Below are positions 1 through 54,366 of a DNA stretch of 54,366 nucleotides, one piece after another. Location of the stretch: the NCBI GenBank assembly GCA_017461625.1, contig JAFTXJ010000016.1, positions 1 through 54,366 of the forward strand, in the 5' to 3' direction. The notes under the pieces are model-generated. The model did no database searches and was not told where the DNA came from. It was given only the letters and a program-made list of their open reading frames with translations. This stretch comes from Clostridia bacterium (GTDB taxonomy: Bacteria > Bacillota > Clostridia > Oscillospirales > Acutalibacteraceae). The position numbers were made by a program, and so were the translations under genes. The stretch's first letter is position 1, and each line of letters opens with the position of its first letter.

Positions 1-323
1 AGTAAGCCGTGAAGTGCTACTTCGCTCACAGCAATAGAAACAATACCTTTCTGCAAAGTTTTATCAAGGGATATTTCTGCTTCTCCGGCTTCTATTTGCT
101 GAAAAGCCACTGCGATGTGCTGATATAACTTTTCGCCCTCCGGTGTAAGCGTTACGCCTTTGTTGGAACGAATAAAAAGCGTACAGCCAAGCTCATATTC
201 CAAAGTTTTAATCGCCCTTGTAATGTTTGGCTGATTATTAAGCAATGCATTTGCTGCCCCGGTAAAACTGCCGCATTTCGCAACATAATAAAAGATTCTG
301 TAATAATCATAGCTAATGTTCAT
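1..323 (-). CDS. LysR-family transcriptional regulator (partial, N-terminal part)
   Basis: Only the N-terminal ~107 residues are inside the window; the rest lies beyond base 1. The reverse strand encodes a typical LysR winged helix: YYVAKCGSFTGAANAL, then QPNITRAIKTLEYELG and LFIRSNKGVTLTPEGEKLY, which is the conserved recognition helix and wing. The family binds DNA as tetramers and usually controls a divergent neighbour, here the small membrane protein and MATE gene starting at 489. Two in-frame ATGs exist, at 338 and 323. I prefer 323 because a perfect palindrome (337-351) covers the first ATG. Neither has a strong Shine-Dalgarno, so the start is uncertain. Confidence 0.85.
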   Translation of the reverse strand, partial: MNISYDYYRIFYYVAKCGSFTGAANALLNNQPNITRAIKTLEYELGCTLFIRSNKGVTLTPEGEKLYQHIAVAFQQIEAGEAEISLDKTLQKGIVSIAVSEVALHGL

Positions 324-336
324 CAAGCTCACATCC

Positions 337-351
337 ATATCAATTTGATAT
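337..351. promoter_or_regulatory. Perfect 15-bp palindrome, probable LysR operator
   Basis: ATATCAA-T-TTGATAT is a perfect inverted repeat between the LysR gene (leftward) and the rightward promoter at 374-402. LysR proteins commonly bind T-N11-A dyads in such divergent intergenic regions. The assignment to this LysR is inference from position. Confidence 0.5.
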
Positions 352-373
352 AAAACAAATATAACATATATAT

Positions 374-402
374 TTTACATATATTGGCTTTTGAATTATA
401 AT
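374..402 (+). promoter_or_regulatory. Sigma-A type promoter for the 489/774 genes
   Basis: TTTACA (374-379), a 17-bp spacer and TATAAT (397-402) lie about 87 bp upstream of the first rightward ATG. Confidence 0.55.
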
Positions 403-488
403 ACAAAAGAAAGCGTATGTCAATGTAAAACAGAACTGTTTTGATTAAAAGCCATAAATGCATACGCAAATAACTGAGGGTGAATTGT

Positions 489-773
489 ATGGGGACTGTA
501 TTTGAATGTTTAATGCTGTCAGCGTTCAGTATTGCTATGTGTGTTTTGATTTATCGGTTTGCAAAGAATAAATCAACAAACATCAAGGCAGAAAGAACGA
601 TTGCGTGGACAATGGCAGTAGGATTTGCTATTGGTGTGGTAAAAGAACTTATATTTCCGCCTGTGCACTGGGTTTTAATGCTGTATGTAATCGGCGCAAT
701 TCTTGCCTATACTGCGGTTGCTTTTTCCTATCCTTATCACAGAAATACAGAAAACAATGAGGAGGAAACCTAA
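489..773 (+). CDS. Small membrane protein of unknown function
   Basis: 94 residues with three likely transmembrane helices (roughly residues 5-23, 38-55 and 60-80) and a short acidic C-terminal tail. I do not recognise a family. The start at ATG 489 is favoured over GTG 480 because GAGGG at 476-480 sits 8 nt upstream of the ATG. The stop codon directly abuts the ATG of the MATE gene at 774, so the two are almost certainly co-transcribed and translationally coupled. It may be an accessory subunit of the transporter, but nothing in the sequence proves this. Confidence 0.7.
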   Translation: MGTVFECLMLSAFSIAMCVLIYRFAKNKSTNIKAERTIAWTMAVGFAIGVVKELIFPPVHWVLMLYVIGAILAYTAVAFSYPYHRNTENNEEET

Positions 774-1034
774 ATGAACAAAGATTTGACAGTAGGTAAA
801 ACGTCCTCGGTTTTATGGAAGTTTTGCCTGCCATTGTTTGGAAGCATCATCTTTCAACAACTATATAATATTGCTGATAGTTTTGTTGCAGGAAAGTTTG
901 TAAGCGAAGATGCTTTGGCGGCAGTCGGAAACAGTTATGAAATCACATTGATATTCATAGCGTTTGCTTTCGGTTGTAATATCGGTTCAGAAAGAGTTGT
1001 GATATCAACATCTTTACTGTCGAAGAGTGCCTGA
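774..1034 (+). pseudogene. Truncated MATE-family multidrug efflux transporter
   Basis: Good AGGAGGAAA ribosome binding site just upstream. The first ~70 residues are a typical MATE start: LTVGKTSSVLWKFCLPLFG, then FQQLYNIADSFVAGKFV and LAAVGNSYEITLIFIAFAFG. A full MATE protein has about 450 residues and 12 membrane helices; here homology stops after FGCNIG, near base 985, and the frame runs into antisense sequence of the neighbouring hydrogenase gene before stopping at 1034. The last ~16 codons are therefore not MATE. Either a genomic rearrangement removed the rest or two sequences were misjoined in assembly. Intact MATE genes occur at 36887 and 49792. Confidence 0.8.
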
Positions 1035-1690
1035 AGCTCTTCAAATGTAAGAACTGCATCAACATAGGGCTTTACAGTTTCAAGCTGTGCTTCTGCTTTC
1101 TTTGCAGTACAGGGACCAATGAAAACAACTTTTGCACCCTCACTTGTTTCCTTGATATACTTTGCAAGCATTGCCATAGGTGACAGGTTATGTGACACAT
1201 AAGGCACAAGAGCAGGAAAAGCTGACTTGATATACTGTACAAAAGCAGGACAGCATGAACTTGTCAAAAATTCTTTTTCGCTGAGTTCTTTTGCTTCGCT
1301 CATCGCTACCATATCTGCACCGAGCGCTGCTTCAACAACAGTGAAGAATCCGAGTTCCTTTAATCCTGTAATCACCTGACCGAGCTTCGCATAAGTAAAC
1401 TGGCTTGAAATTGAAGGAGCAACAACTGCATAAACCTTATATTTTTCATTATTCTGACTTTTTTTCAGAATATCGATAACATTTAATATATATGACTTGT
1501 CACTTATTGCACCAAACGGGCACTGATATACACAAGCACCGCACTGAATACATTTGCCGATACAGAAACTGCCGGCAAGCGCAACCTCGTCTTCAAGATG
1601 ATAATCACTGACGGCTTTCTGCAGAAGCTCCACAATTTCGGGTGAACCCTTTAAGTGGCAAGAGCTGCCTACACAAACCTGAATCAGCAT
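935..1690 (-). pseudogene. [FeFe]-hydrogenase (group B-like), fused at the N-terminus and truncated at the C-terminus
   Basis: Residues 1-47 match the thioredoxin-like [2Fe-2S] ferredoxin fold (C6, C11, C43, C47). From C47 the protein becomes a 4Fe-4S ferredoxin motif, CIQCGACVYQCP, followed by the hydrogenase H-cluster region: TSSCCPAF (first cluster motif) and IGPCTAKKAEA (second). The third H-cluster cysteine motif, near the C-terminus in this family, is absent: homology ends at about DVDITTLSE (base ~987), and the remaining ~17 codons are antisense of the broken MATE gene. An active H-cluster is therefore unlikely. C47 would have to serve both the [2Fe-2S] and the [4Fe-4S] site, which suggests an in-frame deletion rather than an evolved fusion. 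It is the last gene of the rex-adhE operon, 1 bp after the ferredoxin gene. Confidence 0.75.
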
Positions 1691-1691
1691 A

Positions 1692-1931
1692 TTATACCTT
1701 TTCCTTTACATTCTTATTAAAAAATTCTTCTACTGTTTCAGGAGTAACTGAGAAGAAATCGTTGTCTACTGTTACACAAACACCTTGCTGGCATTTACCC
1801 ATGCAGAATGTGCCGCCAAGTTCAACCTTATCGCCAAGATTATTCTCTGCGATGAGATACTGAAGCTGTTCTACTACCTGACGCGAACCTTTGATATGAC
1901 ATGAAGAGCCGATACATACTGTAACTTTCAT
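1692..1931 (-). CDS. Thioredoxin-like [2Fe-2S] ferredoxin (NuoE/HndA-type)
   Basis: 79 residues. Four cysteines are spaced as in the [2Fe-2S] domain of NuoE and HndA: CIGSSC (C6, C11) and FCMGKC (C43, C47). Such small proteins pass electrons to or from [FeFe]-hydrogenases. It sits between an APH-family kinase gene (13 bp away) and the hydrogenase gene (1 bp away) and is close in sequence to the first 47 residues of that hydrogenase, suggesting tandem duplication of the ferredoxin domain. Likely cytoplasmic and part of the Rex-regulated operon. Length is normal for a stand-alone domain. Confidence 0.85.
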   Translation of the reverse strand: MKVTVCIGSSCHIKGSRQVVEQLQYLIAENNLGDKVELGGTFCMGKCQQGVCVTVDNDFFSVTPETVEEFFNKNVKEKV

Positions 1932-1944
1932 AATTAAAATCTCC

Positions 1945-2694
1945 TTATTCGTAATCTACAACATCAACCCATGAAAGAAGGAATTCTCTTTCTTTCTCAT
2001 TACCCTTTACTGACTGTGAAGCAGCAACAATCGGCATCCACTTCTGAACATACTGCTTAGCTGTGTTGCTCTTTGAGCAGAACAAATCAAGATATGTCTT
2101 TGCACCGTCAATATCACCGTTAAGCCAGAAAAGAAGATAAGTTCTTGCAGCATCCGCTGAAGCGTTACCCTGTGTAGCGTGTGCCCAGTCAAGGATATAC
2201 GGTGTGCCGTCTTCTGTGATAATGATGTTTGAGGGGTTAAGGTCGCCGTGACAAACCTTCTTGTGCTTCGGCATACCTTCAAGACGTGTGTGAAGGTCAT
2301 AGCGTGTTGTTGCATCAAGCTCGCTGATACCGATCTTTCTGTTCATCTTATCCTTGAGCTTGTTGAGAAGTGCACATTCCTTTGAATGAATACCGAGCTG
2401 GATATCAACAAGAAGTTCTATATATTCGTTCTTCTTTTCCTCATCCTCGTCCATAAGCTGCTGGAGAGTTTTGCCCTTGATATATTCTGAAACAATTGCC
2501 CATTTACCGTCGAGCATTGTTACTTCAAGAACCTTGGGGATGTTAAGGCCTGTTTCTTCAATACGAGCCTGATTGAGAGCCTCGTTGAGAACATCCGCCT
2601 TTGAATAATCTTCGTTAAAAACCTTAACGCACTTGTCACCGTCACGGTAGATAGTTTTGTTATTTCTTACTGCTATTACTCTGTCAAGTTTCAT
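1945..2694 (-). CDS. Aminoglycoside phosphotransferase (APH)-family kinase
   Basis: 249 residues with the APH/choline-kinase fold. The catalytic loop is CHGDLNPSNII (about residues 149-159) and the metal-binding segment is YILDWAHA (about 167-174). The N-lobe carries the expected IVSEYIKGKTL hinge. Family members phosphorylate small hydroxylated molecules; the substrate cannot be read from sequence, and despite the family name antibiotic resistance is not implied. It lies 18 bp after adhE and 13 bp before the [2Fe-2S] ferredoxin gene, inside the Rex operon. TAS-like thiamine or choline kinases of this fold are possible alternatives. Confidence 0.85.
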   Translation of the reverse strand: MKLDRVIAVRNNKTIYRDGDKCVKVFNEDYSKADVLNEALNQARIEETGLNIPKVLEVTMLDGKWAIVSEYIKGKTLQQLMDEDEEKKNEYIELLVDIQLGIHSKECALLNKLKDKMNRKIGISELDATTRYDLHTRLEGMPKHKKVCHGDLNPSNIIITEDGTPYILDWAHATQGNASADAARTYLLFWLNGDIDGAKTYLDLFCSKSNTAKQYVQKWMPIVAASQSVKGNEKEREFLLSWVDVVDYE

Positions 2695-2712
2695 TTCAGT
2701 TTCCTCCCTTAA

Positions 2713-5415
2713 TTATGCTTTTTTACCTTTACGGTATGTTACTTTAACTTCGTCAACCTTTGCGCCTTCGTCAATGTCGGCAGCTGTAGGCATTTTTTTC
2801 TCAACGAAGTGCTTGCCGTAGTAAGCATTGAGATACATCTGCTTGATTTCGCTCATAAGAGGATAACGGGGATTTGCACCTGTGCACTGGTCATCGAATG
2901 CCTGCTCAACCATTTCATCAAGATTGTCAAGGAATACCTTTTCATCAACACCATAGTCCTTGATTGTTTCCTTGATGCCAACCTTTACTTTAAGCTCGTT
3001 GATTGCATTAATGAGGTTTTCAAGCTTTTCGCTGTCATTCTTACCGCCAAGTCCGAGATAATCTGCAATTTCTGCATATCTTGCAAGAGTATGCGGATGG
3101 TCATACTGGGAGAATGTACCCATCTTTGCAGGAGCTTCACTTGCATTGAAACGAAGAACCTCTTCAATCATAAGTGCGTTTGCAACACCGTGAGGAAGGT
3201 GATGGAAAGCACCGAGCTTGTGTGCCATTGAGTGACAAACGCCAAGGAATGCATTTGCGAAAGCCATACCTGCCATTGTTGCGGCATTTGCCATTTTTTC
3301 TCTTGCTTCAACGTCTGTCTGACCGTTTTCATATGCACGGGGAAGATACTTGAAGATGTTTTTAAGTGCCTGAAGTGCAAGACCGTCTGTGTAATCTGTT
3401 GCAAGCATTGCGGCATAAGCTTCAACTGCGTGTGTTACTGCGTCAATACCTGATGCAGCTGTAAGTCCCTTGGGAGCTGACATATGGAAATCCGTATCAA
3501 TAATTGCCATGTTGGGAAGAAGCTCATAGTCAGCAAGAGGATACTTAACACCTGTTGCTTCGTCTGTGATAACTGCGAAAGGTGTAACTTCAGAGCCTGT
3601 ACCTGCTGATGTGGGAACTGCAATGAAATATGCCTTTTCACCCATCTTGGGGAATGTGTAAACTCTCTTACGGATATCAATGAATCTCATTGCCATATCC
3701 ATAAAGTCTGCATCGGGATGCTCATACATAACCCACATAATCTTTGCTGCGTCCATTGCAGAACCGCCGCCGAGTGCAATGATTGTATCGGGCTTGAATG
3801 CTGCCATCTGTGCAGCGCCTTCCTTAGCGTTGCCGAGTGTGGGGTCAGGCTGAACATTGAAGAATGTTGTGTGAGCAATGCCCATTTCGTCAAGCTTATC
3901 TGTAATAGGCTTGGTGTAGCCGTTTTCATAAAGGAATGTATCTGTTACGATAAATGCTTTCTTTGAACCGCGGACTGTGCGAAGCTCATCAAGAGCAACA
4001 GGCAAGCATCCTTTCTTGATATATACCTTTTCAGGTGCACGGAACCAAAGCATATTTTCCCTTCTTTCTGCTACTGTCTTGATGTTGATAAGGTGTTTTA
4101 CACCAACATTTTCTGATACTGAGTTACCGCCCCATGAACCGCAACCGAGTGTGAGTGACGGAGCAAGCTTAAAGTTATAAAGGTCACCGATACCGCCGTG
4201 TGATGAAGGTGTGTTAACAAGAATACGGCAGGTCTTCATTCTTGCAGCAAATTCGTTGATTTTTCCTGTTTCTGTTACTTCATTGAGGTAAACAGAAGAT
4301 GTATGGCCGTAACCGCCGTCAGCAACAAGCTGTTCCGCTTTGTCAAGTGCATCTGAAAAAGATGTTGCTTTGTACATTGCAAGAACAGGAGAAAGCTTTT
4401 CGTGTGCAAATTCTTCGCTGATGTCAACGCTTTCAACTTCACCTATAAGAATCTTTGTTCCTTCCGGAACTGTTACGCCTGAAAGCTCTGCAATTTTTGC
4501 TGCAGGCTGACCAACGATTTTTGCATTAAGAGCACCATTGATAATGATTGTCTTTCTTACCTTCTCTGTTTCTGCAGGATCAAGGAAGTAGCAACCACGT
4601 GCTGCAAACTCAGATTTTACTGCATCGTAAATGCTTTCGAGAACTATAACTGACTGCTCTGAAGCACATATCATACCGTTATCGAATGTCTTTGAGTGAA
4701 TGATTGAGTTGACTGCAAGAAGAATATCTGCACTGTCATCAATGATTGCAGGTGTATTACCCGCGCCAACGCCGAGAGCCGGTTTACCGCTTGAATAAGC
4801 AGCTTTAACCATACCGGGACCACCTGTTGCAAGGATGATATCTGCTTCTTTCATAACCGTATTTGTCATTTCAAGAGAAGGAACATCAATCCAATCAATA
4901 ATTCCTTCGGGAGCGCCTGCTGCTACTGCTGCTTCAAGAACAAGCTTTGCTGCAGCGATTGTGCAACCCTTTGCTCTGGGGTGAGGAGAAATGATAATAG
5001 CATTACGTGTCTTAAGAGCAAGTAAGCACTTGAAAATTGCTGTTGATGTGGGATTAGTTGTAGGAATAACTGCAGCAACAACACCAATAGGCTCTGCAAC
5101 CTTTTTAATACCGAATGCCTTGTCTTCTTCAATAATGCCACAGGTTTTTGTTTCCTTGTATGCATTGTAAATATATTCAGCAGCATAGTTGTTTTTGATA
5201 ACCTTATCTTCAACTATACCCATTCCTGTTTCTTCTACTGCCATCTTAGCAAGTGATATTCTTGCCTTGTTTGCTGCAGAAGCTGCTGCAAGGAAAATTT
5301 TGTCTACCTGCTCCTGAGTGTAGGTAGCGAACTTCTTCTGAGCTTCTCTTGTTTTAGCGATAGCTTCCTGAAGCGTTTCAACGCTATCTACAATTGCGTA
5401 ATTTTTAGTTTCCAT
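2713..5415 (-). CDS. adhE: Bifunctional acetaldehyde-CoA/alcohol dehydrogenase AdhE
   Basis: 900 residues, near the usual ~890. The N-terminal half is a CoA-acylating aldehyde dehydrogenase with catalytic Cys in DNGMICASEQS (about residue 250). The C-terminal half is an iron-dependent alcohol dehydrogenase with NAD site GGGSAMDAAK and iron ligands in GIDAVTHAVEAY, VCHSMAHKLGAFHHLPHG. Together they reduce acetyl-CoA to ethanol, using two NADH; the enzyme family assembles into cytoplasmic spirosome filaments. Excellent Shine-Dalgarno AGGAGGATACAA before the ATG. It follows rex by 32 bp and is presumably controlled through the Rex box at 6089-6106. Confidence 0.97.
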   Translation of the reverse strand: METKNYAIVDSVETLQEAIAKTREAQKKFATYTQEQVDKIFLAAASAANKARISLAKMAVEETGMGIVEDKVIKNNYAAEYIYNAYKETKTCGIIEEDKAFGIKKVAEPIGVVAAVIPTTNPTSTAIFKCLLALKTRNAIIISPHPRAKGCTIAAAKLVLEAAVAAGAPEGIIDWIDVPSLEMTNTVMKEADIILATGGPGMVKAAYSSGKPALGVGAGNTPAIIDDSADILLAVNSIIHSKTFDNGMICASEQSVIVLESIYDAVKSEFAARGCYFLDPAETEKVRKTIIINGALNAKIVGQPAAKIAELSGVTVPEGTKILIGEVESVDISEEFAHEKLSPVLAMYKATSFSDALDKAEQLVADGGYGHTSSVYLNEVTETGKINEFAARMKTCRILVNTPSSHGGIGDLYNFKLAPSLTLGCGSWGGNSVSENVGVKHLINIKTVAERRENMLWFRAPEKVYIKKGCLPVALDELRTVRGSKKAFIVTDTFLYENGYTKPITDKLDEMGIAHTTFFNVQPDPTLGNAKEGAAQMAAFKPDTIIALGGGSAMDAAKIMWVMYEHPDADFMDMAMRFIDIRKRVYTFPKMGEKAYFIAVPTSAGTGSEVTPFAVITDEATGVKYPLADYELLPNMAIIDTDFHMSAPKGLTAASGIDAVTHAVEAYAAMLATDYTDGLALQALKNIFKYLPRAYENGQTDVEAREKMANAATMAGMAFANAFLGVCHSMAHKLGAFHHLPHGVANALMIEEVLRFNASEAPAKMGTFSQYDHPHTLARYAEIADYLGLGGKNDSEKLENLINAINELKVKVGIKETIKDYGVDEKVFLDNLDEMVEQAFDDQCTGANPRYPLMSEIKQMYLNAYYGKHFVEKKMPTAADIDEGAKVDEVKVTYRKGKKA

Positions 5416-5447
5416 TTGTATCCTCCTAAAAAATTATTTACTTAAGC

Positions 5448-6065
5448 TTATTTAATCTGATTATTCAAATACGCTAATGAAAGCGCCAGATTTTCATTTT
5501 CAAGAATTACCCCGTCAGGTACATTCAATTTGCAAGGTGCAAAATTCAGTATTGCCACAATTCCGCATTGCACCATTTTGTCACATACTGCCTGGGCTGA
5601 ACCTGCACCAACTGTGATGATACCGAGCTGTATATTGTTATCTTTGCAAAAATCATCAAACTCATTTATAGGCTTGACTTTGATTTTACCGGTTATGCTT
5701 ATTTCCTTGTCGTTGCTGTCAAAGGCTGCTGCAATTTTAATGCCGAATTTATCAAATTCATCATAATCAAGAAGCGCTTTACCAAGCTTTCCTGCACCTA
5801 CTAAAACGGCAAGGGTGTAGTTATTACAACCAAGACTGTTTTCTAGATTTTCAACAAGCTCTGATGTAAGATAACCAAGCTTCGGTTTTCCTGTACCGCT
5901 GATTGATGCAAGATCCTTTCTGACCTGAACTTCGCCAAGCGAGAGTTTTCGTGCTATGGTTGTTGCTGATATATATTCATATCGCTCCCCCGGTAATTCT
6001 TTAAGCAACTCTAAATATATCGGTATTCTGCTGAGTGTTGCTTTTGAAATACCGTTTTTACACAT
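5448..6065 (-). CDS. rex: Redox-sensing transcriptional repressor Rex
   Basis: 205 residues. N-terminal winged helix (ISKATLSRIPIYLELLKEL, then SATTIARKLSLGEVQVRKDLA) followed by a Rossmann domain with VLVGAGKLGKAL (about residues 85-96) for NAD(H). Rex represses fermentation genes when NAD+ dominates and releases DNA when NADH rises. The start is ATG 6065, not the upstream ATG at 6089, because GGGAGG (6073-6078) lies 7 nt before it. First gene of the operon running into adhE. A near-consensus Rex box overlaps its leader, so it probably regulates itself. Confidence 0.95.
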   Translation of the reverse strand: MCKNGISKATLSRIPIYLELLKELPGERYEYISATTIARKLSLGEVQVRKDLASISGTGKPKLGYLTSELVENLENSLGCNNYTLAVLVGAGKLGKALLDYDEFDKFGIKIAAAFDSNDKEISITGKIKVKPINEFDDFCKDNNIQLGIITVGAGSAQAVCDKMVQCGIVAILNFAPCKLNVPDGVILENENLALSLAYLNNQIK

Positions 6066-6088
6066 AAGAAAACCTCCCTCGTCTGACA

Positions 6089-6106
6089 TCGTTAATATTT
6101 TAACAA
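6089..6106. promoter_or_regulatory. Rex operator (Rex box)
   Basis: TCGTTAATATTTTAACAA matches the clostridial Rex consensus TTGTTAANNNNTTAACAA at 13 of 14 fixed positions. It lies 24 bp upstream of the rex ATG, where bound Rex would block transcription of rex-adhE and downstream genes. Confidence 0.8.
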
Positions 6107-6153
6107 CATATTCGTTTTTTGGGAATTCTTAAAATATATAATCAGTATTATCA

Positions 6154-6178
6154 TTATCGATAACACAGATATCGATAA
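6154..6178. repeat. Perfect inverted repeat upstream of rex
   Basis: TTATCGATA (6154-6162), a 7-bp spacer and TATCGATAA (6170-6178) form a 9/9 dyad. It lies beyond the Rex box on the upstream side of the rex promoter region. There is no T-tract, so a protein-binding site is likelier than a terminator. The cognate factor is unknown; the LysR product of 6229-7149 is one candidate. Confidence 0.5.
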
Positions 6179-6186
6179 ATGAAAAC

Positions 6187-6216
6187 AAACCCGACCTCAA
6201 TTAAGAGATCGGGTTT
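6187..6216 (-). terminator. Rho-independent terminator after the LysR gene
   Basis: On the minus strand an AAACCCGA/TCGGGTTT stem, extended by CTC/GAG pairing with one mismatch, is followed by GTTTTC. It closes the LysR gene ending at 6229 and separates it from rex. Confidence 0.7.
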
Positions 6217-6228
6217 ATAAGCCTTATA

Positions 6229-7149
6229 TTAAAGATATTTTCTTTTAGATTCACACAGCTCTGTAATAAACTGCCTGTCAAGTTTTGATAATTTGTATCC
6301 ATTTTTGTAAATCAGAACATCCTTATATATCTTTTTGTTGTCTATACATTTTTTCTGAATAAGATTGTATCTTTTCAAAAGACTCTCGGGAGCAGGAGAA
6401 ACCCACATAAAGGTTTCAGGATTGTTTGAAAGTAAATCAAACTGACTTGCTCTTTCAAATATAAATATACGACGGTCGACGTTGTCAGGAAGCTCTTCCT
6501 TTACCACTTTTGAAAGCGGCATTGAAGGTACATACGGGTCTGCATGTGCTATTTCAATGTAATCCGCAAGGTCATCAAAGGTTATTTCTTCCTTTTTTGC
6601 CAAGGGGCTGTCAGCACTCATTATCAGCGAATAAGTAAACTCCGTGACCAGCTCATAACAGAAGCCTTTTTCTTCAAGCATTGATTTGAAATACTTATCA
6701 TAATTCTCTGCATATCTTATAATGCCGAGTTTGTAATCGTGCTCAAGTATATTGCGGATTGTACGCTGAGAATTTGTTTCTTTGTAGAATATTTCAGCAG
6801 CTTCTTTGGAAAGTGATTTTGAAAACTGCGAAAATGCTTCAGAAATGTAACAAGCTCTCGGTACAGAAATTGAAAAACGCTGCTTTTTTGCCGAACCTTT
6901 TTTATAAAAGCTTTCAACCTCATCAATCTGATTAAGAATTCCCTTTGCATAATTTATGAATTCTTCACCTTCGGGAGTAAGCTCCATACCTTTTGTAGTA
7001 CGCTCAAAGATTGATATTCCTATGTCTGCTTCAAGCTCTTTGATAGAACGACTGACATTAGGTGCCGCTATCAATAAAGTTTCCGCTGCTTTGTTCAGTG
7101 AACCAACCTTCGCAACCTCCACTGCATATTTCATATGTAATAGATTCAC
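6229..7149 (-). CDS. LysR-family transcriptional regulator
   Basis: 306 residues. N-terminal HTH: YAVEVAKVGSLNKAAETL and PNVSRSIKELEADIG, with wing ERTTKGMELTPEGEEF; the C-terminal ~220 residues form the effector-binding domain. The effector is not deducible. I take GTG 7149 as start because GAGGTGA (7157-7163) lies 7 nt upstream, and this gives the standard VNLLHMKYAVEVA beginning; the upstream ATG at 7194 would add 15 atypical residues. It is monocistronic with its own terminator and points away from the recombinase remnant. The dyad at 6154-6178 could be a target. Confidence 0.9.
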   Translation of the reverse strand: MNLLHMKYAVEVAKVGSLNKAAETLLIAAPNVSRSIKELEADIGISIFERTTKGMELTPEGEEFINYAKGILNQIDEVESFYKKGSAKKQRFSISVPRACYISEAFSQFSKSLSKEAAEIFYKETNSQRTIRNILEHDYKLGIIRYAENYDKYFKSMLEEKGFCYELVTEFTYSLIMSADSPLAKKEEITFDDLADYIEIAHADPYVPSMPLSKVVKEELPDNVDRRIFIFERASQFDLLSNNPETFMWVSPAPESLLKRYNLIQKKCIDNKKIYKDVLIYKNGYKLSKLDRQFITELCESKRKYL

Positions 7150-7258
7150 AGATACTTCACCTCGTTTCAAAAGTATCGTAATTCGATTATACACTATTTT
7201 TTTACTTTGTTCAACAAATTTTGAAAATTAGTTTGCTATTATACAATGTTTTTAATAA

Positions 7259-7600
7259 TTAAACTATAAAGAGGAAACTGAAATCCTGATTGCAAAGGAA
7301 GAAATCAGCAAGCCGATTATTCCGAGAGAATGCATAAGGTATTGGCTCTATGAACTTAGAAAACTTAATATGGAAAGCCTTGAAGCACGACGATTCCTGA
7401 TTAATACTTTTCTTAATTCAGTTGTGGTTTTCAAGGATAAAATAGAATTCGTTTTTAACTACCGTGAGGGGACAGAAACTGTCCCCTTTGACATCTTGGT
7501 CAGCATTTCGGATACATACTATGGGACTCCACCAAAAGCAAGTCAGACGAACGCCTACTACTTCTTCACAAACGGCTTTGCCGCGAAAGTGGAACTCTGA
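7259..7600 (+). pseudogene. C-terminal remnant of a large serine recombinase
   Basis: An open frame begins right after an in-frame TAA at 7256 and has no good start codon or ribosome binding site. It reads PIIPRECIRYWLYELRKLN, then RRFLINTFLNSVVVFKDKI and FVFNYREGTETV. This is the conserved tail of large serine recombinases found on clostridial integrative elements (helical segment, FVNSVYVxDDKI-like strand, NYKDG-like end). The catalytic and DNA-binding parts, some 400 residues, are missing. It marks the left side of a decayed mobile element next to the cassette at 7732-9588. Confidence 0.7.
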
Positions 7601-7612
7601 CAGAACAGAAAG

Positions 7613-7645
7613 AACCAAGGTTAGAAACAGCCTTGGTTTTTTGTT
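7613..7645 (+). terminator. Rho-independent terminator after the recombinase remnant
   Basis: AACCAAGG and CCTTGGTT form an 8-bp stem with a ~10-nt loop followed by TTTTGTTTCTTT. It isolates the downstream cassette from upstream transcription. Confidence 0.7.
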
Positions 7646-7656
7646 TCTTTGGGGTA

Positions 7657-7686
7657 TTGAGATTGTTTGTTAAGATGTGATATAAT
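7657..7686 (+). promoter_or_regulatory. Promoter of the three-gene cassette
   Basis: TTGAGA (7657-7662), an 18-bp spacer and TATAAT (7681-7686), 45 bp before the first cassette ATG at 7732. Confidence 0.65.
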
Positions 7687-7731
7687 AAAATCAACATATA
7701 TCAATCCACAACATTTCAAGGAGGTTTTCTG

Positions 7732-8004
7732 ATGCAATTTGAATTAAGTGAAAAGCTTATAAAAGCGTATAATGAAAATAGCAAAAACCCCAACTACTCT
7801 CTGAATTTTCTCTTAAATAGTTTAGACCCAAGTATTTGTATTTCTGCCATCAAATTGGTGGATGTATTTAGCATTCAAGGAAACACAATAACATATGATG
7901 TGGATGAAAAAAACATCAAAATCATCAAAATATTATTTAAAGAAATTACCAACAATTTAATCGAAAAGCTTCTTTGGATTGCTCTTTTGTTACCGGAGAT
8001 GTAA
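7732..8004 (+). CDS. Cassette gene 1: small protein of unknown function
   Basis: 90 residues, AAGGAGG ribosome binding site 8 nt upstream. I do not recognise it. It starts with a polar, Asn-rich helix and ends in a hydrophobic helix (IEKLLWIALLLPEM). No signal peptide, cysteine cluster or catalytic motif is visible. It is the first gene of a compact operon: its stop is 1 bp before the next start, so the products are probably made in step. A small partner or regulator of the next protein is a reasonable guess, not a finding. It is noticeably AT-rich compared with the flanking housekeeping genes. Confidence 0.65.
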   Translation: MQFELSEKLIKAYNENSKNPNYSLNFLLNSLDPSICISAIKLVDVFSIQGNTITYDVDEKNIKIIKILFKEITNNLIEKLLWIALLLPEM

Positions 8005-8005
8005 T

Positions 8006-9085
8006 ATGGAAAATTTTGAGATATTATATCAAGAGTCTTTAGCTAATGTAGAAGAGTCAATTATTGAATCATTAAATGAACTTAATATTCCTGAATCCAC
8101 AAACATTTCAACCATAATAAAAAGTGAAGCCTCACTTGATGGATGGGATTACTGTTATGCTATTGCAATAGGACTGGCTGGTGTTTTTATTTCAACAAAT
8201 GAAGCTTTTGGTCATTATCTTGACCAAATACATAAAGCAGCAAGTGGAAACAGTGGTGACTATGATAAGTTTCAAAGCTTTCTTGGTGATATGCTTCATC
8301 ACGAAGGCGACCATATAGATGCAATTGAGATGCCTTTCAAAAACAGAAATGGTGATAACGCATATTGCATTTTTCACAGATTATTGTGGGGTCATGATAT
8401 TCTTTCAAATAAAGAAGATAATCCCTTTTTGTTAATGTTTAATCAAAAAGGATTAAATGGTATATTTCAAGCAGTTAGACATCTTTTAGCTGATACAGCT
8501 TCCAAACAAGGACTACCATTACCCGGAAGTTCATTCTTTGATTTAATAGATGATAATAATAAAACATCTAATTATTTAATAAAGATTGCTCAACAATTAT
8601 CAGAAGAGACGATAGGTATAAAAACGGGTGCGCAAGAAATATATTCCCATATGATGACTATCAGAGCACAGGATGTAACTGCAGGAGTAGTGGTAAATCT
8701 TGTAACCGACCTTTATTTTCTTCTTCGTAAAATAGAGAACAATATTCGTCGAACTGAAGTAAAGCTTATTGCATATATGGTCAATTTTTTAGGTGAAGCC
8801 GTTATTGGCTCTTTAAAACAAAATGGCGTTCCCTATATAAATATTCCCTTGGCAGGAGCATTAACAACGACTTTTATTCAGTTTTGTTACTATAACAGCA
8901 GTGAGATAAAAAGTATTACGAGCACTACTGAAAATCTTCATTCTGCAACAATGAAATTTGAAGAATCAAATAATGACTTTTTATCATTACCTACAATTGA
9001 ATCAGCAGATGAATATATAACACTATCGGATACCGCGGATGCAAATATAGAGGAACTACTTGACTTTTTAAAGGATGAGAAATGA
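8006..9085 (+). CDS. Cassette gene 2: putative membrane-associated protein with His/Asp motifs
   Basis: 359 residues from ATG 8006, preceded by GGAG 8 nt upstream; an upstream ATG at 7979 overlaps gene 1 and lacks this. A hydrophobic segment lies at residues 49-63 and others near 253-270 and 277-295. Between them are closely spaced polar motifs: HHEGDHID (98-105), FHRLLWGHD (123-131) and RHLLADTASKQGLPLPG (158-174). The last two recall HRGxTHS and HLLxDxxTxxGVPL of the YdjM/DUF457 membrane-bound metal-dependent hydrolases, but this is only a visual resemblance. The C-terminal third is helical and acidic. It overlaps gene 3 by 4 bp. Function unknown. Confidence 0.65.
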   Translation: MENFEILYQESLANVEESIIESLNELNIPESTNISTIIKSEASLDGWDYCYAIAIGLAGVFISTNEAFGHYLDQIHKAASGNSGDYDKFQSFLGDMLHHEGDHIDAIEMPFKNRNGDNAYCIFHRLLWGHDILSNKEDNPFLLMFNQKGLNGIFQAVRHLLADTASKQGLPLPGSSFFDLIDDNNKTSNYLIKIAQQLSEETIGIKTGAQEIYSHMMTIRAQDVTAGVVVNLVTDLYFLLRKIENNIRRTEVKLIAYMVNFLGEAVIGSLKQNGVPYINIPLAGALTTTFIQFCYYNSSEIKSITSTTENLHSATMKFEESNNDFLSLPTIESADEYITLSDTADANIEELLDFLKDEK

Positions 9086-9588
9086 TGAAAAAACTAGTTT
9101 ATGCAATTATTGCAGCCTTAATTGCAATTGGCTCATTTTTAACGGGGTTTCTAATTAGACAGCCGAAAATAAATAAACTGAAAAAACAGATCGAAATGCT
9201 GCAACAAGATAATAGCAAACTTCTCAATTTAATTGATGAGAGCCGCCAAAATTATCAAGAGTTACTTATTCAACACAAGGCACTTAAAGCATTGCAATTT
9301 AGAAAAAAGTCAGCATTAAAAGAGCAAATTACTGAAACTTTAGTTATGCAATATGCAATTAAAGAGTATTTAATGTTATTATTAAAGAGTGGAAAATATA
9401 ATAATGAACTAGAAAAAAGTGAAATTATATTTTTCAACGCCTTTGAAAAGTTGATTGATGGCAAAAAAATTTCTACCAGTGATAAAGTTAAAATACGTGA
9501 CTACATAACTGAAAAATATAAAACTGAAATAAAACACTTAAAAGAATGTGAGTACACACCGGTAATTGATGATTTAAACGCTATATGA
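9082..9588 (+). CDS. Cassette gene 3: membrane-anchored coiled-coil protein
   Basis: 168 residues. An N-terminal transmembrane helix (residues ~4-25, VYAIIAALIAIGSFLTGFLI) is followed directly by a Lys/Glu/Gln-rich heptad region (~28-80), then a mixed helical domain ending in EYTPVIDDLNAI. The topology suggests a single-pass protein with its bulk in the cytoplasm. I recognise no family. ATG 9082 overlaps the stop of gene 2 (ATGATGA), indicating translational coupling; ATG 9085 is an alternative start. A strong bidirectional terminator ends the operon. Confidence 0.65.
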   Translation: MMKKLVYAIIAALIAIGSFLTGFLIRQPKINKLKKQIEMLQQDNSKLLNLIDESRQNYQELLIQHKALKALQFRKKSALKEQITETLVMQYAIKEYLMLLLKSGKYNNELEKSEIIFFNAFEKLIDGKKISTSDKVKIRDYITEKYKTEIKHLKECEYTPVIDDLNAI

Positions 9589-9612
9589 ATTCCACACATT
9601 CGACAAAACACA

Positions 9613-9652
9613 AACCTCCTTGTAAAATGGTATTACCAAATACAAGGAGGTT
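9613..9652. terminator. Bidirectional terminator between convergent genes
   Basis: AACCTCCTTGTA and TACAAGGAGGTT form a perfect 12-bp stem with T-rich flanks on both strands. It closes the cassette and the leftward SGNH hydrolase gene. Confidence 0.85.
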
Positions 9653-9683
9653 GTTTTGTTTATTTATTCATTCATTTATTAAC

Positions 9684-11114
9684 TCAGATTTCTGCGAAGG
9701 TTTTAAAATAGTTTGCGGCATTGGCTCTTGAAACTGATGCACTGAAGTCGAATCCGCTGTCAACAAGCACATTGATTGCAAGTGAAATTGCCTTTAACAC
9801 ACCTGGGAAACCTTTGCTGAACCCATTGTTCAGGAAAGCTGAAGCAACTTTGATAACACTTGCTTCTTCAGTATCATCTGTTGCATCATCTGTGCCGTTT
9901 ATAACATTCATTGCCTGGGCAAGCTGACCGTTTGTAAGAGCATCATCAGGGCTGAATGTGGTGGCAGATGTTGCGCTCATAATGCCGTTGAGCAAAACAT
10001 ATTCAATGTCATTATAATACTTATGACCGGGTTTAACATCATCATATTTCTTTGAAATATCAGGGTCAGGAAGAGCTTCAATGATTTTATTTGCAATAAA
10101 AACGTGACCGTCAGCATCAGGATGGCTGTCAACATAAGTTGTGCCATCGGTGTCAACATAGGTGTATCCAAACTTCTCTGCACCCTTTATCATAGGTCCG
10201 TTACCGACTGACATAATAAAATCAATGATTGTTGATGTGAGAGCATCAGCCTCTGCATCACTTGCATCTTCACCGTTCACAAGCTCACCCTCAACACCGT
10301 TATAATCATAATATTTACCCTTGTTGCCGTTGTCGCTCATACCGACAACCATAAGTGTAACATCAGGGTTAAGGTCATAGATATCCTGAATCATAATATC
10401 CCAGTTGTTATAGAAATTGCTGAGACCATATTCAAGAGCTGAGGGGATTGTTTCTAAAAGCTCGGGAAGTGCACCTGCAAGGTGAGCAATTTCAACAAGG
10501 TCTTCAATGTCACCAAGGTCAAGCTCATTGTCAGCAAGGAAATCCTGAAGCATCTTAACATATTCGTCAGCAACATTTTCTTTTTCAAGAACGTCGGCAA
10601 CTACCCAAGTGAGGTATGCACCCCAGTCGTTACCGCCAACACCGAGAGTGATAAGGTCGGCATCTGCAATAGCCTGCTTATAAGCAGTTCTGAATTCTTC
10701 ACTGCCTGCAAAACCAACAGCATCAAGCTGAGCCGGGTGGAATAAATATTCGTCAGCACCGTCAAAGTCATCCTCAAGCATATAACGGATTTCAATTGTT
10801 CTGAAACCGGGAGCAGCAAAGGCAGTCATTGACTTGTCTTCAACAATAGCATTTGCAAGCACATCTGCATAAGAACCGGGAACCCTGTAATAAGTGGTTT
10901 CCTGATGAGCACGGTTAAACTCGCGGTCATTATCAGTAATCTGGTCACGGTATCCGCTGGCAACACTGTCACCAAGGAGAACATAGTTCTCATACTGACC
11001 GTGGTGAAGATTTACCGAATCCTGATTAAGCTCGGCAGCAAAGCACACAAACGAGCCTGAAACAATGACAAGTGTGAGCAAAACAGCAAGAGCTTTTTTA
11101 AATACATTTTTCAT
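9684..11114 (-). CDS. Secreted SGNH/GDSL-family hydrolase with SLH-like C-terminus
   Basis: 476 residues. Signal peptide at 1-27 (KKALAVLLTLVIVSGSF, cleavage near CFAA). SGNH blocks are clear: LLGDSVASGY (nucleophile Ser, ~47-56), VGGNDWG and the terminal DSHPDADGH with catalytic Asp and His. Such enzymes hydrolyse esters, commonly acetyl groups on polysaccharides or lipids. Near residue 375, YNDIEYVLLNGIMSA followed by FSPDDALTNGQLAQA looks like one S-layer homology repeat, which would tether the enzyme to the cell wall. Its own promoter region lies at 11115-11290. Confidence 0.88.
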   Translation of the reverse strand: MKNVFKKALAVLLTLVIVSGSFVCFAAELNQDSVNLHHGQYENYVLLGDSVASGYRDQITDNDREFNRAHQETTYYRVPGSYADVLANAIVEDKSMTAFAAPGFRTIEIRYMLEDDFDGADEYLFHPAQLDAVGFAGSEEFRTAYKQAIADADLITLGVGGNDWGAYLTWVVADVLEKENVADEYVKMLQDFLADNELDLGDIEDLVEIAHLAGALPELLETIPSALEYGLSNFYNNWDIMIQDIYDLNPDVTLMVVGMSDNGNKGKYYDYNGVEGELVNGEDASDAEADALTSTIIDFIMSVGNGPMIKGAEKFGYTYVDTDGTTYVDSHPDADGHVFIANKIIEALPDPDISKKYDDVKPGHKYYNDIEYVLLNGIMSATSATTFSPDDALTNGQLAQAMNVINGTDDATDDTEEASVIKVASAFLNNGFSKGFPGVLKAISLAINVLVDSGFDFSASVSRANAANYFKTFAEI

Positions 11115-11295
11115 TTTAATTCCTCCTATGATTTTTTGCTGCTAAAATATTAACATATTGCAATGAATTTAAAATTCTCAAACGACAAAAACATTGCAAT
11201 ATTGAATAAGGTCTTTAATTAAACGGTTAATATTTTATTCTTTATTTGTTCACACAGATATGATATAATGGCATAGAATGGAAAGGGAGGATACT

Positions 11296-11535
11296 ATGTT
11301 TGAAACTATTTTCAGTATTTTAGTTACAATTGCATTCATCTGGTTATTTATCAAGGTTATCGGATTTTTGCTCAAAGCAACATGGGGACTTGCAAAAATC
11401 GTTGCAACCATTCTGCTTATATTAGCCTTACCTGCGCTGATTCTTTGCTTCGTTTTTGCCGGCGGAGCATTGCTGCTTATTCCCCTCGCCCTTGTTGCAG
11501 GTGCATTCGGATTAGTTAAATTACTGGTTAAATAG
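11296..11535 (+). CDS. Small hydrophobic membrane protein
   Basis: 79 residues, almost entirely two or three membrane helices (FETIFSILVTIAFIWLFI, then a long Ala/Leu/Ile stretch and GGALLLIPLALVAGAFG). No recognised function. ATG 11296 is chosen because GGGAGG (11284-11289) is 6 nt upstream; the ATG at 11278 precedes that site. A TATAAT at 11264-11269 gives a plausible -10. The isomerase-like gene follows after 20 bp, so they may be co-transcribed. Confidence 0.75.
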   Translation: MFETIFSILVTIAFIWLFIKVIGFLLKATWGLAKIVATILLILALPALILCFVFAGGALLLIPLALVAGAFGLVKLLVK

Positions 11536-11555
11536 AGTAGCAAAGAGGTATTTTT

Positions 11556-12395
11556 ATGTGGAAACAAAAATTAGGAATCGGAAACTTCGATGGAATTAAC
11601 ATCAGCACCGCCGAACAAATCAAGCTTTTTAAACAGACCGGCTTTGACGCCTTCTTTACCGATTGGAGATATGGCTCGCCTGTTGACGAATGGGTAAAAA
11701 CAGCCAAAGATGAGGGTATGATTTACCAATCAATTCACGCTCCCTTTGGCAAAAGCGACGATATGTGGTGCGATGACAAGGAGCTTGCCGAGATTGCAGA
11801 AAAAGAGCTTCTCGCCTGCCTCGCAGACTGCGAAAGGTACGAAATCCCCATTATGGTTATGCACGCAATCATCGGCTTTGACAATCACAACCCCACTGAA
11901 ATCGGCATAGAACGCTTCGGCAGGATTGTTGATGCAGCAGAAAAAACAGGAGTTAAATTGGCATTTGAAAACACCGAGGGTGAAGAATATTTATTCAAGC
12001 TTTTTGATGCTTTCGGTGATAGAAAAAATGTGGGTTTCTGTTGGGATACCGGCCACGAAATGTGCTACAACCATTCACAGGATTTATTGGCAAAATTGGG
12101 CGATAAGCTCATTGCAACCCACCTTAACGATAACCTTGGAATCAAGGATTTTGGCGGTGAAATTACCTGGCTTGACGATTTGCACCTGCTCCCCTTTGAC
12201 GGCATTGCAAATTGGCAAAGTATTGCCAACAGGCTTGATAAATGTAAATTTAACGATATTATGATGTTTGAACTAAACATAAAATCAAAGCCCGACCGCC
12301 ACGAAAACGACGGCTATTCAGCTATGGATTTTGAAGTTTACCTTGCCGAAGCTTTTAAAAGAGCTTGCAGGGTTGCGGCTTTGAGAAAAAGATAA
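11556..12395 (+). CDS. Sugar phosphate isomerase/epimerase-like TIM-barrel protein
   Basis: 279 residues of the xylose isomerase-like/AP endonuclease 2 superfamily. Characteristic metal-ligand strands are visible: SIHAPFG, VMHAIIGF, AFENTEGEEY, FCWDTGHEMCY and ATHLNDNLG (Glu, Asp-x-x-His and His-x-Asn). Members isomerise or epimerise sugars, inositols or hydroxy acids using a divalent metal. The substrate is not deducible. Cytoplasmic, no signal peptide. It ends in a strong bidirectional terminator shared with the convergent phosphodiesterase-like gene. Confidence 0.85.
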   Translation: MWKQKLGIGNFDGINISTAEQIKLFKQTGFDAFFTDWRYGSPVDEWVKTAKDEGMIYQSIHAPFGKSDDMWCDDKELAEIAEKELLACLADCERYEIPIMVMHAIIGFDNHNPTEIGIERFGRIVDAAEKTGVKLAFENTEGEEYLFKLFDAFGDRKNVGFCWDTGHEMCYNHSQDLLAKLGDKLIATHLNDNLGIKDFGGEITWLDDLHLLPFDGIANWQSIANRLDKCKFNDIMMFELNIKSKPDRHENDGYSAMDFEVYLAEAFKRACRVAALRKR

Positions 12396-12400
12396 AAAAT

Positions 12401-12424
12401 AAACGCTGTCAACCGACAGCGTTT
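12401..12424. terminator. Bidirectional terminator
   Basis: AAACGCTGTC-aacc-GACAGCGTTT is a perfect 10-bp stem with T-rich flank, between convergent genes. Confidence 0.85.
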
Positions 12425-12429
12425 TAGTT

Positions 12430-13218
12430 TTATATAACACCATAAAAATGGACTATGTTCATATCCTCTGGCATATTCAACCCGTGGCTTCCGCAGCCAC
12501 CGTCAATTTCGTGGCATCCGTGGTCAGGAGCAAAGCCGATGAAAGTTTTATGGTTTTTCCAATTTTCTTCAACGGCTTTTCTCAATGTAGCAAAAGCATT
12601 TATATTATGCTTAAGTGCCTCAATTGACTCCTCACCCTCAGGTGCATGGCGATACATTGTTCCGTCATAGTTGCCGTTATAAACTGCTATTAAATCATAC
12701 TTATCTTCTTCGATAAGCTCAATTGCTTTTTCGTTTGCCTCGTCGGGAGTTTCAACAATAAAATAATCCATTTCTCTTTCAAGGAATATTTTTGACATAC
12801 TGTCGTTCCCTGTTGAAACGATGCAAGGCTTTTTCCCGGCTCTGATAAGGGCATCAAAAACGCTGTCGGTTTTAACAACAGGCTTGGTATAAGACTGAAT
12901 TCCGTGAATTTCAGGTTCAGCACCTGTATACATTGTTGCAAAGCAAACCGGAGTAACCGACGGCATAACAGTCTGCAACGGAAGAGTAATATCACTGCCC
13001 AGCATAACGGGAGTGAAAAGATGTGTATATTTTTCAAAAATCCAAAGGGCAACCGCATCGGGGTTATACATAAGAACCCTGTCAACGCCCTTGTCTTCTG
13101 TTAATTTAGCGAGCACTTCAATAGGCTCATCGGCCTGATTGGGTTTTTCAACACCTAAAGCATTGCATAAAGAAGCTGCAACACCTGTTAACTTAATCGG
13201 ACAAAAAACATCCTGCAT
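12430..13218 (-). CDS. Alkaline phosphatase/phosphodiesterase superfamily protein
   Basis: 262 residues. The C-terminal metal site APDHGCHEIDGGCGSHG (Asp-His and His) and the nucleophile-region segment PSVTPVCFATMYTG (Thr of TP) match type I phosphodiesterase/nucleotide pyrophosphatase-like members of the alkaline phosphatase superfamily. It is shorter than most of the family, lacking the N-terminal DG..D metal segment in canonical form (VDRVLMYNPDAVA replaces it), so activity is plausible but unproven. No signal peptide. Strong GAGGTGAT ribosome binding site; promoter TTGTAA-N17-TATAAT lies at 13236-13264 on the minus strand. Confidence 0.75.
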   Translation of the reverse strand: MQDVFCPIKLTGVAASLCNALGVEKPNQADEPIEVLAKLTEDKGVDRVLMYNPDAVALWIFEKYTHLFTPVMLGSDITLPLQTVMPSVTPVCFATMYTGAEPEIHGIQSYTKPVVKTDSVFDALIRAGKKPCIVSTGNDSMSKIFLEREMDYFIVETPDEANEKAIELIEEDKYDLIAVYNGNYDGTMYRHAPEGEESIEALKHNINAFATLRKAVEENWKNHKTFIGFAPDHGCHEIDGGCGSHGLNMPEDMNIVHFYGVI

Positions 13219-13235
13219 AATATCACCTCAATAAA

Positions 13236-13278
13236 ATTATACTCCCCTTTTGACTAAATTACAATGATATTATATAAT
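13236..13278. promoter_or_regulatory. Overlapping divergent promoters
   Basis: Minus strand: TTGTAA (13259-13264), 17 bp, TATAAT (13236-13241). Plus strand: TTGACT (13250-13255), 17 bp, TATAAT (13273-13278). The two polymerase footprints overlap, so they should compete. Confidence 0.6.
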
Positions 13279-13297
13279 AAATAAAGAGGTGATTTTC

Positions 13298-13516
13298 ATG
13301 AGCATTAAGCTGGGAAAATACAGGCATTTCAAAGGCAACGAATATGAGGTTATTCACATTGCAAAGCACTCTGAAACCTTAGAAAACATGGTTGTTTACC
13401 GTGCACTCTACGGTGACGGTGATGTGTGGGTACGCCCTGAATCAATGTGGAATGAAACCATTGAAAGAGACGGCAAAACCTTCAAAAGATTTACTTATAT
13501 AGAAAAAGCCGACTAA
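13298..13516 (+). CDS. DUF1653 family protein
   Basis: 72 residues. KLGKYRHFKGNEYEVI near the start and YGDGDVWVRPESMW in the middle are the signature of DUF1653, a small widespread cytoplasmic family of unknown function. ATG 13298 is preferred to GTG 13289 because AGAGGTGA sits at the right distance. A consensus promoter is at 13250-13278 and a terminator overlaps the end of the gene. Confidence 0.9.
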   Translation: MSIKLGKYRHFKGNEYEVIHIAKHSETLENMVVYRALYGDGDVWVRPESMWNETIERDGKTFKRFTYIEKAD

Positions 13517-13529
13517 AAAGTCGGCAATT
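13508..13529. terminator. Terminator between convergent genes
   Basis: GCCGACT-aaaa-AGTCGGC followed by AATTTTT; the stem includes the stop codon of the DUF1653 gene. Confidence 0.75.
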
Positions 13530-13530
13530 T

Positions 13531-13944
13531 TTAATATAAGGTTTTTGAAAGAATGTAGCAAGTCCAAAGGGCAACAACAAACGCACCCTCTGCCGGAATT
13601 GCAAGCTTGGTGTATGGACATTTCCAACCTTTGTCAACGCAAAGGAAAATACTCCTTGTTACAAAAACAGTCGTCGCAAAAAACAACCCGCCCACAAGGG
13701 AATAAACGGGTGTTCCCAATTTAACTGTAAGATAAAGCAAAAATGCACCCAAAGCAAAAGAGATACCACCGTAGTAAACACGAATTTCAGTTTTACCTGC
13801 GTTGTCAACAGGTTTCACGGCAAAGCTTTCGGCATTTTTGATGGGATTTGTGATAAACACAATCGCCATACCGAAAAAGTAAAGTACAAGACCGATAACC
13901 GCAACCGCAGCCGGGACATTGGTAAAAAACAATTCTTTTATCAT
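13531..13944 (-). CDS. Four-helix membrane protein (DUF4345-like)
   Basis: 137 residues with four predicted membrane helices (about 10-31, 56-73, 78-98, 115-134). The pattern YYGGISFALGAFLLYL in helix two and a charged loop after helix one resemble the DUF4345 family; assignment is tentative. Its start overlaps the stop of the serine dehydratase gene by 4 bp (ATGA), so it is co-translated with that gene. A role in serine or pyruvate handling is possible by context only. Confidence 0.65.
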   Translation of the reverse strand: MIKELFFTNVPAAVAVIGLVLYFFGMAIVFITNPIKNAESFAVKPVDNAGKTEIRVYYGGISFALGAFLLYLTVKLGTPVYSLVGGLFFATTVFVTRSIFLCVDKGWKCPYTKLAIPAEGAFVVALWTCYILSKTLY

Positions 13945-15362
13945 AACTCTACCACCTTTGCGAGACCGCCTTCGCTTGTTTCTCTGTATTCTCTCGAAAT
14001 TGCATGGCCTGTCTGTTTCATAGTTTCAATAACGCTGTCAAGGGAAATCATTCTTGTGTCACTCAGGAAGTTGGCAAGGTTAACGGCATTGATTGCTCTC
14101 ATCGCCGCAACAGCATTACGCTCAATGCAAGGGATTTGCACAAGGCCGCATACAGGGTCACAAGTGAGACCAAGATGATGCTCAATAGCAATTTCAGATG
14201 CATATTCCGTCTGCTCAATGCTCAGATTAAACAGTCTGCCGAGCATCGCTGCAGCCATGGCACAGGCTGTACCGATTTCCGCCTGACAACCGCATTCAGC
14301 CCCTGAAATGGATGCATTTGTTTTAACAAGGTTACCGATAAGACCGCCGACACCCAAAGCCGCTGCGATTTCATAATCGGTAAAACCACGCTTTCTCTGC
14401 TGATAATATAAAACGGCCGGCACAACACCTGAGGCACCGCAAGTGGGGGCAACAACAATAGTGTTGCCACAGGCATTTTCTTCGCTGACAGCAAAAGCAT
14501 AAGAGCAGACCATTCGGTTTTCTCTGGTTTCTGCTGTTTCATCAACGTGACGCTGAAGCGAAAGATACTTCGCCTTACGCTGAACATTAAGCCCACCGGG
14601 GAGTGTTCCCTCACCATCAAGACCCGAACGGATGCAATCCTTCATAATCTGCCACATTTCAAGCAAGAAATCGGCAATTTCAGGACCTTCAACTTCAAGA
14701 ACGTATTCCCAAAGGTCGATCTTTTTATTTATACAATATTCTTTGATTGCTGTAAAAGTAGTGTGGGTGTAAATGTCTTCAGGCTCAACATAATCCATGC
14801 CCTCAATTTTTATGCTGCCACCGCCAACGCTCATCACGCGTGCAAAGTCGGTCTGCTCACCATTTTTGTAAGCGAACATATCCATAGTGTTGGCATGAGG
14901 AATATTTTCCTCTGTTTCGTTAAAAATAATTTCAACTTTTCTTGAGCCGAAAGTTTTTTCAATAACATAATCGGTTCTGTGACCCACACCTGTTTTTGCA
15001 AGTGAACCGTAAAGAATTACCTTATAATCATCTGCATCGGGATTTTTACCAATGAAAAATTTGCATGCATTTTCGGGTCCGATGGTATGTGAGCTTGACG
15101 GACCGGAGCCTACTTTATATAAATCTCTCAGCGATTTCATTCCTGTCGGATGAGATTTTCTCTTCGCTTCTTCTGTTTCAAAAAAATCATCTAAAGAAAC
15201 ATTAAATATTTTTGCCATCTGCCAAAGGGTATCAACGCTCGGAGCAGACTCCCCTCTTTCCCATTTAGAAAGAGTTGCACCCGTAACACCTAATTGTTTA
15301 GCAAGCTTTGCTTTGCTCAAGCTCTGTTTTTCTCTGAGTTCAGTAATTTTTTCACAATTCAT
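13941..15362 (-). CDS. HTH-domain/L-serine ammonia-lyase fusion (iron-sulfur dependent)
   Basis: 473 residues. Residues ~5-60 are an Xre/HTH_3 DNA-binding domain (LREKQSLSKAKLAKQLGVTG, then TLSKWERGESAPSVDTL). From ~72 the protein is a complete single-chain serine dehydratase: SLRDLYKVGSGPSSSHTIGP (beta domain), GEGTLPGGLNVQRKA, VAPTCGASGVVPA, GAECGCQAEIG and LTCDPVCGLVQIPC, which supply the [4Fe-4S] cysteines. It converts L-serine to pyruvate and ammonia. ATG 15362 is set by AAGGAAG 8 nt upstream; the longer frame from 15407 runs through the promoter. The HTH fusion and operator-like repeats in its promoter suggest self-regulation. Confidence 0.9.
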   Translation of the reverse strand: MNCEKITELREKQSLSKAKLAKQLGVTGATLSKWERGESAPSVDTLWQMAKIFNVSLDDFFETEEAKRKSHPTGMKSLRDLYKVGSGPSSSHTIGPENACKFFIGKNPDADDYKVILYGSLAKTGVGHRTDYVIEKTFGSRKVEIIFNETEENIPHANTMDMFAYKNGEQTDFARVMSVGGGSIKIEGMDYVEPEDIYTHTTFTAIKEYCINKKIDLWEYVLEVEGPEIADFLLEMWQIMKDCIRSGLDGEGTLPGGLNVQRKAKYLSLQRHVDETAETRENRMVCSYAFAVSEENACGNTIVVAPTCGASGVVPAVLYYQQRKRGFTDYEIAAALGVGGLIGNLVKTNASISGAECGCQAEIGTACAMAAAMLGRLFNLSIEQTEYASEIAIEHHLGLTCDPVCGLVQIPCIERNAVAAMRAINAVNLANFLSDTRMISLDSVIETMKQTGHAISREYRETSEGGLAKVVEL

Positions 15363-15391
15363 GGCTACACTTCCTTTGCATCTTATGATAT

Positions 15392-15421
15392 AGTATAACT
15401 GTTGCAACTGACAACTGTCAA
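15392..15421 (-). promoter_or_regulatory. Promoter with operator-like repeats for the HTH-serine dehydratase
   Basis: Minus strand TTGACA (15416-15421), 18-bp spacer, TATACT (15392-15397). The spacer contains the palindrome GTTGCAAC (15401-15408), and GACAACTGTC (15410-15419) overlaps the -35. CAGTTG occurs twice in direct orientation. A repressor bound here would block polymerase. Confidence 0.7.
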
Positions 15422-15452
15422 TAAATTTAATTAAAATTAAAAGGTGATAAAT

Positions 15453-16442
15453 ATGAAAATTTTATTTTATGATACAAAGCCCTACGATAAAGACTCTTTT
15501 TCAAAACTGTTGCCAAAATACCCTGACATAACCATAGATTTTTTGAAAACAGATATATCTTATCATACAGTAAACCTGGCATGCAATTATGATGCTGTTT
15601 GCGTGTTTGTTGCATCTGATGTTGACAGAAAAATTATCGAATCCCTCGCTCGTTGCAATGTAAAGCTAATTCTTCTTCGCTGTGCCGGCTTTAACAATGT
15701 TGACCTTGAAGCCGCCAAGGAACACGGCATCACTGTTATGCGTGTGCCGGGCTATTCACCCGAAGCTGTTGCAGAGCATGCCTTGGCACTTGCCTTTGCT
15801 GTTAACAGGCATATTCACAAGGCATATATCAAGGTGCGTGAAAACAATTTCAGCCTCGTCGGTCTTACAGGGCTCAACTTCCACGGCAAAACAGCAGGCA
15901 TTATCGGAACAGGTAAAATCGGTGCCGCAATGGCAAAAAACTGCCACGGAATCGGTATGAAGGTCATAGCTTATGATATGTATAAAAACCCCGATCTGCC
16001 CTTTGTTGAGTATGTTTCACTTGATGAGCTTTTCAGACGAAGTGATCTGATTTCACTTCACTGCCCATTACTTGAAGACACCTATCACATCATAAACCTT
16101 GAAGCAATCGAAAAGATGAAAGATGGTGTTATTCTGGTCAATACCTCTCGTGGTGCACTTATAAGCACCGAAGATTTGATTAAGGGCATCAGGCAATATA
16201 AATTTGCAGGCGTAGGCCTTGACGTTTATGAAGAAGAAGACGAAAATGTTTTTGAAAACCGTGAAGACGACATAATGGAAAGCTCTGTTACCGCAAGACT
16301 TCTTTCGTTCCCGAATGTTATTGTAACATCACATCAAGGATTTTTAACGAAAGAAGCCCTTGACGCAATTTGCGAAACCACACTCGAAAATGCAAAGAGC
16401 TTTGAAAACGGCAAGCCCATTGAAGCAAATGTTGTTAGATAA
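15453..16442 (+). CDS. D-2-hydroxyacid dehydrogenase (D-lactate dehydrogenase-like)
   Basis: 329 residues. NAD-binding motif GIIGTGKIGAAMAKNCHGIG (about 147-166), catalytic Arg in VNTSRGALI (~232-240), Glu in VGLDVYEEE, and His in SHQGFLTKEA (~293). The extended segment FENREDDIMESSVTARLLSFPNV is typical of the D-lactate dehydrogenase branch. It would reduce pyruvate to D-lactate with NADH. ATG 15453 follows AAGGTGAT. It is divergent from the serine dehydratase, which makes pyruvate, so the pair may share control. Confidence 0.9.
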   Translation: MKILFYDTKPYDKDSFSKLLPKYPDITIDFLKTDISYHTVNLACNYDAVCVFVASDVDRKIIESLARCNVKLILLRCAGFNNVDLEAAKEHGITVMRVPGYSPEAVAEHALALAFAVNRHIHKAYIKVRENNFSLVGLTGLNFHGKTAGIIGTGKIGAAMAKNCHGIGMKVIAYDMYKNPDLPFVEYVSLDELFRRSDLISLHCPLLEDTYHIINLEAIEKMKDGVILVNTSRGALISTEDLIKGIRQYKFAGVGLDVYEEEDENVFENREDDIMESSVTARLLSFPNVIVTSHQGFLTKEALDAICETTLENAKSFENGKPIEANVVR

Positions 16443-16455
16443 ACGGAGAAACGTT

Positions 16456-17184
16456 ATGACTGACAAAAAGAAAATATTAAAACCGCTGTGCAATGTATTC
16501 ATAGCTTTGGCTGTAATTGTTGCAGGGTGCGGAATTTATCTTGGTGATTATTATAAAGCCGACACCGTGGCAGTAAATGCTTTTGCCACAGTGAGAAATA
16601 TAAACCGCACCGCTGACGGCAATACTGTTGTTTTTGCCCCCGAAAGTCCCACCGCAGGCCTTATATTTTACCCCGGCGGAAAGGTAGAACATACCGCTTA
16701 TGAGCCGCTTATGAGGGCCTGTGCTGATAAAGGAATCCTTTGCGTGCTTATTAAAATGCCGTTTAACCTTGCCGTTTTTGATATAAATGCGGCACAGGGA
16801 ATTGCCGAAAAATATCCCGAAATTGAAAGTTGGTACATCGGAGGACATTCCCTCGGAGGCTCTATGGCAGCATCTTACCTTAAAGAAAACACAGATGATT
16901 TTGACGGTCTTGTTTTACTTGGTTCATACTCCACCACTGACCTTTCACAAACCGACCTTGAGGTTTTATCTGTTTACGGCAGTGAGGATAAAGTTCTTAA
17001 TGCTGAAAAATATAAAGAAAACCTTCCAAATTTGCCAACAGACTTTACAGAAATTATTATTGACGGAGGATGCCACGCATATTTCGGTACTTACGGTACA
17101 CAGGACGGTGACGGCATACCGACAATTTCAAACAAAGAACAAATCGAAATAACCTCCAACGCCATTGCAAAATTGGTGAAATAA
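16456..17184 (+). CDS. Alpha/beta hydrolase, membrane-anchored
   Basis: 242 residues. An N-terminal uncleaved signal anchor (residues ~9-29) precedes an alpha/beta hydrolase domain: GLIFYPGGKVEHTAYEPL (oxyanion region), GGHSLGGSMAA (nucleophile Ser, ~134), LSVYGSEDKV (acid) and DGGCHAYFG (catalytic His). It resembles the PF12695-type hydrolases; substrate unknown. Start ATG 16456 is supported by CGGAGAA 6 nt upstream, and it follows the dehydrogenase stop by 13 bp, implying an operon. The longer frame from 16360 overlaps the upstream gene and is unlikely. Confidence 0.85.
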   Translation: MTDKKKILKPLCNVFIALAVIVAGCGIYLGDYYKADTVAVNAFATVRNINRTADGNTVVFAPESPTAGLIFYPGGKVEHTAYEPLMRACADKGILCVLIKMPFNLAVFDINAAQGIAEKYPEIESWYIGGHSLGGSMAASYLKENTDDFDGLVLLGSYSTTDLSQTDLEVLSVYGSEDKVLNAEKYKENLPNLPTDFTEIIIDGGCHAYFGTYGTQDGDGIPTISNKEQIEITSNAIAKLVK

Positions 17185-17186
17185 AC

Positions 17187-17212
17187 AAAACGAGCCGTTT
17201 GGCTCGTTTTTT
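17187..17212. terminator. Bidirectional terminator
   Basis: AAAACGAGCC-gttt-GGCTCGTTTT then TT, between convergent genes. Confidence 0.85.
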
Positions 17213-17702
17213 AGTCTGTATTCTGCACCCATTCAAGCTCTTCAGGTGAAACCACAATATAATTATCAGCATCGTTACCAACTCGGAGATACACATTTTT
17301 TATACCTGCCTGGATTATCATTCTTGCACACACAGGGCACGGCTTTGCCTTGTGAACTGAATTATCCTTTGGATTTATTCCTGCAAGATACAAATCAGCA
17401 CCCATAGTCTGTTGACGTGAGCAGTTAAGCAGTGCATTAGCCTCTGCGTGGATAGCTCTGCAAATTCCGTAGCCCTCACCCTGGTGCATATTAAGCTCAA
17501 TACGCGGACATTTACCAACATCACAGCAGTTTTCAAGCCCTCTCGGTGCACCGTTATAGCCTGTGGACACCACAACATCATCTTTAACAATCACAGCACC
17601 GTATTTGCACTTGAGGCAAGTGCTTCTGTAAGCAAAAACCTCAGCGCAGTTTAGATATGTATCTTCTTTTGAAATTCGTTTTCCGTCATTTGGGCTGATC
17701 AT
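17211..17702 (-). CDS. Deoxycytidylate (dCMP) deaminase family protein
   Basis: 163 residues of the zinc-dependent cytidine/deoxycytidylate deaminase family. The zinc site is HAEANALLNC (His and catalytic Glu) with KPCPVCARM (two Cys), and GYNGAPRGLENC is the substrate-loop signature of dCMP deaminases and ComEB. It would deaminate dCMP to dUMP, feeding dTMP synthesis. The extra cysteines TCLKCKYGAV are normal in this group. Cytoplasmic. Starts at ATG 17702 next to tRNA-Ser, ~170 bp upstream. Confidence 0.9.
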   Translation of the reverse strand: MISPNDGKRISKEDTYLNCAEVFAYRSTCLKCKYGAVIVKDDVVVSTGYNGAPRGLENCCDVGKCPRIELNMHQGEGYGICRAIHAEANALLNCSRQQTMGADLYLAGINPKDNSVHKAKPCPVCARMIIQAGIKNVYLRVGNDADNYIVVSPEELEWVQNTD

Positions 17703-17835
17703 CTAATCACCTATATTATTTATTTTCGGGTGCGGGTTTCCCGCCCACACTTTTTCACTTTTATCTCCTACTTATTATCTCGCCAAAAATTGAACTGAAA
17801 ATTAGTGAAGAATGAAAAGTGAATAGTTAATAAGT

Positions 17836-17872
17836 AAAAATCGACAAACTTCTGTCGAAGCCTGTCGATTTT
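17836..17872 (-). terminator. Terminator after tRNA-Ser
   Basis: AAAAATCGACA and TGTCGATTTTT pair as an 11-bp stem just downstream of the tRNA. The stretch 17703-17835 has no gene that I can see. Confidence 0.7.
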
Positions 17873-17964
17873 TGGCGGAGAGCAAGGGATTCGAACCCTC
17901 GAACCGCTTTAGACGGTTACACGATTTCCAATCGTGCTCCTTCGGCCAGCTCGGACAACTCTCC
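17873..17964 (-). tRNA. tRNA-Ser(GGA)
   Basis: Reverse strand gives a class II tRNA: acceptor GGAGAGT, anticodon arm CACGA-TTGGAAA-TCGTG with anticodon GGA (17927-17929), a long variable arm typical of Ser, T-loop GGTTCGAATCC and an encoded CCA end. 92 nt including CCA. Confidence 0.95.
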
Positions 17965-18040
17965 ATACATTATTCATACCCGATTATTATACTCAAACCG
18001 AGCTCAAAAATCAAGACCTTTTTGTAAAAAGTTTATTGTC

Positions 18041-18069
18041 TTGTCAAAACGGCAAAAACGTTGTATAAT
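18041..18069 (+). promoter_or_regulatory. Consensus promoter
   Basis: TTGTCA (18041-18046), 17-bp spacer, TATAAT (18064-18069), 15 bp before ATG 18085. Confidence 0.65.
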
Positions 18070-18084
18070 TTTTACGGTGATTAT

Positions 18085-18522
18085 ATGAATAAATACTTTA
18101 TCTTTTTTGCAGTTATTGTTGGTGCTGTGGCAATAGCACTTTTTGTTGTGAATAAAATCAAAAAATCGGTACTTATCAGCAACATCTGTTTCGTTTGTGT
18201 TATAGCATCTGCCTTGCTTTTGGGTTGTGTCGCTCTTGAAGTTGAAAAGCTGTTTGACACCGAAATTTCAACTCAATATCACGAAGTTACTACCGAGCTA
18301 ACCACGAAACTTCGCAACAACGGCCGTCCGGTTAAAGAGCAAACCCAAACCACCGCAACGTCCACTCAACATCAGCAAATCAATACCAACACTGTATATA
18401 TTACAAAAAGCGGAAAGAAATATCACTTATCATACACCTGTGGCGGTAACGAATATTATGAGTGCACCATTGAACAGGCTTTGGAAAGAGGTCTTACTCC
18501 TTGCAAAAAATGTGCCCAATAA
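18085..18522 (+). CDS. Membrane protein with C-terminal His/Cys (zinc-binding-like) domain
   Basis: 145 residues. Two N-terminal membrane helices (about 4-22 and 31-52), a Thr/Gln-rich linker, then VYITKSGKKYHLSYTCGG ending CKKCAQ. The C-terminal ~42 residues form a common bacterial module (YxTxxGxxYHxxxC ... PCxxC) likely to bind zinc and often attached to exported proteins. Function unknown. ATG 18085 is preferred to 18061 because GGTGAT precedes it and 18061 lies inside the promoter. Ends in a terminator shared with the convergent gene. Confidence 0.75.
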   Translation: MNKYFIFFAVIVGAVAIALFVVNKIKKSVLISNICFVCVIASALLLGCVALEVEKLFDTEISTQYHEVTTELTTKLRNNGRPVKEQTQTTATSTQHQQINTNTVYITKSGKKYHLSYTCGGNEYYECTIEQALERGLTPCKKCAQ

Positions 18523-18524
18523 AA

Positions 18525-18547
18525 AATCCCTCGCTCAGCGAGGGATT
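18525..18547. terminator. Terminator between convergent genes
   Basis: AATCCCTCGC-tca-GCGAGGGATT, a perfect 10-bp stem; A and T runs on the flanks allow use from both sides. Confidence 0.8.
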
Positions 18548-18551
18548 AATT

Positions 18552-19406
18552 TTATGCATTAACTTCTTCGGGTTGATCCTCTTTTTCAACCATGAACTCA
18601 TCGTGGTGAGCCATAACCATATCAAAAGTAACTCTGTCTTTACCGTACTTTTCAACAAACTCTTCATAGAGCATATTCTCTTTACCTATGTAGCAAGGTG
18701 TGTATTCAACCTTAACAAGACCCTTAACCTTAATAAGAACATTGAGGATAAGAACAAGAGCAAACATACCTGCAACAACATAAATACCAAATTTAACAGA
18801 GCCGCTCATAAATCCGGGAAGAACTTCGTTCATAGCATCAACAAACATATTGAAAAGAACTGATGAACCGATAGAAAAAACCATACCCAAAACTGCGAAT
18901 GTTACGTTTCTGCCGAAGCCCCTCTTTGAGCAAGAGAGAAAGCTGAAAATAAGCTGGAACAAAGCAACAACTAACGCAAGAGCAACACAAACTATTGAAC
19001 CTGCAAAATAGAGGGTTGCATTGCCTACAATCGGAGAACCGATAAGACCAACCACACCAAAATCAAACTCCATTAAGGTTGTAACAAGATTGATAGCGGT
19101 GTAAGTTGTATCCCTTTCAAAATAAGGACCAACTGCAGTAAGGTTAGCAAGAGGCAAAAGGAAAGAAGCAATAACAAGAACGAGAAGAACATCTCTTACA
19201 ATCGCCCAAGGACTGCCGATCATAGCAGCCTTTGCTCTGTCCATCATCTTCTGAGTGTGAGCATGCTCAATCTCAGCGTTAAGAGCGTCAACCTCAAGCC
19301 TTTCTTCAATTCTGTAATATAAAAGGTTTGTGCCACAACTGGGGCAAGTGGGTTTAAGGTCAGTAAGCTTTAATTTTCTTTTACACTTAGGACATAATGA
19401 TGCCAT
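18552..19406 (-). CDS. Zinc-ribbon multi-pass membrane protein
   Basis: 284 residues. N-terminal zinc ribbon CPKCKRKL...CPSCG (residues 5-23), a charged helix, then five likely membrane helices between ~70 and 235 and an acidic C-terminal tail. I do not recognise the family beyond the zinc ribbon, which in such proteins is often a protein- or RNA-interaction module. Ribosome binding site AAGGAGG upstream of ATG 19406. Monocistronic. Confidence 0.75.
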   Translation of the reverse strand: MASLCPKCKRKLKLTDLKPTCPSCGTNLLYYRIEERLEVDALNAEIEHAHTQKMMDRAKAAMIGSPWAIVRDVLLVLVIASFLLPLANLTAVGPYFERDTTYTAINLVTTLMEFDFGVVGLIGSPIVGNATLYFAGSIVCVALALVVALFQLIFSFLSCSKRGFGRNVTFAVLGMVFSIGSSVLFNMFVDAMNEVLPGFMSGSVKFGIYVVAGMFALVLILNVLIKVKGLVKVEYTPCYIGKENMLYEEFVEKYGKDRVTFDMVMAHHDEFMVEKEDQPEEVNA

Positions 19407-19491
19407 TTAAAGTGCCTCCTTTAGGATTACAATGGTTACTGTAATAGTTTAACATAAAAAATTCAATAAATCAAGAAAAATTATGCAAATA

Positions 19492-20223
19492 TTAAATAAA
19501 TCCACCATCAACACCTAAAACTTGACCTGTTACAAAAGATGAGGTATCTTCAGCAAGGAACAAAACAGCTTTAGCCACATCTTCAGGTGTACCGATTCTG
19601 CCAACAGGGGTCTCTTCACAAAGGTCAGCAATCGTTTCCTTATCAAGGTGTTTGTTCATTGGCGTATCAATAAGACCCGGGGCAATGCAATTAACAGTTA
19701 TCCCTGACGGACCAACCTCTTTGGCAAGAGCCTTTGTCAAACCGATAACCGCTGCTTTTGAAGCTGAATAATGCACTTCGCACGAAGCACCGCACACCCC
19801 CCACATTGAAGAGATGTTGATAATCCTGCCCCACTTTTCATGAATCATCAACGGTAAAACTGCACGGCTGCAATTAAACACGCTTTTAACATTCACATTG
19901 AACATAGTATCAAAGTCATCATCCGTTATATCGGTGAAAAGCTTTTGCTGAGCAATGCCTGCATTGTTCACAAGAATATATTGACCGCCAAAAGTTTCTT
20001 TTGCAAAATCAATCAAAGCTTGTGCCTGAACAGAATCTGAAACATCTGCCTTAAAAGACGCAACCGAGCAGCCCTTCGACAAAAGATTTTTTTCAAGAAT
20101 ACGGGCATTTTCTGCAGAGTTATTATAGCCTATAACAACATTATGACCGCACATAGCAAAGGCATCGGCAATAGCCGAGCCGATGCCCGATGATGCACCT
20201 GTAACAATAACAGTCTTTTTCAT
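19492..20223 (-). CDS. Short-chain dehydrogenase/reductase, FabG-like
   Basis: 243 residues. Rossmann motif TGASSGIGSAI (8-18), LVNNAGIAQQ, catalytic Ser in INISSMWG and Tyr-Lys in HYSASKAAVIGLTKALA, and the C-terminal FVTGQVLGVDGGFI typical of 3-oxoacyl-ACP reductases. It would use NADPH to reduce a ketone; acyl-ACP is the usual substrate but there is no fatty acid cluster nearby, so the substrate is open. The ATG is 2 bp after the lipoprotein stop and lacks a strong Shine-Dalgarno, indicating translational coupling. Confidence 0.88.
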   Translation of the reverse strand: MKKTVIVTGASSGIGSAIADAFAMCGHNVVIGYNNSAENARILEKNLLSKGCSVASFKADVSDSVQAQALIDFAKETFGGQYILVNNAGIAQQKLFTDITDDDFDTMFNVNVKSVFNCSRAVLPLMIHEKWGRIINISSMWGVCGASCEVHYSASKAAVIGLTKALAKEVGPSGITVNCIAPGLIDTPMNKHLDKETIADLCEETPVGRIGTPEDVAKAVLFLAEDTSSFVTGQVLGVDGGFI

Positions 20224-20225
20224 AA

Positions 20226-21230
20226 TTACATTATTGCATCAAAGTCAACCTTTTTAAGACCCTTCGGAATCTCAAACATTGACTTGTTGATTGTGTTTTT
20301 GAAGCTGTTGATTACAAATACGCTAATAGTGTCACCGTCAATAACTTCCCAACGTTTCCATTCATTCTTTTCGTTGAAATAATATTTAACGGTTTTTCCG
20401 TCAGAAGTTTTATATTCTTCGCAAGTGTAATTTACATTGCCTTCTTTAACCTTTGTGCTCTTAACATAAGTTGATGAAACGGTAAGGTCTCCTGAAGGAT
20501 TTGAAATATCCCCGCTTGTTTCTTCATCCACTTCAGAATACATACCAAACATCGGGATAACAAGATAGTATTTACCATCTTTGCTGAAAACTCTGGCGCT
20601 TATTGCAAGCGTGCCCATTTTCATATCAAGTGATGCTGCATAATCTTTGCCGTTAATGCACATAACCATGGGCATCTCCATACCGTCAGCAATTATTGTT
20701 GTATCAAGAGTATATTTTTTGCTCTTGATAACCGGGTCAATAACCTTGGATTTGAGGTCGGTTTTGTTTGTTGTGTCACCCTCTTCAAGAAGATCATCTT
20801 TGCCACTGCTTTCAAGCGAGCCTGCAAGACCACCCTGTGTCGGCTTTTCGCCGGGCTTTGTTTTGCCTGTGGTTGTGGTTTTGGTCATCTCGTTGAGAAC
20901 TTCATTAAAATCAATCTGAGTTGTAACAAGGTTTCCGTCTTTATCAGTTATGTTTTCTCCGTTTTTGTCAGTTGCATAAACCTGAAAATCCATGTCATCA
21001 TCTGAAGATGAAGCACCACCGGCTTTGGTTGTGGTGGTTGTGGTTTCTTTCTGACCGTTCTCTTGTGTTACAACCTCGCCTTCAGCATCAGTTGCGTATT
21101 CATGAGTCTTACCCTGAGCATCAACATAGGTATACTCATCAAGAGCATTTTCGTCTTTTATCATACCGCAGGAACAAAAGCTCACTGCAATTAATAATAC
21201 AGATAAAATCAGACATAAACTTTTTTTCAT
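20226..21230 (-). CDS. Lipoprotein of unknown function with Thr/Gly/Lys linker
   Basis: 334 residues. Signal peptide with lipobox VSFCSCG, so it should be lipidated and anchored to the outer face of the membrane. A low-complexity region (TTTTTT, GGASSSDDD, KTTTTGKTKPGEKPTQGG) precedes a C-terminal domain from ~165 that resembles LppX/LolA-like folds (DTTIIADGMEMPMVMCINGKDY), tentative. ATG 21230 is chosen over 21239 because AAGGTG lies 8 nt upstream. Forms an operon with the SDR gene. Confidence 0.75.
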   Translation of the reverse strand: MKKSLCLILSVLLIAVSFCSCGMIKDENALDEYTYVDAQGKTHEYATDAEGEVVTQENGQKETTTTTTKAGGASSSDDDMDFQVYATDKNGENITDKDGNLVTTQIDFNEVLNEMTKTTTTGKTKPGEKPTQGGLAGSLESSGKDDLLEEGDTTNKTDLKSKVIDPVIKSKKYTLDTTIIADGMEMPMVMCINGKDYAASLDMKMGTLAISARVFSKDGKYYLVIPMFGMYSEVDEETSGDISNPSGDLTVSSTYVKSTKVKEGNVNYTCEEYKTSDGKTVKYYFNEKNEWKRWEVIDGDTISVFVINSFKNTINKSMFEIPKGLKKVDFDAIM

Positions 21231-21363
21231 TATGTACACACCTTTCGGTAATTTGATATGCTAATAGGTTACAATATTTTGGCGATAAAATCAAGTCCAA
21301 TAAATGGATTTAGTTTAAACAATTTGTGAATTAGGGATAAAATTTATTTTTAACAAAAAGGTA

Positions 21364-21392
21364 TTGCAAAAACAAACTTGTTTTATTATAAT
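21364..21392 (+). promoter_or_regulatory. Promoter of tRNA-Thr
   Basis: TTGCAA (21364-21369), 17-bp spacer, TATAAT (21387-21392), 9 bp before the tRNA. Confidence 0.75.
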
Positions 21393-21401
21393 ATTAGCAT
21401 T

Positions 21402-21476
21402 GCTGGAGTGGCGCAGTGGTAGCGCAATTGATTCGTAATCAATAGGTCGTGGGTTCAAATCCCATCTCCAGCTCCA
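21402..21476 (+). tRNA. tRNA-Thr(CGT)
   Basis: GCTGGAG acceptor pairs with CTCCAGC; D-arm GCGCAGTGGTAGCGC; anticodon loop ATTCGTAAT gives CGT (21434-21436); T-arm GTGGGTTCAAATCCCAT; CCA encoded. 75 nt. Confidence 0.95.
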
Positions 21477-21477
21477 G

Positions 21478-21507
21478 AATCGACAAGCTTTTGCTTGTCG
21501 ATTTTTT
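21478..21507 (+). terminator. Terminator after tRNA-Thr
   Basis: AATCGACAAGC-tttt-GCTTGTCGATT then TTTT. Confidence 0.85.
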
Positions 21508-21517
21508 GCATATAAAA

Positions 21518-21540
21518 ACGGTGAGCACTTGGCTCACCGT
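21518..21540 (-). terminator. Terminator after the lipoprotein gene
   Basis: ACGGTGAGC and GCTCACCGT form a 9-bp stem; on the minus strand TTTTTAT follows. Confidence 0.8.
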
Positions 21541-21546
21541 AATTTT

Positions 21547-22314
21547 TTATTCAGCTTTTGTTGCGTTGGGGTCATCCCAGTTTATATCATAGCTCTCTGT
21601 TGAAGAATAGTTAAATGAAAGCGGAACAGTACCAACCTCTGCGAAAGTATTCTGACCGGTGATTTCTGTTGAAACTTCAACGTTTCTTTCAAGTTGAAGT
21701 GATTCAAGACGGTCTGTTTCTTTTGAAATCACAGCTCTGATTGTGCCGATCTGATATTCAGCATCATAACTTTCAACTGTGAAATAAGCAGATGCCTTTT
21801 TCATTTCTGCAAGAATATCTTCATCTTTGGATATTTTATAAATCTTACCGAACACACTATCATCCTGATTGGGGTTGTTTTCATCCCAGATTGTCATAAC
21901 AATAGTATATGAACGTGAGGTTGTATCATCAATATCAATGATATTGGCTGATTTAATGTCATTGAGTTCAAGCTTATTGTTAGGGAAAATAGCTGAGCAA
22001 TCTTCACCATAAGCTGTTTCTGCACCGTCACCAACAGTCATAAGCTTTGCGATTGTGGGGAAAGCTGCCTCAATGTTGCTGTTTTCGCAATCTGCAGAAC
22101 CTGCATCGTTTGAAAGGCCGTAGCTTACAGCAGGCTTTTCTTCAACTACTTTATCCAGAGCCTTGCAGAAATAATCAAAAATTTCAGCCTTTGTCTGAGG
22201 AACAGCAGAAGCCCTCTTGACTACTTCCTCTTCAATTTCACCGCAAGCACAAAATGACAGAGCCATTACGGCAACGAGAAGTAACGAAATTATTCTTTTA
22301 ATTTTTTTGTTCAT
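21547..22314 (-). CDS. Lipoprotein of unknown function
   Basis: 255 residues. Signal peptide with lipobox LSFCACG (Cys ~24), so membrane-anchored on the outside. The mature part has no motif I recognise; it contains YNDIK-like Asp-rich strands and IDIDDTTSRSYTIVMTIWD suggesting a beta-sheet domain. AAGGAGATG ribosome binding site. Monocistronic with its own terminator. The interval 22315-22431 holds no gene. Confidence 0.75.
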   Translation of the reverse strand: MNKKIKRIISLLLVAVMALSFCACGEIEEEVVKRASAVPQTKAEIFDYFCKALDKVVEEKPAVSYGLSNDAGSADCENSNIEAAFPTIAKLMTVGDGAETAYGEDCSAIFPNNKLELNDIKSANIIDIDDTTSRSYTIVMTIWDENNPNQDDSVFGKIYKISKDEDILAEMKKASAYFTVESYDAEYQIGTIRAVISKETDRLESLQLERNVEVSTEITGQNTFAEVGTVPLSFNYSSTESYDINWDDPNATKAE

Positions 22315-22431
22315 TACAAAAACATCTCCTTCATCATCAGGAAAATTTGAAAAATTAACACTTTTGAATATTATAACACATCTTTACATAAATTAACAAT
22401 ACTTTTTTTAAAAGTTTTATACAAAATGCTG

Positions 22432-23691
22432 TTAAATTCCTTTTTCATCAAACAAAAATGCTGTTTCAAGAGCAATTTTAACGGTTGCTTCCATAGTTTT
22501 GGGATCAAGAATTTCTTCATTATCAAGTCTTGTGTGATAGTAACGGGCGGGAGTCGGATCCATTGCAACAAACGTTGCTGCAGGAACACCTATTTTAGAC
22601 ATCGGAGCAGCATCGGTTGAACCCAACGAAATCGGACCGGATGTAACATTATCATAACCTGCAATTGTTGCGCCCTCTTTAACAAGTTCAACAACACGCT
22701 GATCGTTTTTAACAAGACCGTTCATATCTTTGCTGATGACATTCATAAAATCAAAATCATGAATTGTATCAATACCGACAACAACAGTTTCAATATTTTT
22801 GTCTGTAAGCTCATCTTTATGAGCTTTAGCGTAAGCCTGAGCACCACGTGTGCCCGCCTCTTCACCGCCTGTGAGGAGAACCTGAACCTCAGTGTTTTCA
22901 AATCTTATATCATTATCAAATAAGAATTTAACAACAGCTAATGAAGCAAAGCAACCTGTAAGGTTGTCGATAGCACCTGTTATGGGGCGTTTATAGTTAC
23001 AGAAGAAAAATGTATAAACGTAGCAAGGTATCAATGCAAGCATAACGATAGAAAAAACCTTAACAACTATGTTGTCACCCAAAAAAGCAATTGAAGGTGA
23101 AATTGCGCCGTTCTCAACAATTGCAAAAACAGAGCCTGCGATAGAAATAACGATAGAAACAATCGCTAAAACAATAGCTAAAGCCACAAAAGGTCTGCCA
23201 CCGTGATAGGTGTATGTCCATTCATAAGCAGAGTCGGTATGACCACAGAAAACAATACGTTTTTTGGTTTCACCCGAAGCTTTTCTTACACCGATGATGT
23301 TGCCTGTTTCTTTTTTCTTAAAGAAAACATCAAGAACAGGTTTGTAAAGAAAAAATTCTGACACAATAAAGAAAACATTTAACAATGTGACCGCCAACGA
23401 AATCACTTGAAGCCCAAAAGCAAAAAGAATTGCTGACACAAGCAACATAACCGAGCCTAATGACACCCATGACATAAAGGCTTTGTCTGAGCACTTAAAT
23501 GTTTCTTCTTTCATTTCATCGCAAAATTTAGCGGTATCTGCCTTAAGATATTCGCGGGCCTTTGCATCGCCCTCACTGCCGGCAGGCCTGGGGCCGTAAT
23601 TTTTAGCCACAATCTTTGTGCTTTTTAAAGCGTAGTTTGTGTACTCTCGCACCCTGGCAGGGTACTTTTCAATGGATTCATTTGCTTTCAT
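22432..23691 (-). CDS. M28-family zinc aminopeptidase with embedded membrane helices
   Basis: 419 residues. Metal ligands of M28 are visible in order: CGHTDSAYEW (His-x-Asp), AIDNLTGCFA (bridging Asp), LTGGEEAGTRGAQAYA (catalytic Glu and ligand Glu), VVGIDTIH (Asp) and RYYHTRLDNEE (His). Unusually, hydrophobic helices lie inside the sequence: two around residues 72-112 and three around 165-225, between the first and second ligand. The catalytic part probably faces one side of the membrane. Substrate unknown; the family removes amino acids from peptide N-termini. Confidence 0.85.
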   Translation of the reverse strand: MKANESIEKYPARVREYTNYALKSTKIVAKNYGPRPAGSEGDAKAREYLKADTAKFCDEMKEETFKCSDKAFMSWVSLGSVMLLVSAILFAFGLQVISLAVTLLNVFFIVSEFFLYKPVLDVFFKKKETGNIIGVRKASGETKKRIVFCGHTDSAYEWTYTYHGGRPFVALAIVLAIVSIVISIAGSVFAIVENGAISPSIAFLGDNIVVKVFSIVMLALIPCYVYTFFFCNYKRPITGAIDNLTGCFASLAVVKFLFDNDIRFENTEVQVLLTGGEEAGTRGAQAYAKAHKDELTDKNIETVVVGIDTIHDFDFMNVISKDMNGLVKNDQRVVELVKEGATIAGYDNVTSGPISLGSTDAAPMSKIGVPAATFVAMDPTPARYYHTRLDNEEILDPKTMEATVKIALETAFLFDEKGI

Positions 23692-23759
23692 AAAACGTAT
23701 ACCTCTCTTGAAAATATATTTTTACTGTGATAAAATTCAAAATAATAGGGGATGTTTAT

Positions 23760-24596
23760 ATGATAAATTTCAAAAAAATACTGTGTGCAATTTTGGCTGT
23801 TTGCCTTATATTTGCTCTTTCAGGTTGCGTTATAAAGGGAAACGAAGAAGTTAAAAACACAACCAAAGCTTCTTCTCAACGCAACACAATCACAACAACA
23901 GAAGCAACAACCACTACCTCGACAACGGTAACTTCTGCGACTCCAACAGCAACCACTACTAAAAAGAAGGTTACCACAACAACTGCCACAACCGTTTACA
24001 GATACCCTTACGCCTACGCAGGTTTTAACCCGACAGAAACTGATATGAGTGTTAAGTTTAACAAAATTTTGCTAAACAGAGATCACGCTCTTCCTGACGG
24101 ATACGTTCCAAAGCTTGCCGAAGCAGTGAAAGGTTCAGGAGTAAAGCTTGATTACAGGGTTGCCCCCTACTATCAAAAAATGTATGATGCTGCATTGGCT
24201 GACGGAATTACGCTTGAACCGATTTCCGGTTATCGCTCCTTTGAACGTCAGAAACGCAACTTTGAAAACGAAATCAAATTGTATGAAAATAAGGGGTTTA
24301 ACAAAAAAGATGCAACAGTCAAGGCCTCACAGGTTGTTTTGTTGCCCGGCACAAGCGAGCACAACGCAGGCCTTGCAATGGACATCTGTTCTTTGAGTGT
24401 TGATTTTGAAAACACAAAGGAATTTGCATGGCTTCAGGCCCACGCTCACGAATACGGATTCATCATGAGGTACCCCAAAGATAAAACAGAAATCACAAAA
24501 ATAACTTATGAACCATGGCACTACAGATTTGTGGGTGTTGATATAGCAACCGAGCTCAAGCAAAGCGGCATGGTGCTTGAAGAATATTTATCATAA
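23760..24596 (+). CDS. D-alanyl-D-alanine carboxypeptidase, VanY/M15B family, lipoprotein
   Basis: 278 residues. Signal peptide with lipobox ALSGC, a Thr-rich spacer (~30-80), then a VanY domain: ISGYRSFERQKRNFENEI, PGTSEHNAGLAMDI (zinc His and Asp) and EPWHYRFVG (zinc His with catalytic Glu nearby). It trims terminal D-Ala from peptidoglycan stem peptides outside the cell. The family includes vancomycin-resistance VanY, but a lone gene without vanHAX is normally a housekeeping enzyme. ATG 23760 follows GGGGA; the upstream ATG at 23727 is less likely. Confidence 0.9.
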   Translation: MINFKKILCAILAVCLIFALSGCVIKGNEEVKNTTKASSQRNTITTTEATTTTSTTVTSATPTATTTKKKVTTTTATTVYRYPYAYAGFNPTETDMSVKFNKILLNRDHALPDGYVPKLAEAVKGSGVKLDYRVAPYYQKMYDAALADGITLEPISGYRSFERQKRNFENEIKLYENKGFNKKDATVKASQVVLLPGTSEHNAGLAMDICSLSVDFENTKEFAWLQAHAHEYGFIMRYPKDKTEITKITYEPWHYRFVGVDIATELKQSGMVLEEYLS

Positions 24597-24619
24597 AGAG
24601 CCTTTCGAGGCTCTTTTTT
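24595..24619. terminator. Terminator between convergent genes
   Basis: AAAGAGCCT-ttcg-AGGCTCTTT followed by TTT. Confidence 0.85.
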
Positions 24620-25179
24620 CATCCCTTGTTCCCCTCGTGAGTGATAACCATTTTAACTGTTTTAATCAAAATTTTAATGTCAAAAGAAAAGCTTTGTTTG
24701 TCAACATACTCCTTATCAAGAAGAGCCTTTTCTTCAATAGAAACATCATCTCTGCCGTTGACCTGTGCCCAACCGGTGATACCCGGAAGAACACTGTAAA
24801 CCCCATATTTTGCACGAAGCTGACGAATTTCATCTTCAGCGGGGATAAGGGGTCTCGGTCCGACGAGACTCATTGTTCCGTTAACAAGATTCACAAATTG
24901 AGGCAATTCATCAAGGCTGGTTTTTCTTAAAATTCTGCCGATTTTTGTTGTGGCATCATCAAGGTTTTCAATATCAGCCGTAGCATAATCGCCTGTATTA
25001 TTTTTCATAGTGCGGAATTTATATATTTTAAAAAGCTTATTGTCCTTACCGACTCGATCCTGTTTGAAAACAACGGGTGAGCCGTCTGTAATTAAAATCA
25101 ATACAGAAACCAGAATGAACACGGGAGATAAAATAATCAGCCCGAAAAAGCCGATTAAAAAATCAAAAACTCGTTTCAC
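24619..25179 (-). CDS. Undecaprenyl-phosphate sugar transferase (bacterial sugar transferase)
   Basis: 186 residues. Membrane-inserted N-terminal helix (residues ~5-29), then the catalytic signature KIYKFRTMK, RKTSLDELPQFVNLVNGTMSLVGPRP and PGITGWAQVNGRD. These short-form phosphoglycosyl transferases move a sugar-1-phosphate from a UDP-sugar to undecaprenyl phosphate, the first step in making a surface glycan. GTG start at 25179 with GAGGG upstream. It follows the cyclase gene by 23 bp. The nucleotide-sugar genes at 51148-54109 could supply substrates. Confidence 0.9.
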   Translation of the reverse strand: MKRVFDFLIGFFGLIILSPVFILVSVLILITDGSPVVFKQDRVGKDNKLFKIYKFRTMKNNTGDYATADIENLDDATTKIGRILRKTSLDELPQFVNLVNGTMSLVGPRPLIPAEDEIRQLRAKYGVYSVLPGITGWAQVNGRDDVSIEEKALLDKEYVDKQSFSFDIKILIKTVKMVITHEGNKG

Positions 25180-25202
25180 TTTTAAAACCCTCTCAATTGT
25201 TT

Positions 25203-25805
25203 TTATTTAACATTATTCCACAAAATATAATCATCCACCAAAACGGCTCTGACCGGTGCACCGTCAATTGCACCCATTTTAACCGGAGCTGCCATAAGAA
25301 AATAATTCCCGGGCTGAACCTTTCTCAAATCAAGACCTTCAAGAATGGCAACACCGTTTCTTAAAAAAGCTCTGTGAGGTTCAGTCTGATCACCTGCTCT
25401 GCCTACAGAGTCTGCATCAGTGCCGACAAGCTTAATACCAAGCTCAACAGCTTCATAAGCAGCACTGTCCATAAAATGACAAAGTCCGTTTCCTTTAATA
25501 AGCAAACGTTCACAGTTTCTCGGAAAAAATTTGTTAACGTATTCACCCGATATAACGCCCTGCGGAACCTCAATGACCGTACAAGGACCGATAAACTTAT
25601 TTAAATCTGCCTCTTCTATTGTTTCACCACCGTCAATAAAATGACAGGGGGCATCGGCATGAGTGCCTGTGTGCACACAAGAATACACTGCAGAGAGGTT
25701 GCAACCTCCGTTTTCTATTGTACGCACCTGCTCATGTCTGGTTTTGGGGTCTCCCGGATATTCAATAGTTTTTAACAAGGTTCTGGAAATATCAATAATA
25801 TTCAT
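25203..25805 (-). CDS. Cyclase/kynurenine formamidase-like metal-dependent hydrolase
   Basis: 200 residues of the cyclase family (PF04199). The metal motif HTGTHADAPCHF (about 57-68) is the HxGTHxDxPxH signature, and YPGDP near the start is also typical. Members hydrolyse N-formylkynurenine or related amides; no tryptophan catabolism genes are nearby, so the substrate is unknown. It lies 12 bp after prfB with a GGGGGAG site, so it is probably co-transcribed with it. Confidence 0.88.
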   Translation of the reverse strand: MNIIDISRTLLKTIEYPGDPKTRHEQVRTIENGGCNLSAVYSCVHTGTHADAPCHFIDGGETIEEADLNKFIGPCTVIEVPQGVISGEYVNKFFPRNCERLLIKGNGLCHFMDSAAYEAVELGIKLVGTDADSVGRAGDQTEPHRAFLRNGVAILEGLDLRKVQPGNYFLMAAPVKMGAIDGAPVRAVLVDDYILWNNVK

Positions 25806-25817
25806 TCATACTCCCCC

Positions 25818-26936
25818 TTAAGAATTAAGCTCCTTTAAGGATTCCATTTTAAGGTAAGCGTTGATAAATCCGTCAATATCACCATCCATAACAGCGTTGA
25901 TGTTACCGGATTCAAAATTTGTTCTGTGGTCTTTAACCAAAGTGTACGGCATAAACACATATGAACGGATCTGGCTGCCCCAGCCGATTTCTTTCTGGTC
26001 GCCCTTGATATCTTCAATTTTATCAAGATGCTCTCTTTCCTTAATTTCAATGAGCTTTGATTTGAGCATTCTCATTGCAACCTCACGGTTCTGGTGCTGG
26101 CTTCTTTCCACCTGGCAGGCAACAACAATACCTGTAGGAATATGGGTAATACGGATAGCAGATGAAGTTTTGTTAACCTTCTGTCCGCCTGCACCGCTTG
26201 CACGGTAAGCATCAATTTTAAGGTCATCGGGGCTGATTTCAACCTCAATGGTTTCGTCAATTTCGGGCATAACCTCTAAAGAAGAGAATGAAGTATGTCT
26301 TCTTCCTGATGAATCGAAGGGAGAAACACGAACAAGGCGGTGAACTCCTGATTCACCTTTCATATAGCCGTAGGCATTTTCGCCCGCAATAAGAAGCGTT
26401 GCCGACTTAAGACCTGCTTCATCGCCGTCAAGGAAGTCAAGCATACTAACCTTAAAGCCGTGCTTTTCACCCCAATGAGAATACATTCTCACAAGCATCT
26501 CCGCCCAGTCCTGAGCTTCTGTTCCGCCTGCACCGGCATGGAAGGTAAGAATTGCATTTTTACTGTCATACTCACCTGAAAGGAGAGTGCTGAGTGTCTG
26601 CTTATCAAGTTCTTCAATAAAAGCATCAACGCTTGCAGCACACTCTTCAACCATACTTTCGTCTTCTTCTTCATTAGAAAGCTCAATCATTGTAAGACCA
26701 TCATCAAAAGCAGCAGCCAAATCATCGTAAGCCTTAATCTTGTTTTTAAGTGTAGCTATTCTCTGAAGCACTTTTTGAGAATTCGCCAAATCACCCCAGA
26801 AATCCTCCTGGGCTGTAAGCTCTTCAAGCTTCTCCTGCTCAGCCTTCATTTCTTCAAGACCGAGGGCTTCTTTAAGCTCTTTTAATTTATCTTCATAACC
26901 TAATAATTTAAGTCTCAACTCTTCAAACTGTAACAT
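25818..26936 (-). CDS. prfB: Peptide chain release factor 2
   Basis: 372 residues. GGQ motif in ASGAGGQKVNKTSSAIR and the RF2-specific stop-codon tripeptide in RVSPFDSSGRRHTS (SPF). It releases protein chains at UGA and UAA. Many bacteria control prfB by a +1 frameshift at an in-frame UGA near codon 25 (CTT TGA C); here the corresponding site reads through as KEALGLEEM with no stop, so that autoregulation is absent. ATG 26936 with GAGGT upstream gives the usual N-terminus. Followed by the cyclase gene. Confidence 0.96.
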   Translation of the reverse strand: MLQFEELRLKLLGYEDKLKELKEALGLEEMKAEQEKLEELTAQEDFWGDLANSQKVLQRIATLKNKIKAYDDLAAAFDDGLTMIELSNEEEDESMVEECAASVDAFIEELDKQTLSTLLSGEYDSKNAILTFHAGAGGTEAQDWAEMLVRMYSHWGEKHGFKVSMLDFLDGDEAGLKSATLLIAGENAYGYMKGESGVHRLVRVSPFDSSGRRHTSFSSLEVMPEIDETIEVEISPDDLKIDAYRASGAGGQKVNKTSSAIRITHIPTGIVVACQVERSQHQNREVAMRMLKSKLIEIKEREHLDKIEDIKGDQKEIGWGSQIRSYVFMPYTLVKDHRTNFESGNINAVMDGDIDGFINAYLKMESLKELNS

Positions 26937-27016
26937 ATATTTGACCTCACTATGGTTTATAATATTAAATTATACAAGAAAATTATTGTAAAGTAAAGAA
27001 ACTTTTAACACAATGA

Positions 27017-27045
27017 TTGAAAAAAGTTTAAATTTTGTCTATAAT
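27017..27045 (+). promoter_or_regulatory. Promoter for the zinc-ribbon/RING membrane protein
   Basis: TTGAAA (27017-27022), 17-bp spacer, TATAAT (27040-27045). A second TATAAT sits at 27063. Confidence 0.6.
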
Positions 27046-27104
27046 ATTTACAATTTCTGTGATATAATATACTTTAGAATAATGATTTTATCGGAGATTG
27101 TATA

Positions 27105-28052
27105 ATGGACTACAAAAATGAAGTGTGCAAAGGATGCAATCAACCCATTAAAGAGAATGATGACATTGTGGTGTGCCCTGTTTGCGGAACTCCGCAGCAT
27201 CGCTCCTGTTGGGTAGAAAATGGTGAATGCGCTAACACCCCCTTGCACAAAGAAGGATATGTATGGCAAAAGACTCAGCCTGATGAGCCGACAGTGACTA
27301 ATCTTCAAACTGGAGAAAATAATGCTGATTCATCACCTGTTCTCGGTTCTATACCGGTTTTTGAGCAGTTATCACAAGAGGCTCAGAATCTTGAAACTGT
27401 ATTTTTAAGAGACCAGTTTGCTCATAAAGACGAAGAATTTGACGGTGTAAGTGTTATTGATGCAGGCTACTACCTTCAGTCAGGTGCACACAGATACATC
27501 AAAAGATTCAGAAAAGGTAAAAAAATAACATGGAACTGGGGTGCATTTTTCTTTGCACCCGCCTGGTTTTTTTACAGAAGGCTTTATAAATTCGGTGCAA
27601 TTTTCTTGGCTTTGGTAGTTTCTGTAAATCTTTTTTCATATTCTTTCCTTGAAAAGATTGATATTCAGATGCAAGAGGTATATACTGTTATGGGGCAGTA
27701 TATTGCAGAAGACGGCAACACAATTGTCGCAAGCGATGAGATGATGGCTGACGAAGAATTTATGACTCTTTATACCAATATGGTTAAAAACATGAGCATT
27801 TATCTTCTCATAACGGCAATTATACCAAATACAGTAGCAGCACTGTTTGCCGACACACTTGTTAAAAAGAAGATGAAAGAAGACATTGCCGCCGCTAAAG
27901 AAGCATCAGATGAGCTTCAAATGCAACGCTCACTTATAATCAGCAAGGGCGGAGTTGCCCCGTTGATATTTGCAATAGTTTATTTTGTCAACCAGTACCT
28001 TGTTTCCATTTTAATAAATATAGGTTCTGTAGTTGCTGAATGGTTTAATTGA
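27105..28052 (+). CDS. Prokaryotic RING-finger/DUF2628 membrane protein
   Basis: 315 residues. The N-terminus holds a RING-like zinc module: CKGCNQPI, CPVCGTPQHRSCW and the following Cys, matching the prokaryotic RING finger family 1. After a linker, KITWNWGAFFFAPAWFFYRRLYKFGAIFLAL is the signature of DUF2628 membrane proteins, followed by further membrane helices near 220-245 and 285-310. Function unknown. galU follows 32 bp later in the same direction with its own strong ribosome binding site. Confidence 0.8.
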   Translation: MDYKNEVCKGCNQPIKENDDIVVCPVCGTPQHRSCWVENGECANTPLHKEGYVWQKTQPDEPTVTNLQTGENNADSSPVLGSIPVFEQLSQEAQNLETVFLRDQFAHKDEEFDGVSVIDAGYYLQSGAHRYIKRFRKGKKITWNWGAFFFAPAWFFYRRLYKFGAIFLALVVSVNLFSYSFLEKIDIQMQEVYTVMGQYIAEDGNTIVASDEMMADEEFMTLYTNMVKNMSIYLLITAIIPNTVAALFADTLVKKKMKEDIAAAKEASDELQMQRSLIISKGGVAPLIFAIVYFVNQYLVSILINIGSVVAEWFN

Positions 28053-28084
28053 TTATAGTTTTTAAAACTTGGAGGTATAATATT

Positions 28085-28969
28085 ATGAAAATCAAAAAAG
28101 CGGTAATCCCTGCAGCTGGACTCGGCACAAGAGTTCTCCCTGCATCAAAGTCAGTTCCGAAGGAAATGCTCAACATCGTTGACAAGCCTGCAATTCAGTA
28201 TATTGTTGAAGAAGCTGCAGCAGCAGGCATTGAAGATATTCTTATTATCACCAACCGTGGTAAGGGCGTTATTGAAGACCACTTTGACCACAGCTATGAG
28301 CTTGAAGACCAGCTTTCAAAAAATCCTTCAAAAAAAGACATTTACGATGTAGTTAAAGAAACTGCTGACATTGCAAATGTTTTCTTTATCCGTCAGAAGG
28401 AAACAAAAGGTCTTGGTCATGCAATCCTTAAAGCAAAGCCCTTTATAGGTGACGAGCCTTTCGCAATCCTTTACGGTGACGATGTTATCATGAACTACGA
28501 AGGCTACCCTGTTACAAAGCAGCTTGTTGATACATACGAAAAGTACGGCAAGGGTGTTGTTGGTGTTAAAGAAGTTCCGCGTAAGGATGTTTCAAAATAT
28601 TGCTCACTTGACGTAACAGACCTTGAAGGCAACCTTATGAATGTTCACAACATCATTGAAAAGCCCACAGAAGAGCAGATTATGTCTTGCTACTCAATCC
28701 TCGGCCGTGTTGTTGTTCCTTCAGATGTTTTTGATTATCTTGAAGAAGACCTTGCAAACACACCCGAAGGCACAGAGCTTTATTTCACAGATACTCTCAC
28801 ACGCCTTGCAAAAGAGAAGGGCCTTATCGCTCAGGACTTCGACGGTATCCGTTATGACATGGGTAACAAGCTCGGCATTATGAAAGCTAACTGCGAGGTT
28901 GCTCTCAGACATCCCGAACTCGGTGAGGACTTCAAAGCATATCTTAAAGACCTTGCAAAGGATTTATAA
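28085..28969 (+). CDS. galU: UTP-glucose-1-phosphate uridylyltransferase
   Basis: 294 residues. KAVIPAAGLGTRVLPASKSV is the nucleotide-binding signature, with KEMLNIVDKPAIQYIVEEA, FIRQKETKGLGHAI, FAILYGDDV and EKPTEEQI also as in GalU. It makes UDP-glucose for cell envelope glycans and galactose interconversion. Start ATG 28085 is fixed by GGAGG (28071-28075); the in-frame start at 28049 overlaps the upstream gene. Cytoplasmic. Ends in a strong terminator. Confidence 0.95.
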   Translation: MKIKKAVIPAAGLGTRVLPASKSVPKEMLNIVDKPAIQYIVEEAAAAGIEDILIITNRGKGVIEDHFDHSYELEDQLSKNPSKKDIYDVVKETADIANVFFIRQKETKGLGHAILKAKPFIGDEPFAILYGDDVIMNYEGYPVTKQLVDTYEKYGKGVVGVKEVPRKDVSKYCSLDVTDLEGNLMNVHNIIEKPTEEQIMSCYSILGRVVVPSDVFDYLEEDLANTPEGTELYFTDTLTRLAKEKGLIAQDFDGIRYDMGNKLGIMKANCEVALRHPELGEDFKAYLKDLAKDL

Positions 28970-28981
28970 TTAACAATAGTT

Positions 28982-29005
28982 AAGGCAGACCGTTTGGTCT
29001 GCCTT
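28982..29005. terminator. Terminator between convergent genes
   Basis: AAGGCAGACC-gttt-GGTCTGCCTT then TTATTTTTG. Confidence 0.85.
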
Positions 29006-29015
29006 TTATTTTTGC

Positions 29016-30308
29016 TTATTTCAAATAGAATTTATAGTAGTCATAAGATGTATCGCCATAGGTTTCCCCTTTTTGGTAAAATTCTGATGGCATGATGGGA
29101 TCTAACCATGTATATGGAATCAAGTAAACATTTCTGTTAACATTTAAAACTTCAAAAACAAGAATGTCATCTTCAACTATTCTGTCTGTGATTTTCAAAA
29201 CATAACTATCCCAAGGCTCAACAACAGAAATCGTATCATTATCCAAAACTTGATACGAAATAGCATCTACATCTTTAGGGATATAAGTTCTGTATATAGC
29301 ACCTGTCAAAAATTGTTGTTGCGAACGACAAAACTGCCAATGATGAGAACCTTCTTGAATAATCACATATTTGCCCTTACTATCACTATGAACAAATTTT
29401 CCACTCTGAGTACGCTGAACTTCAACCAATTGATTATCCCAAGATTCCGAATTTTCAAACCCCCAACTGCTATACTTTGAAATCAAACTCTCAGTTGTCG
29501 TTGTAGTTGTGGTTGTAGTCATCGTTATTTTTTCAGCCTGTTCATCATTATAGGATTCTTGCTGTACTGCCACTTCATCTAATTTCTGATACAAATATTC
29601 CGTTGTAGAATAATGTTTTAAAATTTTCCCGTCAAGCTCTAACGGTTCTTTCACTTCGCCATCCTCACAGATTACATAATACCATTTTTCCTTCAATCTG
29701 CCTTCACTATCATATTCATATGTATATGCACAATAATCGGTTTCTATTTCATCACCTACAGTGCTTTCTGTTGTAACTTCACAGCAACAGCACAAATCCC
29801 CACTATATGTATACAAAAATGTTTTTTCATACTCTTCCCACTCATCACCATAATACCGTTTACCTTGTTCACTGACCACTTTGCCTTTTTCGTTGTATTT
29901 ATAATACGCTTTATATTGCTCACCGGAGTCATTTGTCATTTCTTCAACAATTACGTTTCCGGATTCGTCATATTCATATTTATAATTTGATATTGTTTCT
30001 TCATTGGTAAACTCGTCAATGTATCGTTCTGTTTTAGACACAACGCTATTTGAATCATACGCATAATTCTCGCTTATTATACTACCCGCCCCAGGATAAC
30101 TATAATCTTCACCAATCAATCTGCCGTCAGCAGCATACTTATAATTGATTATGCTTATTATGTCAGCTGATTCAAATTCAGAGGAATATCTTTGAATTTC
30201 TTTTGTCAGCACAAAGTCATCAGATGTGCTTGTTTTTTCGGAAGTGCAAGCACTGAACATAAACAAAGCCAACACAATCATCAAAGCTACAGAAATTATT
30301 TTTTTCAT
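29016..30308 (-). CDS. Lipoprotein with YD/RHS-like repeats
   Basis: 430 residues. Signal peptide with lipobox FSACTS. Residues ~55-215 contain five or six degenerate repeats of the YxYDxxGxxxxE type (YAADGRLIGEDY, YEYDESGNVIVEE, YKYNEKGKVVSEQ, YEYDSEGRLKEK), like YD/RHS repeats of surface proteins. One repeat carries four consecutive cysteines (LCCCCE). A Thr-rich linker then leads to a C-terminal beta-rich domain. It is divergent from a small Xre regulator with a perfect operator in its promoter, so it is likely repressed by that protein. Confidence 0.75.
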   Translation of the reverse strand: MKKIISVALMIVLALFMFSACTSEKTSTSDDFVLTKEIQRYSSEFESADIISIINYKYAADGRLIGEDYSYPGAGSIISENYAYDSNSVVSKTERYIDEFTNEETISNYKYEYDESGNVIVEEMTNDSGEQYKAYYKYNEKGKVVSEQGKRYYGDEWEEYEKTFLYTYSGDLCCCCEVTTESTVGDEIETDYCAYTYEYDSEGRLKEKWYYVICEDGEVKEPLELDGKILKHYSTTEYLYQKLDEVAVQQESYNDEQAEKITMTTTTTTTTTESLISKYSSWGFENSESWDNQLVEVQRTQSGKFVHSDSKGKYVIIQEGSHHWQFCRSQQQFLTGAIYRTYIPKDVDAISYQVLDNDTISVVEPWDSYVLKITDRIVEDDILVFEVLNVNRNVYLIPYTWLDPIMPSEFYQKGETYGDTSYDYYKFYLK

Positions 30309-30339
30309 AAAAGCATCTCCTTAGCAATTGTTTTTTGCT

Positions 30340-30368
30340 ATTTTACTGCATTTTGCAGTAAAAGTCAA
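30340..30368 (-). promoter_or_regulatory. Promoter with perfect palindromic operator
   Basis: Minus strand TTGACT (30363-30368), 17-bp spacer, TAAAAT (30340-30345). A perfect 23-bp palindrome (arms TTTTACTGCA and TGCAGTAAAA, centre TTT; 30341-30363) fills the spacer. A further half-site AAAATGCAGTA lies at 30375-30385, before the Xre gene's TATAAT (30389-30394). Confidence 0.75.
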
Positions 30369-30409
30369 TACAACAAAATGCAGTAGCATATAATAATTTT
30401 GGTGATGTT

Positions 30410-30610
30410 ATGTACCCAAGAATCCGTGATTTACGAGAAGATGCAGACTTAACACAGAGTCAAATGGCTCGGATTTTAAACTGTTCACAACAGGTTTATT
30501 CTAATTATGAATTAGGTCAAAGAGATATTCCCACATATATTTTGATTACCCTTGCGAAATATCACAACACTACAACAGATTATATTTTAGGATTGACTGA
30601 TATAAAATAA
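30410..30610 (+). CDS. Xre-family HTH transcriptional regulator
   Basis: 66 residues, essentially one HTH_3 domain: IRDLREDADLTQSQMARILN, then CSQQVYSNYELGQRDIPTYIL and TTDYILGLTD. Proteins of this size act as dimeric repressors or antitoxin-like regulators. It diverges from the YD-repeat lipoprotein and very likely binds the TACTGCA...TGCAGTA palindrome in between, with a second half-site near its own -10. GGTGATG ribosome binding site. No toxin-like gene adjoins it. Confidence 0.88.
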   Translation: MYPRIRDLREDADLTQSQMARILNCSQQVYSNYELGQRDIPTYILITLAKYHNTTTDYILGLTDIK

Positions 30611-30682
30611 GCGACAAAAGTAGCACATTTGTTACTTCTGTCGCTTTTGTTCTATTTTTTAGCTTTTTATCTATGTTTTTAA

Positions 30683-32341
30683 TCAGCCTTCAGCTATCTT
30701 TGCTGAAAGGAACTCAAACAATGCTTTGAGCCAGCGAACAATTGCATCAAAAGAAACTTTCATCTGATCAAAAATATTTGCAGGTTTATCAATGCTCTCG
30801 TCTGCAGTCCAGAACTCGGTATGGCAGTTTTCCTCTGTCATCGGTTCAGCTTCATTGATATTATCATAATAAACAAAGAACTGTGTATATGGGAAATCTT
30901 CAATAGTAAGCTGTCTGTCAGCAGTTGCGACCTCAAGCATAATCTTAAGCTCATATGAAGTCCAGTCAGAGTGACTTGAGCCTTTTACAAACCATGTATA
31001 ATCAGGGAAGATGCATGTTGAAGCGTCAATCTGCTTATCAGGTGAAATATATTTACCCTTGCCCTCTGCAACACGCTGAGCGATGTATTCATCAGAAAGT
31101 GTGTCATAAACAGTTGATGTTGTTGCACCGAATGATGTTCTCGGAACTGAAGCAAACTGATCAGAAATAGCATCTGATGTTGCACAAATCGGAATCATCT
31201 GGAAACCGTATTTTGAAATAATACCAAGATTTGCACCACCATCTTTGATTTCACGAAGAAGTTCGGGAACTCTCTGACGAACTGCTGCATCATAAGCATC
31301 AAGCTTTGCAATAAGGCCTGCATATTTTTCTCTCTTTTCGCTGCCTTCTTCACCGAACACATAGAACTTTGCAGACTCATAATCTTCGGGGCACACGCAG
31401 GCCCAATAGTTAGGCCATGTGTAGAAGGTTGAAAGAGCAAGAGCTGAAGTTACACCTGCAACAAGCTTATCATAAAGAAGATCCTCAGTTGTGCTGATAA
31501 TTCCTTCAAGTGCACCTGTCTGAACAAGCATGTCGATAGTTTCTGTAATAAATGCATCCATGCTGAACATACCAAGACCCTCAACGTCTCTGAGCAATCT
31601 TGCAACAGCAACGGGTGCAACGTCAAATTTGGCACAGATTACTTCACTGAGAATCTCTGCTCCGCCAACAACGCTGCCGTCAAAGCCGATACCCTGAATA
31701 TCATCAACACCATACTTTGCAACATAAGCCATAACAACGTTTGTGCCAAGGCAGGTTGCCATAATACCAACTTTTTCACATCCGGTTGAAGCCTTTATAT
31801 CTTTAACAAATGAATTGAATTCATCAGCAGTTTCCATCGGGTCAAGTCGCCAGTCATAATGGAACCAATAATCTTCCCATGCGTAGAAGCCTTTAGGACC
31901 CTTCTGGTCGTTAGCTCTCTTATTTGCCATCTCCGCTTTACGCTTTTCCGACAAGCCGGAGCCGTTAGTAACGTTTCCGTTTTCGTCAAGCAATGAGTTT
32001 GCAAATATTTTTGAAATCTCTTCTTCAAGGGCAACATACATATCATCCCAATCGTCGGTAACTGCACCCTTAACAATTGTAGGAAGAAGGTTTTCGGCCA
32101 TTTCCTTATACATTTCACTGTTTTCTTCTCCAACTTCAGAATCGCCTTTTACGAGTTTGGCAACATCTTTATAGTGGAAAATTTTGTTTCCTTCAGGGTC
32201 ATACAAAGCTTCACCGTCACCGGAGATACGGATAACGGGAATCTGACTATGGCTTTCATTGGCATCTACACCTGCAAAAGCTACAGAAGCACAACCCAGA
32301 ACCATTGTTATTGCAAGAATAACAGAAATTAATTTTTTCAT
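30683..32341 (-). CDS. Secreted alpha/beta hydrolase (lipase-like) with Cys at the nucleophile elbow
   Basis: 552 residues. Signal peptide 1-23 (ending SVAFAG). The core GFYAWEDYWFHYDWRLDPME and VGIMATCLGTNVVMAYV (residues ~191-207) resemble LCAT/lipase-type hydrolases; the elbow reads A-T-C-L-G, so C197 occupies the place of the usual Ser. A candidate catalytic His is in KGSSHSDWTSYE. ATG 32341 follows GAGGAG; the first in-frame ATG is 18 bp upstream. It follows the metallophosphoesterase gene by 20 bp and may form a lipid- or phosphate-scavenging unit with it. Confidence 0.72.
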   Translation of the reverse strand: MKKLISVILAITMVLGCASVAFAGVDANESHSQIPVIRISGDGEALYDPEGNKIFHYKDVAKLVKGDSEVGEENSEMYKEMAENLLPTIVKGAVTDDWDDMYVALEEEISKIFANSLLDENGNVTNGSGLSEKRKAEMANKRANDQKGPKGFYAWEDYWFHYDWRLDPMETADEFNSFVKDIKASTGCEKVGIMATCLGTNVVMAYVAKYGVDDIQGIGFDGSVVGGAEILSEVICAKFDVAPVAVARLLRDVEGLGMFSMDAFITETIDMLVQTGALEGIISTTEDLLYDKLVAGVTSALALSTFYTWPNYWACVCPEDYESAKFYVFGEEGSEKREKYAGLIAKLDAYDAAVRQRVPELLREIKDGGANLGIISKYGFQMIPICATSDAISDQFASVPRTSFGATTSTVYDTLSDEYIAQRVAEGKGKYISPDKQIDASTCIFPDYTWFVKGSSHSDWTSYELKIMLEVATADRQLTIEDFPYTQFFVYYDNINEAEPMTEENCHTEFWTADESIDKPANIFDQMKVSFDAIVRWLKALFEFLSAKIAEG

Positions 32342-32361
32342 TTTAGTCTCCTCTTTCAATA

Positions 32362-33450
32362 TTATTTTGTTTTAAATTTTTTTGCAATTTTTCTTGCAGT
32401 GACGGTTGCGGCTATTCCGCCTGCAATCCAAGACGCTGCTTTAATTTTCATAACCTGACGGTCATTAAAATTACGCTGAACAGGACCAAGGCTTTCGCTC
32501 TTAAGACCAAACTGCTTAAAGTGATACATTCTTGTCTGAATATCCCCGATATTACTTTCATCAAGAGTTATCAATCTTACACCTGAACGGCAACCGTCAG
32601 TATATGGTTTAAAGCCCGCGGTTTTACACTGTGCAAGTAAAATTCCGTCATAATAGCCTGCGAAGTCATTCATATGGTCGTGCCCAAAAAACGCACCCAT
32701 AACATCGCCTGTTTCTTTCCACGCATCGAAAACACCACTGTTAATGCAGGAGCAACAAGGACCTTCTCCAAGGTAACCCTCAACACCCTGAGCAAGCACA
32801 TAATTGTTGCTTGACCAATCACCATGACCTTTTACAGAATCAGGCAATTCATAAAACTTCGCCTTTCTCAACAGTTTGTATTCCTCACAAACAGGAATAT
32901 GCATAAACCACAGTGCGGGAATAATCTTGCCACCGTTTTGCTCTTTGAGCTTATTGGCTGTTTCTTTATACCATTTTATCTGATCATCGTGAACCCAATC
33001 GTAATATGAAACCTCTCTGTCTTCAGCTAAATTATTGCTGTCAACAAGCCAAAGATTAAGTATATCTTTTTCCCCGTTTGAATCTTTAACAAGAAGATTA
33101 CAGTTACCGCAGCCTGTAAGTTCAGGTACAGCATCGTAAGTATAAAAGTTCTCATATTCCTGAGCGTAAAGTTCTAACTGCCTTTCAAGGGTAATTTTAC
33201 ATTCCCTGTCATGATTACCGAAAACAATTGCAAGCGGAACATCATTAGCTGAAACCGGGTATGTTATTTTGCTGATAACGGCACGCATCTTTGCCTCATC
33301 GTCAGCTTTTCCGTTGTCACCTGCAAAAACTACAAGATCAGGCTTAAGCTCACCAACAGCTCTAACCAAAAGTTTTGTCATGTCTGCAGACTTAACCTGA
33401 TTCTCAGAGCCTTTCTCATCATAAGACTCATGAAGATCACCGACGACCAT
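32362..33450 (-). CDS. Calcineurin-like metallophosphoesterase
   Basis: Metal-site motifs in order: VVGDLHES (Asp, His), VVFAGDNGKAD, IVFGNHDRE (Asn, His), FMHIPVCEE and FGHDHMNDF. The family hydrolyses phosphate mono- or diesters. The first ATG (33450) falls inside beta-strand 1, lacks a Shine-Dalgarno, and homologous-looking codons continue upstream (LPPLKFKNGKFKI). GAGGGG at 33507-33512 is 8 nt before an in-frame ACG at 33498, with a TAA further up, so translation may begin at ACG. A C-terminal hydrophobic, basic tail (IAGGIAATVTARKIAKKF) may contact the membrane. Operon with the lipase-like gene. Confidence 0.85.
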   Translation of the reverse strand: MVVGDLHESYDEKGSENQVKSADMTKLLVRAVGELKPDLVVFAGDNGKADDEAKMRAVISKITYPVSANDVPLAIVFGNHDRECKITLERQLELYAQEYENFYTYDAVPELTGCGNCNLLVKDSNGEKDILNLWLVDSNNLAEDREVSYYDWVHDDQIKWYKETANKLKEQNGGKIIPALWFMHIPVCEEYKLLRKAKFYELPDSVKGHGDWSSNNYVLAQGVEGYLGEGPCCSCINSGVFDAWKETGDVMGAFFGHDHMNDFAGYYDGILLAQCKTAGFKPYTDGCRSGVRLITLDESNIGDIQTRMYHFKQFGLKSESLGPVQRNFNDRQVMKIKAASWIAGGIAATVTARKIAKKFKTK

Positions 33451-33599
33451 TATTTTAAATTTGCCGTTTTTAAATTTAAGCGGTGGTAAATTTCTCGTAA
33501 AAATCGCCCCTCGGATAAAAAGATTACATAAAAATTATATATCAACAAAAATCCAATGTCAACAAATCAACTTTCTTTTTACAGAAAAAGTTGAACTTG

Positions 33600-33628
33600 T
33601 TGCAAATAAAGAAAAATAATGATATTAT
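33600..33628 (+). promoter_or_regulatory. Promoter of the FAD oxidoreductase gene
   Basis: TTGCAA (33600-33605), 17-bp spacer, TATTAT (33623-33628), 31 bp before ATG 33660. Confidence 0.65.
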
Positions 33629-33659
33629 TAAACAAATAATGTATTGGGAGGTTTAATTT

Positions 33660-35054
33660 ATGTATGATATTTTAATTGTCGGTGCATCCACAACTGGCTG
33701 TTGGTTTGCTCACAAAATGGCAAGTCAGGGCTTTAAGGTTTTAGTTATTGAACAAGAAGAACCGGATAACGTTTCACGTGCATATGACGTTTTTCATATG
33801 TCAAGGCCTGAAATGGAGCAGTTTGACTTAATTATCCCCGACCCCGAAAACCCCATAAGGGCGTTTTCATTTGCTGACTCTCCTATGCGTTCCCCCTACG
33901 GAAATCATCCGAAAGCAAGCTCAGGCGGACCAGAAACAATCGGACTGCATAAGCACGAATACATAATGTTTATGGCAGAAAGAGCAAAATCTGCCGGTGC
34001 GGAGATAATTTACGGAGCTAGCTTCAGCGATTTGATTTTTGACGAAAAAAGCAAGGTTGTCGGTGGAAAATATAAAACATCAGACGGTGAAAAAGAAGTA
34101 TACACAAAGCTTGTAGCCGACTGTTCAGGCATACCCTCAGTTGCCCGAACAAAGCTCCCTGACACTTCGGTTGTAGATAATCTTAAACTGACTGAAAAGG
34201 ATATTCTTTTTGTTGTGCTTTATTATGTAGAGTACCTCAACAAAGAGCTTGACCCTCGTTCACTTGACGGATTCTTTTTACAGTATAAATCATGGTCAGC
34301 ACCATCAGGCAACCCCAACGGTGCAATCCTCGGCATAGGTGCTTTTTACGGCTATGACTATGCTGAAGAAGTTTTTAATTCTGAATTTATTAAGAACTCG
34401 CCTTTCCCCGAATACAAGGTAGAAAAAATTGAAAAAGGTATGACCCCTTATCATCGAAGTGTTTATTCATTTGTTGATGACGGATTTATTGCTATGGGCG
34501 ATGCCGCATTTTTAACAAAGCCCACCTGTGGCGAAGGTTGCACCTCCTCCCTTGTTCAGGGTGAAATTGCCGTTGATGTTATATCAAATCTTCTTAAAGA
34601 CGGCAAAGAACTTACAAGGGATAATATGTGGAGCATCAATAAGCGTTATATGAAAGCTCAGGGCAAGGACTTTGACTCTATGAGACCACTTCTTATGGGT
34701 ATTATTTCCCCAAGCTGTGATGAAGCAGAATATCTTTTTGCAAATGATATTATTTTCAGCCAAAAAATCCTCGGCAATGTTGACAGCGGATTTGAACTTA
34801 ACACGAAAGATATTGCCGACATAATCAAAGGTGTGCTTTCAGGTATTTCCAAAAAGAATTTGAAACCTTCCACAATCGGCAAAATTGCAAAAGGTCTTGT
34901 GGGCAGTATGAAAATAGGAAACCATTATGACAATTACCCTGATTCACCGTACGAGTTTTATAAATGGAAATCAAAAGCAGATAAACTGTGGGAAGACATC
35001 GGCTCAGTTGCCGACACCTGCGACCCCGAAATTTTAAAGAAAATAGGCAGATAA
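33660..35054 (+). CDS. FAD-dependent oxidoreductase, geranylgeranyl reductase/FixC-like
   Basis: 464 residues. N-terminal FAD-binding motif ILIVGASTTGCWFAHKMASQG with EQEE at the strand-2 end, and a second FAD motif FIAMGDAAFLTKPTCGEGCTSSL (about 279-301). The arrangement matches the geranylgeranyl reductase and FixC-type flavoprotein group. In clostridia, reduction of a polyprenyl or other double bond is possible, but the substrate is not deducible. Soluble or peripheral. GGGAGG ribosome binding site. Monocistronic with a strong terminator. Confidence 0.85.
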   Translation: MYDILIVGASTTGCWFAHKMASQGFKVLVIEQEEPDNVSRAYDVFHMSRPEMEQFDLIIPDPENPIRAFSFADSPMRSPYGNHPKASSGGPETIGLHKHEYIMFMAERAKSAGAEIIYGASFSDLIFDEKSKVVGGKYKTSDGEKEVYTKLVADCSGIPSVARTKLPDTSVVDNLKLTEKDILFVVLYYVEYLNKELDPRSLDGFFLQYKSWSAPSGNPNGAILGIGAFYGYDYAEEVFNSEFIKNSPFPEYKVEKIEKGMTPYHRSVYSFVDDGFIAMGDAAFLTKPTCGEGCTSSLVQGEIAVDVISNLLKDGKELTRDNMWSINKRYMKAQGKDFDSMRPLLMGIISPSCDEAEYLFANDIIFSQKILGNVDSGFELNTKDIADIIKGVLSGISKKNLKPSTIGKIAKGLVGSMKIGNHYDNYPDSPYEFYKWKSKADKLWEDIGSVADTCDPEILKKIGR

Positions 35055-35055
35055 A

Positions 35056-35076
35056 AAGGAGGCTCAATGCCTCCTT
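35056..35076. terminator. Terminator between convergent genes
   Basis: AAGGAGGC-tcaat-GCCTCCTT followed by CATTTTTG. Confidence 0.8.
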
Positions 35077-35084
35077 CATTTTTG

Positions 35085-35309
35085 TTAGCCTGCTGTGTTT
35101 TCCATGCCGAGCTCCACTTGTTCACGCTCTCTGAAAAGAAGCGAAATGCACCATACACCTGCAAGTGCCACAAGGGTATAAATTATTCTGCTTACCAATG
35201 CATCCTGTCCGCCAAAGATCCAGGCAACTATGTCAAACTGAAAAAGACCTATGCTGCCCCAGTTCAATGCACCGATAACAACAAGAATCAAAGATAACTT
35301 ATCAATCAT
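35085..35309 (-). CDS. DUF378 family membrane protein
   Basis: 74 residues with two membrane helices. LILVVIGALNWGSIGLFQFD followed by RIIYTLVALAGVWCI is the clear signature of DUF378 (YuzA-like), small membrane proteins of unknown function. AGGAG touches the first ATG (35318) directly, so the second ATG (35309), 9 nt further, is the better start. Confidence 0.9.
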   Translation of the reverse strand: MIDKLSLILVVIGALNWGSIGLFQFDIVAWIFGGQDALVSRIIYTLVALAGVWCISLLFREREQVELGMENTAG

Positions 35310-35383
35310 TTTTCTCATCTCCTATTATTTTTTATTAGTATCTGATTTTTTTGAAAATTCATTCATCAAATGCAATATATATG

Positions 35384-35412
35384 TTGAAAATTTATTTTTT
35401 TTGAGTTATTAT
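35384..35412 (+). promoter_or_regulatory. Promoter of the PHP phosphatase gene
   Basis: TTGAAA (35384-35389), 17-bp spacer, TATTAT (35407-35412), 34 bp before ATG 35446. Confidence 0.6.
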
Positions 35413-35445
35413 ATAAGGTAGTTAATTATGTAAGAAGGTAATATT

Positions 35446-36258
35446 ATGAAGTATAAGAACATTATTGACATGCATACCCACACTGACAACTCTTTTGACG
35501 GCAATCATTCCACTATGTATATGTGTGAAAACGCTTGTGCAAAAGGTTTACGTGCTGTTGCTTTCACCGACCATATTGAGGTTGATTTTTACCGTGAAAA
35601 GAATTTTGATAAAACAGCTGTGCAGTCTTTTTTTGATGTAACGAAAGCTCGCTCCGCTTTTAACGGCAAGCTTGTTGTGTGCGCAGGTATTGAGTTGGGT
35701 CAGCCCACTTATGATGCAACCACTGCCGAAGAAATTATCAGCGAAAGAGAGTATGACTTCGTTATCGGTTCAATCCACAACCTTCGCGGTGAAGAGGATT
35801 TCTGGTACCTTGACTATTCAAAGTATGATATCGATAAACTCCTTAGTGAGTATTTTGATGAGCTTTGCACTCTTGCCGCTTGGAGCAAATTTGACACAAT
35901 GGCTCACGTAACATACCCTCTTCGTTACATTGTCGGTGAACACGGAATCCCTGTTGACATGGCAAAATATCAAAGTAAAATCGACGAAGCCCTTAAGCTC
36001 CTTGTTGAAAACGACAGAGCACTTGAAATCAACACCTCCGGCCTTCGCCAGAAAATTGGCAGAACTATGCCCGATGAGGATGTTGTTAAAAGATTTAAAG
36101 AGCTTGGCGGAAAAATGGTTACCGTTGGCTCTGATGCTCACTACGCCGAACACCTTGGTGCAGGCATTGAAACAGGTATGGATATTGCAAAGCGTTGCGG
36201 ATTTGACAGCGTTATGCTCTTCCAAAAGAGAAACCCTGTTGAAATCCCCATTGAATAA
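35446..36258 (+). CDS. PHP-domain phosphatase (histidinol-phosphatase family)
   Basis: 270 residues. PHP metal motifs: DMHTHTDNSFDG (residues 8-19), AFTDHIEVD, GIELGQ, IGSIHN, MAHVTYP and VGSDAHYAEHLG. These match HisK-type histidinol-phosphate phosphatases, which carry a trinuclear metal centre; other phosphoesters are possible since no his genes are nearby. Followed after 23 bp by the DUF4364 gene, so they are likely one transcript. Confidence 0.85.
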   Translation: MKYKNIIDMHTHTDNSFDGNHSTMYMCENACAKGLRAVAFTDHIEVDFYREKNFDKTAVQSFFDVTKARSAFNGKLVVCAGIELGQPTYDATTAEEIISEREYDFVIGSIHNLRGEEDFWYLDYSKYDIDKLLSEYFDELCTLAAWSKFDTMAHVTYPLRYIVGEHGIPVDMAKYQSKIDEALKLLVENDRALEINTSGLRQKIGRTMPDEDVVKRFKELGGKMVTVGSDAHYAEHLGAGIETGMDIAKRCGFDSVMLFQKRNPVEIPIE

Positions 36259-36281
36259 TTTGTTTGAAAGCAGGAAACAAT

Positions 36282-36836
36282 ATGGATCTTTATGACGCAT
36301 TCACTCAGGGTGTTAAGCCCGGCGGACTTCGTTCAAAAAGTGAAATCAAACTTCTTGTATGTTATATTATTTGCAAAATTGACAGCGGAATTTCAAAAAA
36401 GCAACTCAATGAAATTCTCACAGGCGAAGGACTTGCCAACTATTTTGAAGCAAACGAGGCACTTGCAGAAGTTGTAAAAACAGGTAACGTGCGTATTGAA
36501 TACTTGAATGATGACGAAATTCTTTTCCCGACCGAGTTGGGCAAGGCAAACACCGCCCAACTTGAGGATGACCTCCCCTATTCGGTGAGGGAAACAGCTC
36601 TTAACGCTGCCATTGAGATGAAAACTATCCTTAAACGTGAGCAGGAAAATCAGATTGAAATTATCCCCCATGGTGACGGTTATGATGTAACCATTTCAAT
36701 TATGGATAATGACGATAAGCTTTTGAGCGTCACCCTTTTTGTGGCAGACTCTGCTCAGGCAGATTATGTTAAAGAAAAATTTTTGCAAGATCCCGTAAAG
36801 ATGTATTCAACAATCGTAGCCCTTTTGTTGGCTTAA
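36282..36836 (+). CDS. DUF4364 family protein
   Basis: 184 residues. The N-terminal winged-helix-like part (SKSEIKLLVCYIICKID, then GISKKQLNEILTGEGLANYFE) and the mixed C-terminal domain match DUF4364, a conserved clostridial family suspected to be DNA-binding but uncharacterised. ATG 36282 follows GCAGGAAAC; ATG 36264 is an alternative. Ends in a terminator. Confidence 0.85.
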   Translation: MDLYDAFTQGVKPGGLRSKSEIKLLVCYIICKIDSGISKKQLNEILTGEGLANYFEANEALAEVVKTGNVRIEYLNDDEILFPTELGKANTAQLEDDLPYSVRETALNAAIEMKTILKREQENQIEIIPHGDGYDVTISIMDNDDKLLSVTLFVADSAQADYVKEKFLQDPVKMYSTIVALLLA

Positions 36837-36841
36837 AACTT

Positions 36842-36870
36842 GTGCACACCAAAAGTGTGCACTTTATTTT
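36842..36870 (+). terminator. Terminator after DUF4364 gene
   Basis: GTGCACAC-caaaa-GTGTGCAC followed by TTTATTTTG. Confidence 0.85.
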
Positions 36871-36886
36871 GTAAGGATGTGATATT

Positions 36887-38251
36887 TTGGAAAAAGAAAA
36901 TAAAATGGGGTATATGCCAATTCTCAAATTGGTTACTACAATGTCTTTGCCTATGATGGCATCAATGCTTGTGCAAGCACTTTACAATGTTGTTGACAGC
37001 ATGTTTGTTTCTTATGTAAGTGAAGAAGCCCTCACTGCCGTTTCGCTGGCTTTCCCTGCACAGAACCTTATGATAGGTGTTGCAACAGGAACAGCTGTTG
37101 GTGTTAACGCTCTGCTTTCAAAAAGCCTTGGTGAAAAGAATTACAAAAGAGCCAACGCCATTGCCGCCAACGGTGTTTTACTGGCGATTGTAGGCTTTTT
37201 GATTTTCCTCGTGTTCGGACTTTTTGGAACAGAACTGTTTTTTAAATCTCAGACCGATAACCCCGAAATCATCTCACAAGGTGTGGATTATCTTCAGGTT
37301 TGCTGTTGTTTCTCTTTCGGAGTATTTTTGCAGATTATTTTTGAGCGTTTGATGCAGTCAACAGGCAGAACATTTTACACTATGATCACTCAAGGTGTAG
37401 GTGCTGTTGTAAACATCATATTAGACCCGATTTTTATTTTCGGTTATTTGGGTGTTCCGGCAATGGGTGCCAAGGGTGCCGCCATTGCAACCGTTCTTGG
37501 TCAGATAATCGCCGGTATAATCGCAATCATTCTTAATCAAAAGAAAAACTCTGATATTAAGCTTTCTTTTAAGGGATTCAGACCTGACAGAAAAATTATC
37601 GGCAAAATTTATTCAATCGGTGTTCCCTCAATCATTATGGTTGCCGTCGGCTCGATTATGACATTCTCTATGAACAAAATCGTAATTGCTTTCACCGAAA
37701 CGGCCGCTGCAGTTTTCGGAGTTTATTTCAAGCTTCAGAGCTTTATCTTTATGCCCGTGTTCGGACTTAACAACGGCGTTATTCCGATTATTGCATATAA
37801 CTATGGTGCAAAAAATAAAAATAGAGTTACAAAAACAATTAAAACATCCCTCATTTTCGCTTGTGCATTTATGATTATAGGTTTTTCTTTAATGCAGTTG
37901 ATTCCCGATACCTTACTTTCAATTTTCAATGCAAGCGAGGAGATGACAAAAATAGGCGTTGTGGCACTGAGAACAATCAGCATAAGCTACCTTGCCGCAG
38001 GATTTTCTGTTGTTATTATTTCAGTTTTCCAGGCATTCGGTAAAGGTCTGTTTTCGATGTTTGTGTCAATCGCCCGTCAGCTTGTAGTTCTTATTCCGGC
38101 AGCATATCTCCTTGCCAAAACCGGTGTGCTTGATAATGTTTGGTGGTCATTCCCCATTGCAGAGGTTATGTCCGTTGCAGTTGCAGGAATATTCTTTATT
38201 CACCTTTACAAGTCAACTATAAGTAAACTTCAAACAACTGACAATCACTAA
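36887..38251 (+). CDS. MATE-family efflux transporter
   Basis: 454 residues, 12 likely membrane helices. MATE blocks are clear: TMSLPMMASMLVQALYNVVD, FVSYVSEEALTAVSLAFP, GTAVGVNALLSKSLGEKN, and VNIILDPIFIFGYLGVPAMG. It exports drugs or metabolites using a Na+ or H+ gradient; the substrate is unknown. TTG start at 36887 with AAGGA 9 nt upstream; the first internal ATG at 36905 is an alternative. Monocistronic. Confidence 0.93.
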   Translation: MEKENKMGYMPILKLVTTMSLPMMASMLVQALYNVVDSMFVSYVSEEALTAVSLAFPAQNLMIGVATGTAVGVNALLSKSLGEKNYKRANAIAANGVLLAIVGFLIFLVFGLFGTELFFKSQTDNPEIISQGVDYLQVCCCFSFGVFLQIIFERLMQSTGRTFYTMITQGVGAVVNIILDPIFIFGYLGVPAMGAKGAAIATVLGQIIAGIIAIILNQKKNSDIKLSFKGFRPDRKIIGKIYSIGVPSIIMVAVGSIMTFSMNKIVIAFTETAAAVFGVYFKLQSFIFMPVFGLNNGVIPIIAYNYGAKNKNRVTKTIKTSLIFACAFMIIGFSLMQLIPDTLLSIFNASEEMTKIGVVALRTISISYLAAGFSVVIISVFQAFGKGLFSMFVSIARQLVVLIPAAYLLAKTGVLDNVWWSFPIAEVMSVAVAGIFFIHLYKSTISKLQTTDNH

Positions 38252-38253
38252 AC

Positions 38254-38284
38254 CAAAGCTCCCGAAGAAATTTCGGGGGCTTTT
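38254..38284 (+). terminator. Terminator after the MATE gene
   Basis: AAAGCTCCCGAA pairs with TTCGGGGGCTTT, one wobble/mismatch, followed by T residues. Confidence 0.8.
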
Positions 38285-38317
38285 AACAATCAAAATTAAA
38301 TTATTTTTAAAAAACAG

Positions 38318-38346
38318 TTGACAATTCAACACCATTGTGATATTAT
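38318..38346 (+). promoter_or_regulatory. Promoter of tRNA-Arg
   Basis: TTGACA (38318-38323), 17-bp spacer, TATTAT (38341-38346). Confidence 0.8.
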
Positions 38347-38367
38347 ACTTTGGTAGTCGAGAGACGA

Positions 38368-38444
38368 GCGCTGCTAGCTCAGTTGGATAGAGTGTTTGGC
38401 TACGAACCAAAAGGTCAGGGGTTCGAATCCCTTGCAGCGCGCCA
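38368..38444 (+). tRNA. tRNA-Arg(ACG)
   Basis: Acceptor GCGCTGC pairs with GCAGCGC; anticodon arm TTTGG-CTACGAA-CCAAA with anticodon ACG (38402-38404, expected to be modified to ICG); T-arm CAGGGGTTCGAATCCCTTG; CCA encoded. 77 nt. Confidence 0.95.
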
Positions 38445-38447
38445 ATA

Positions 38448-38485
38448 ACAGAGTAGACTTATTTGAGTCTGCTCTGTTTTTATTT
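38448..38485 (+). terminator. Terminator after tRNA-Arg
   Basis: ACAGAGTAGACT and AGTCTGCTCTGT pair with one wobble, then TTTTATTTTT. Confidence 0.85.
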
Positions 38486-38527
38486 TTATAGGCAAGAGGG
38501 ATTTGAACACCGGGCATAATAAAAGCC

Positions 38528-38557
38528 AAAAGCAGATGTTTTCACACCTGCTTTTTT
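38528..38557 (-). terminator. Terminator after radC
   Basis: AAAGCAGATGT and ACACCTGCTTT pair around TTTC; minus-strand T-rich tail. It slightly overlaps the radC stop. Confidence 0.6.
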
Positions 38558-39248
38558 ACTTAAAAATCTCTGCATATTTTGAGCTGTTCTTCATTGAAAA
38601 CCATTCCTTGCCTGCTATTATAATATGGTCTTCAAAAATGATATCAAGCTCTGCCACAACATCCTTCACCCTTTTGGTTGTATTAACGTCTGCCATTGAC
38701 GGCACAGCAAAACCCTGAGGATGATTGTGAGCAAGAATAAACTTTGTTGCCTCGCTTCTGAAAATCGGTGTTAACAACGTTCTCGGTCTGAATGATGCAT
38801 CATCAATTCCACCTGTTGCGATTTCAGTTATGTTGAGTAGCTTGCCCTTTTGATCAAACAAGGCAATCAGCACTTTTTCTTTAGGCTCATTAGCAAGCCT
38901 TGAAACAAATTCTTTTATCACTGCCTCTTCGTCTTTATAGGCTTCTTCGTTGTCAATAGAAGTAACGTATCTGACAGCAAGTTTTGAAAACAAAGTCAGC
39001 AAAACAGCCGAATTATCACCAATTCCATCAATTTTAATCAGCTCTTCATATGGAGCTGAAAGAACACCTTCCAAACTTCCGAAAGCATTAATAAGATTAT
39101 GTGCCAGGGCATTTGTATCTTTTCTTGAATGTGCATAAAAAAGCAGAATTTCAAGAATTTCATGATCCGGCATAGTATTGAAATCTCTGTTCAGAAAGGA
39201 TTCTCTCATTCTTTTTCTATGTCCGTCATGAATGCTTTTTTCAGCCAT
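38556..39248 (-). CDS. radC: RadC family JAB-domain protein
   Basis: 230 residues. N-terminal helix-hairpin-helix region (LEGVLSAPYEELIKIDGIGDNSAV) and a C-terminal JAB/MPN+ domain with the metal motif LAHNHPQGFAVPSMAD (His-x-His and Asp). Named RadC/UPF0758; its proposed role in DNA repair is disputed, and the domain looks like a metallo-isopeptidase or nuclease. It is 3 bp downstream of the HAD phosphatase gene, so part of the rarA-HAD-radC operon. Confidence 0.9.
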   Translation of the reverse strand: MAEKSIHDGHRKRMRESFLNRDFNTMPDHEILEILLFYAHSRKDTNALAHNLINAFGSLEGVLSAPYEELIKIDGIGDNSAVLLTLFSKLAVRYVTSIDNEEAYKDEEAVIKEFVSRLANEPKEKVLIALFDQKGKLLNITEIATGGIDDASFRPRTLLTPIFRSEATKFILAHNHPQGFAVPSMADVNTTKRVKDVVAELDIIFEDHIIIAGKEWFSMKNSSKYAEIFK

Positions 39249-39251
39249 ACT

Positions 39252-40043
39252 CTACCCTCTTTTCAAAAAAAGTTCCCTACAGGTTTCAGGCACATTTCTG
39301 CACTCTTTGTCAGCAAAGCGTTTAACTCCATCTTCAGCTATGCTCATTGCAAAAGAAAGCCCTGCCGCCTTAAACATTGAAATATCATTATAATTATCGC
39401 CAAATGCAGCTATCTCTGATTTATCAATTTTCATCGCCTTTGCAATCGCTTCAATACCCATACCTTTATCGCTGACATTAAAATCAAGCCACATATCACC
39501 TGCCACAGCAACATTCACTTTATCGCCCCAACGGGCAATAAAATCAGGGGCAATATCTGCAACACCGTCAATTTTGCAGATTGCAATTTTTTGAATCTCT
39601 TCAGGAATATCATCAAAGCTGTTTACCACAACACCTACGTTGCCCAAATGCTCAGTTACTATTTTATAAAACTCCTCTGTAGGATTTATAAGATAACAAA
39701 CAGTGGCACCTGAAATCATAGGCTGTGCACCGGGTATTTTTAAAATATCTTCAACAATTTCACGAGCAATCTGTTTGTCCATCAGCACTCTTGAAATCAA
39801 CTTTTCATTTCTGATAACATATGCTCCGTTTTCACAGTTGTAGATAACATCGTCTGCAGCGTCACCAAAAAGATATTTCACCCCAGGATATTGTCTGCCT
39901 GTGGATATACAAAAGGTATACCCTGCAGACTTTAACTCCTTTATCAATTCAATAACTTCTTGTGACGGTGCTTTTTCAAGCTCGGTTTTTGTACCGTCAT
40001 TAATCAATGTGCCGTCTATATCGCACGCTATTAGTTTAATCAT
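39252..40043 (-). CDS. Cof-type HAD-superfamily phosphatase
   Basis: 263 residues. HAD motif I IACDIDGTL, motif II SIGRQYPG-like segment FCISTGRQ, and motif IV AAFGDNYNDISMF; the middle C2 cap domain fits the Cof-type. Such enzymes dephosphorylate sugar phosphates, FMN or similar. ATG 40043 (MIKLIACDIDG) overlaps the rarA stop in ATGATTAA, so the genes are translationally coupled; the longer frame from 40109 is inside rarA and not real. Confidence 0.9.
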   Translation of the reverse strand: MIKLIACDIDGTLINDGTKTELEKAPSQEVIELIKELKSAGYTFCISTGRQYPGVKYLFGDAADDVIYNCENGAYVIRNEKLISRVLMDKQIAREIVEDILKIPGAQPMISGATVCYLINPTEEFYKIVTEHLGNVGVVVNSFDDIPEEIQKIAICKIDGVADIAPDFIARWGDKVNVAVAGDMWLDFNVSDKGMGIEAIAKAMKIDKSEIAAFGDNYNDISMFKAAGLSFAMSIAEDGVKRFADKECRNVPETCRELFLKRG

Positions 40044-41307
40044 TTTCGCCTTTAACTCTTTTCCAATATTCTTTTGCTGCCTGCTCGGTTTTGTTATCGC
40101 CGAATTCATAGTACTTTGCGTTTTTTAATACATCGGGCAGATATTGCTGTTTAACCCAATGATTAGGATAAGCATGCGGGTATTCATAAAACTGGCCTTT
40201 AACTGCCGCATCGTCACCGTCAAAATGCTTATTCTGAAGCGTTCTGGGAATTGGTCCGCTTTTGCCCTTGGCTATGTCAGCCATTGCAGCGTTTATGGCA
40301 TCATGCCCCGAAGCAGATTTAGGTGAATTGCACACAAGGATAACAGCGTCTGCCAACGGAATCCTTGCCTCAGGGAGACCTACCATGAGTGCTGTATCTA
40401 CAGCCGCTTTTACAATAGGAATAATCATCGGATACGCAAGCCCAACATCCTCACAGGCACAGACCAAAAGTCGCCTGCAAGCGGAGGGCAAATCTCCTGC
40501 TTCAAGGAGCCTTGCAAGATAATGCACAGCCGCATCAGGGTCTGAGCCTCGCATAGACTTTTGAAAAGCTGAAATTATATCGTAATGCTCATCGCCGTCT
40601 TTATCATATTTCATTGCACTGCGTTGGGTGAGCTGTTTTGCTGTGTCAAGCTCAATAGAAATCTCTCCGTCTTTTTCTCTTGTGGAAAGAACGCACAGTT
40701 CAACTGCATTCATTGCCTTACGCACATCTCCACCGCAGGCTGTGGAAATATATTTTATAGTTTCATCGCCCACTGTTATTTTGCAATCTCTTTCTTTTGA
40801 AGAAATATCAAAAGCTCTTCTGACGGCTGTTTCAATTTCTTCGGGAGGAACTGCCTTGAACTCAAACACCGTTGAACGGCTCAGAATTGCATTGTATACA
40901 TAAAAATACGGATTTTCGGTGGTTGACGCAATAAGGGTGATTTTTCCGCTTTCGATATATTCAAGCAAAGTCTGCTGTTGCTTTTTATTGAAATATTGAA
41001 TTTCATCCAGATACAAAAGAACACCGTTAATAGCTTCAAAAGTGTCAAGCTGAGCAACAATTGCTTTTATGTCTGCCGTGCCGGCAGTTGTGCCGTTAAG
41101 CTTGCAAAATTTTCGGTTAGTTGCTTTTGCAATTATGTTGGCAATTGTTGTTTTACCAACGCCTGACGGTCCGTAAAAAACAAGATTTGGTAACTCACCT
41201 GATTCAATTATATTGCGAAGTGGCTTACCGATGCCGATAAGGTGCTTCTGACCTACCACATCGTCAAGGCTTTGCGGTCTTATTTTTTGTGCCAGAGGCT
41301 CATACAT
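40036..41307 (-). CDS. rarA: Replication-associated recombination protein RarA/MgsA
   Basis: 423 residues. AAA+ ATPase with Walker A YGPSGVGKTTIA and Walker B LLYLDEIQYF, sensor region STTENPYF, and the C-terminal tetramerisation part ending YEYPHAYPNHWVKQQYLP. It acts at stalled replication forks with SSB and RecA. The start YEPLAQKIRPQSLDDVVGQ is typical; ATG 41307 has AAGGAGT 7 nt upstream, better than GTG 41316. First gene of a three-gene operon with the HAD phosphatase and radC. Confidence 0.94.
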   Translation of the reverse strand: MYEPLAQKIRPQSLDDVVGQKHLIGIGKPLRNIIESGELPNLVFYGPSGVGKTTIANIIAKATNRKFCKLNGTTAGTADIKAIVAQLDTFEAINGVLLYLDEIQYFNKKQQQTLLEYIESGKITLIASTTENPYFYVYNAILSRSTVFEFKAVPPEEIETAVRRAFDISSKERDCKITVGDETIKYISTACGGDVRKAMNAVELCVLSTREKDGEISIELDTAKQLTQRSAMKYDKDGDEHYDIISAFQKSMRGSDPDAAVHYLARLLEAGDLPSACRRLLVCACEDVGLAYPMIIPIVKAAVDTALMVGLPEARIPLADAVILVCNSPKSASGHDAINAAMADIAKGKSGPIPRTLQNKHFDGDDAAVKGQFYEYPHAYPNHWVKQQYLPDVLKNAKYYEFGDNKTEQAAKEYWKRVKGEND

Positions 41308-41372
41308 CACAATCACTCCTTATCAAGCTTACTCTTGGTATTTTATCACTAACTTCATTAACCGTCAATAAC

Positions 41373-41411
41373 AAAAGCCACAGATTATGTCATTAACACT
41401 CTGTGGCTTTT
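41373..41411. terminator. Terminator downstream of the lipid kinase gene
   Basis: AAAAGCCACAG and CTGTGGCTTTT form a perfect 11-bp stem with a 17-nt loop; minus-strand readout ends CTTTTGTTATT. Confidence 0.8.
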
Positions 41412-41414
41412 AAA

Positions 41415-42419
41415 TTATGATTTTTTCTTTTTTAAATCAAGTTTTCTTTTTTGAATATCATCTTCAAAGACTTTACCTTCTGCATTATAAGGTTCTTTGT
41501 CGGTTATAAAGAACTTGCTGGGCGGTGAAACAATGTTGATTGCCCCGGGCAAAACATTAATATCAACATCCTTATGCTTTCCGCCATACTCACCGTCAAA
41601 GGTCCATGCAATCTCATCGTTACAGGTGATTTTAAGATGTTTGGTTTTGAAGGTGATAATTCTTTCACCGTCATAATCCTGATCCTTTACTTTTTTAACA
41701 AGATAAAACACATCCGGAACGCTCTTGACTCCCCTTACAAAAAGGCACTCAAGTTCGCCGTCATTGAGCTTGATGTCGCGTTTGTCATATTTAAAAAATC
41801 CTGCAACGCTGTTGGTATTTGAAATTGCACCAAAGTAAAATCCATCTTCAATAACACCGCCGTCATACTCAATTTTCATATTATATGCACGAAGGGTGCG
41901 GATATAATGAGGTAATCTTAAAATAAAACATTCAAGCACATAGGCAGTGTGACCGAGTTTATTTTTAAATTTTTGTGAAGTAACATAGGCTGAGTCACTT
42001 GCAATGCCAAAAGAAGCAATATAAGAAAAATAATTATCGTTAAATGTACCTATATCATAATCATTTATGTAGCCTTTTTGATAAAGGTCAACCTGCTTTT
42101 CAACACTGCGTGACGCACCAACCGTGGATGCAAAATCGTTGGTTGAACCCATAGGAAGATACATTATAGGCTTTTTTTCACCTGTTGCCATAACTCCGTT
42201 GACTGTTTCACTGAATGTGCCGTCACCACCGCAACAGATAACTGCTTCGTGACCTTCAAGATTTTCTTTAACAAGCCTTGTAGCATCGCCTGAGCAAGTT
42301 GTCATCGTTTTGGTCACCTCAAAGCCGTGCATGTTAAAAACACGAACAATGTGGTCAGGGTCTTTTCTTTCTGAATCTTTACCTGATACCGGGTTATAAA
42401 CCATAAGTATTTTTTTCAT
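41415..42419 (-). CDS. Diacylglycerol kinase family lipid kinase (YegS/DgkB-type)
   Basis: 334 residues. MVYNPVSGKDSERK at the start and CCGGDGTFSETVNG (nucleotide-binding GGDGT) with LPMGSTNDFAST are the DAGK catalytic signature. It would phosphorylate diacylglycerol or a related lipid to phosphatidate, the substrate of CdsA encoded just upstream (23 bp gap). The two form a phospholipid-synthesis operon. The C-terminus is rich in lysine, suited to membrane-surface binding. Confidence 0.92.
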   Translation of the reverse strand: MKKILMVYNPVSGKDSERKDPDHIVRVFNMHGFEVTKTMTTCSGDATRLVKENLEGHEAVICCGGDGTFSETVNGVMATGEKKPIMYLPMGSTNDFASTVGASRSVEKQVDLYQKGYINDYDIGTFNDNYFSYIASFGIASDSAYVTSQKFKNKLGHTAYVLECFILRLPHYIRTLRAYNMKIEYDGGVIEDGFYFGAISNTNSVAGFFKYDKRDIKLNDGELECLFVRGVKSVPDVFYLVKKVKDQDYDGERIITFKTKHLKITCNDEIAWTFDGEYGGKHKDVDINVLPGAINIVSPPSKFFITDKEPYNAEGKVFEDDIQKRKLDLKKKKS

Positions 42420-42442
42420 AACAAAGCCTCTCTAAAATTCAA

Positions 42443-43246
42443 TTAAAATCGCTCGAACAATTTTAAGATAACATAGGCTGCAGGAATAGCAAACAACAAG
42501 CTGTCAAGCCTATCCATTGCACCACCGTGGGCAGGTATGAGGTTTCCGAAATCTTTAATTCCGGCTTCACGCTTGATATAAGAAGCGGAAAGGTCGCCAA
42601 TCTGGCTGATAATCGAACACACGAAGGCAACAATAATAACCTCCCATACACCACAGGCCACAATATTTCTGCTGAAATACCAGAAAACAATTGCAGCTAT
42701 GGTTGCACCTACAGAACCTGAAATTGAGCCTTCAATCGTCTTTTTGGGGCTGAGCACAGGAGCAAGCTTGTGTTTGCCGAAAAATTTGCCGCCAAAATAA
42801 GCAAAGGTATCGCAACCGACTGCACCTACAAAGCCTGTTATAAAAACAGCAAACCATTCACTGAATGGGAGAGAACAAATATAAACTATGCTAACAAAGG
42901 AAATTCCCGGATACAGAAGTGTTCCCAATGTCATAAGAGCATCCTGTGCCGTTCTTTTTTTAGACTTCATACAAACTACAAAAGTTGCCACAATCAACAC
43001 AATAAATAAAGCAGCGATAAAAAGTAAATCGAGCTTAAAATAAATCATTAGCGTTGAACCGACAACAAGCGCCATAGGAATCCACTTGACAACATTGCGA
43101 TTGAGTTTTTGTAATGTGTCACCTATTTCATAACAACTGACAAGTGCAAATGCTACAACAAGCAAAAGTGCCGTTTCAGTTGACACGGCAAAGCAAATTA
43201 TAACAACCGCCATCAAACCTAAGCCTATAAATAATCGTTTTAACAT
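42443..43246 (-). CDS. cdsA: Phosphatidate cytidylyltransferase
   Basis: 267 residues, about eight membrane helices. The CdsA signature is complete: KHKLAPVLSPKKTIEGSISGS, then SQIGDLSASYIKREAGIKD and LIPAHGGAMDRLDS. It converts phosphatidate and CTP to CDP-diacylglycerol in the membrane. GGAAG ribosome binding site before ATG 43246. The leader contains a TTGTAG/CTACAA hairpin (43287-43309), a promoter at 43313-43340 and an adjoining repeat element at 43341-43367. Upstream of and co-transcribed with the lipid kinase. Confidence 0.94.
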   Translation of the reverse strand: MLKRLFIGLGLMAVVIICFAVSTETALLLVVAFALVSCYEIGDTLQKLNRNVVKWIPMALVVGSTLMIYFKLDLLFIAALFIVLIVATFVVCMKSKKRTAQDALMTLGTLLYPGISFVSIVYICSLPFSEWFAVFITGFVGAVGCDTFAYFGGKFFGKHKLAPVLSPKKTIEGSISGSVGATIAAIVFWYFSRNIVACGVWEVIIVAFVCSIISQIGDLSASYIKREAGIKDFGNLIPAHGGAMDRLDSLLFAIPAAYVILKLFERF

Positions 43247-43312
43247 AACAATACTTCCTATATTACCTGTTTTGAGTAACTCTTTATTTGTAGCGTACTT
43301 TCCTACAATCTC

Positions 43313-43340
43313 ATTATATCACTAGTCAATATATTTGCAA
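43313..43340 (-). promoter_or_regulatory. Promoter of cdsA
   Basis: Minus strand TTGCAA (43335-43340), 16-bp spacer, TATAAT (43313-43318), 67 bp before the start codon. Confidence 0.65.
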
Positions 43341-43367
43341 GCGACAAATGACCCCCAAATGTCGTAG
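43341..43367. promoter_or_regulatory. Repeat element abutting the cdsA -35 box
   Basis: On the minus strand CATTTG occurs twice, 11 bp apart (one helical turn), within a larger dyad CGACA...TGTCG. It touches the -35 hexamer, where an activator would bind. Spacing and position recall direct-repeat sites of response regulators, but no regulator is identified. Confidence 0.5.
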
Positions 43368-43420
43368 CTTAGCCATATTATGCTCAATTTTTGTTTACTT
43401 TTTATTATAGTTATATCAAA

Positions 43421-43454
43421 AGCGGTCTGATTGCTTAAAAACAATCAAACCGCC
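43421..43454 (-). terminator. Terminator after pheT
   Basis: AGCGGTCTGATTG pairs with CAATCAAACCGC (one mismatch) around a short A-rich loop; TTTTGATA follows on the minus strand. Confidence 0.8.
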
Positions 43455-43460
43455 ATTAAT

Positions 43461-45896
43461 TTATCTGAGTTTTATTCCTATTTTATATTCAAGAGCTTTA
43501 AGAATTTTGGTAACATATTTATCACAATCTTCAGGCATAAGCTCTGCATTGCCTGCCGCAAAGGTAATGGCAAAAGCCATACTCTTTTTGCCCTCACCGA
43601 TTGCTTCACTTCTGTAAATATCAAAGAGCTTGATATCTGTAACAGCTTTGCAAGCGTCGCGGATAACTGATTCAATTTCACCGCAGGTTGTAGCTTCCTC
43701 AGCAACGAGTGCAAGGTCACGCTTAACACTTCTGAAAGGTGAAACAGGAACGTATTTGCAGCTTTCCTCTGCCTGCTTCATAAGAGCATCATAATCGATT
43801 TCACCGAAGTAGCATTTCTTTGTGATTTCGGCGTCATCAGAAACCTCGTAGGAAAGCTGACCTAACCAGCCAAGCTTTTTGCCGTTGCACTTAACGCAAG
43901 CACTAACACCGGGGTGAAGGAAAGGCTTTGTTTCTTTTTCATAAGAGAACTTAACACCAAACTCTTGAGCGACTGCGTCAAGCACACCCTTAGCGGTGAA
44001 GAAATCTTCATCTTCGCCGTAAATGCCAAAAGCAAAACGCTGATTTTCGGTAGGAATGGTTGCAACGGGCTGTTCATTTGGAATGAATACATTTGCAAGC
44101 TCAAACACTCTGGCAGCTTCGTTGCCGCGTTTCATATTATGAGAAACAATCTTAACAACAGAAGGGGTAAGAATTGAACGCATAATTGAATAGTTTTCAC
44201 TCAACGGATTGCTGATTTTAACATAATTTCTTTCAGGTGCATCCTCGGGGAGTCTGAGCAAGTCAAGCTCGGCAGGAGAATAGAAAGAATAATTGATAAG
44301 TTCATTGAATCCCTGAGCTACAAGGCACTCTTTAAATTTATTGACAGCCTTCTGCTTTTTATTGAGACCACCGCTTGTGATAACAGCGTTTGTCATAAAC
44401 TTAGGAACGATATTATCATAGCCGTAAACCTTGATAACATCTTCTGCCAAATCTGCTGCTGTGCCTTCAATATCAGTTCTGTAAGCAGGAGCAATAGCAG
44501 TAAGGTTATCACCGTCAACCTCAAGAGTGTAATTCTGACGAGAAAGAATGTCGATGATTGTTTCTGAAGGTACTTCGATACCGAGAACAGCATTAACAGC
44601 ACTGAAAGTTGTAACAACCTTCTGGCTCTCTCTTTCGGGGTTCGCATCTGCATCAACGTGAGTTGCAGAAACAGTACCGCAGCCTAATTCCTCAACAAGA
44701 TGCAGGGCTCTGTCCATAGCAAGACCTGTTGTGTATTCATCAACACCCTTTTCAAAACGGTGAGATGAATCACTGCTCTGACCCAATGCTCTTGATGAAC
44801 GACGGATATTGCCTCTTTCAAACTTTGCAGATTCAAAGAGAACATCTTTTGTTGTGTCTTTAATTTCTGAATTAAGACCACCCATGATACCTGCAAGAGC
44901 AACAGCTTTTTCACCGTCGCAGATTACAAGATTTTCACTATTGAGGGTAAACTCTTTTTCATCAAGTGTAACGATTTTTTCACCGTTTTCAGCACGTCTT
45001 ACAACAATCTTTTCACCAGAAACATTTGCCATATCAAAAGCATGCATCGGCTGACCCATTTCAACAAGAACATAGTTAGTGATGTCAACAAATGTGCTGA
45101 TTGAATTAATTCCGCACATCTTAAGACGACGACGCATCCAAACAGGTGAACGTTCAATTTTAACATCCTTAACAAAGTGAGCAACGTATCTCGGGCAAAG
45201 GTCGGGAGCCTTAACTTCAACTGTGATGTTATTGTTATTGGCTTCTTCTTTTGCTGTGTAAGTAAAGTCGGGAGCATTGAGCTTTCTGTTAAGAAGAGCT
45301 GCCAATTCCCTTGCCACACCGTAAACATACTGACAGTGAGGGAGATTAGCTGTAACAGAAATATCCATAACCTCATCATCAAGCTCAAGATATTCTTTAA
45401 CATCCATACCGGGGAGTGCATCTTCACCGAGCATCATAATGCCGTAAACCTCGGCACCGTCATACCAGTCATCGTCAATACCAAGCTCTTCGCCTGAGCA
45501 AAGCATACCGTTTGACTCAACACCACGAAGCTTGCCTTTTTTGATGTTCATAACTTCGTGAGCTCCGCTGTCGTCGCCCTTTTTGCGCACATAAACATTA
45601 GCACCGGGGAGAGCAACGGGAACATGGTCGCCAACGTTAACATTAGATGCACCTGTTACAATCTGAATATCTGTGCCGAATTCGCCACAGTCAACAATAC
45701 AAACCACCATATGGTCAGAATCAGGATGAGGTGTGATTTCTTTAATAACGCCTACCTTGATTCCGTCAACATCGGGAGCAACGGGCTTTCTTTCTTCAAC
45801 TTCAAGTCCGCAAGAAAAAAGGCTGTCTTCAATTGTCTGAGCATCGATGCCCTCTAAGTCAACCATTTCTTTTAACCAACTCATTGGTAAATACAT
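43461..45896 (-). CDS. pheT: Phenylalanine-tRNA ligase beta subunit
   Basis: 811 residues, normal length. N-terminal tRNA-binding (EMAP-like) domain VGVIKEITPHPDSDHMVVC (about 48-66), B3/4 editing domain with RRSSRALGQSSDSSHRFEKGVD, B5 domain and a C-terminal anticodon-binding FDX-ACB domain (PFRSVKRDLALV). Pairs with PheS to charge tRNA-Phe and edits mischarged tyrosine. Starts 15 bp after pheS. Both are controlled by the T-box leader. Confidence 0.97.
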   Translation of the reverse strand: MYLPMSWLKEMVDLEGIDAQTIEDSLFSCGLEVEERKPVAPDVDGIKVGVIKEITPHPDSDHMVVCIVDCGEFGTDIQIVTGASNVNVGDHVPVALPGANVYVRKKGDDSGAHEVMNIKKGKLRGVESNGMLCSGEELGIDDDWYDGAEVYGIMMLGEDALPGMDVKEYLELDDEVMDISVTANLPHCQYVYGVARELAALLNRKLNAPDFTYTAKEEANNNNITVEVKAPDLCPRYVAHFVKDVKIERSPVWMRRRLKMCGINSISTFVDITNYVLVEMGQPMHAFDMANVSGEKIVVRRAENGEKIVTLDEKEFTLNSENLVICDGEKAVALAGIMGGLNSEIKDTTKDVLFESAKFERGNIRRSSRALGQSSDSSHRFEKGVDEYTTGLAMDRALHLVEELGCGTVSATHVDADANPERESQKVVTTFSAVNAVLGIEVPSETIIDILSRQNYTLEVDGDNLTAIAPAYRTDIEGTAADLAEDVIKVYGYDNIVPKFMTNAVITSGGLNKKQKAVNKFKECLVAQGFNELINYSFYSPAELDLLRLPEDAPERNYVKISNPLSENYSIMRSILTPSVVKIVSHNMKRGNEAARVFELANVFIPNEQPVATIPTENQRFAFGIYGEDEDFFTAKGVLDAVAQEFGVKFSYEKETKPFLHPGVSACVKCNGKKLGWLGQLSYEVSDDAEITKKCYFGEIDYDALMKQAEESCKYVPVSPFRSVKRDLALVAEEATTCGEIESVIRDACKAVTDIKLFDIYRSEAIGEGKKSMAFAITFAAGNAELMPEDCDKYVTKILKALEYKIGIKLR

Positions 45897-45911
45897 TATA
45901 AATCACCTCTC

Positions 45912-46934
45912 TCACTTTCTGAACTGATCTGAAATTCTTACATCACCGTCGTAAAGAAGGTGAATATTGTTTACACCGTATTTGAGCATTGCGATACGGT
46001 CAAGACCGGTACCGAATGCAAGACCTGAATATACATCTGCATCAAGTCCGCAGTTTTCAATAACCTTACGGTTAACTACACCGCCGCCGAGGATTTCAAT
46101 CCAACCTGTACCTTTGCAAAGGTTACAGCCTGCACCGTGACATTCACAGCAGGTAACATCAACCTCTACGCTGGGCTCTGTAAACGGGAAGAATGAGGGA
46201 CGGAAACGTGTTTTTGTGTTTTTATCAAAAACTGTTTTTGCGAGGGTATCAAGAAGACCCTGAAGGTCGCAAAGGGAAAGATTTTTGTCAATTACAAGAC
46301 CTTCCATCTGATGGAACATAGGAGCGTGAGTGCCGTCATCATCACAACGGAAAACGCGACCGGGAGAGATAATTTTGAAAGGCGGCTCCATTGTTTCAAG
46401 GGCACGAATCTGACCTGTTGAGGTGTGTGTTCTCAAAAGGAGATCATCGTTGATGTAGAAAGTATCCTGCTTGTCTCTTGCAGGGTGGTCGGCTGAAACA
46501 TTGAGGGCTGTGAAATTGTGGAAGTCGTCATCAATTTCAGGACCTTCAAAAACAGTAAAGCCCATACCTGTAAATGCATCAATAAGCTCATTACGAACAA
46601 GAGTAACAGGGTGAAGGTGACCTGCCTTGCGAGTTTTGGAAGGCATTGTAACATCAATAGCTTCGTCCTCATACCTCTTTAAAAGAGCCTTGCTTGCAAG
46701 GTCTTTTTCACTTTCATCAAAAAGCTCTGTTGCCCAGACTTTGAATTCATTGATTACCTTACCTGCGGCAGGACGTTCCTCTTTAGAAAGGGAACCCAAC
46801 TGCTTCATAAGAGCCGGGATAGCACCGTTTTTGCTCAGGTATTTGAATCTTACTTCTTTAAGTTCATCAAGGCTGGCAATTTTGGCAGCTTCTGATTCAA
46901 TCTGAGCTTTTAATTCTCTGATTCGATTTTCCAT
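45912..46934 (-). CDS. pheS: Phenylalanine-tRNA ligase alpha subunit
   Basis: 340 residues. Class II synthetase motif 2 (FKIISPGRVFRCDDDGTHAP), motif 1 region HPVTLVRNELIDAF, motif 3 (GLAFGTGLDRIAMLKYG) and the FHQMEGL and SFFPFTEPSVEVD blocks typical of PheS. N-terminal coiled coil (~1-85) binds tRNA. AAGGAGT ribosome binding site. First gene of pheST behind a T-box. Confidence 0.97.
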   Translation of the reverse strand: MENRIRELKAQIESEAAKIASLDELKEVRFKYLSKNGAIPALMKQLGSLSKEERPAAGKVINEFKVWATELFDESEKDLASKALLKRYEDEAIDVTMPSKTRKAGHLHPVTLVRNELIDAFTGMGFTVFEGPEIDDDFHNFTALNVSADHPARDKQDTFYINDDLLLRTHTSTGQIRALETMEPPFKIISPGRVFRCDDDGTHAPMFHQMEGLVIDKNLSLCDLQGLLDTLAKTVFDKNTKTRFRPSFFPFTEPSVEVDVTCCECHGAGCNLCKGTGWIEILGGGVVNRKVIENCGLDADVYSGLAFGTGLDRIAMLKYGVNNIHLLYDGDVRISDQFRK

Positions 46935-46971
46935 TTTTACACTCCTTATATAAATTAGACAGGTGACGAAT

Positions 46972-47240
46972 ATAAAAAAATCGCCCCTTTGTTACCAAAA
47001 GGACGAGTTAAACCCGTGTTACCACCTTTATTCATCGCTGACTCACATCAGCGACCTCACGAAGTACGGCATAAGCGATACTTCTGCACTCATTACGGTG
47101 TGCCTCCGTCGCAGCCTACTTGATAATCCGTTCAGTGCGCAGCTCCAAGATGAATTCACAAAGCCCCTTCCTTGCGCCTCTCATCAACCGGCAACTTTCT
47201 TTAAGTGGTAACCTTGCTACTGCTTCTTTTCACAGCCTTT
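46972..47240 (-). ncRNA. T-box riboswitch (Phe)
   Basis: Leader of pheST. Stem I features include GTTGATGAGAGGCGC and a specifier loop with UUC (47152-47154, in GAAUUC), the Phe codon, followed by GGAGCTGCG. The T-box sequence AAGGTGGTAACACGGG (47013-47028) would form the antiterminator. The competing terminator pairs TCGTCCTTT with AAAGGGGCGA and ends in seven T residues. Uncharged tRNA-Phe would stabilise readthrough. It fills most of the 561-bp gap before nfnA. Confidence 0.92.
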
Positions 47241-47496
47241 GATTAAATTTGTTGTATTATATCACACCAAAACTTCATTGTCAAGGCGAAAAAGTTCATT
47301 GACTTTTACGCTCTTATATGTTAAAGTTGCCATTGTCTTGTTTGGAAATAAATACAAACATATTGACACAATTTTGTATATTGTTACAAAAACTCGGCTT
47401 TACAACATAAAACATTATTTATTTTTGGTATATCAAAATAAGGGTAAAAAGCTGTATAATAATATGTAATACTTCTTTATTAAAGAGGCGAGATAA

Positions 47497-48351
47497 ATGT
47501 ATAAAATTTTAAAGAAAGAAGTTCTCAACACCAGCGTTGTTTTAATGGATGTTGAAGCTCCTTTCGTAGCAAGGAAGGCTCAGCCCGGTCAGTTTGTTAT
47601 TTTAAGAGTTGATGAAGATGGCGAAAGAATCCCATTGACAATTTCAGGCTTTGACCGTGAAAAAGGTATAATTACCATTATTTTCAGAGCTGTTGGTGCT
47701 ACAACGTTAAAATTAAGCAAAAAAAATGAAGGCGAATATATTGAAGACTTTGCAGGCCCGTTAGGTGTTCCCACCAAAATTGACAGCCTTAAAAAGGTGT
47801 GCATAATCGGTGGCGGTGTTGGCTGTGCAATTGCTTTGCCCATTGCTCAGGAGCTTCACAACAGAGGCTGTGAGGTTACATCAATTATCGGCTTCCGTTC
47901 TTCTGACTTGCTTATTCTTGAGAATGAATTTGATGCCGTTTCAAAAGAGCTTTTTGTTATGACGGATGACGGCTCATACGGCAGGCAGGGTAATGTTTGC
48001 CAGCCACTTAACGAGCTTTTTGACCGTGGTGAAACCTTTGATGAGGTTATCGCCATCGGTCCCATGATTATGATGAAATTTGTTGTTGATACCACAAGAC
48101 CCACAGGTATCCCCTGCACCGTTTCTATGAACCCGATTATGATCGACGGTACGGGAATGTGCGGTGGCTGCAGACTCACCCTTAATCAAAACGGCAAAAA
48201 AGTGACCAAATTCGCTTGCGTTGACGGTCCTGACTTCAACGGATATGAGGTTGACTTTGACGAAGTGATGATGCGAAGCACAATGTATGCCGACTTCGAA
48301 CGTCACGCTTATGAAGATGCATGCAATCTTTTTAAAAAGGAGGCTGAATAA
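47497..48351 (+). CDS. FAD/NAD-binding ferredoxin reductase-like subunit (NfnA-type)
   Basis: 284 residues. FAD-binding beta-barrel (PGQFVILRV, RIPLTISGFD), NAD(P) domain (VCIIGGGVGCAIALPIAQEL) and a C-terminal [2Fe-2S] site with MCGGCRL...C. This matches the sulfide dehydrogenase/NfnA subunit, which with NfnB catalyses electron-bifurcating NADH-dependent reduced ferredoxin:NADP+ oxidoreduction. The next gene, 2 bp downstream, is its partner. AGAGGCGAG ribosome binding site. The 47242-47496 upstream interval has a TATAAT at 47455 but no convincing -35. Confidence 0.88.
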   Translation: MYKILKKEVLNTSVVLMDVEAPFVARKAQPGQFVILRVDEDGERIPLTISGFDREKGIITIIFRAVGATTLKLSKKNEGEYIEDFAGPLGVPTKIDSLKKVCIIGGGVGCAIALPIAQELHNRGCEVTSIIGFRSSDLLILENEFDAVSKELFVMTDDGSYGRQGNVCQPLNELFDRGETFDEVIAIGPMIMMKFVVDTTRPTGIPCTVSMNPIMIDGTGMCGGCRLTLNQNGKKVTKFACVDGPDFNGYEVDFDEVMMRSTMYADFERHAYEDACNLFKKEAE

Positions 48352-48353
48352 CA

Positions 48354-49775
48354 ATGCCTCAGAACAATATGAAAAACACAAAAAATCCTATGCCCTCACA
48401 AGACCCGAAGGTACGGGCACACAACTTTCAGGAAGTAGACCTGGGCTATGATGAAGCAACCGCTATTGACGAGGCACTTCGTTGCCTCAGCTGTAAAAAT
48501 CCTCTTTGTGTAACAGGTTGCCCCGTTAACATTCACATCCCTGAATTTATTACAAAAATAAAAGAGGGTGATTTTGAGGGTGCATATCAGATAATACACA
48601 AAACCTCATCTCTCCCCGCTGTTTGTGGTAGAGTCTGCCCTCAGGAGCATCAGTGCGAAGCCAAGTGCGTAAGAGGCATCAAAGGCGAATCTGTCGGTAT
48701 CGGCAGACTTGAGCGTTTTGTTGCTGACTGGCACAATGCCCATTCAGATTCAGCTCCTCATACCGCTGAACCAAACGGACACATGGTTGCAGTTGTAGGC
48801 TCAGGGCCTTCAAGTCTTACCTGTGCAGGCGACCTTGCCAAAAAAGGATATAAAGTTACTGTTTTTGAAGCTCTCCACACCCCCGGCGGTGTATTGGTTT
48901 ACGGTATTCCCGAATTCCGTCTGCCTAAGTCAATTGTTAAAAAAGAGGTAGACAACCTCAAAGATATGGGCGTTGAGTTTAAAACAAACATTATCATCGG
49001 AAGAACTCTCACTGTTGACGAGCTGATTGAAGACGGTTATGAGGCTGTATTTATCGGCACAGGAGCAGGACTTCCCAACTTTATGGGAATCCCAGGGGAA
49101 TCATACAAGGGTGTTTATTCTGCCAACGAGTTTCTCACACGTTCAAACCTTATGAAGGCCTACAAAGACTCCCCTGTTACCCCAATTATGAAAGGTGGTA
49201 ATGTTGCAGTTGTAGGTGGCGGCAATGTTGCTATGGATGCTGCAAGAACAGCACTTCGATTAGGCGCAGAGAAGGTTTATGTTGTGTATCGCCGTTCAAT
49301 GGAGGAATTGCCTGCAAGAAAAGAAGAGGTGGAACACGCTATTGAAGAGGGTGTTGATTTCAGGCTTCTCAATAATCCTGTTGAAATTCTCGGTTACAAT
49401 AATCCCGATGACAAACGTGACCCCAAAAACGGATTTGTTACAGGAATGAAATGCGTTAAAATGGAACTTGGCGAGCCTGATGAAAAAGGCCGCAGACGTC
49501 CTGTTGAGGTTGAGGGCAGTGAATTTGTGCTGGATGTTGACACAGTTATCATTTCAATCGGCACTTCACCCAATCCCCTTATCAAATCCACAACCAAAGG
49601 TCTTGATGTAAACGCAAGGGGCGGAATAATTGTTGAAGAATCAACAGGTGCCACCACCAAAGAGGGCGTTTATGCCGGTGGTGATGCAGTAACAGGTGCA
49701 GCAACGGTTATTTCTGCAATGGGTGCAGGTAAGGTGGCCGCAAAGGCAATAGATGAATATATCATGAATAAATAA
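48354..49775 (+). CDS. NADPH-dependent glutamate synthase small subunit-like/NfnB
   Basis: 473 residues. N-terminal double [4Fe-4S] region with CLSCKNPLCVTGCPVNIHIP and CGRVCPQEHQCEAKCVRG, then FAD motif VAVVGSGPSSLTCAGDLAKKG and NADPH motif NVAVVGGGNVAMDAARTALRLG, ending GVYAGGDAVTGAATVISAMGAG. Annotated as GltA, but the NfnA-type neighbour and absence of a glutamate synthase large subunit favour NfnB of the transhydrogenase complex. The complex balances NADH, NADPH and ferredoxin, relevant to the Rex-controlled genes at the left of the window. Confidence 0.88.
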   Translation: MPQNNMKNTKNPMPSQDPKVRAHNFQEVDLGYDEATAIDEALRCLSCKNPLCVTGCPVNIHIPEFITKIKEGDFEGAYQIIHKTSSLPAVCGRVCPQEHQCEAKCVRGIKGESVGIGRLERFVADWHNAHSDSAPHTAEPNGHMVAVVGSGPSSLTCAGDLAKKGYKVTVFEALHTPGGVLVYGIPEFRLPKSIVKKEVDNLKDMGVEFKTNIIIGRTLTVDELIEDGYEAVFIGTGAGLPNFMGIPGESYKGVYSANEFLTRSNLMKAYKDSPVTPIMKGGNVAVVGGGNVAMDAARTALRLGAEKVYVVYRRSMEELPARKEEVEHAIEEGVDFRLLNNPVEILGYNNPDDKRDPKNGFVTGMKCVKMELGEPDEKGRRRPVEVEGSEFVLDVDTVIISIGTSPNPLIKSTTKGLDVNARGGIIVEESTGATTKEGVYAGGDAVTGAATVISAMGAGKVAAKAIDEYIMNK

Positions 49776-49779
49776 ATTT

Positions 49780-49812
49780 CAGCAGCTATCATCAGGATAG
49801 CTGCTGTTTTTT
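49780..49812. terminator. Terminator between convergent genes
   Basis: CAGCAGCTATC-atcag-GATAGCTGCTG then TTTTTT; the stem overlaps the 3' end of the leftward MATE gene. Confidence 0.8.
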
Positions 49813-51135
49813 CTTTAGCTTATTCATCACAATAAAATATGCAGGGAGTAAAAGCACATCTGCCGCAATCCAGGCAATAGGGTTTGAAAAGCAAGCGGCA
49901 ATAAAGCCAAACTTTGTTATAAACCCGTAAGAAACAATCGCCCTTGCAACAAGCTCAAAAATCCCACCACTCATCGCAACTAAGCTGTAACCCATACCTT
50001 GCAACGCATTTCTGAAAATAAATATCAGTGATAGTGCAAGATAGAACCAAGCACATATACTAAAATACTCAGCCACAGTTGACAGAATCTCTGTTTCGCC
50101 TTTGTTCAGGAACATAAGTGAAGCATAAGGTCCGCCATATTTTGAAATAAAATATGCCATAACGGAATATATAACACCAAGTAGCACCGCTGACCTCATA
50201 CCCTGTCTTATTCGGTCAATTTTACCTGCACCGAGATTCTGACCGCAGTATGTTGCCATTGTAATTCCTATAGTTTCAGACGGAACACCGATGAGATTGA
50301 CCACCTTTGAGCCGACGGTTACGGCAGTTATCACATCTGAACCAAGCATATTAACGCAGGACTGCACCATAATTGTGCCTGCTGCAGTTATTGAAAACTG
50401 CAACGCCATAGGAACACCGATAACTAACAACTTTTTGCAAATCTGCCAATCAAAATCCATATCCTGTTTTGAAAAATGCAAAAGCTTAAATTTTCTTTTA
50501 ATTACAACCAGACAGAGAAGTCCTGATACTGCCTGTGAAATTACTGTTGCAATTGCAACACCGCTTACACCCATATTGAACCGAATTACAAAAAGTAAGT
50601 CAAGTCCGATATTCAACAACGAAGATATAATCAAAAAATACAGTGGTGTTTTGCTGTCACCAACAGAGCGAACAACACCGGCAGTGATATTATAAAGAAG
50701 TGTTGCAGGAATACCTGCGAAGATAATTATTATATAATCGTGTGCATCATTATAAATATCATCAGGGGTGTTCATAACTTCAAGAAACAAATCAGTGCAG
50801 AGCACTGTTGCTGCTGTTATAACAATCCCCAACGCTATTGCAAGATAAGTAATATGTGCCATTATCCGCCGCATTTTCGGCTTATCTTCAGCACCAAAAG
50901 CCTGAGCCACGGGGATTGCAAACCCTGAGCAGAGACCAATTATTGTACCTATAACCATAAAGCTCAGTGAGCCCACCGAACCAACCGCCGACAACGCAGT
51001 TTTGCCAACAAACTGACCTACGACAATTGTATCAACAAGATTATACAACTGCTGAAACAGGTTACCCGCAAACAACGGCAGGCAAAATCGCAGAATCAGT
51101 GACATCGGCTTTCCGCGAGTTAAATCCCGTTCCAT
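49792..51135 (-). CDS. MATE-family efflux transporter
   Basis: 447 residues, 12 helices. The start RDLTRGKPMSLILRFCLPLF, FQQLYNLVDTIVVGQFVGKT, LSAVGSVGSLSFM and IGLCSGFAIPVAQAFGAED is a standard MATE N-terminus, closely similar in layout to the truncated MATE at 774. Substrate unknown. Its ATG is 12 bp after the epimerase gene stop, so it might be co-transcribed, and a surface-glycan role cannot be excluded though MOP-family flippases differ. Confidence 0.93.
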   Translation of the reverse strand: MERDLTRGKPMSLILRFCLPLFAGNLFQQLYNLVDTIVVGQFVGKTALSAVGSVGSLSFMVIGTIIGLCSGFAIPVAQAFGAEDKPKMRRIMAHITYLAIALGIVITAATVLCTDLFLEVMNTPDDIYNDAHDYIIIIFAGIPATLLYNITAGVVRSVGDSKTPLYFLIISSLLNIGLDLLFVIRFNMGVSGVAIATVISQAVSGLLCLVVIKRKFKLLHFSKQDMDFDWQICKKLLVIGVPMALQFSITAAGTIMVQSCVNMLGSDVITAVTVGSKVVNLIGVPSETIGITMATYCGQNLGAGKIDRIRQGMRSAVLLGVIYSVMAYFISKYGGPYASLMFLNKGETEILSTVAEYFSICAWFYLALSLIFIFRNALQGMGYSLVAMSGGIFELVARAIVSYGFITKFGFIAACFSNPIAWIAADVLLLPAYFIVMNKLKKKQQLS

Positions 51136-51147
51136 CAGTTCACCTCA

Positions 51148-52122
51148 TCAAAGATTTTCTTTATACCACTCAATTGCTTCTTTAAGACCACGCTCAAAGT
51201 TATAATCAGGATCATAGCCTAGCATTTCTTTTGCTTTTAAAATGTCAGCATTGCTGTGCTTGATATCTCCCTTTCTGTCAGGACCAAAATCAGGTTCAAT
51301 ATTTTTACCTAGAGCAGAAGTGAGAGCGTAGTATATGTCAATCAGATACTCTCTGCCACCATAAGCAATGTTAAAAGCTTCTCCTGCATATTCACTTGAT
51401 GCAAGGCAGGCTTTCAGATTGGCCTCAATAACATTTTCAATATAAGTGAAATCGCGGCTTTGTTTACCGTCACCGTTGATAGTAGGTACTTCATTATCCA
51501 TAAGCTGACGGATAAACTTGGGAATAACGGCCGCATATGCACCGTTGGGATCCTGTCTACGACCGAAGACATTAAAATAACGAAGTCCATATGTATCAAG
51601 ACCATAGAGGTCTGAATAAATTCTGCCGTAAAGCTCATCAACAGCTTTGGTTAAAGCGTAAGGGGAAAGAAGCCTACCCTCTCTGCCCTCTTTTTTAGGA
51701 AGATTAGGTTCATCGCCATAAACAGAAGAAGAGCTTGCGTACACAAACTTTTTAACACCATTCTGTCTGGAAGCCTCCATCATATTAAGGGTTCCCATAA
51801 TATTATTCTTCTCATAAAACAAGGGCATTTCAATACTTCTCGGCACACTTCCCCACGCTGCCTGATTCAAAACGTAGTCAACACCCTCAGTAGCTTTCAG
51901 GCAGGTGTCATAATCTTTGATATCGCCTTTAATAAAAGTATAGTTGGGATTATCAAGAAAAATCTCTACATTTTCATATTTTCCTGTTGAAAGATCATCA
52001 AGGCAACGAACCTTATAGCCCCTCTTAAGAATAGCTTCGCACAGATTAGAACCGATGAACCCGGCTCCTCCTGTTACGAGAAACACAGAATTTTCAGGAA
52101 ATTTTACATTTTCATAACCCAT
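51148..52122 (-). CDS. NAD-dependent nucleotide-sugar epimerase (UDP-HexNAc 4-epimerase-like)
   Basis: 324 residues of the extended SDR family. NAD motif VTGGAGFIGSNLCEAILKRG (about 16-35), catalytic SSSVYG and YALTK (Tyr-Lys), and RYFNVFGRRQDPNGAYAAVIP as in WbpP/TviC-type UDP-GlcNAc 4-epimerases. It would interconvert UDP-GlcNAc or the uronic acid with the galacto form. The nearby dehydrogenase at 52790 resembles TviB/WbpO, giving a UDP-GalNAcA route for a surface polysaccharide. Confidence 0.88.
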   Translation of the reverse strand: MGYENVKFPENSVFLVTGGAGFIGSNLCEAILKRGYKVRCLDDLSTGKYENVEIFLDNPNYTFIKGDIKDYDTCLKATEGVDYVLNQAAWGSVPRSIEMPLFYEKNNIMGTLNMMEASRQNGVKKFVYASSSSVYGDEPNLPKKEGREGRLLSPYALTKAVDELYGRIYSDLYGLDTYGLRYFNVFGRRQDPNGAYAAVIPKFIRQLMDNEVPTINGDGKQSRDFTYIENVIEANLKACLASSEYAGEAFNIAYGGREYLIDIYYALTSALGKNIEPDFGPDRKGDIKHSNADILKAKEMLGYDPDYNFERGLKEAIEWYKENL

Positions 52123-52143
52123 TTTTATTCCTCCGCTTCAAAA

Positions 52144-52163
52144 AAGGTCGGATAACCGACCTT
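52144..52163 (-). terminator. Terminator after the VanZ-family gene
   Basis: AAGGTCGG-ataa-CCGACCTT; on the minus strand TTTT follows. It overlaps the VanZ stop and would limit transcription into the epimerase gene. Confidence 0.75.
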
Positions 52164-52782
52164 AATAAAGTATAATTTCTCTGTATAATATAATTAAAAG
52201 TGCACCGAATCCTGCAATTGTTGCAGGCAGCAAATCTTTGAATGCACCCTTTTTAATGTGCACCCCACTGCCGTCAACATTGATGTTGCCTGCAAAGCTA
52301 AAAATACCAAAACCGATTGCACAACCAAGGGTGTTATTAAACAAATCATCAATTTCGGTGCAACCGATAGCGTAAGTGAACTGACCAAGCTCAATCACCA
52401 GACTCAGCAGAGCACCTGCACCAACGCTTAACAGTGCAGCAAAGCGTTTGTTCCTCAGATTTAAGGCCTCAGGGAACAAAATACCCAAAGGAATAAACAC
52501 AAGAATATTTTCAAAAATCTGTTCAAGCATGTCAAAGGTATTGTACTCAGTTAACACCGACGCATATGACCAAAACAAAGTTGTGTGAAAACACCTTTTG
52601 GCCGTATCCCTACTCATTAATGCGAGATATAATAATACTGTTGCATAAATCACCAACAGTATTGCACAGGTATTTGCAAATTTAGCTGTTTGTTTTTTGC
52701 CCCTTGAACGGATATTCAGCCAAATATATGCAACACTTGCCGCCACAATAAAAAACAATTGCGGATAAACACAATAGCTCAT
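52162..52782 (-). CDS. VanZ-family membrane protein
   Basis: 206 residues with about five membrane helices. FDMLEQIFENILVFIPLGILFPE and LSLVIELGQFTYAIGCTEIDDLFNNTLGCAIGF are the VanZ signature (RxxDxxDxxxNxxG-like). VanZ is linked to low-level teicoplanin resistance, but most family members are of unknown function. ATG 52782 follows the dehydrogenase stop by 7 bp; a longer in-frame start at 52824 would overlap that gene and is unlikely. Co-transcribed with the dehydrogenase. Confidence 0.85.
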   Translation of the reverse strand: MSYCVYPQLFFIVAASVAYIWLNIRSRGKKQTAKFANTCAILLVIYATVLLYLALMSRDTAKRCFHTTLFWSYASVLTEYNTFDMLEQIFENILVFIPLGILFPEALNLRNKRFAALLSVGAGALLSLVIELGQFTYAIGCTEIDDLFNNTLGCAIGFGIFSFAGNINVDGSGVHIKKGAFKDLLPATIAGFGALLIILYREIILY

Positions 52783-52789
52783 ATTAAAA

Positions 52790-54109
52790 TTACAGTCTCC
52801 AATAAATATAATCGGAATTTTCAAAATCTTTTCTGTTAAGAACGCCTTTAACGTCTACCAAAACCTTCTTGACAGCATCCGTTCTGAACATTTCGTTAAG
52901 CTTTTTAATGTTAATATTGCCAAATTCGGCGTGAGCAACAGCAATTATTATTGCATCCATATCATGAATTTCACTCATATCAGCAAATTTAATGCCGTAT
53001 TCATGCATTGCTTCGTCACTGTCTGCAACAGGGTCGGCAACAATGGGTGTAATGCCATATTCATTGAGCTCATTATAAATATCAATAACTCTGGTGTTTC
53101 TTGTGTCGGGGCAATTTTCCTTAAACGTGAAGCCGAGAATACCAACCCTTGCTTCAGACACACCTACATTGGCTTTAATCAGGTTTTTAACAGTGTTTTC
53201 AGCAACATATTTGCCCATATCGTCATTAATTCGTCTGCCGGAAAGAATAACCTGACTATGGTATCCCAACTGTTCGGCTTTATAGGTAAGGTAATATGGG
53301 TCAACACCAATACAATGACCGCCAACAAGACCGGGAGTAAACTTAAGGAAGTTCCACTTTGTGCCTGCAGCGGCAAGAACTGCCTTTGTATCAATGCCCA
53401 TCTTATTGAAAATAATTGAAAGCTCATTCATAAAGGCGATATTAACATCACGCTGGCTGTTTTCAATAACCTTTGCAGCCTCAGCAACTTTGATTGATTC
53501 AGCTCTGTGTACACCTGCCTCAACAACCATTTCATATACCTTGGCAACTGTATCGAGGGTTTCTTCATCCATACCGGAAACAATCTTAACAATTGTTTCA
53601 AGCCTATGAACCTTGTCGCCCGGATTAATTCTTTCAGGTGAATATCCGATTTTAAAATCAACACCGCATTTGAGGCCTGACTCTTTTTCAAGAATCGGAA
53701 CGCATACGTCCTCAGTAACACCGGGATAAACAGTGGATTCAAAAACTACTACACTGCCTTTTGTGAGATTCTGACCAAGAATTTTACTTGCACCCTCAAC
53801 AGGTGAGAGATCGGGTGTATGGTCATTATTTACAGGAGTGGGAACAGCTACAATATGAAACTTTGCATCTTTAAGCCTTGAAGGGTCAGCAGTGAAATCA
53901 ACTGAGCAAGCAGCAATAGCCTCATCACCAACCTCACAAGTAGGGTCTTTTCCTTGTTTATAAAGGTCAATTTTTTTCTCGTTCAGATCAAATCCGATTA
54001 CATCTGCTTTTTTTGAAAAAGCAACCGCAATCGGCATTCCAACATAACCTAAACCTACGAGTGAAATTTTTTCTTCTCTGTTTACAATTTTGTTATACAA
54101 ACTACTCAT
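52790..54109 (-). CDS. Nucleotide-sugar dehydrogenase (TviB/WbpO-like)
   Basis: 439 residues of the UDP-glucose/UDP-ManNAc dehydrogenase family. NAD motif SLVGLGYVGMPIAVAFSKK (about 16-34), VPTPVN, ESTVYPGVTE, KVIENSQRDVNIAFMNE, and the catalytic Cys in GLVGGHCIGVDPYYL. It oxidises the C6 hydroxyl of a UDP-N-acetylhexosamine to a uronic acid in two NAD+-dependent steps. WecC-type enzymes are an alternative reading. First gene of the block 54109-51135; 18-bp-class ribosome binding site is weak (GAAGGTTATG). Confidence 0.9.
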   Translation of the reverse strand: MSSLYNKIVNREEKISLVGLGYVGMPIAVAFSKKADVIGFDLNEKKIDLYKQGKDPTCEVGDEAIAACSVDFTADPSRLKDAKFHIVAVPTPVNNDHTPDLSPVEGASKILGQNLTKGSVVVFESTVYPGVTEDVCVPILEKESGLKCGVDFKIGYSPERINPGDKVHRLETIVKIVSGMDEETLDTVAKVYEMVVEAGVHRAESIKVAEAAKVIENSQRDVNIAFMNELSIIFNKMGIDTKAVLAAAGTKWNFLKFTPGLVGGHCIGVDPYYLTYKAEQLGYHSQVILSGRRINDDMGKYVAENTVKNLIKANVGVSEARVGILGFTFKENCPDTRNTRVIDIYNELNEYGITPIVADPVADSDEAMHEYGIKFADMSEIHDMDAIIIAVAHAEFGNINIKKLNEMFRTDAVKKVLVDVKGVLNRKDFENSDYIYWRL

Positions 54110-54188
54110 AACATAACCTTCTTCATTTTATTCCACCTTATACTTTAACACAGGCAACAGTTTCAGTCAAGATTTTTTTAGGCAGAAA

Positions 54189-54212
54189 AAGACCGTCCCG
54201 AAGGACGGTCTT
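54189..54212 (-). terminator. Terminator of the dockerin-like gene
   Basis: AAGACCGTCC-cgaa-GGACGGTCTT, a perfect 10-bp stem; TTTTTCTGCC follows on the minus strand. Confidence 0.85.
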
Positions 54213-54223
54213 AAAATATTTAA

Positions 54224-54366
54224 TTACTGAGCAGGATTAACCTGATTAATAACAGTGCCGTTGCTCAATGCAGATCTGAGAACACCTAAGTCTGTGGTTG
54301 TGATACGGTTTCTTGCGTCGCCGTCAAGGTTCATTGCCTTCTTCTGTGCTGCTGAAAGTGCAGTTG
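54224..54366 (-). CDS. C-terminal dockerin-like domain of a larger protein (partial)
   Basis: Only the last ~47 codons are in the window, reading ALSAAQKKAMNLDGDARNRI and then TTTDLGVLRSALSNGTVIN, ending NPAQ. NLDGDxxxxITTTDLGVLRSAL fits the second Ca-binding repeat of a type I dockerin (LDGDGxIxxxDLxxLxxxL pattern), though two acidic ligands are replaced (DARNR). Dockerins attach enzymes to cohesins on scaffolds or the cell surface in Ruminococcus-like bacteria. The catalytic part lies beyond the right edge. Confidence 0.65.
   Translation of the reverse strand, partial: TALSAAQKKAMNLDGDARNRITTTDLGVLRSALSNGTVINQVNPAQ

Follow-up and report, generated by a model that had tools for sequence, protein, structure and literature searches.

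A cassette of three genes lies in the window (the whole 54,366-nucleotide stretch analyzed here, from a Clostridia bacterium contig), directly behind the remnant of a large serine recombinase. From left to right, the following features can be distinguished:

7268..7600, + strand: C-terminal fragment of a large serine recombinase, catalytic domain missing, ending in PPKASQTNAYYFFTNGFAAKVEL
7527..7534, + strand: CTCCACCA core, identical to the 3' terminus of the tmRNA gene; start of the homology to the sister cassette
7609..7642, + strand: terminator-like hairpin separating the recombinase tail from the cassette
7657..7686, + strand: promoter-like site TTGAGA-18-TATAAT, 11/12 matches
7732..8004, + strand: gene 1, a 90 aa ORF of no known family and without a hydrophobic segment
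8006..9085, + strand: gene 2, a 359 aa ORF, distant relative of BnzB
8375-8398, + strand: HRLLWGHD motif of gene 2
8477-8527, + strand: RHLLADTASKQGLPLPG motif of gene 2
9082..9588, + strand: gene 3, a 168 aa ORF with one N-terminal transmembrane (TM) segment followed by coiled-coil-like helices (coiled coil by eye)
9594..9668, + strand: dispersed repeat with an inverted repeat, at the right junction of the insertion

Broadly speaking, this agrees with the first-pass annotation, which had described three tightly coupled, AT-rich genes with their own promoter, insulated by terminators on both sides. The genes are separated by a 1-bp gap (genes 1 and 2) and a 4-bp overlap (genes 2 and 3), and the promoter-like site is the best of 27 such sites between positions 6000 and 11000 (shuffled sequences average 17.7). 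The GC content of the trio is 0.309 vs. 0.398 for the window, and not one of 526 windows of equal length falls below it. The claim of terminators stands for the left side only: to the right of the cassette the terminator scan called none, and there is just an inverted repeat (~9613-9652) within the dispersed repeat. As judged from the sequences, all three genes are under purifying selection (13 comparisons between diverged relatives gave pN 0.22-0.42 and pS 0.66-1.06, the latter close to saturation).

Gene 3 had been proposed to encode a single-pass coiled-coil protein, and a single N-terminal hydrophobic segment (score 2.27 at residue 7) is indeed predicted, the coiled coil being judged by eye. 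Its matches to solved structures were at chance level (best E 0.012).

Gene 2 and the BnzB family

Searches of the trio against Pfam, NCBIfam, PHROGs and PADLOC at E-values up to 1 returned nothing significant, as expected from the earlier statement that no family was recognizable. Below significance, the single sequence of gene 2 matched the BnzB model of PADLOC (E 0.0098, residues 150-186), and in this respect the statement no longer holds, as profile comparison upheld the match: the gene 2 profile aligned with a BnzB alignment (A5) at Prob 95.5 and E 1.5e-8. A rerun with slightly different settings gave Prob 92 and a score of 56, compared to 16 for the reversed alignment and a maximum of 23 among 60 column shuffles. 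Given this margin over the shuffles, gene 2 is, at the profile level, a distant relative of BnzB, a component of the Bunzi system.

The core common to gene 2 and BnzB spans ~125 aligned columns and includes the second gene 2 motif (H-x3-D-x5-G-[IL]-P-x-P, residues 159-173), in which the H, D, G, P and P are shared, while the first motif (HRLL-x-GHD, residues 124-131) falls outside the local alignment with A5. The His/Asp motifs noticed in the first-pass annotation are present and conserved; the membrane association it attributed to the same protein is doubtful on hydrophobicity grounds. In the window, L003 and L061 copies no stretch of 19 residues exceeds 1.6 (best in the window 1.45), the L002 copy has one weak segment at 1.77, and the L062 and BnzB reference proteins have one to three. 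Comparison of gene 2 with solved structures yielded chance matches (best E 0.1).

The BnzB references themselves were drawn from a wider search, in which 5 of 149 genomes of the phylum matched, one of them (L100) weakly and to a protein that looks SMC-like by eye. With the L096 protein as query, 465 plasmid records (431 typed as conjugative) and 3 phage records matched, and the stretches of eight matching records (L103-L110) were examined; A5 combines L096 with the proteins of seven of these eight (eight proteins). A PADLOC scan of six of the eight A5 proteins called each of them BnzB (E 3.2e-52 or better). Outside this set, the P0006, P0020 and P0021 proteins gave no BnzB match in PADLOC. A gene for a glycine-rich, partly hydrophobic protein adjoins BnzB in L103, L104, L105, L107, L109 and L110 (6 of the 8 records), and none was seen beside it in L106 and L108. 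The L096 partner weakly matches both BnzA and PDC-M09A, and the L103 partner PDC-M09A alone. PDC-M09, a PADLOC candidate system, is similar in that the BnzB protein of L110 has the PDC-M09 A component as its partner, with the weak matches in L096 and L103 pointing the same way, but the trio matches neither component of that system. On the enterobacterial plasmids L105 and L107, the BnzB-type proteins are annotated as hypothetical, and their genes lie 3' of membrane-protein and protease-like genes and 5' of HTH/HipA genes.

A further relative, itself BnzB-like, occurs in genome G1036 within a four-gene operon (L062) that also contains a gene with a TerB domain (Pfam E 6e-7) and one for a coiled-coil protein. 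The gene 2 profile matched the L062 protein at Prob 97.4; the BnzB profile reached only Prob 6.3 with the same protein (P0020), although it aligned on the same motifs. The L062 protein had no plasmid match, and of 63 genomes in its order only its own contained it. In viral scans, the L062, L003 and L096 proteins matched nothing.

Taken together, the trio resembles Bunzi (BnzA + BnzB) in that gene 2 has the BnzB core and motifs and adjoins a gene for a TM partner, gene 3. The layout of gene 3, a TM segment followed by a putative coiled coil, may correspond to that of the partners of BnzB. The trio differs in having three genes, in the length of gene 2 (359 aa vs. a 504-position BnzB model), and in having neither a TerB domain, which PMC10952713 assigns to Bunzi, nor a detectable relative of BnzA. 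For genes 1 and 3, neither Pfam nor PADLOC returned a TerB or BnzA match, and the best hhalign Prob was 3.1. Gene 1 as a TerB protein is therefore unsupported by Pfam and hhalign, and so is gene 3 as BnzA, with no sequence relationship to BnzA or to the partners of BnzB detected. Since genes 1 and 3 are without a detectable BnzA relationship, we call the trio Bunzi-like rather than a member of Bunzi.

A second resemblance is to YdjM of E. coli, annotated as ‘inner membrane protein’ and presumably a hydrolase, in which HRGFTHS ... SHILADMLTPAGVPLL recalls the HRLLWGHD ... RHLLADTASKQGLPLP of gene 2. YdjM scored 21.1 against the gene 2 family (at most 16.7 in 40 shuffles) and 19.1 against BnzB (19.3 in shuffles); its Pfam family was absent from the matches of ten proteins, and a regular expression run over the examined loci found no further YdjM-like protein. 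The link between YdjM and gene 2 is thus suggestive only.

Distribution and mobility of the cassette

Scanning a collection of species genomes yielded four loci (L001-L004), and scanning viral contigs two more (L060 and L061, gene order being read for the latter only). All three genes occur in the same order at L001 (99%), L002 (66%), L003 (63%) and L061 (a phage contig, 56%), while L004 holds gene 1 and a frame-shifted gene 2 before the sequence ends. The trio is conserved as a unit, as the first-pass annotation had asked of other genomes, in rare gut Clostridia and a phage contig. Within the family, 3 of 300 genomes matched (one weakly, over 77 residues; L007), within the order 2 of 394, and within the phylum 5 of 398, where the own genome and G1036 alone are convincing. 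The three weak phylum matches (E 0.003-0.008) were set aside, the ORFs of L063 and L064 looking unrelated by eye and L065 being left out. Gene 2 had no match among 50,697 phage and 72,556 plasmid records. L003 and L004 both adjoin tRNA genes, and no defence genes were seen by eye among the ORFs there.

Comparison with the sister species indicates that synteny is not fixed. In the sister genome G177 (of which L001, from a roe-deer colon metagenome, is the corresponding place), the LysR-GDSL junction, the site of the trio in the window, is empty, 15 bases replacing positions 7269-9593 of the window (BLAST boundaries), and the trio lies directly after the tmRNA gene instead. This presence/absence at two sites, together with different cargo behind the same left flank in other genomes, bears out the earlier reading of the trio as mobile cargo. 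In the own genome, the tmRNA gene is on a contig (C17) without the trio; as this contig ends with 36 bases equal to the window start, ssrA probably lies only ~9.4 kb upstream of the trio, if the join is right, and the idea that the cassette had moved far from ssrA was dropped on the same ground. The cassettes of the two sister species are 98.7% identical, which alone does not prove a recent transfer because neighbouring stretches also reach 91.8-98.7% on the left/upstream side (88% on the right).

The repeat at 9594-9668 was matched in 6 of the 8 same-genus genomes searched. Besides its inverted-repeat self-match, the own genome holds a single additional copy, incomplete and on a different contig; in G177 the repeat recurs after the trio, again at the empty junction, and at two other sites. 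With the right junction within a dispersed repeat, the last move of the cassette may have been a recombination between repeats.

The recombinase tail and the slot behind it

The recombinase fragment (7268-7600) matched nothing in Pfam above chance, and shares 53% identity with the C-terminus of a same-genus ORF with Pfam Recombinase and Zn_ribbon_recom domains. This fragment is all that the window holds of a recombinase; an intact one was not found in the element of the trio. The association of cassette and recombinase is closer than the simple adjacency first described. In L001, cassette homology starts with the final 8 bases of the tmRNA gene, an ssrA-type boundary, and the ~70 bases that follow encode the C-terminal tail of the window's recombinase fragment, so that tail and tmRNA-end core immediately precede the cassette.

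This tail keeps its frame and stop in 5 of 6 places, namely the window, L001, L046 and L047 (after tmRNA) and L048 (after what looks by eye like a tRNA sequence); the L045 copy, present at the DNA level, did not pass the frame/stop test. The cargo that follows is the trio in the window and L001, an ApeA-like HEPN gene in L045 (a third species), an ORF truncated at the contig end in L047, and nothing obvious in L046. The start of the L047 ORF looks PIN-like. In L048, the slot behind the tRNA-like sequence holds a 324-aa lipoprotein-like gene (4570-5544) with no Pfam match, and a sequence similar to the trio's promoter-like site (by eye) precedes the cargo there. Among ten same-genus tmRNA loci, the tail was found in two (L001 and L045) and other sequence in seven, the remaining contig (L053) ending 28 bases behind the tmRNA.

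Other traces were seen elsewhere. L049 has a tail-region match of 53 bases (77%) in a stretch with no tmRNA, and a tail-like match occurs at G148:C7. On C17 of the own genome (L050, 8337-8515), the tmRNA 3' end (CCGCCATCTCCACCA) occurs twice, ~160 bases apart, with a TnpV gene (Pfam E 1.8e-25) further on; the doubled ends are probably remains of tandem insertions. According to the published description, Dehalococcoides islands are ssrA-specific, use a serine recombinase that targets the ssrA 3' end, and leave tandem repeats and variable cargo behind ssrA (PMC3146451). The present loci are alike in these features, and differ in that here the cargo lies behind the 3' end of the recombinase gene, the likeness being one of layout.

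Candidate functions of the trio

The reading we favour, and hold to be somewhat likelier true than false, is that the trio makes up a divergent Bunzi-like anti-phage system of three genes, the cargo of a serine-recombinase element targeting the ssrA 3' end. The first-pass suggestion of a defence-like layout gains from the distant BnzB relation, the phage-contig copy and the defence-type neighbours, and the trio is probably a defence system, with the function itself inferred. Weighing against this reading, no library places any of the three proteins at a meaningful threshold, P0006, P0020 and P0021 lack a BnzB match, the BnzB profile aligns with P0020 at low probability, genes 1 and 3 resemble neither BnzA nor a partner protein, and the ORFs of L003 and L004 include no defence gene by eye. 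In the literature searched, no paper was found that explains how Bunzi works. In the putative mechanism, gene 3 would anchor gene 2 at the inner membrane, where its His/Asp site (H124, H130, D131, H159, D163), perhaps a metal site, could act; gene 1 might be a small regulator or sensor. Infection would activate genes 2 and 3, which would then damage either the membrane itself or a substrate close to it, and the cell would stop before phage release (abortive infection).

An unlikely alternative is a mobile accessory module for membrane stress or self-protection, in which genes 2 and 3 would work at the membrane on behalf of the element (e.g., by excluding a second element) rather than against phages. 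The cargo's position next to recombinase and core, the TM anchor of gene 3 and the TerB (tellurite resistance) domain gene in the related L062 operon would fit such a role, but the trio also occurs in a phage contig and near R-M-like genes, and gene 2 is related to BnzB. We give slightly less credence still to a toxin-antitoxin-like addiction module, with gene 2 or 3 toxic at the membrane and small gene 1 as its restraint: the placement of gene 1 directly 5' of gene 2 (1-bp gap) and the sporadic distribution would suit it, and addiction and abortive defence can coincide, but there is no significant match to a toxin or antitoxin family and it is three genes that are conserved. A chromosomal housekeeping operon would account for the purifying selection but is very improbable given the empty site in the sister species and the few genomes with a match (3 of 300 in the family, one weak, and 2 of 394 in the order).

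Returning to the Bunzi-like defence reading, it is tempting to speculate further, with clearly more doubt than belief, that a single superfamily of YdjM-like metal-dependent membrane enzymes, each with a replaceable coiled-coil anchor and a replaceable small sensor (TerB or gene 1), unites BnzB with the gene 2 family and the L062 type, and that serine-recombinase elements maintain, at tRNA/tmRNA boundaries, a promoter-equipped slot just past the end of their own gene through which such defence cargo is exchanged. As a minimal divergent version, the trio would narrow the conserved core to ~125 aligned columns and offer a compact object for assay, and the cargo slot may provide a route to further systems by position instead of similarity.
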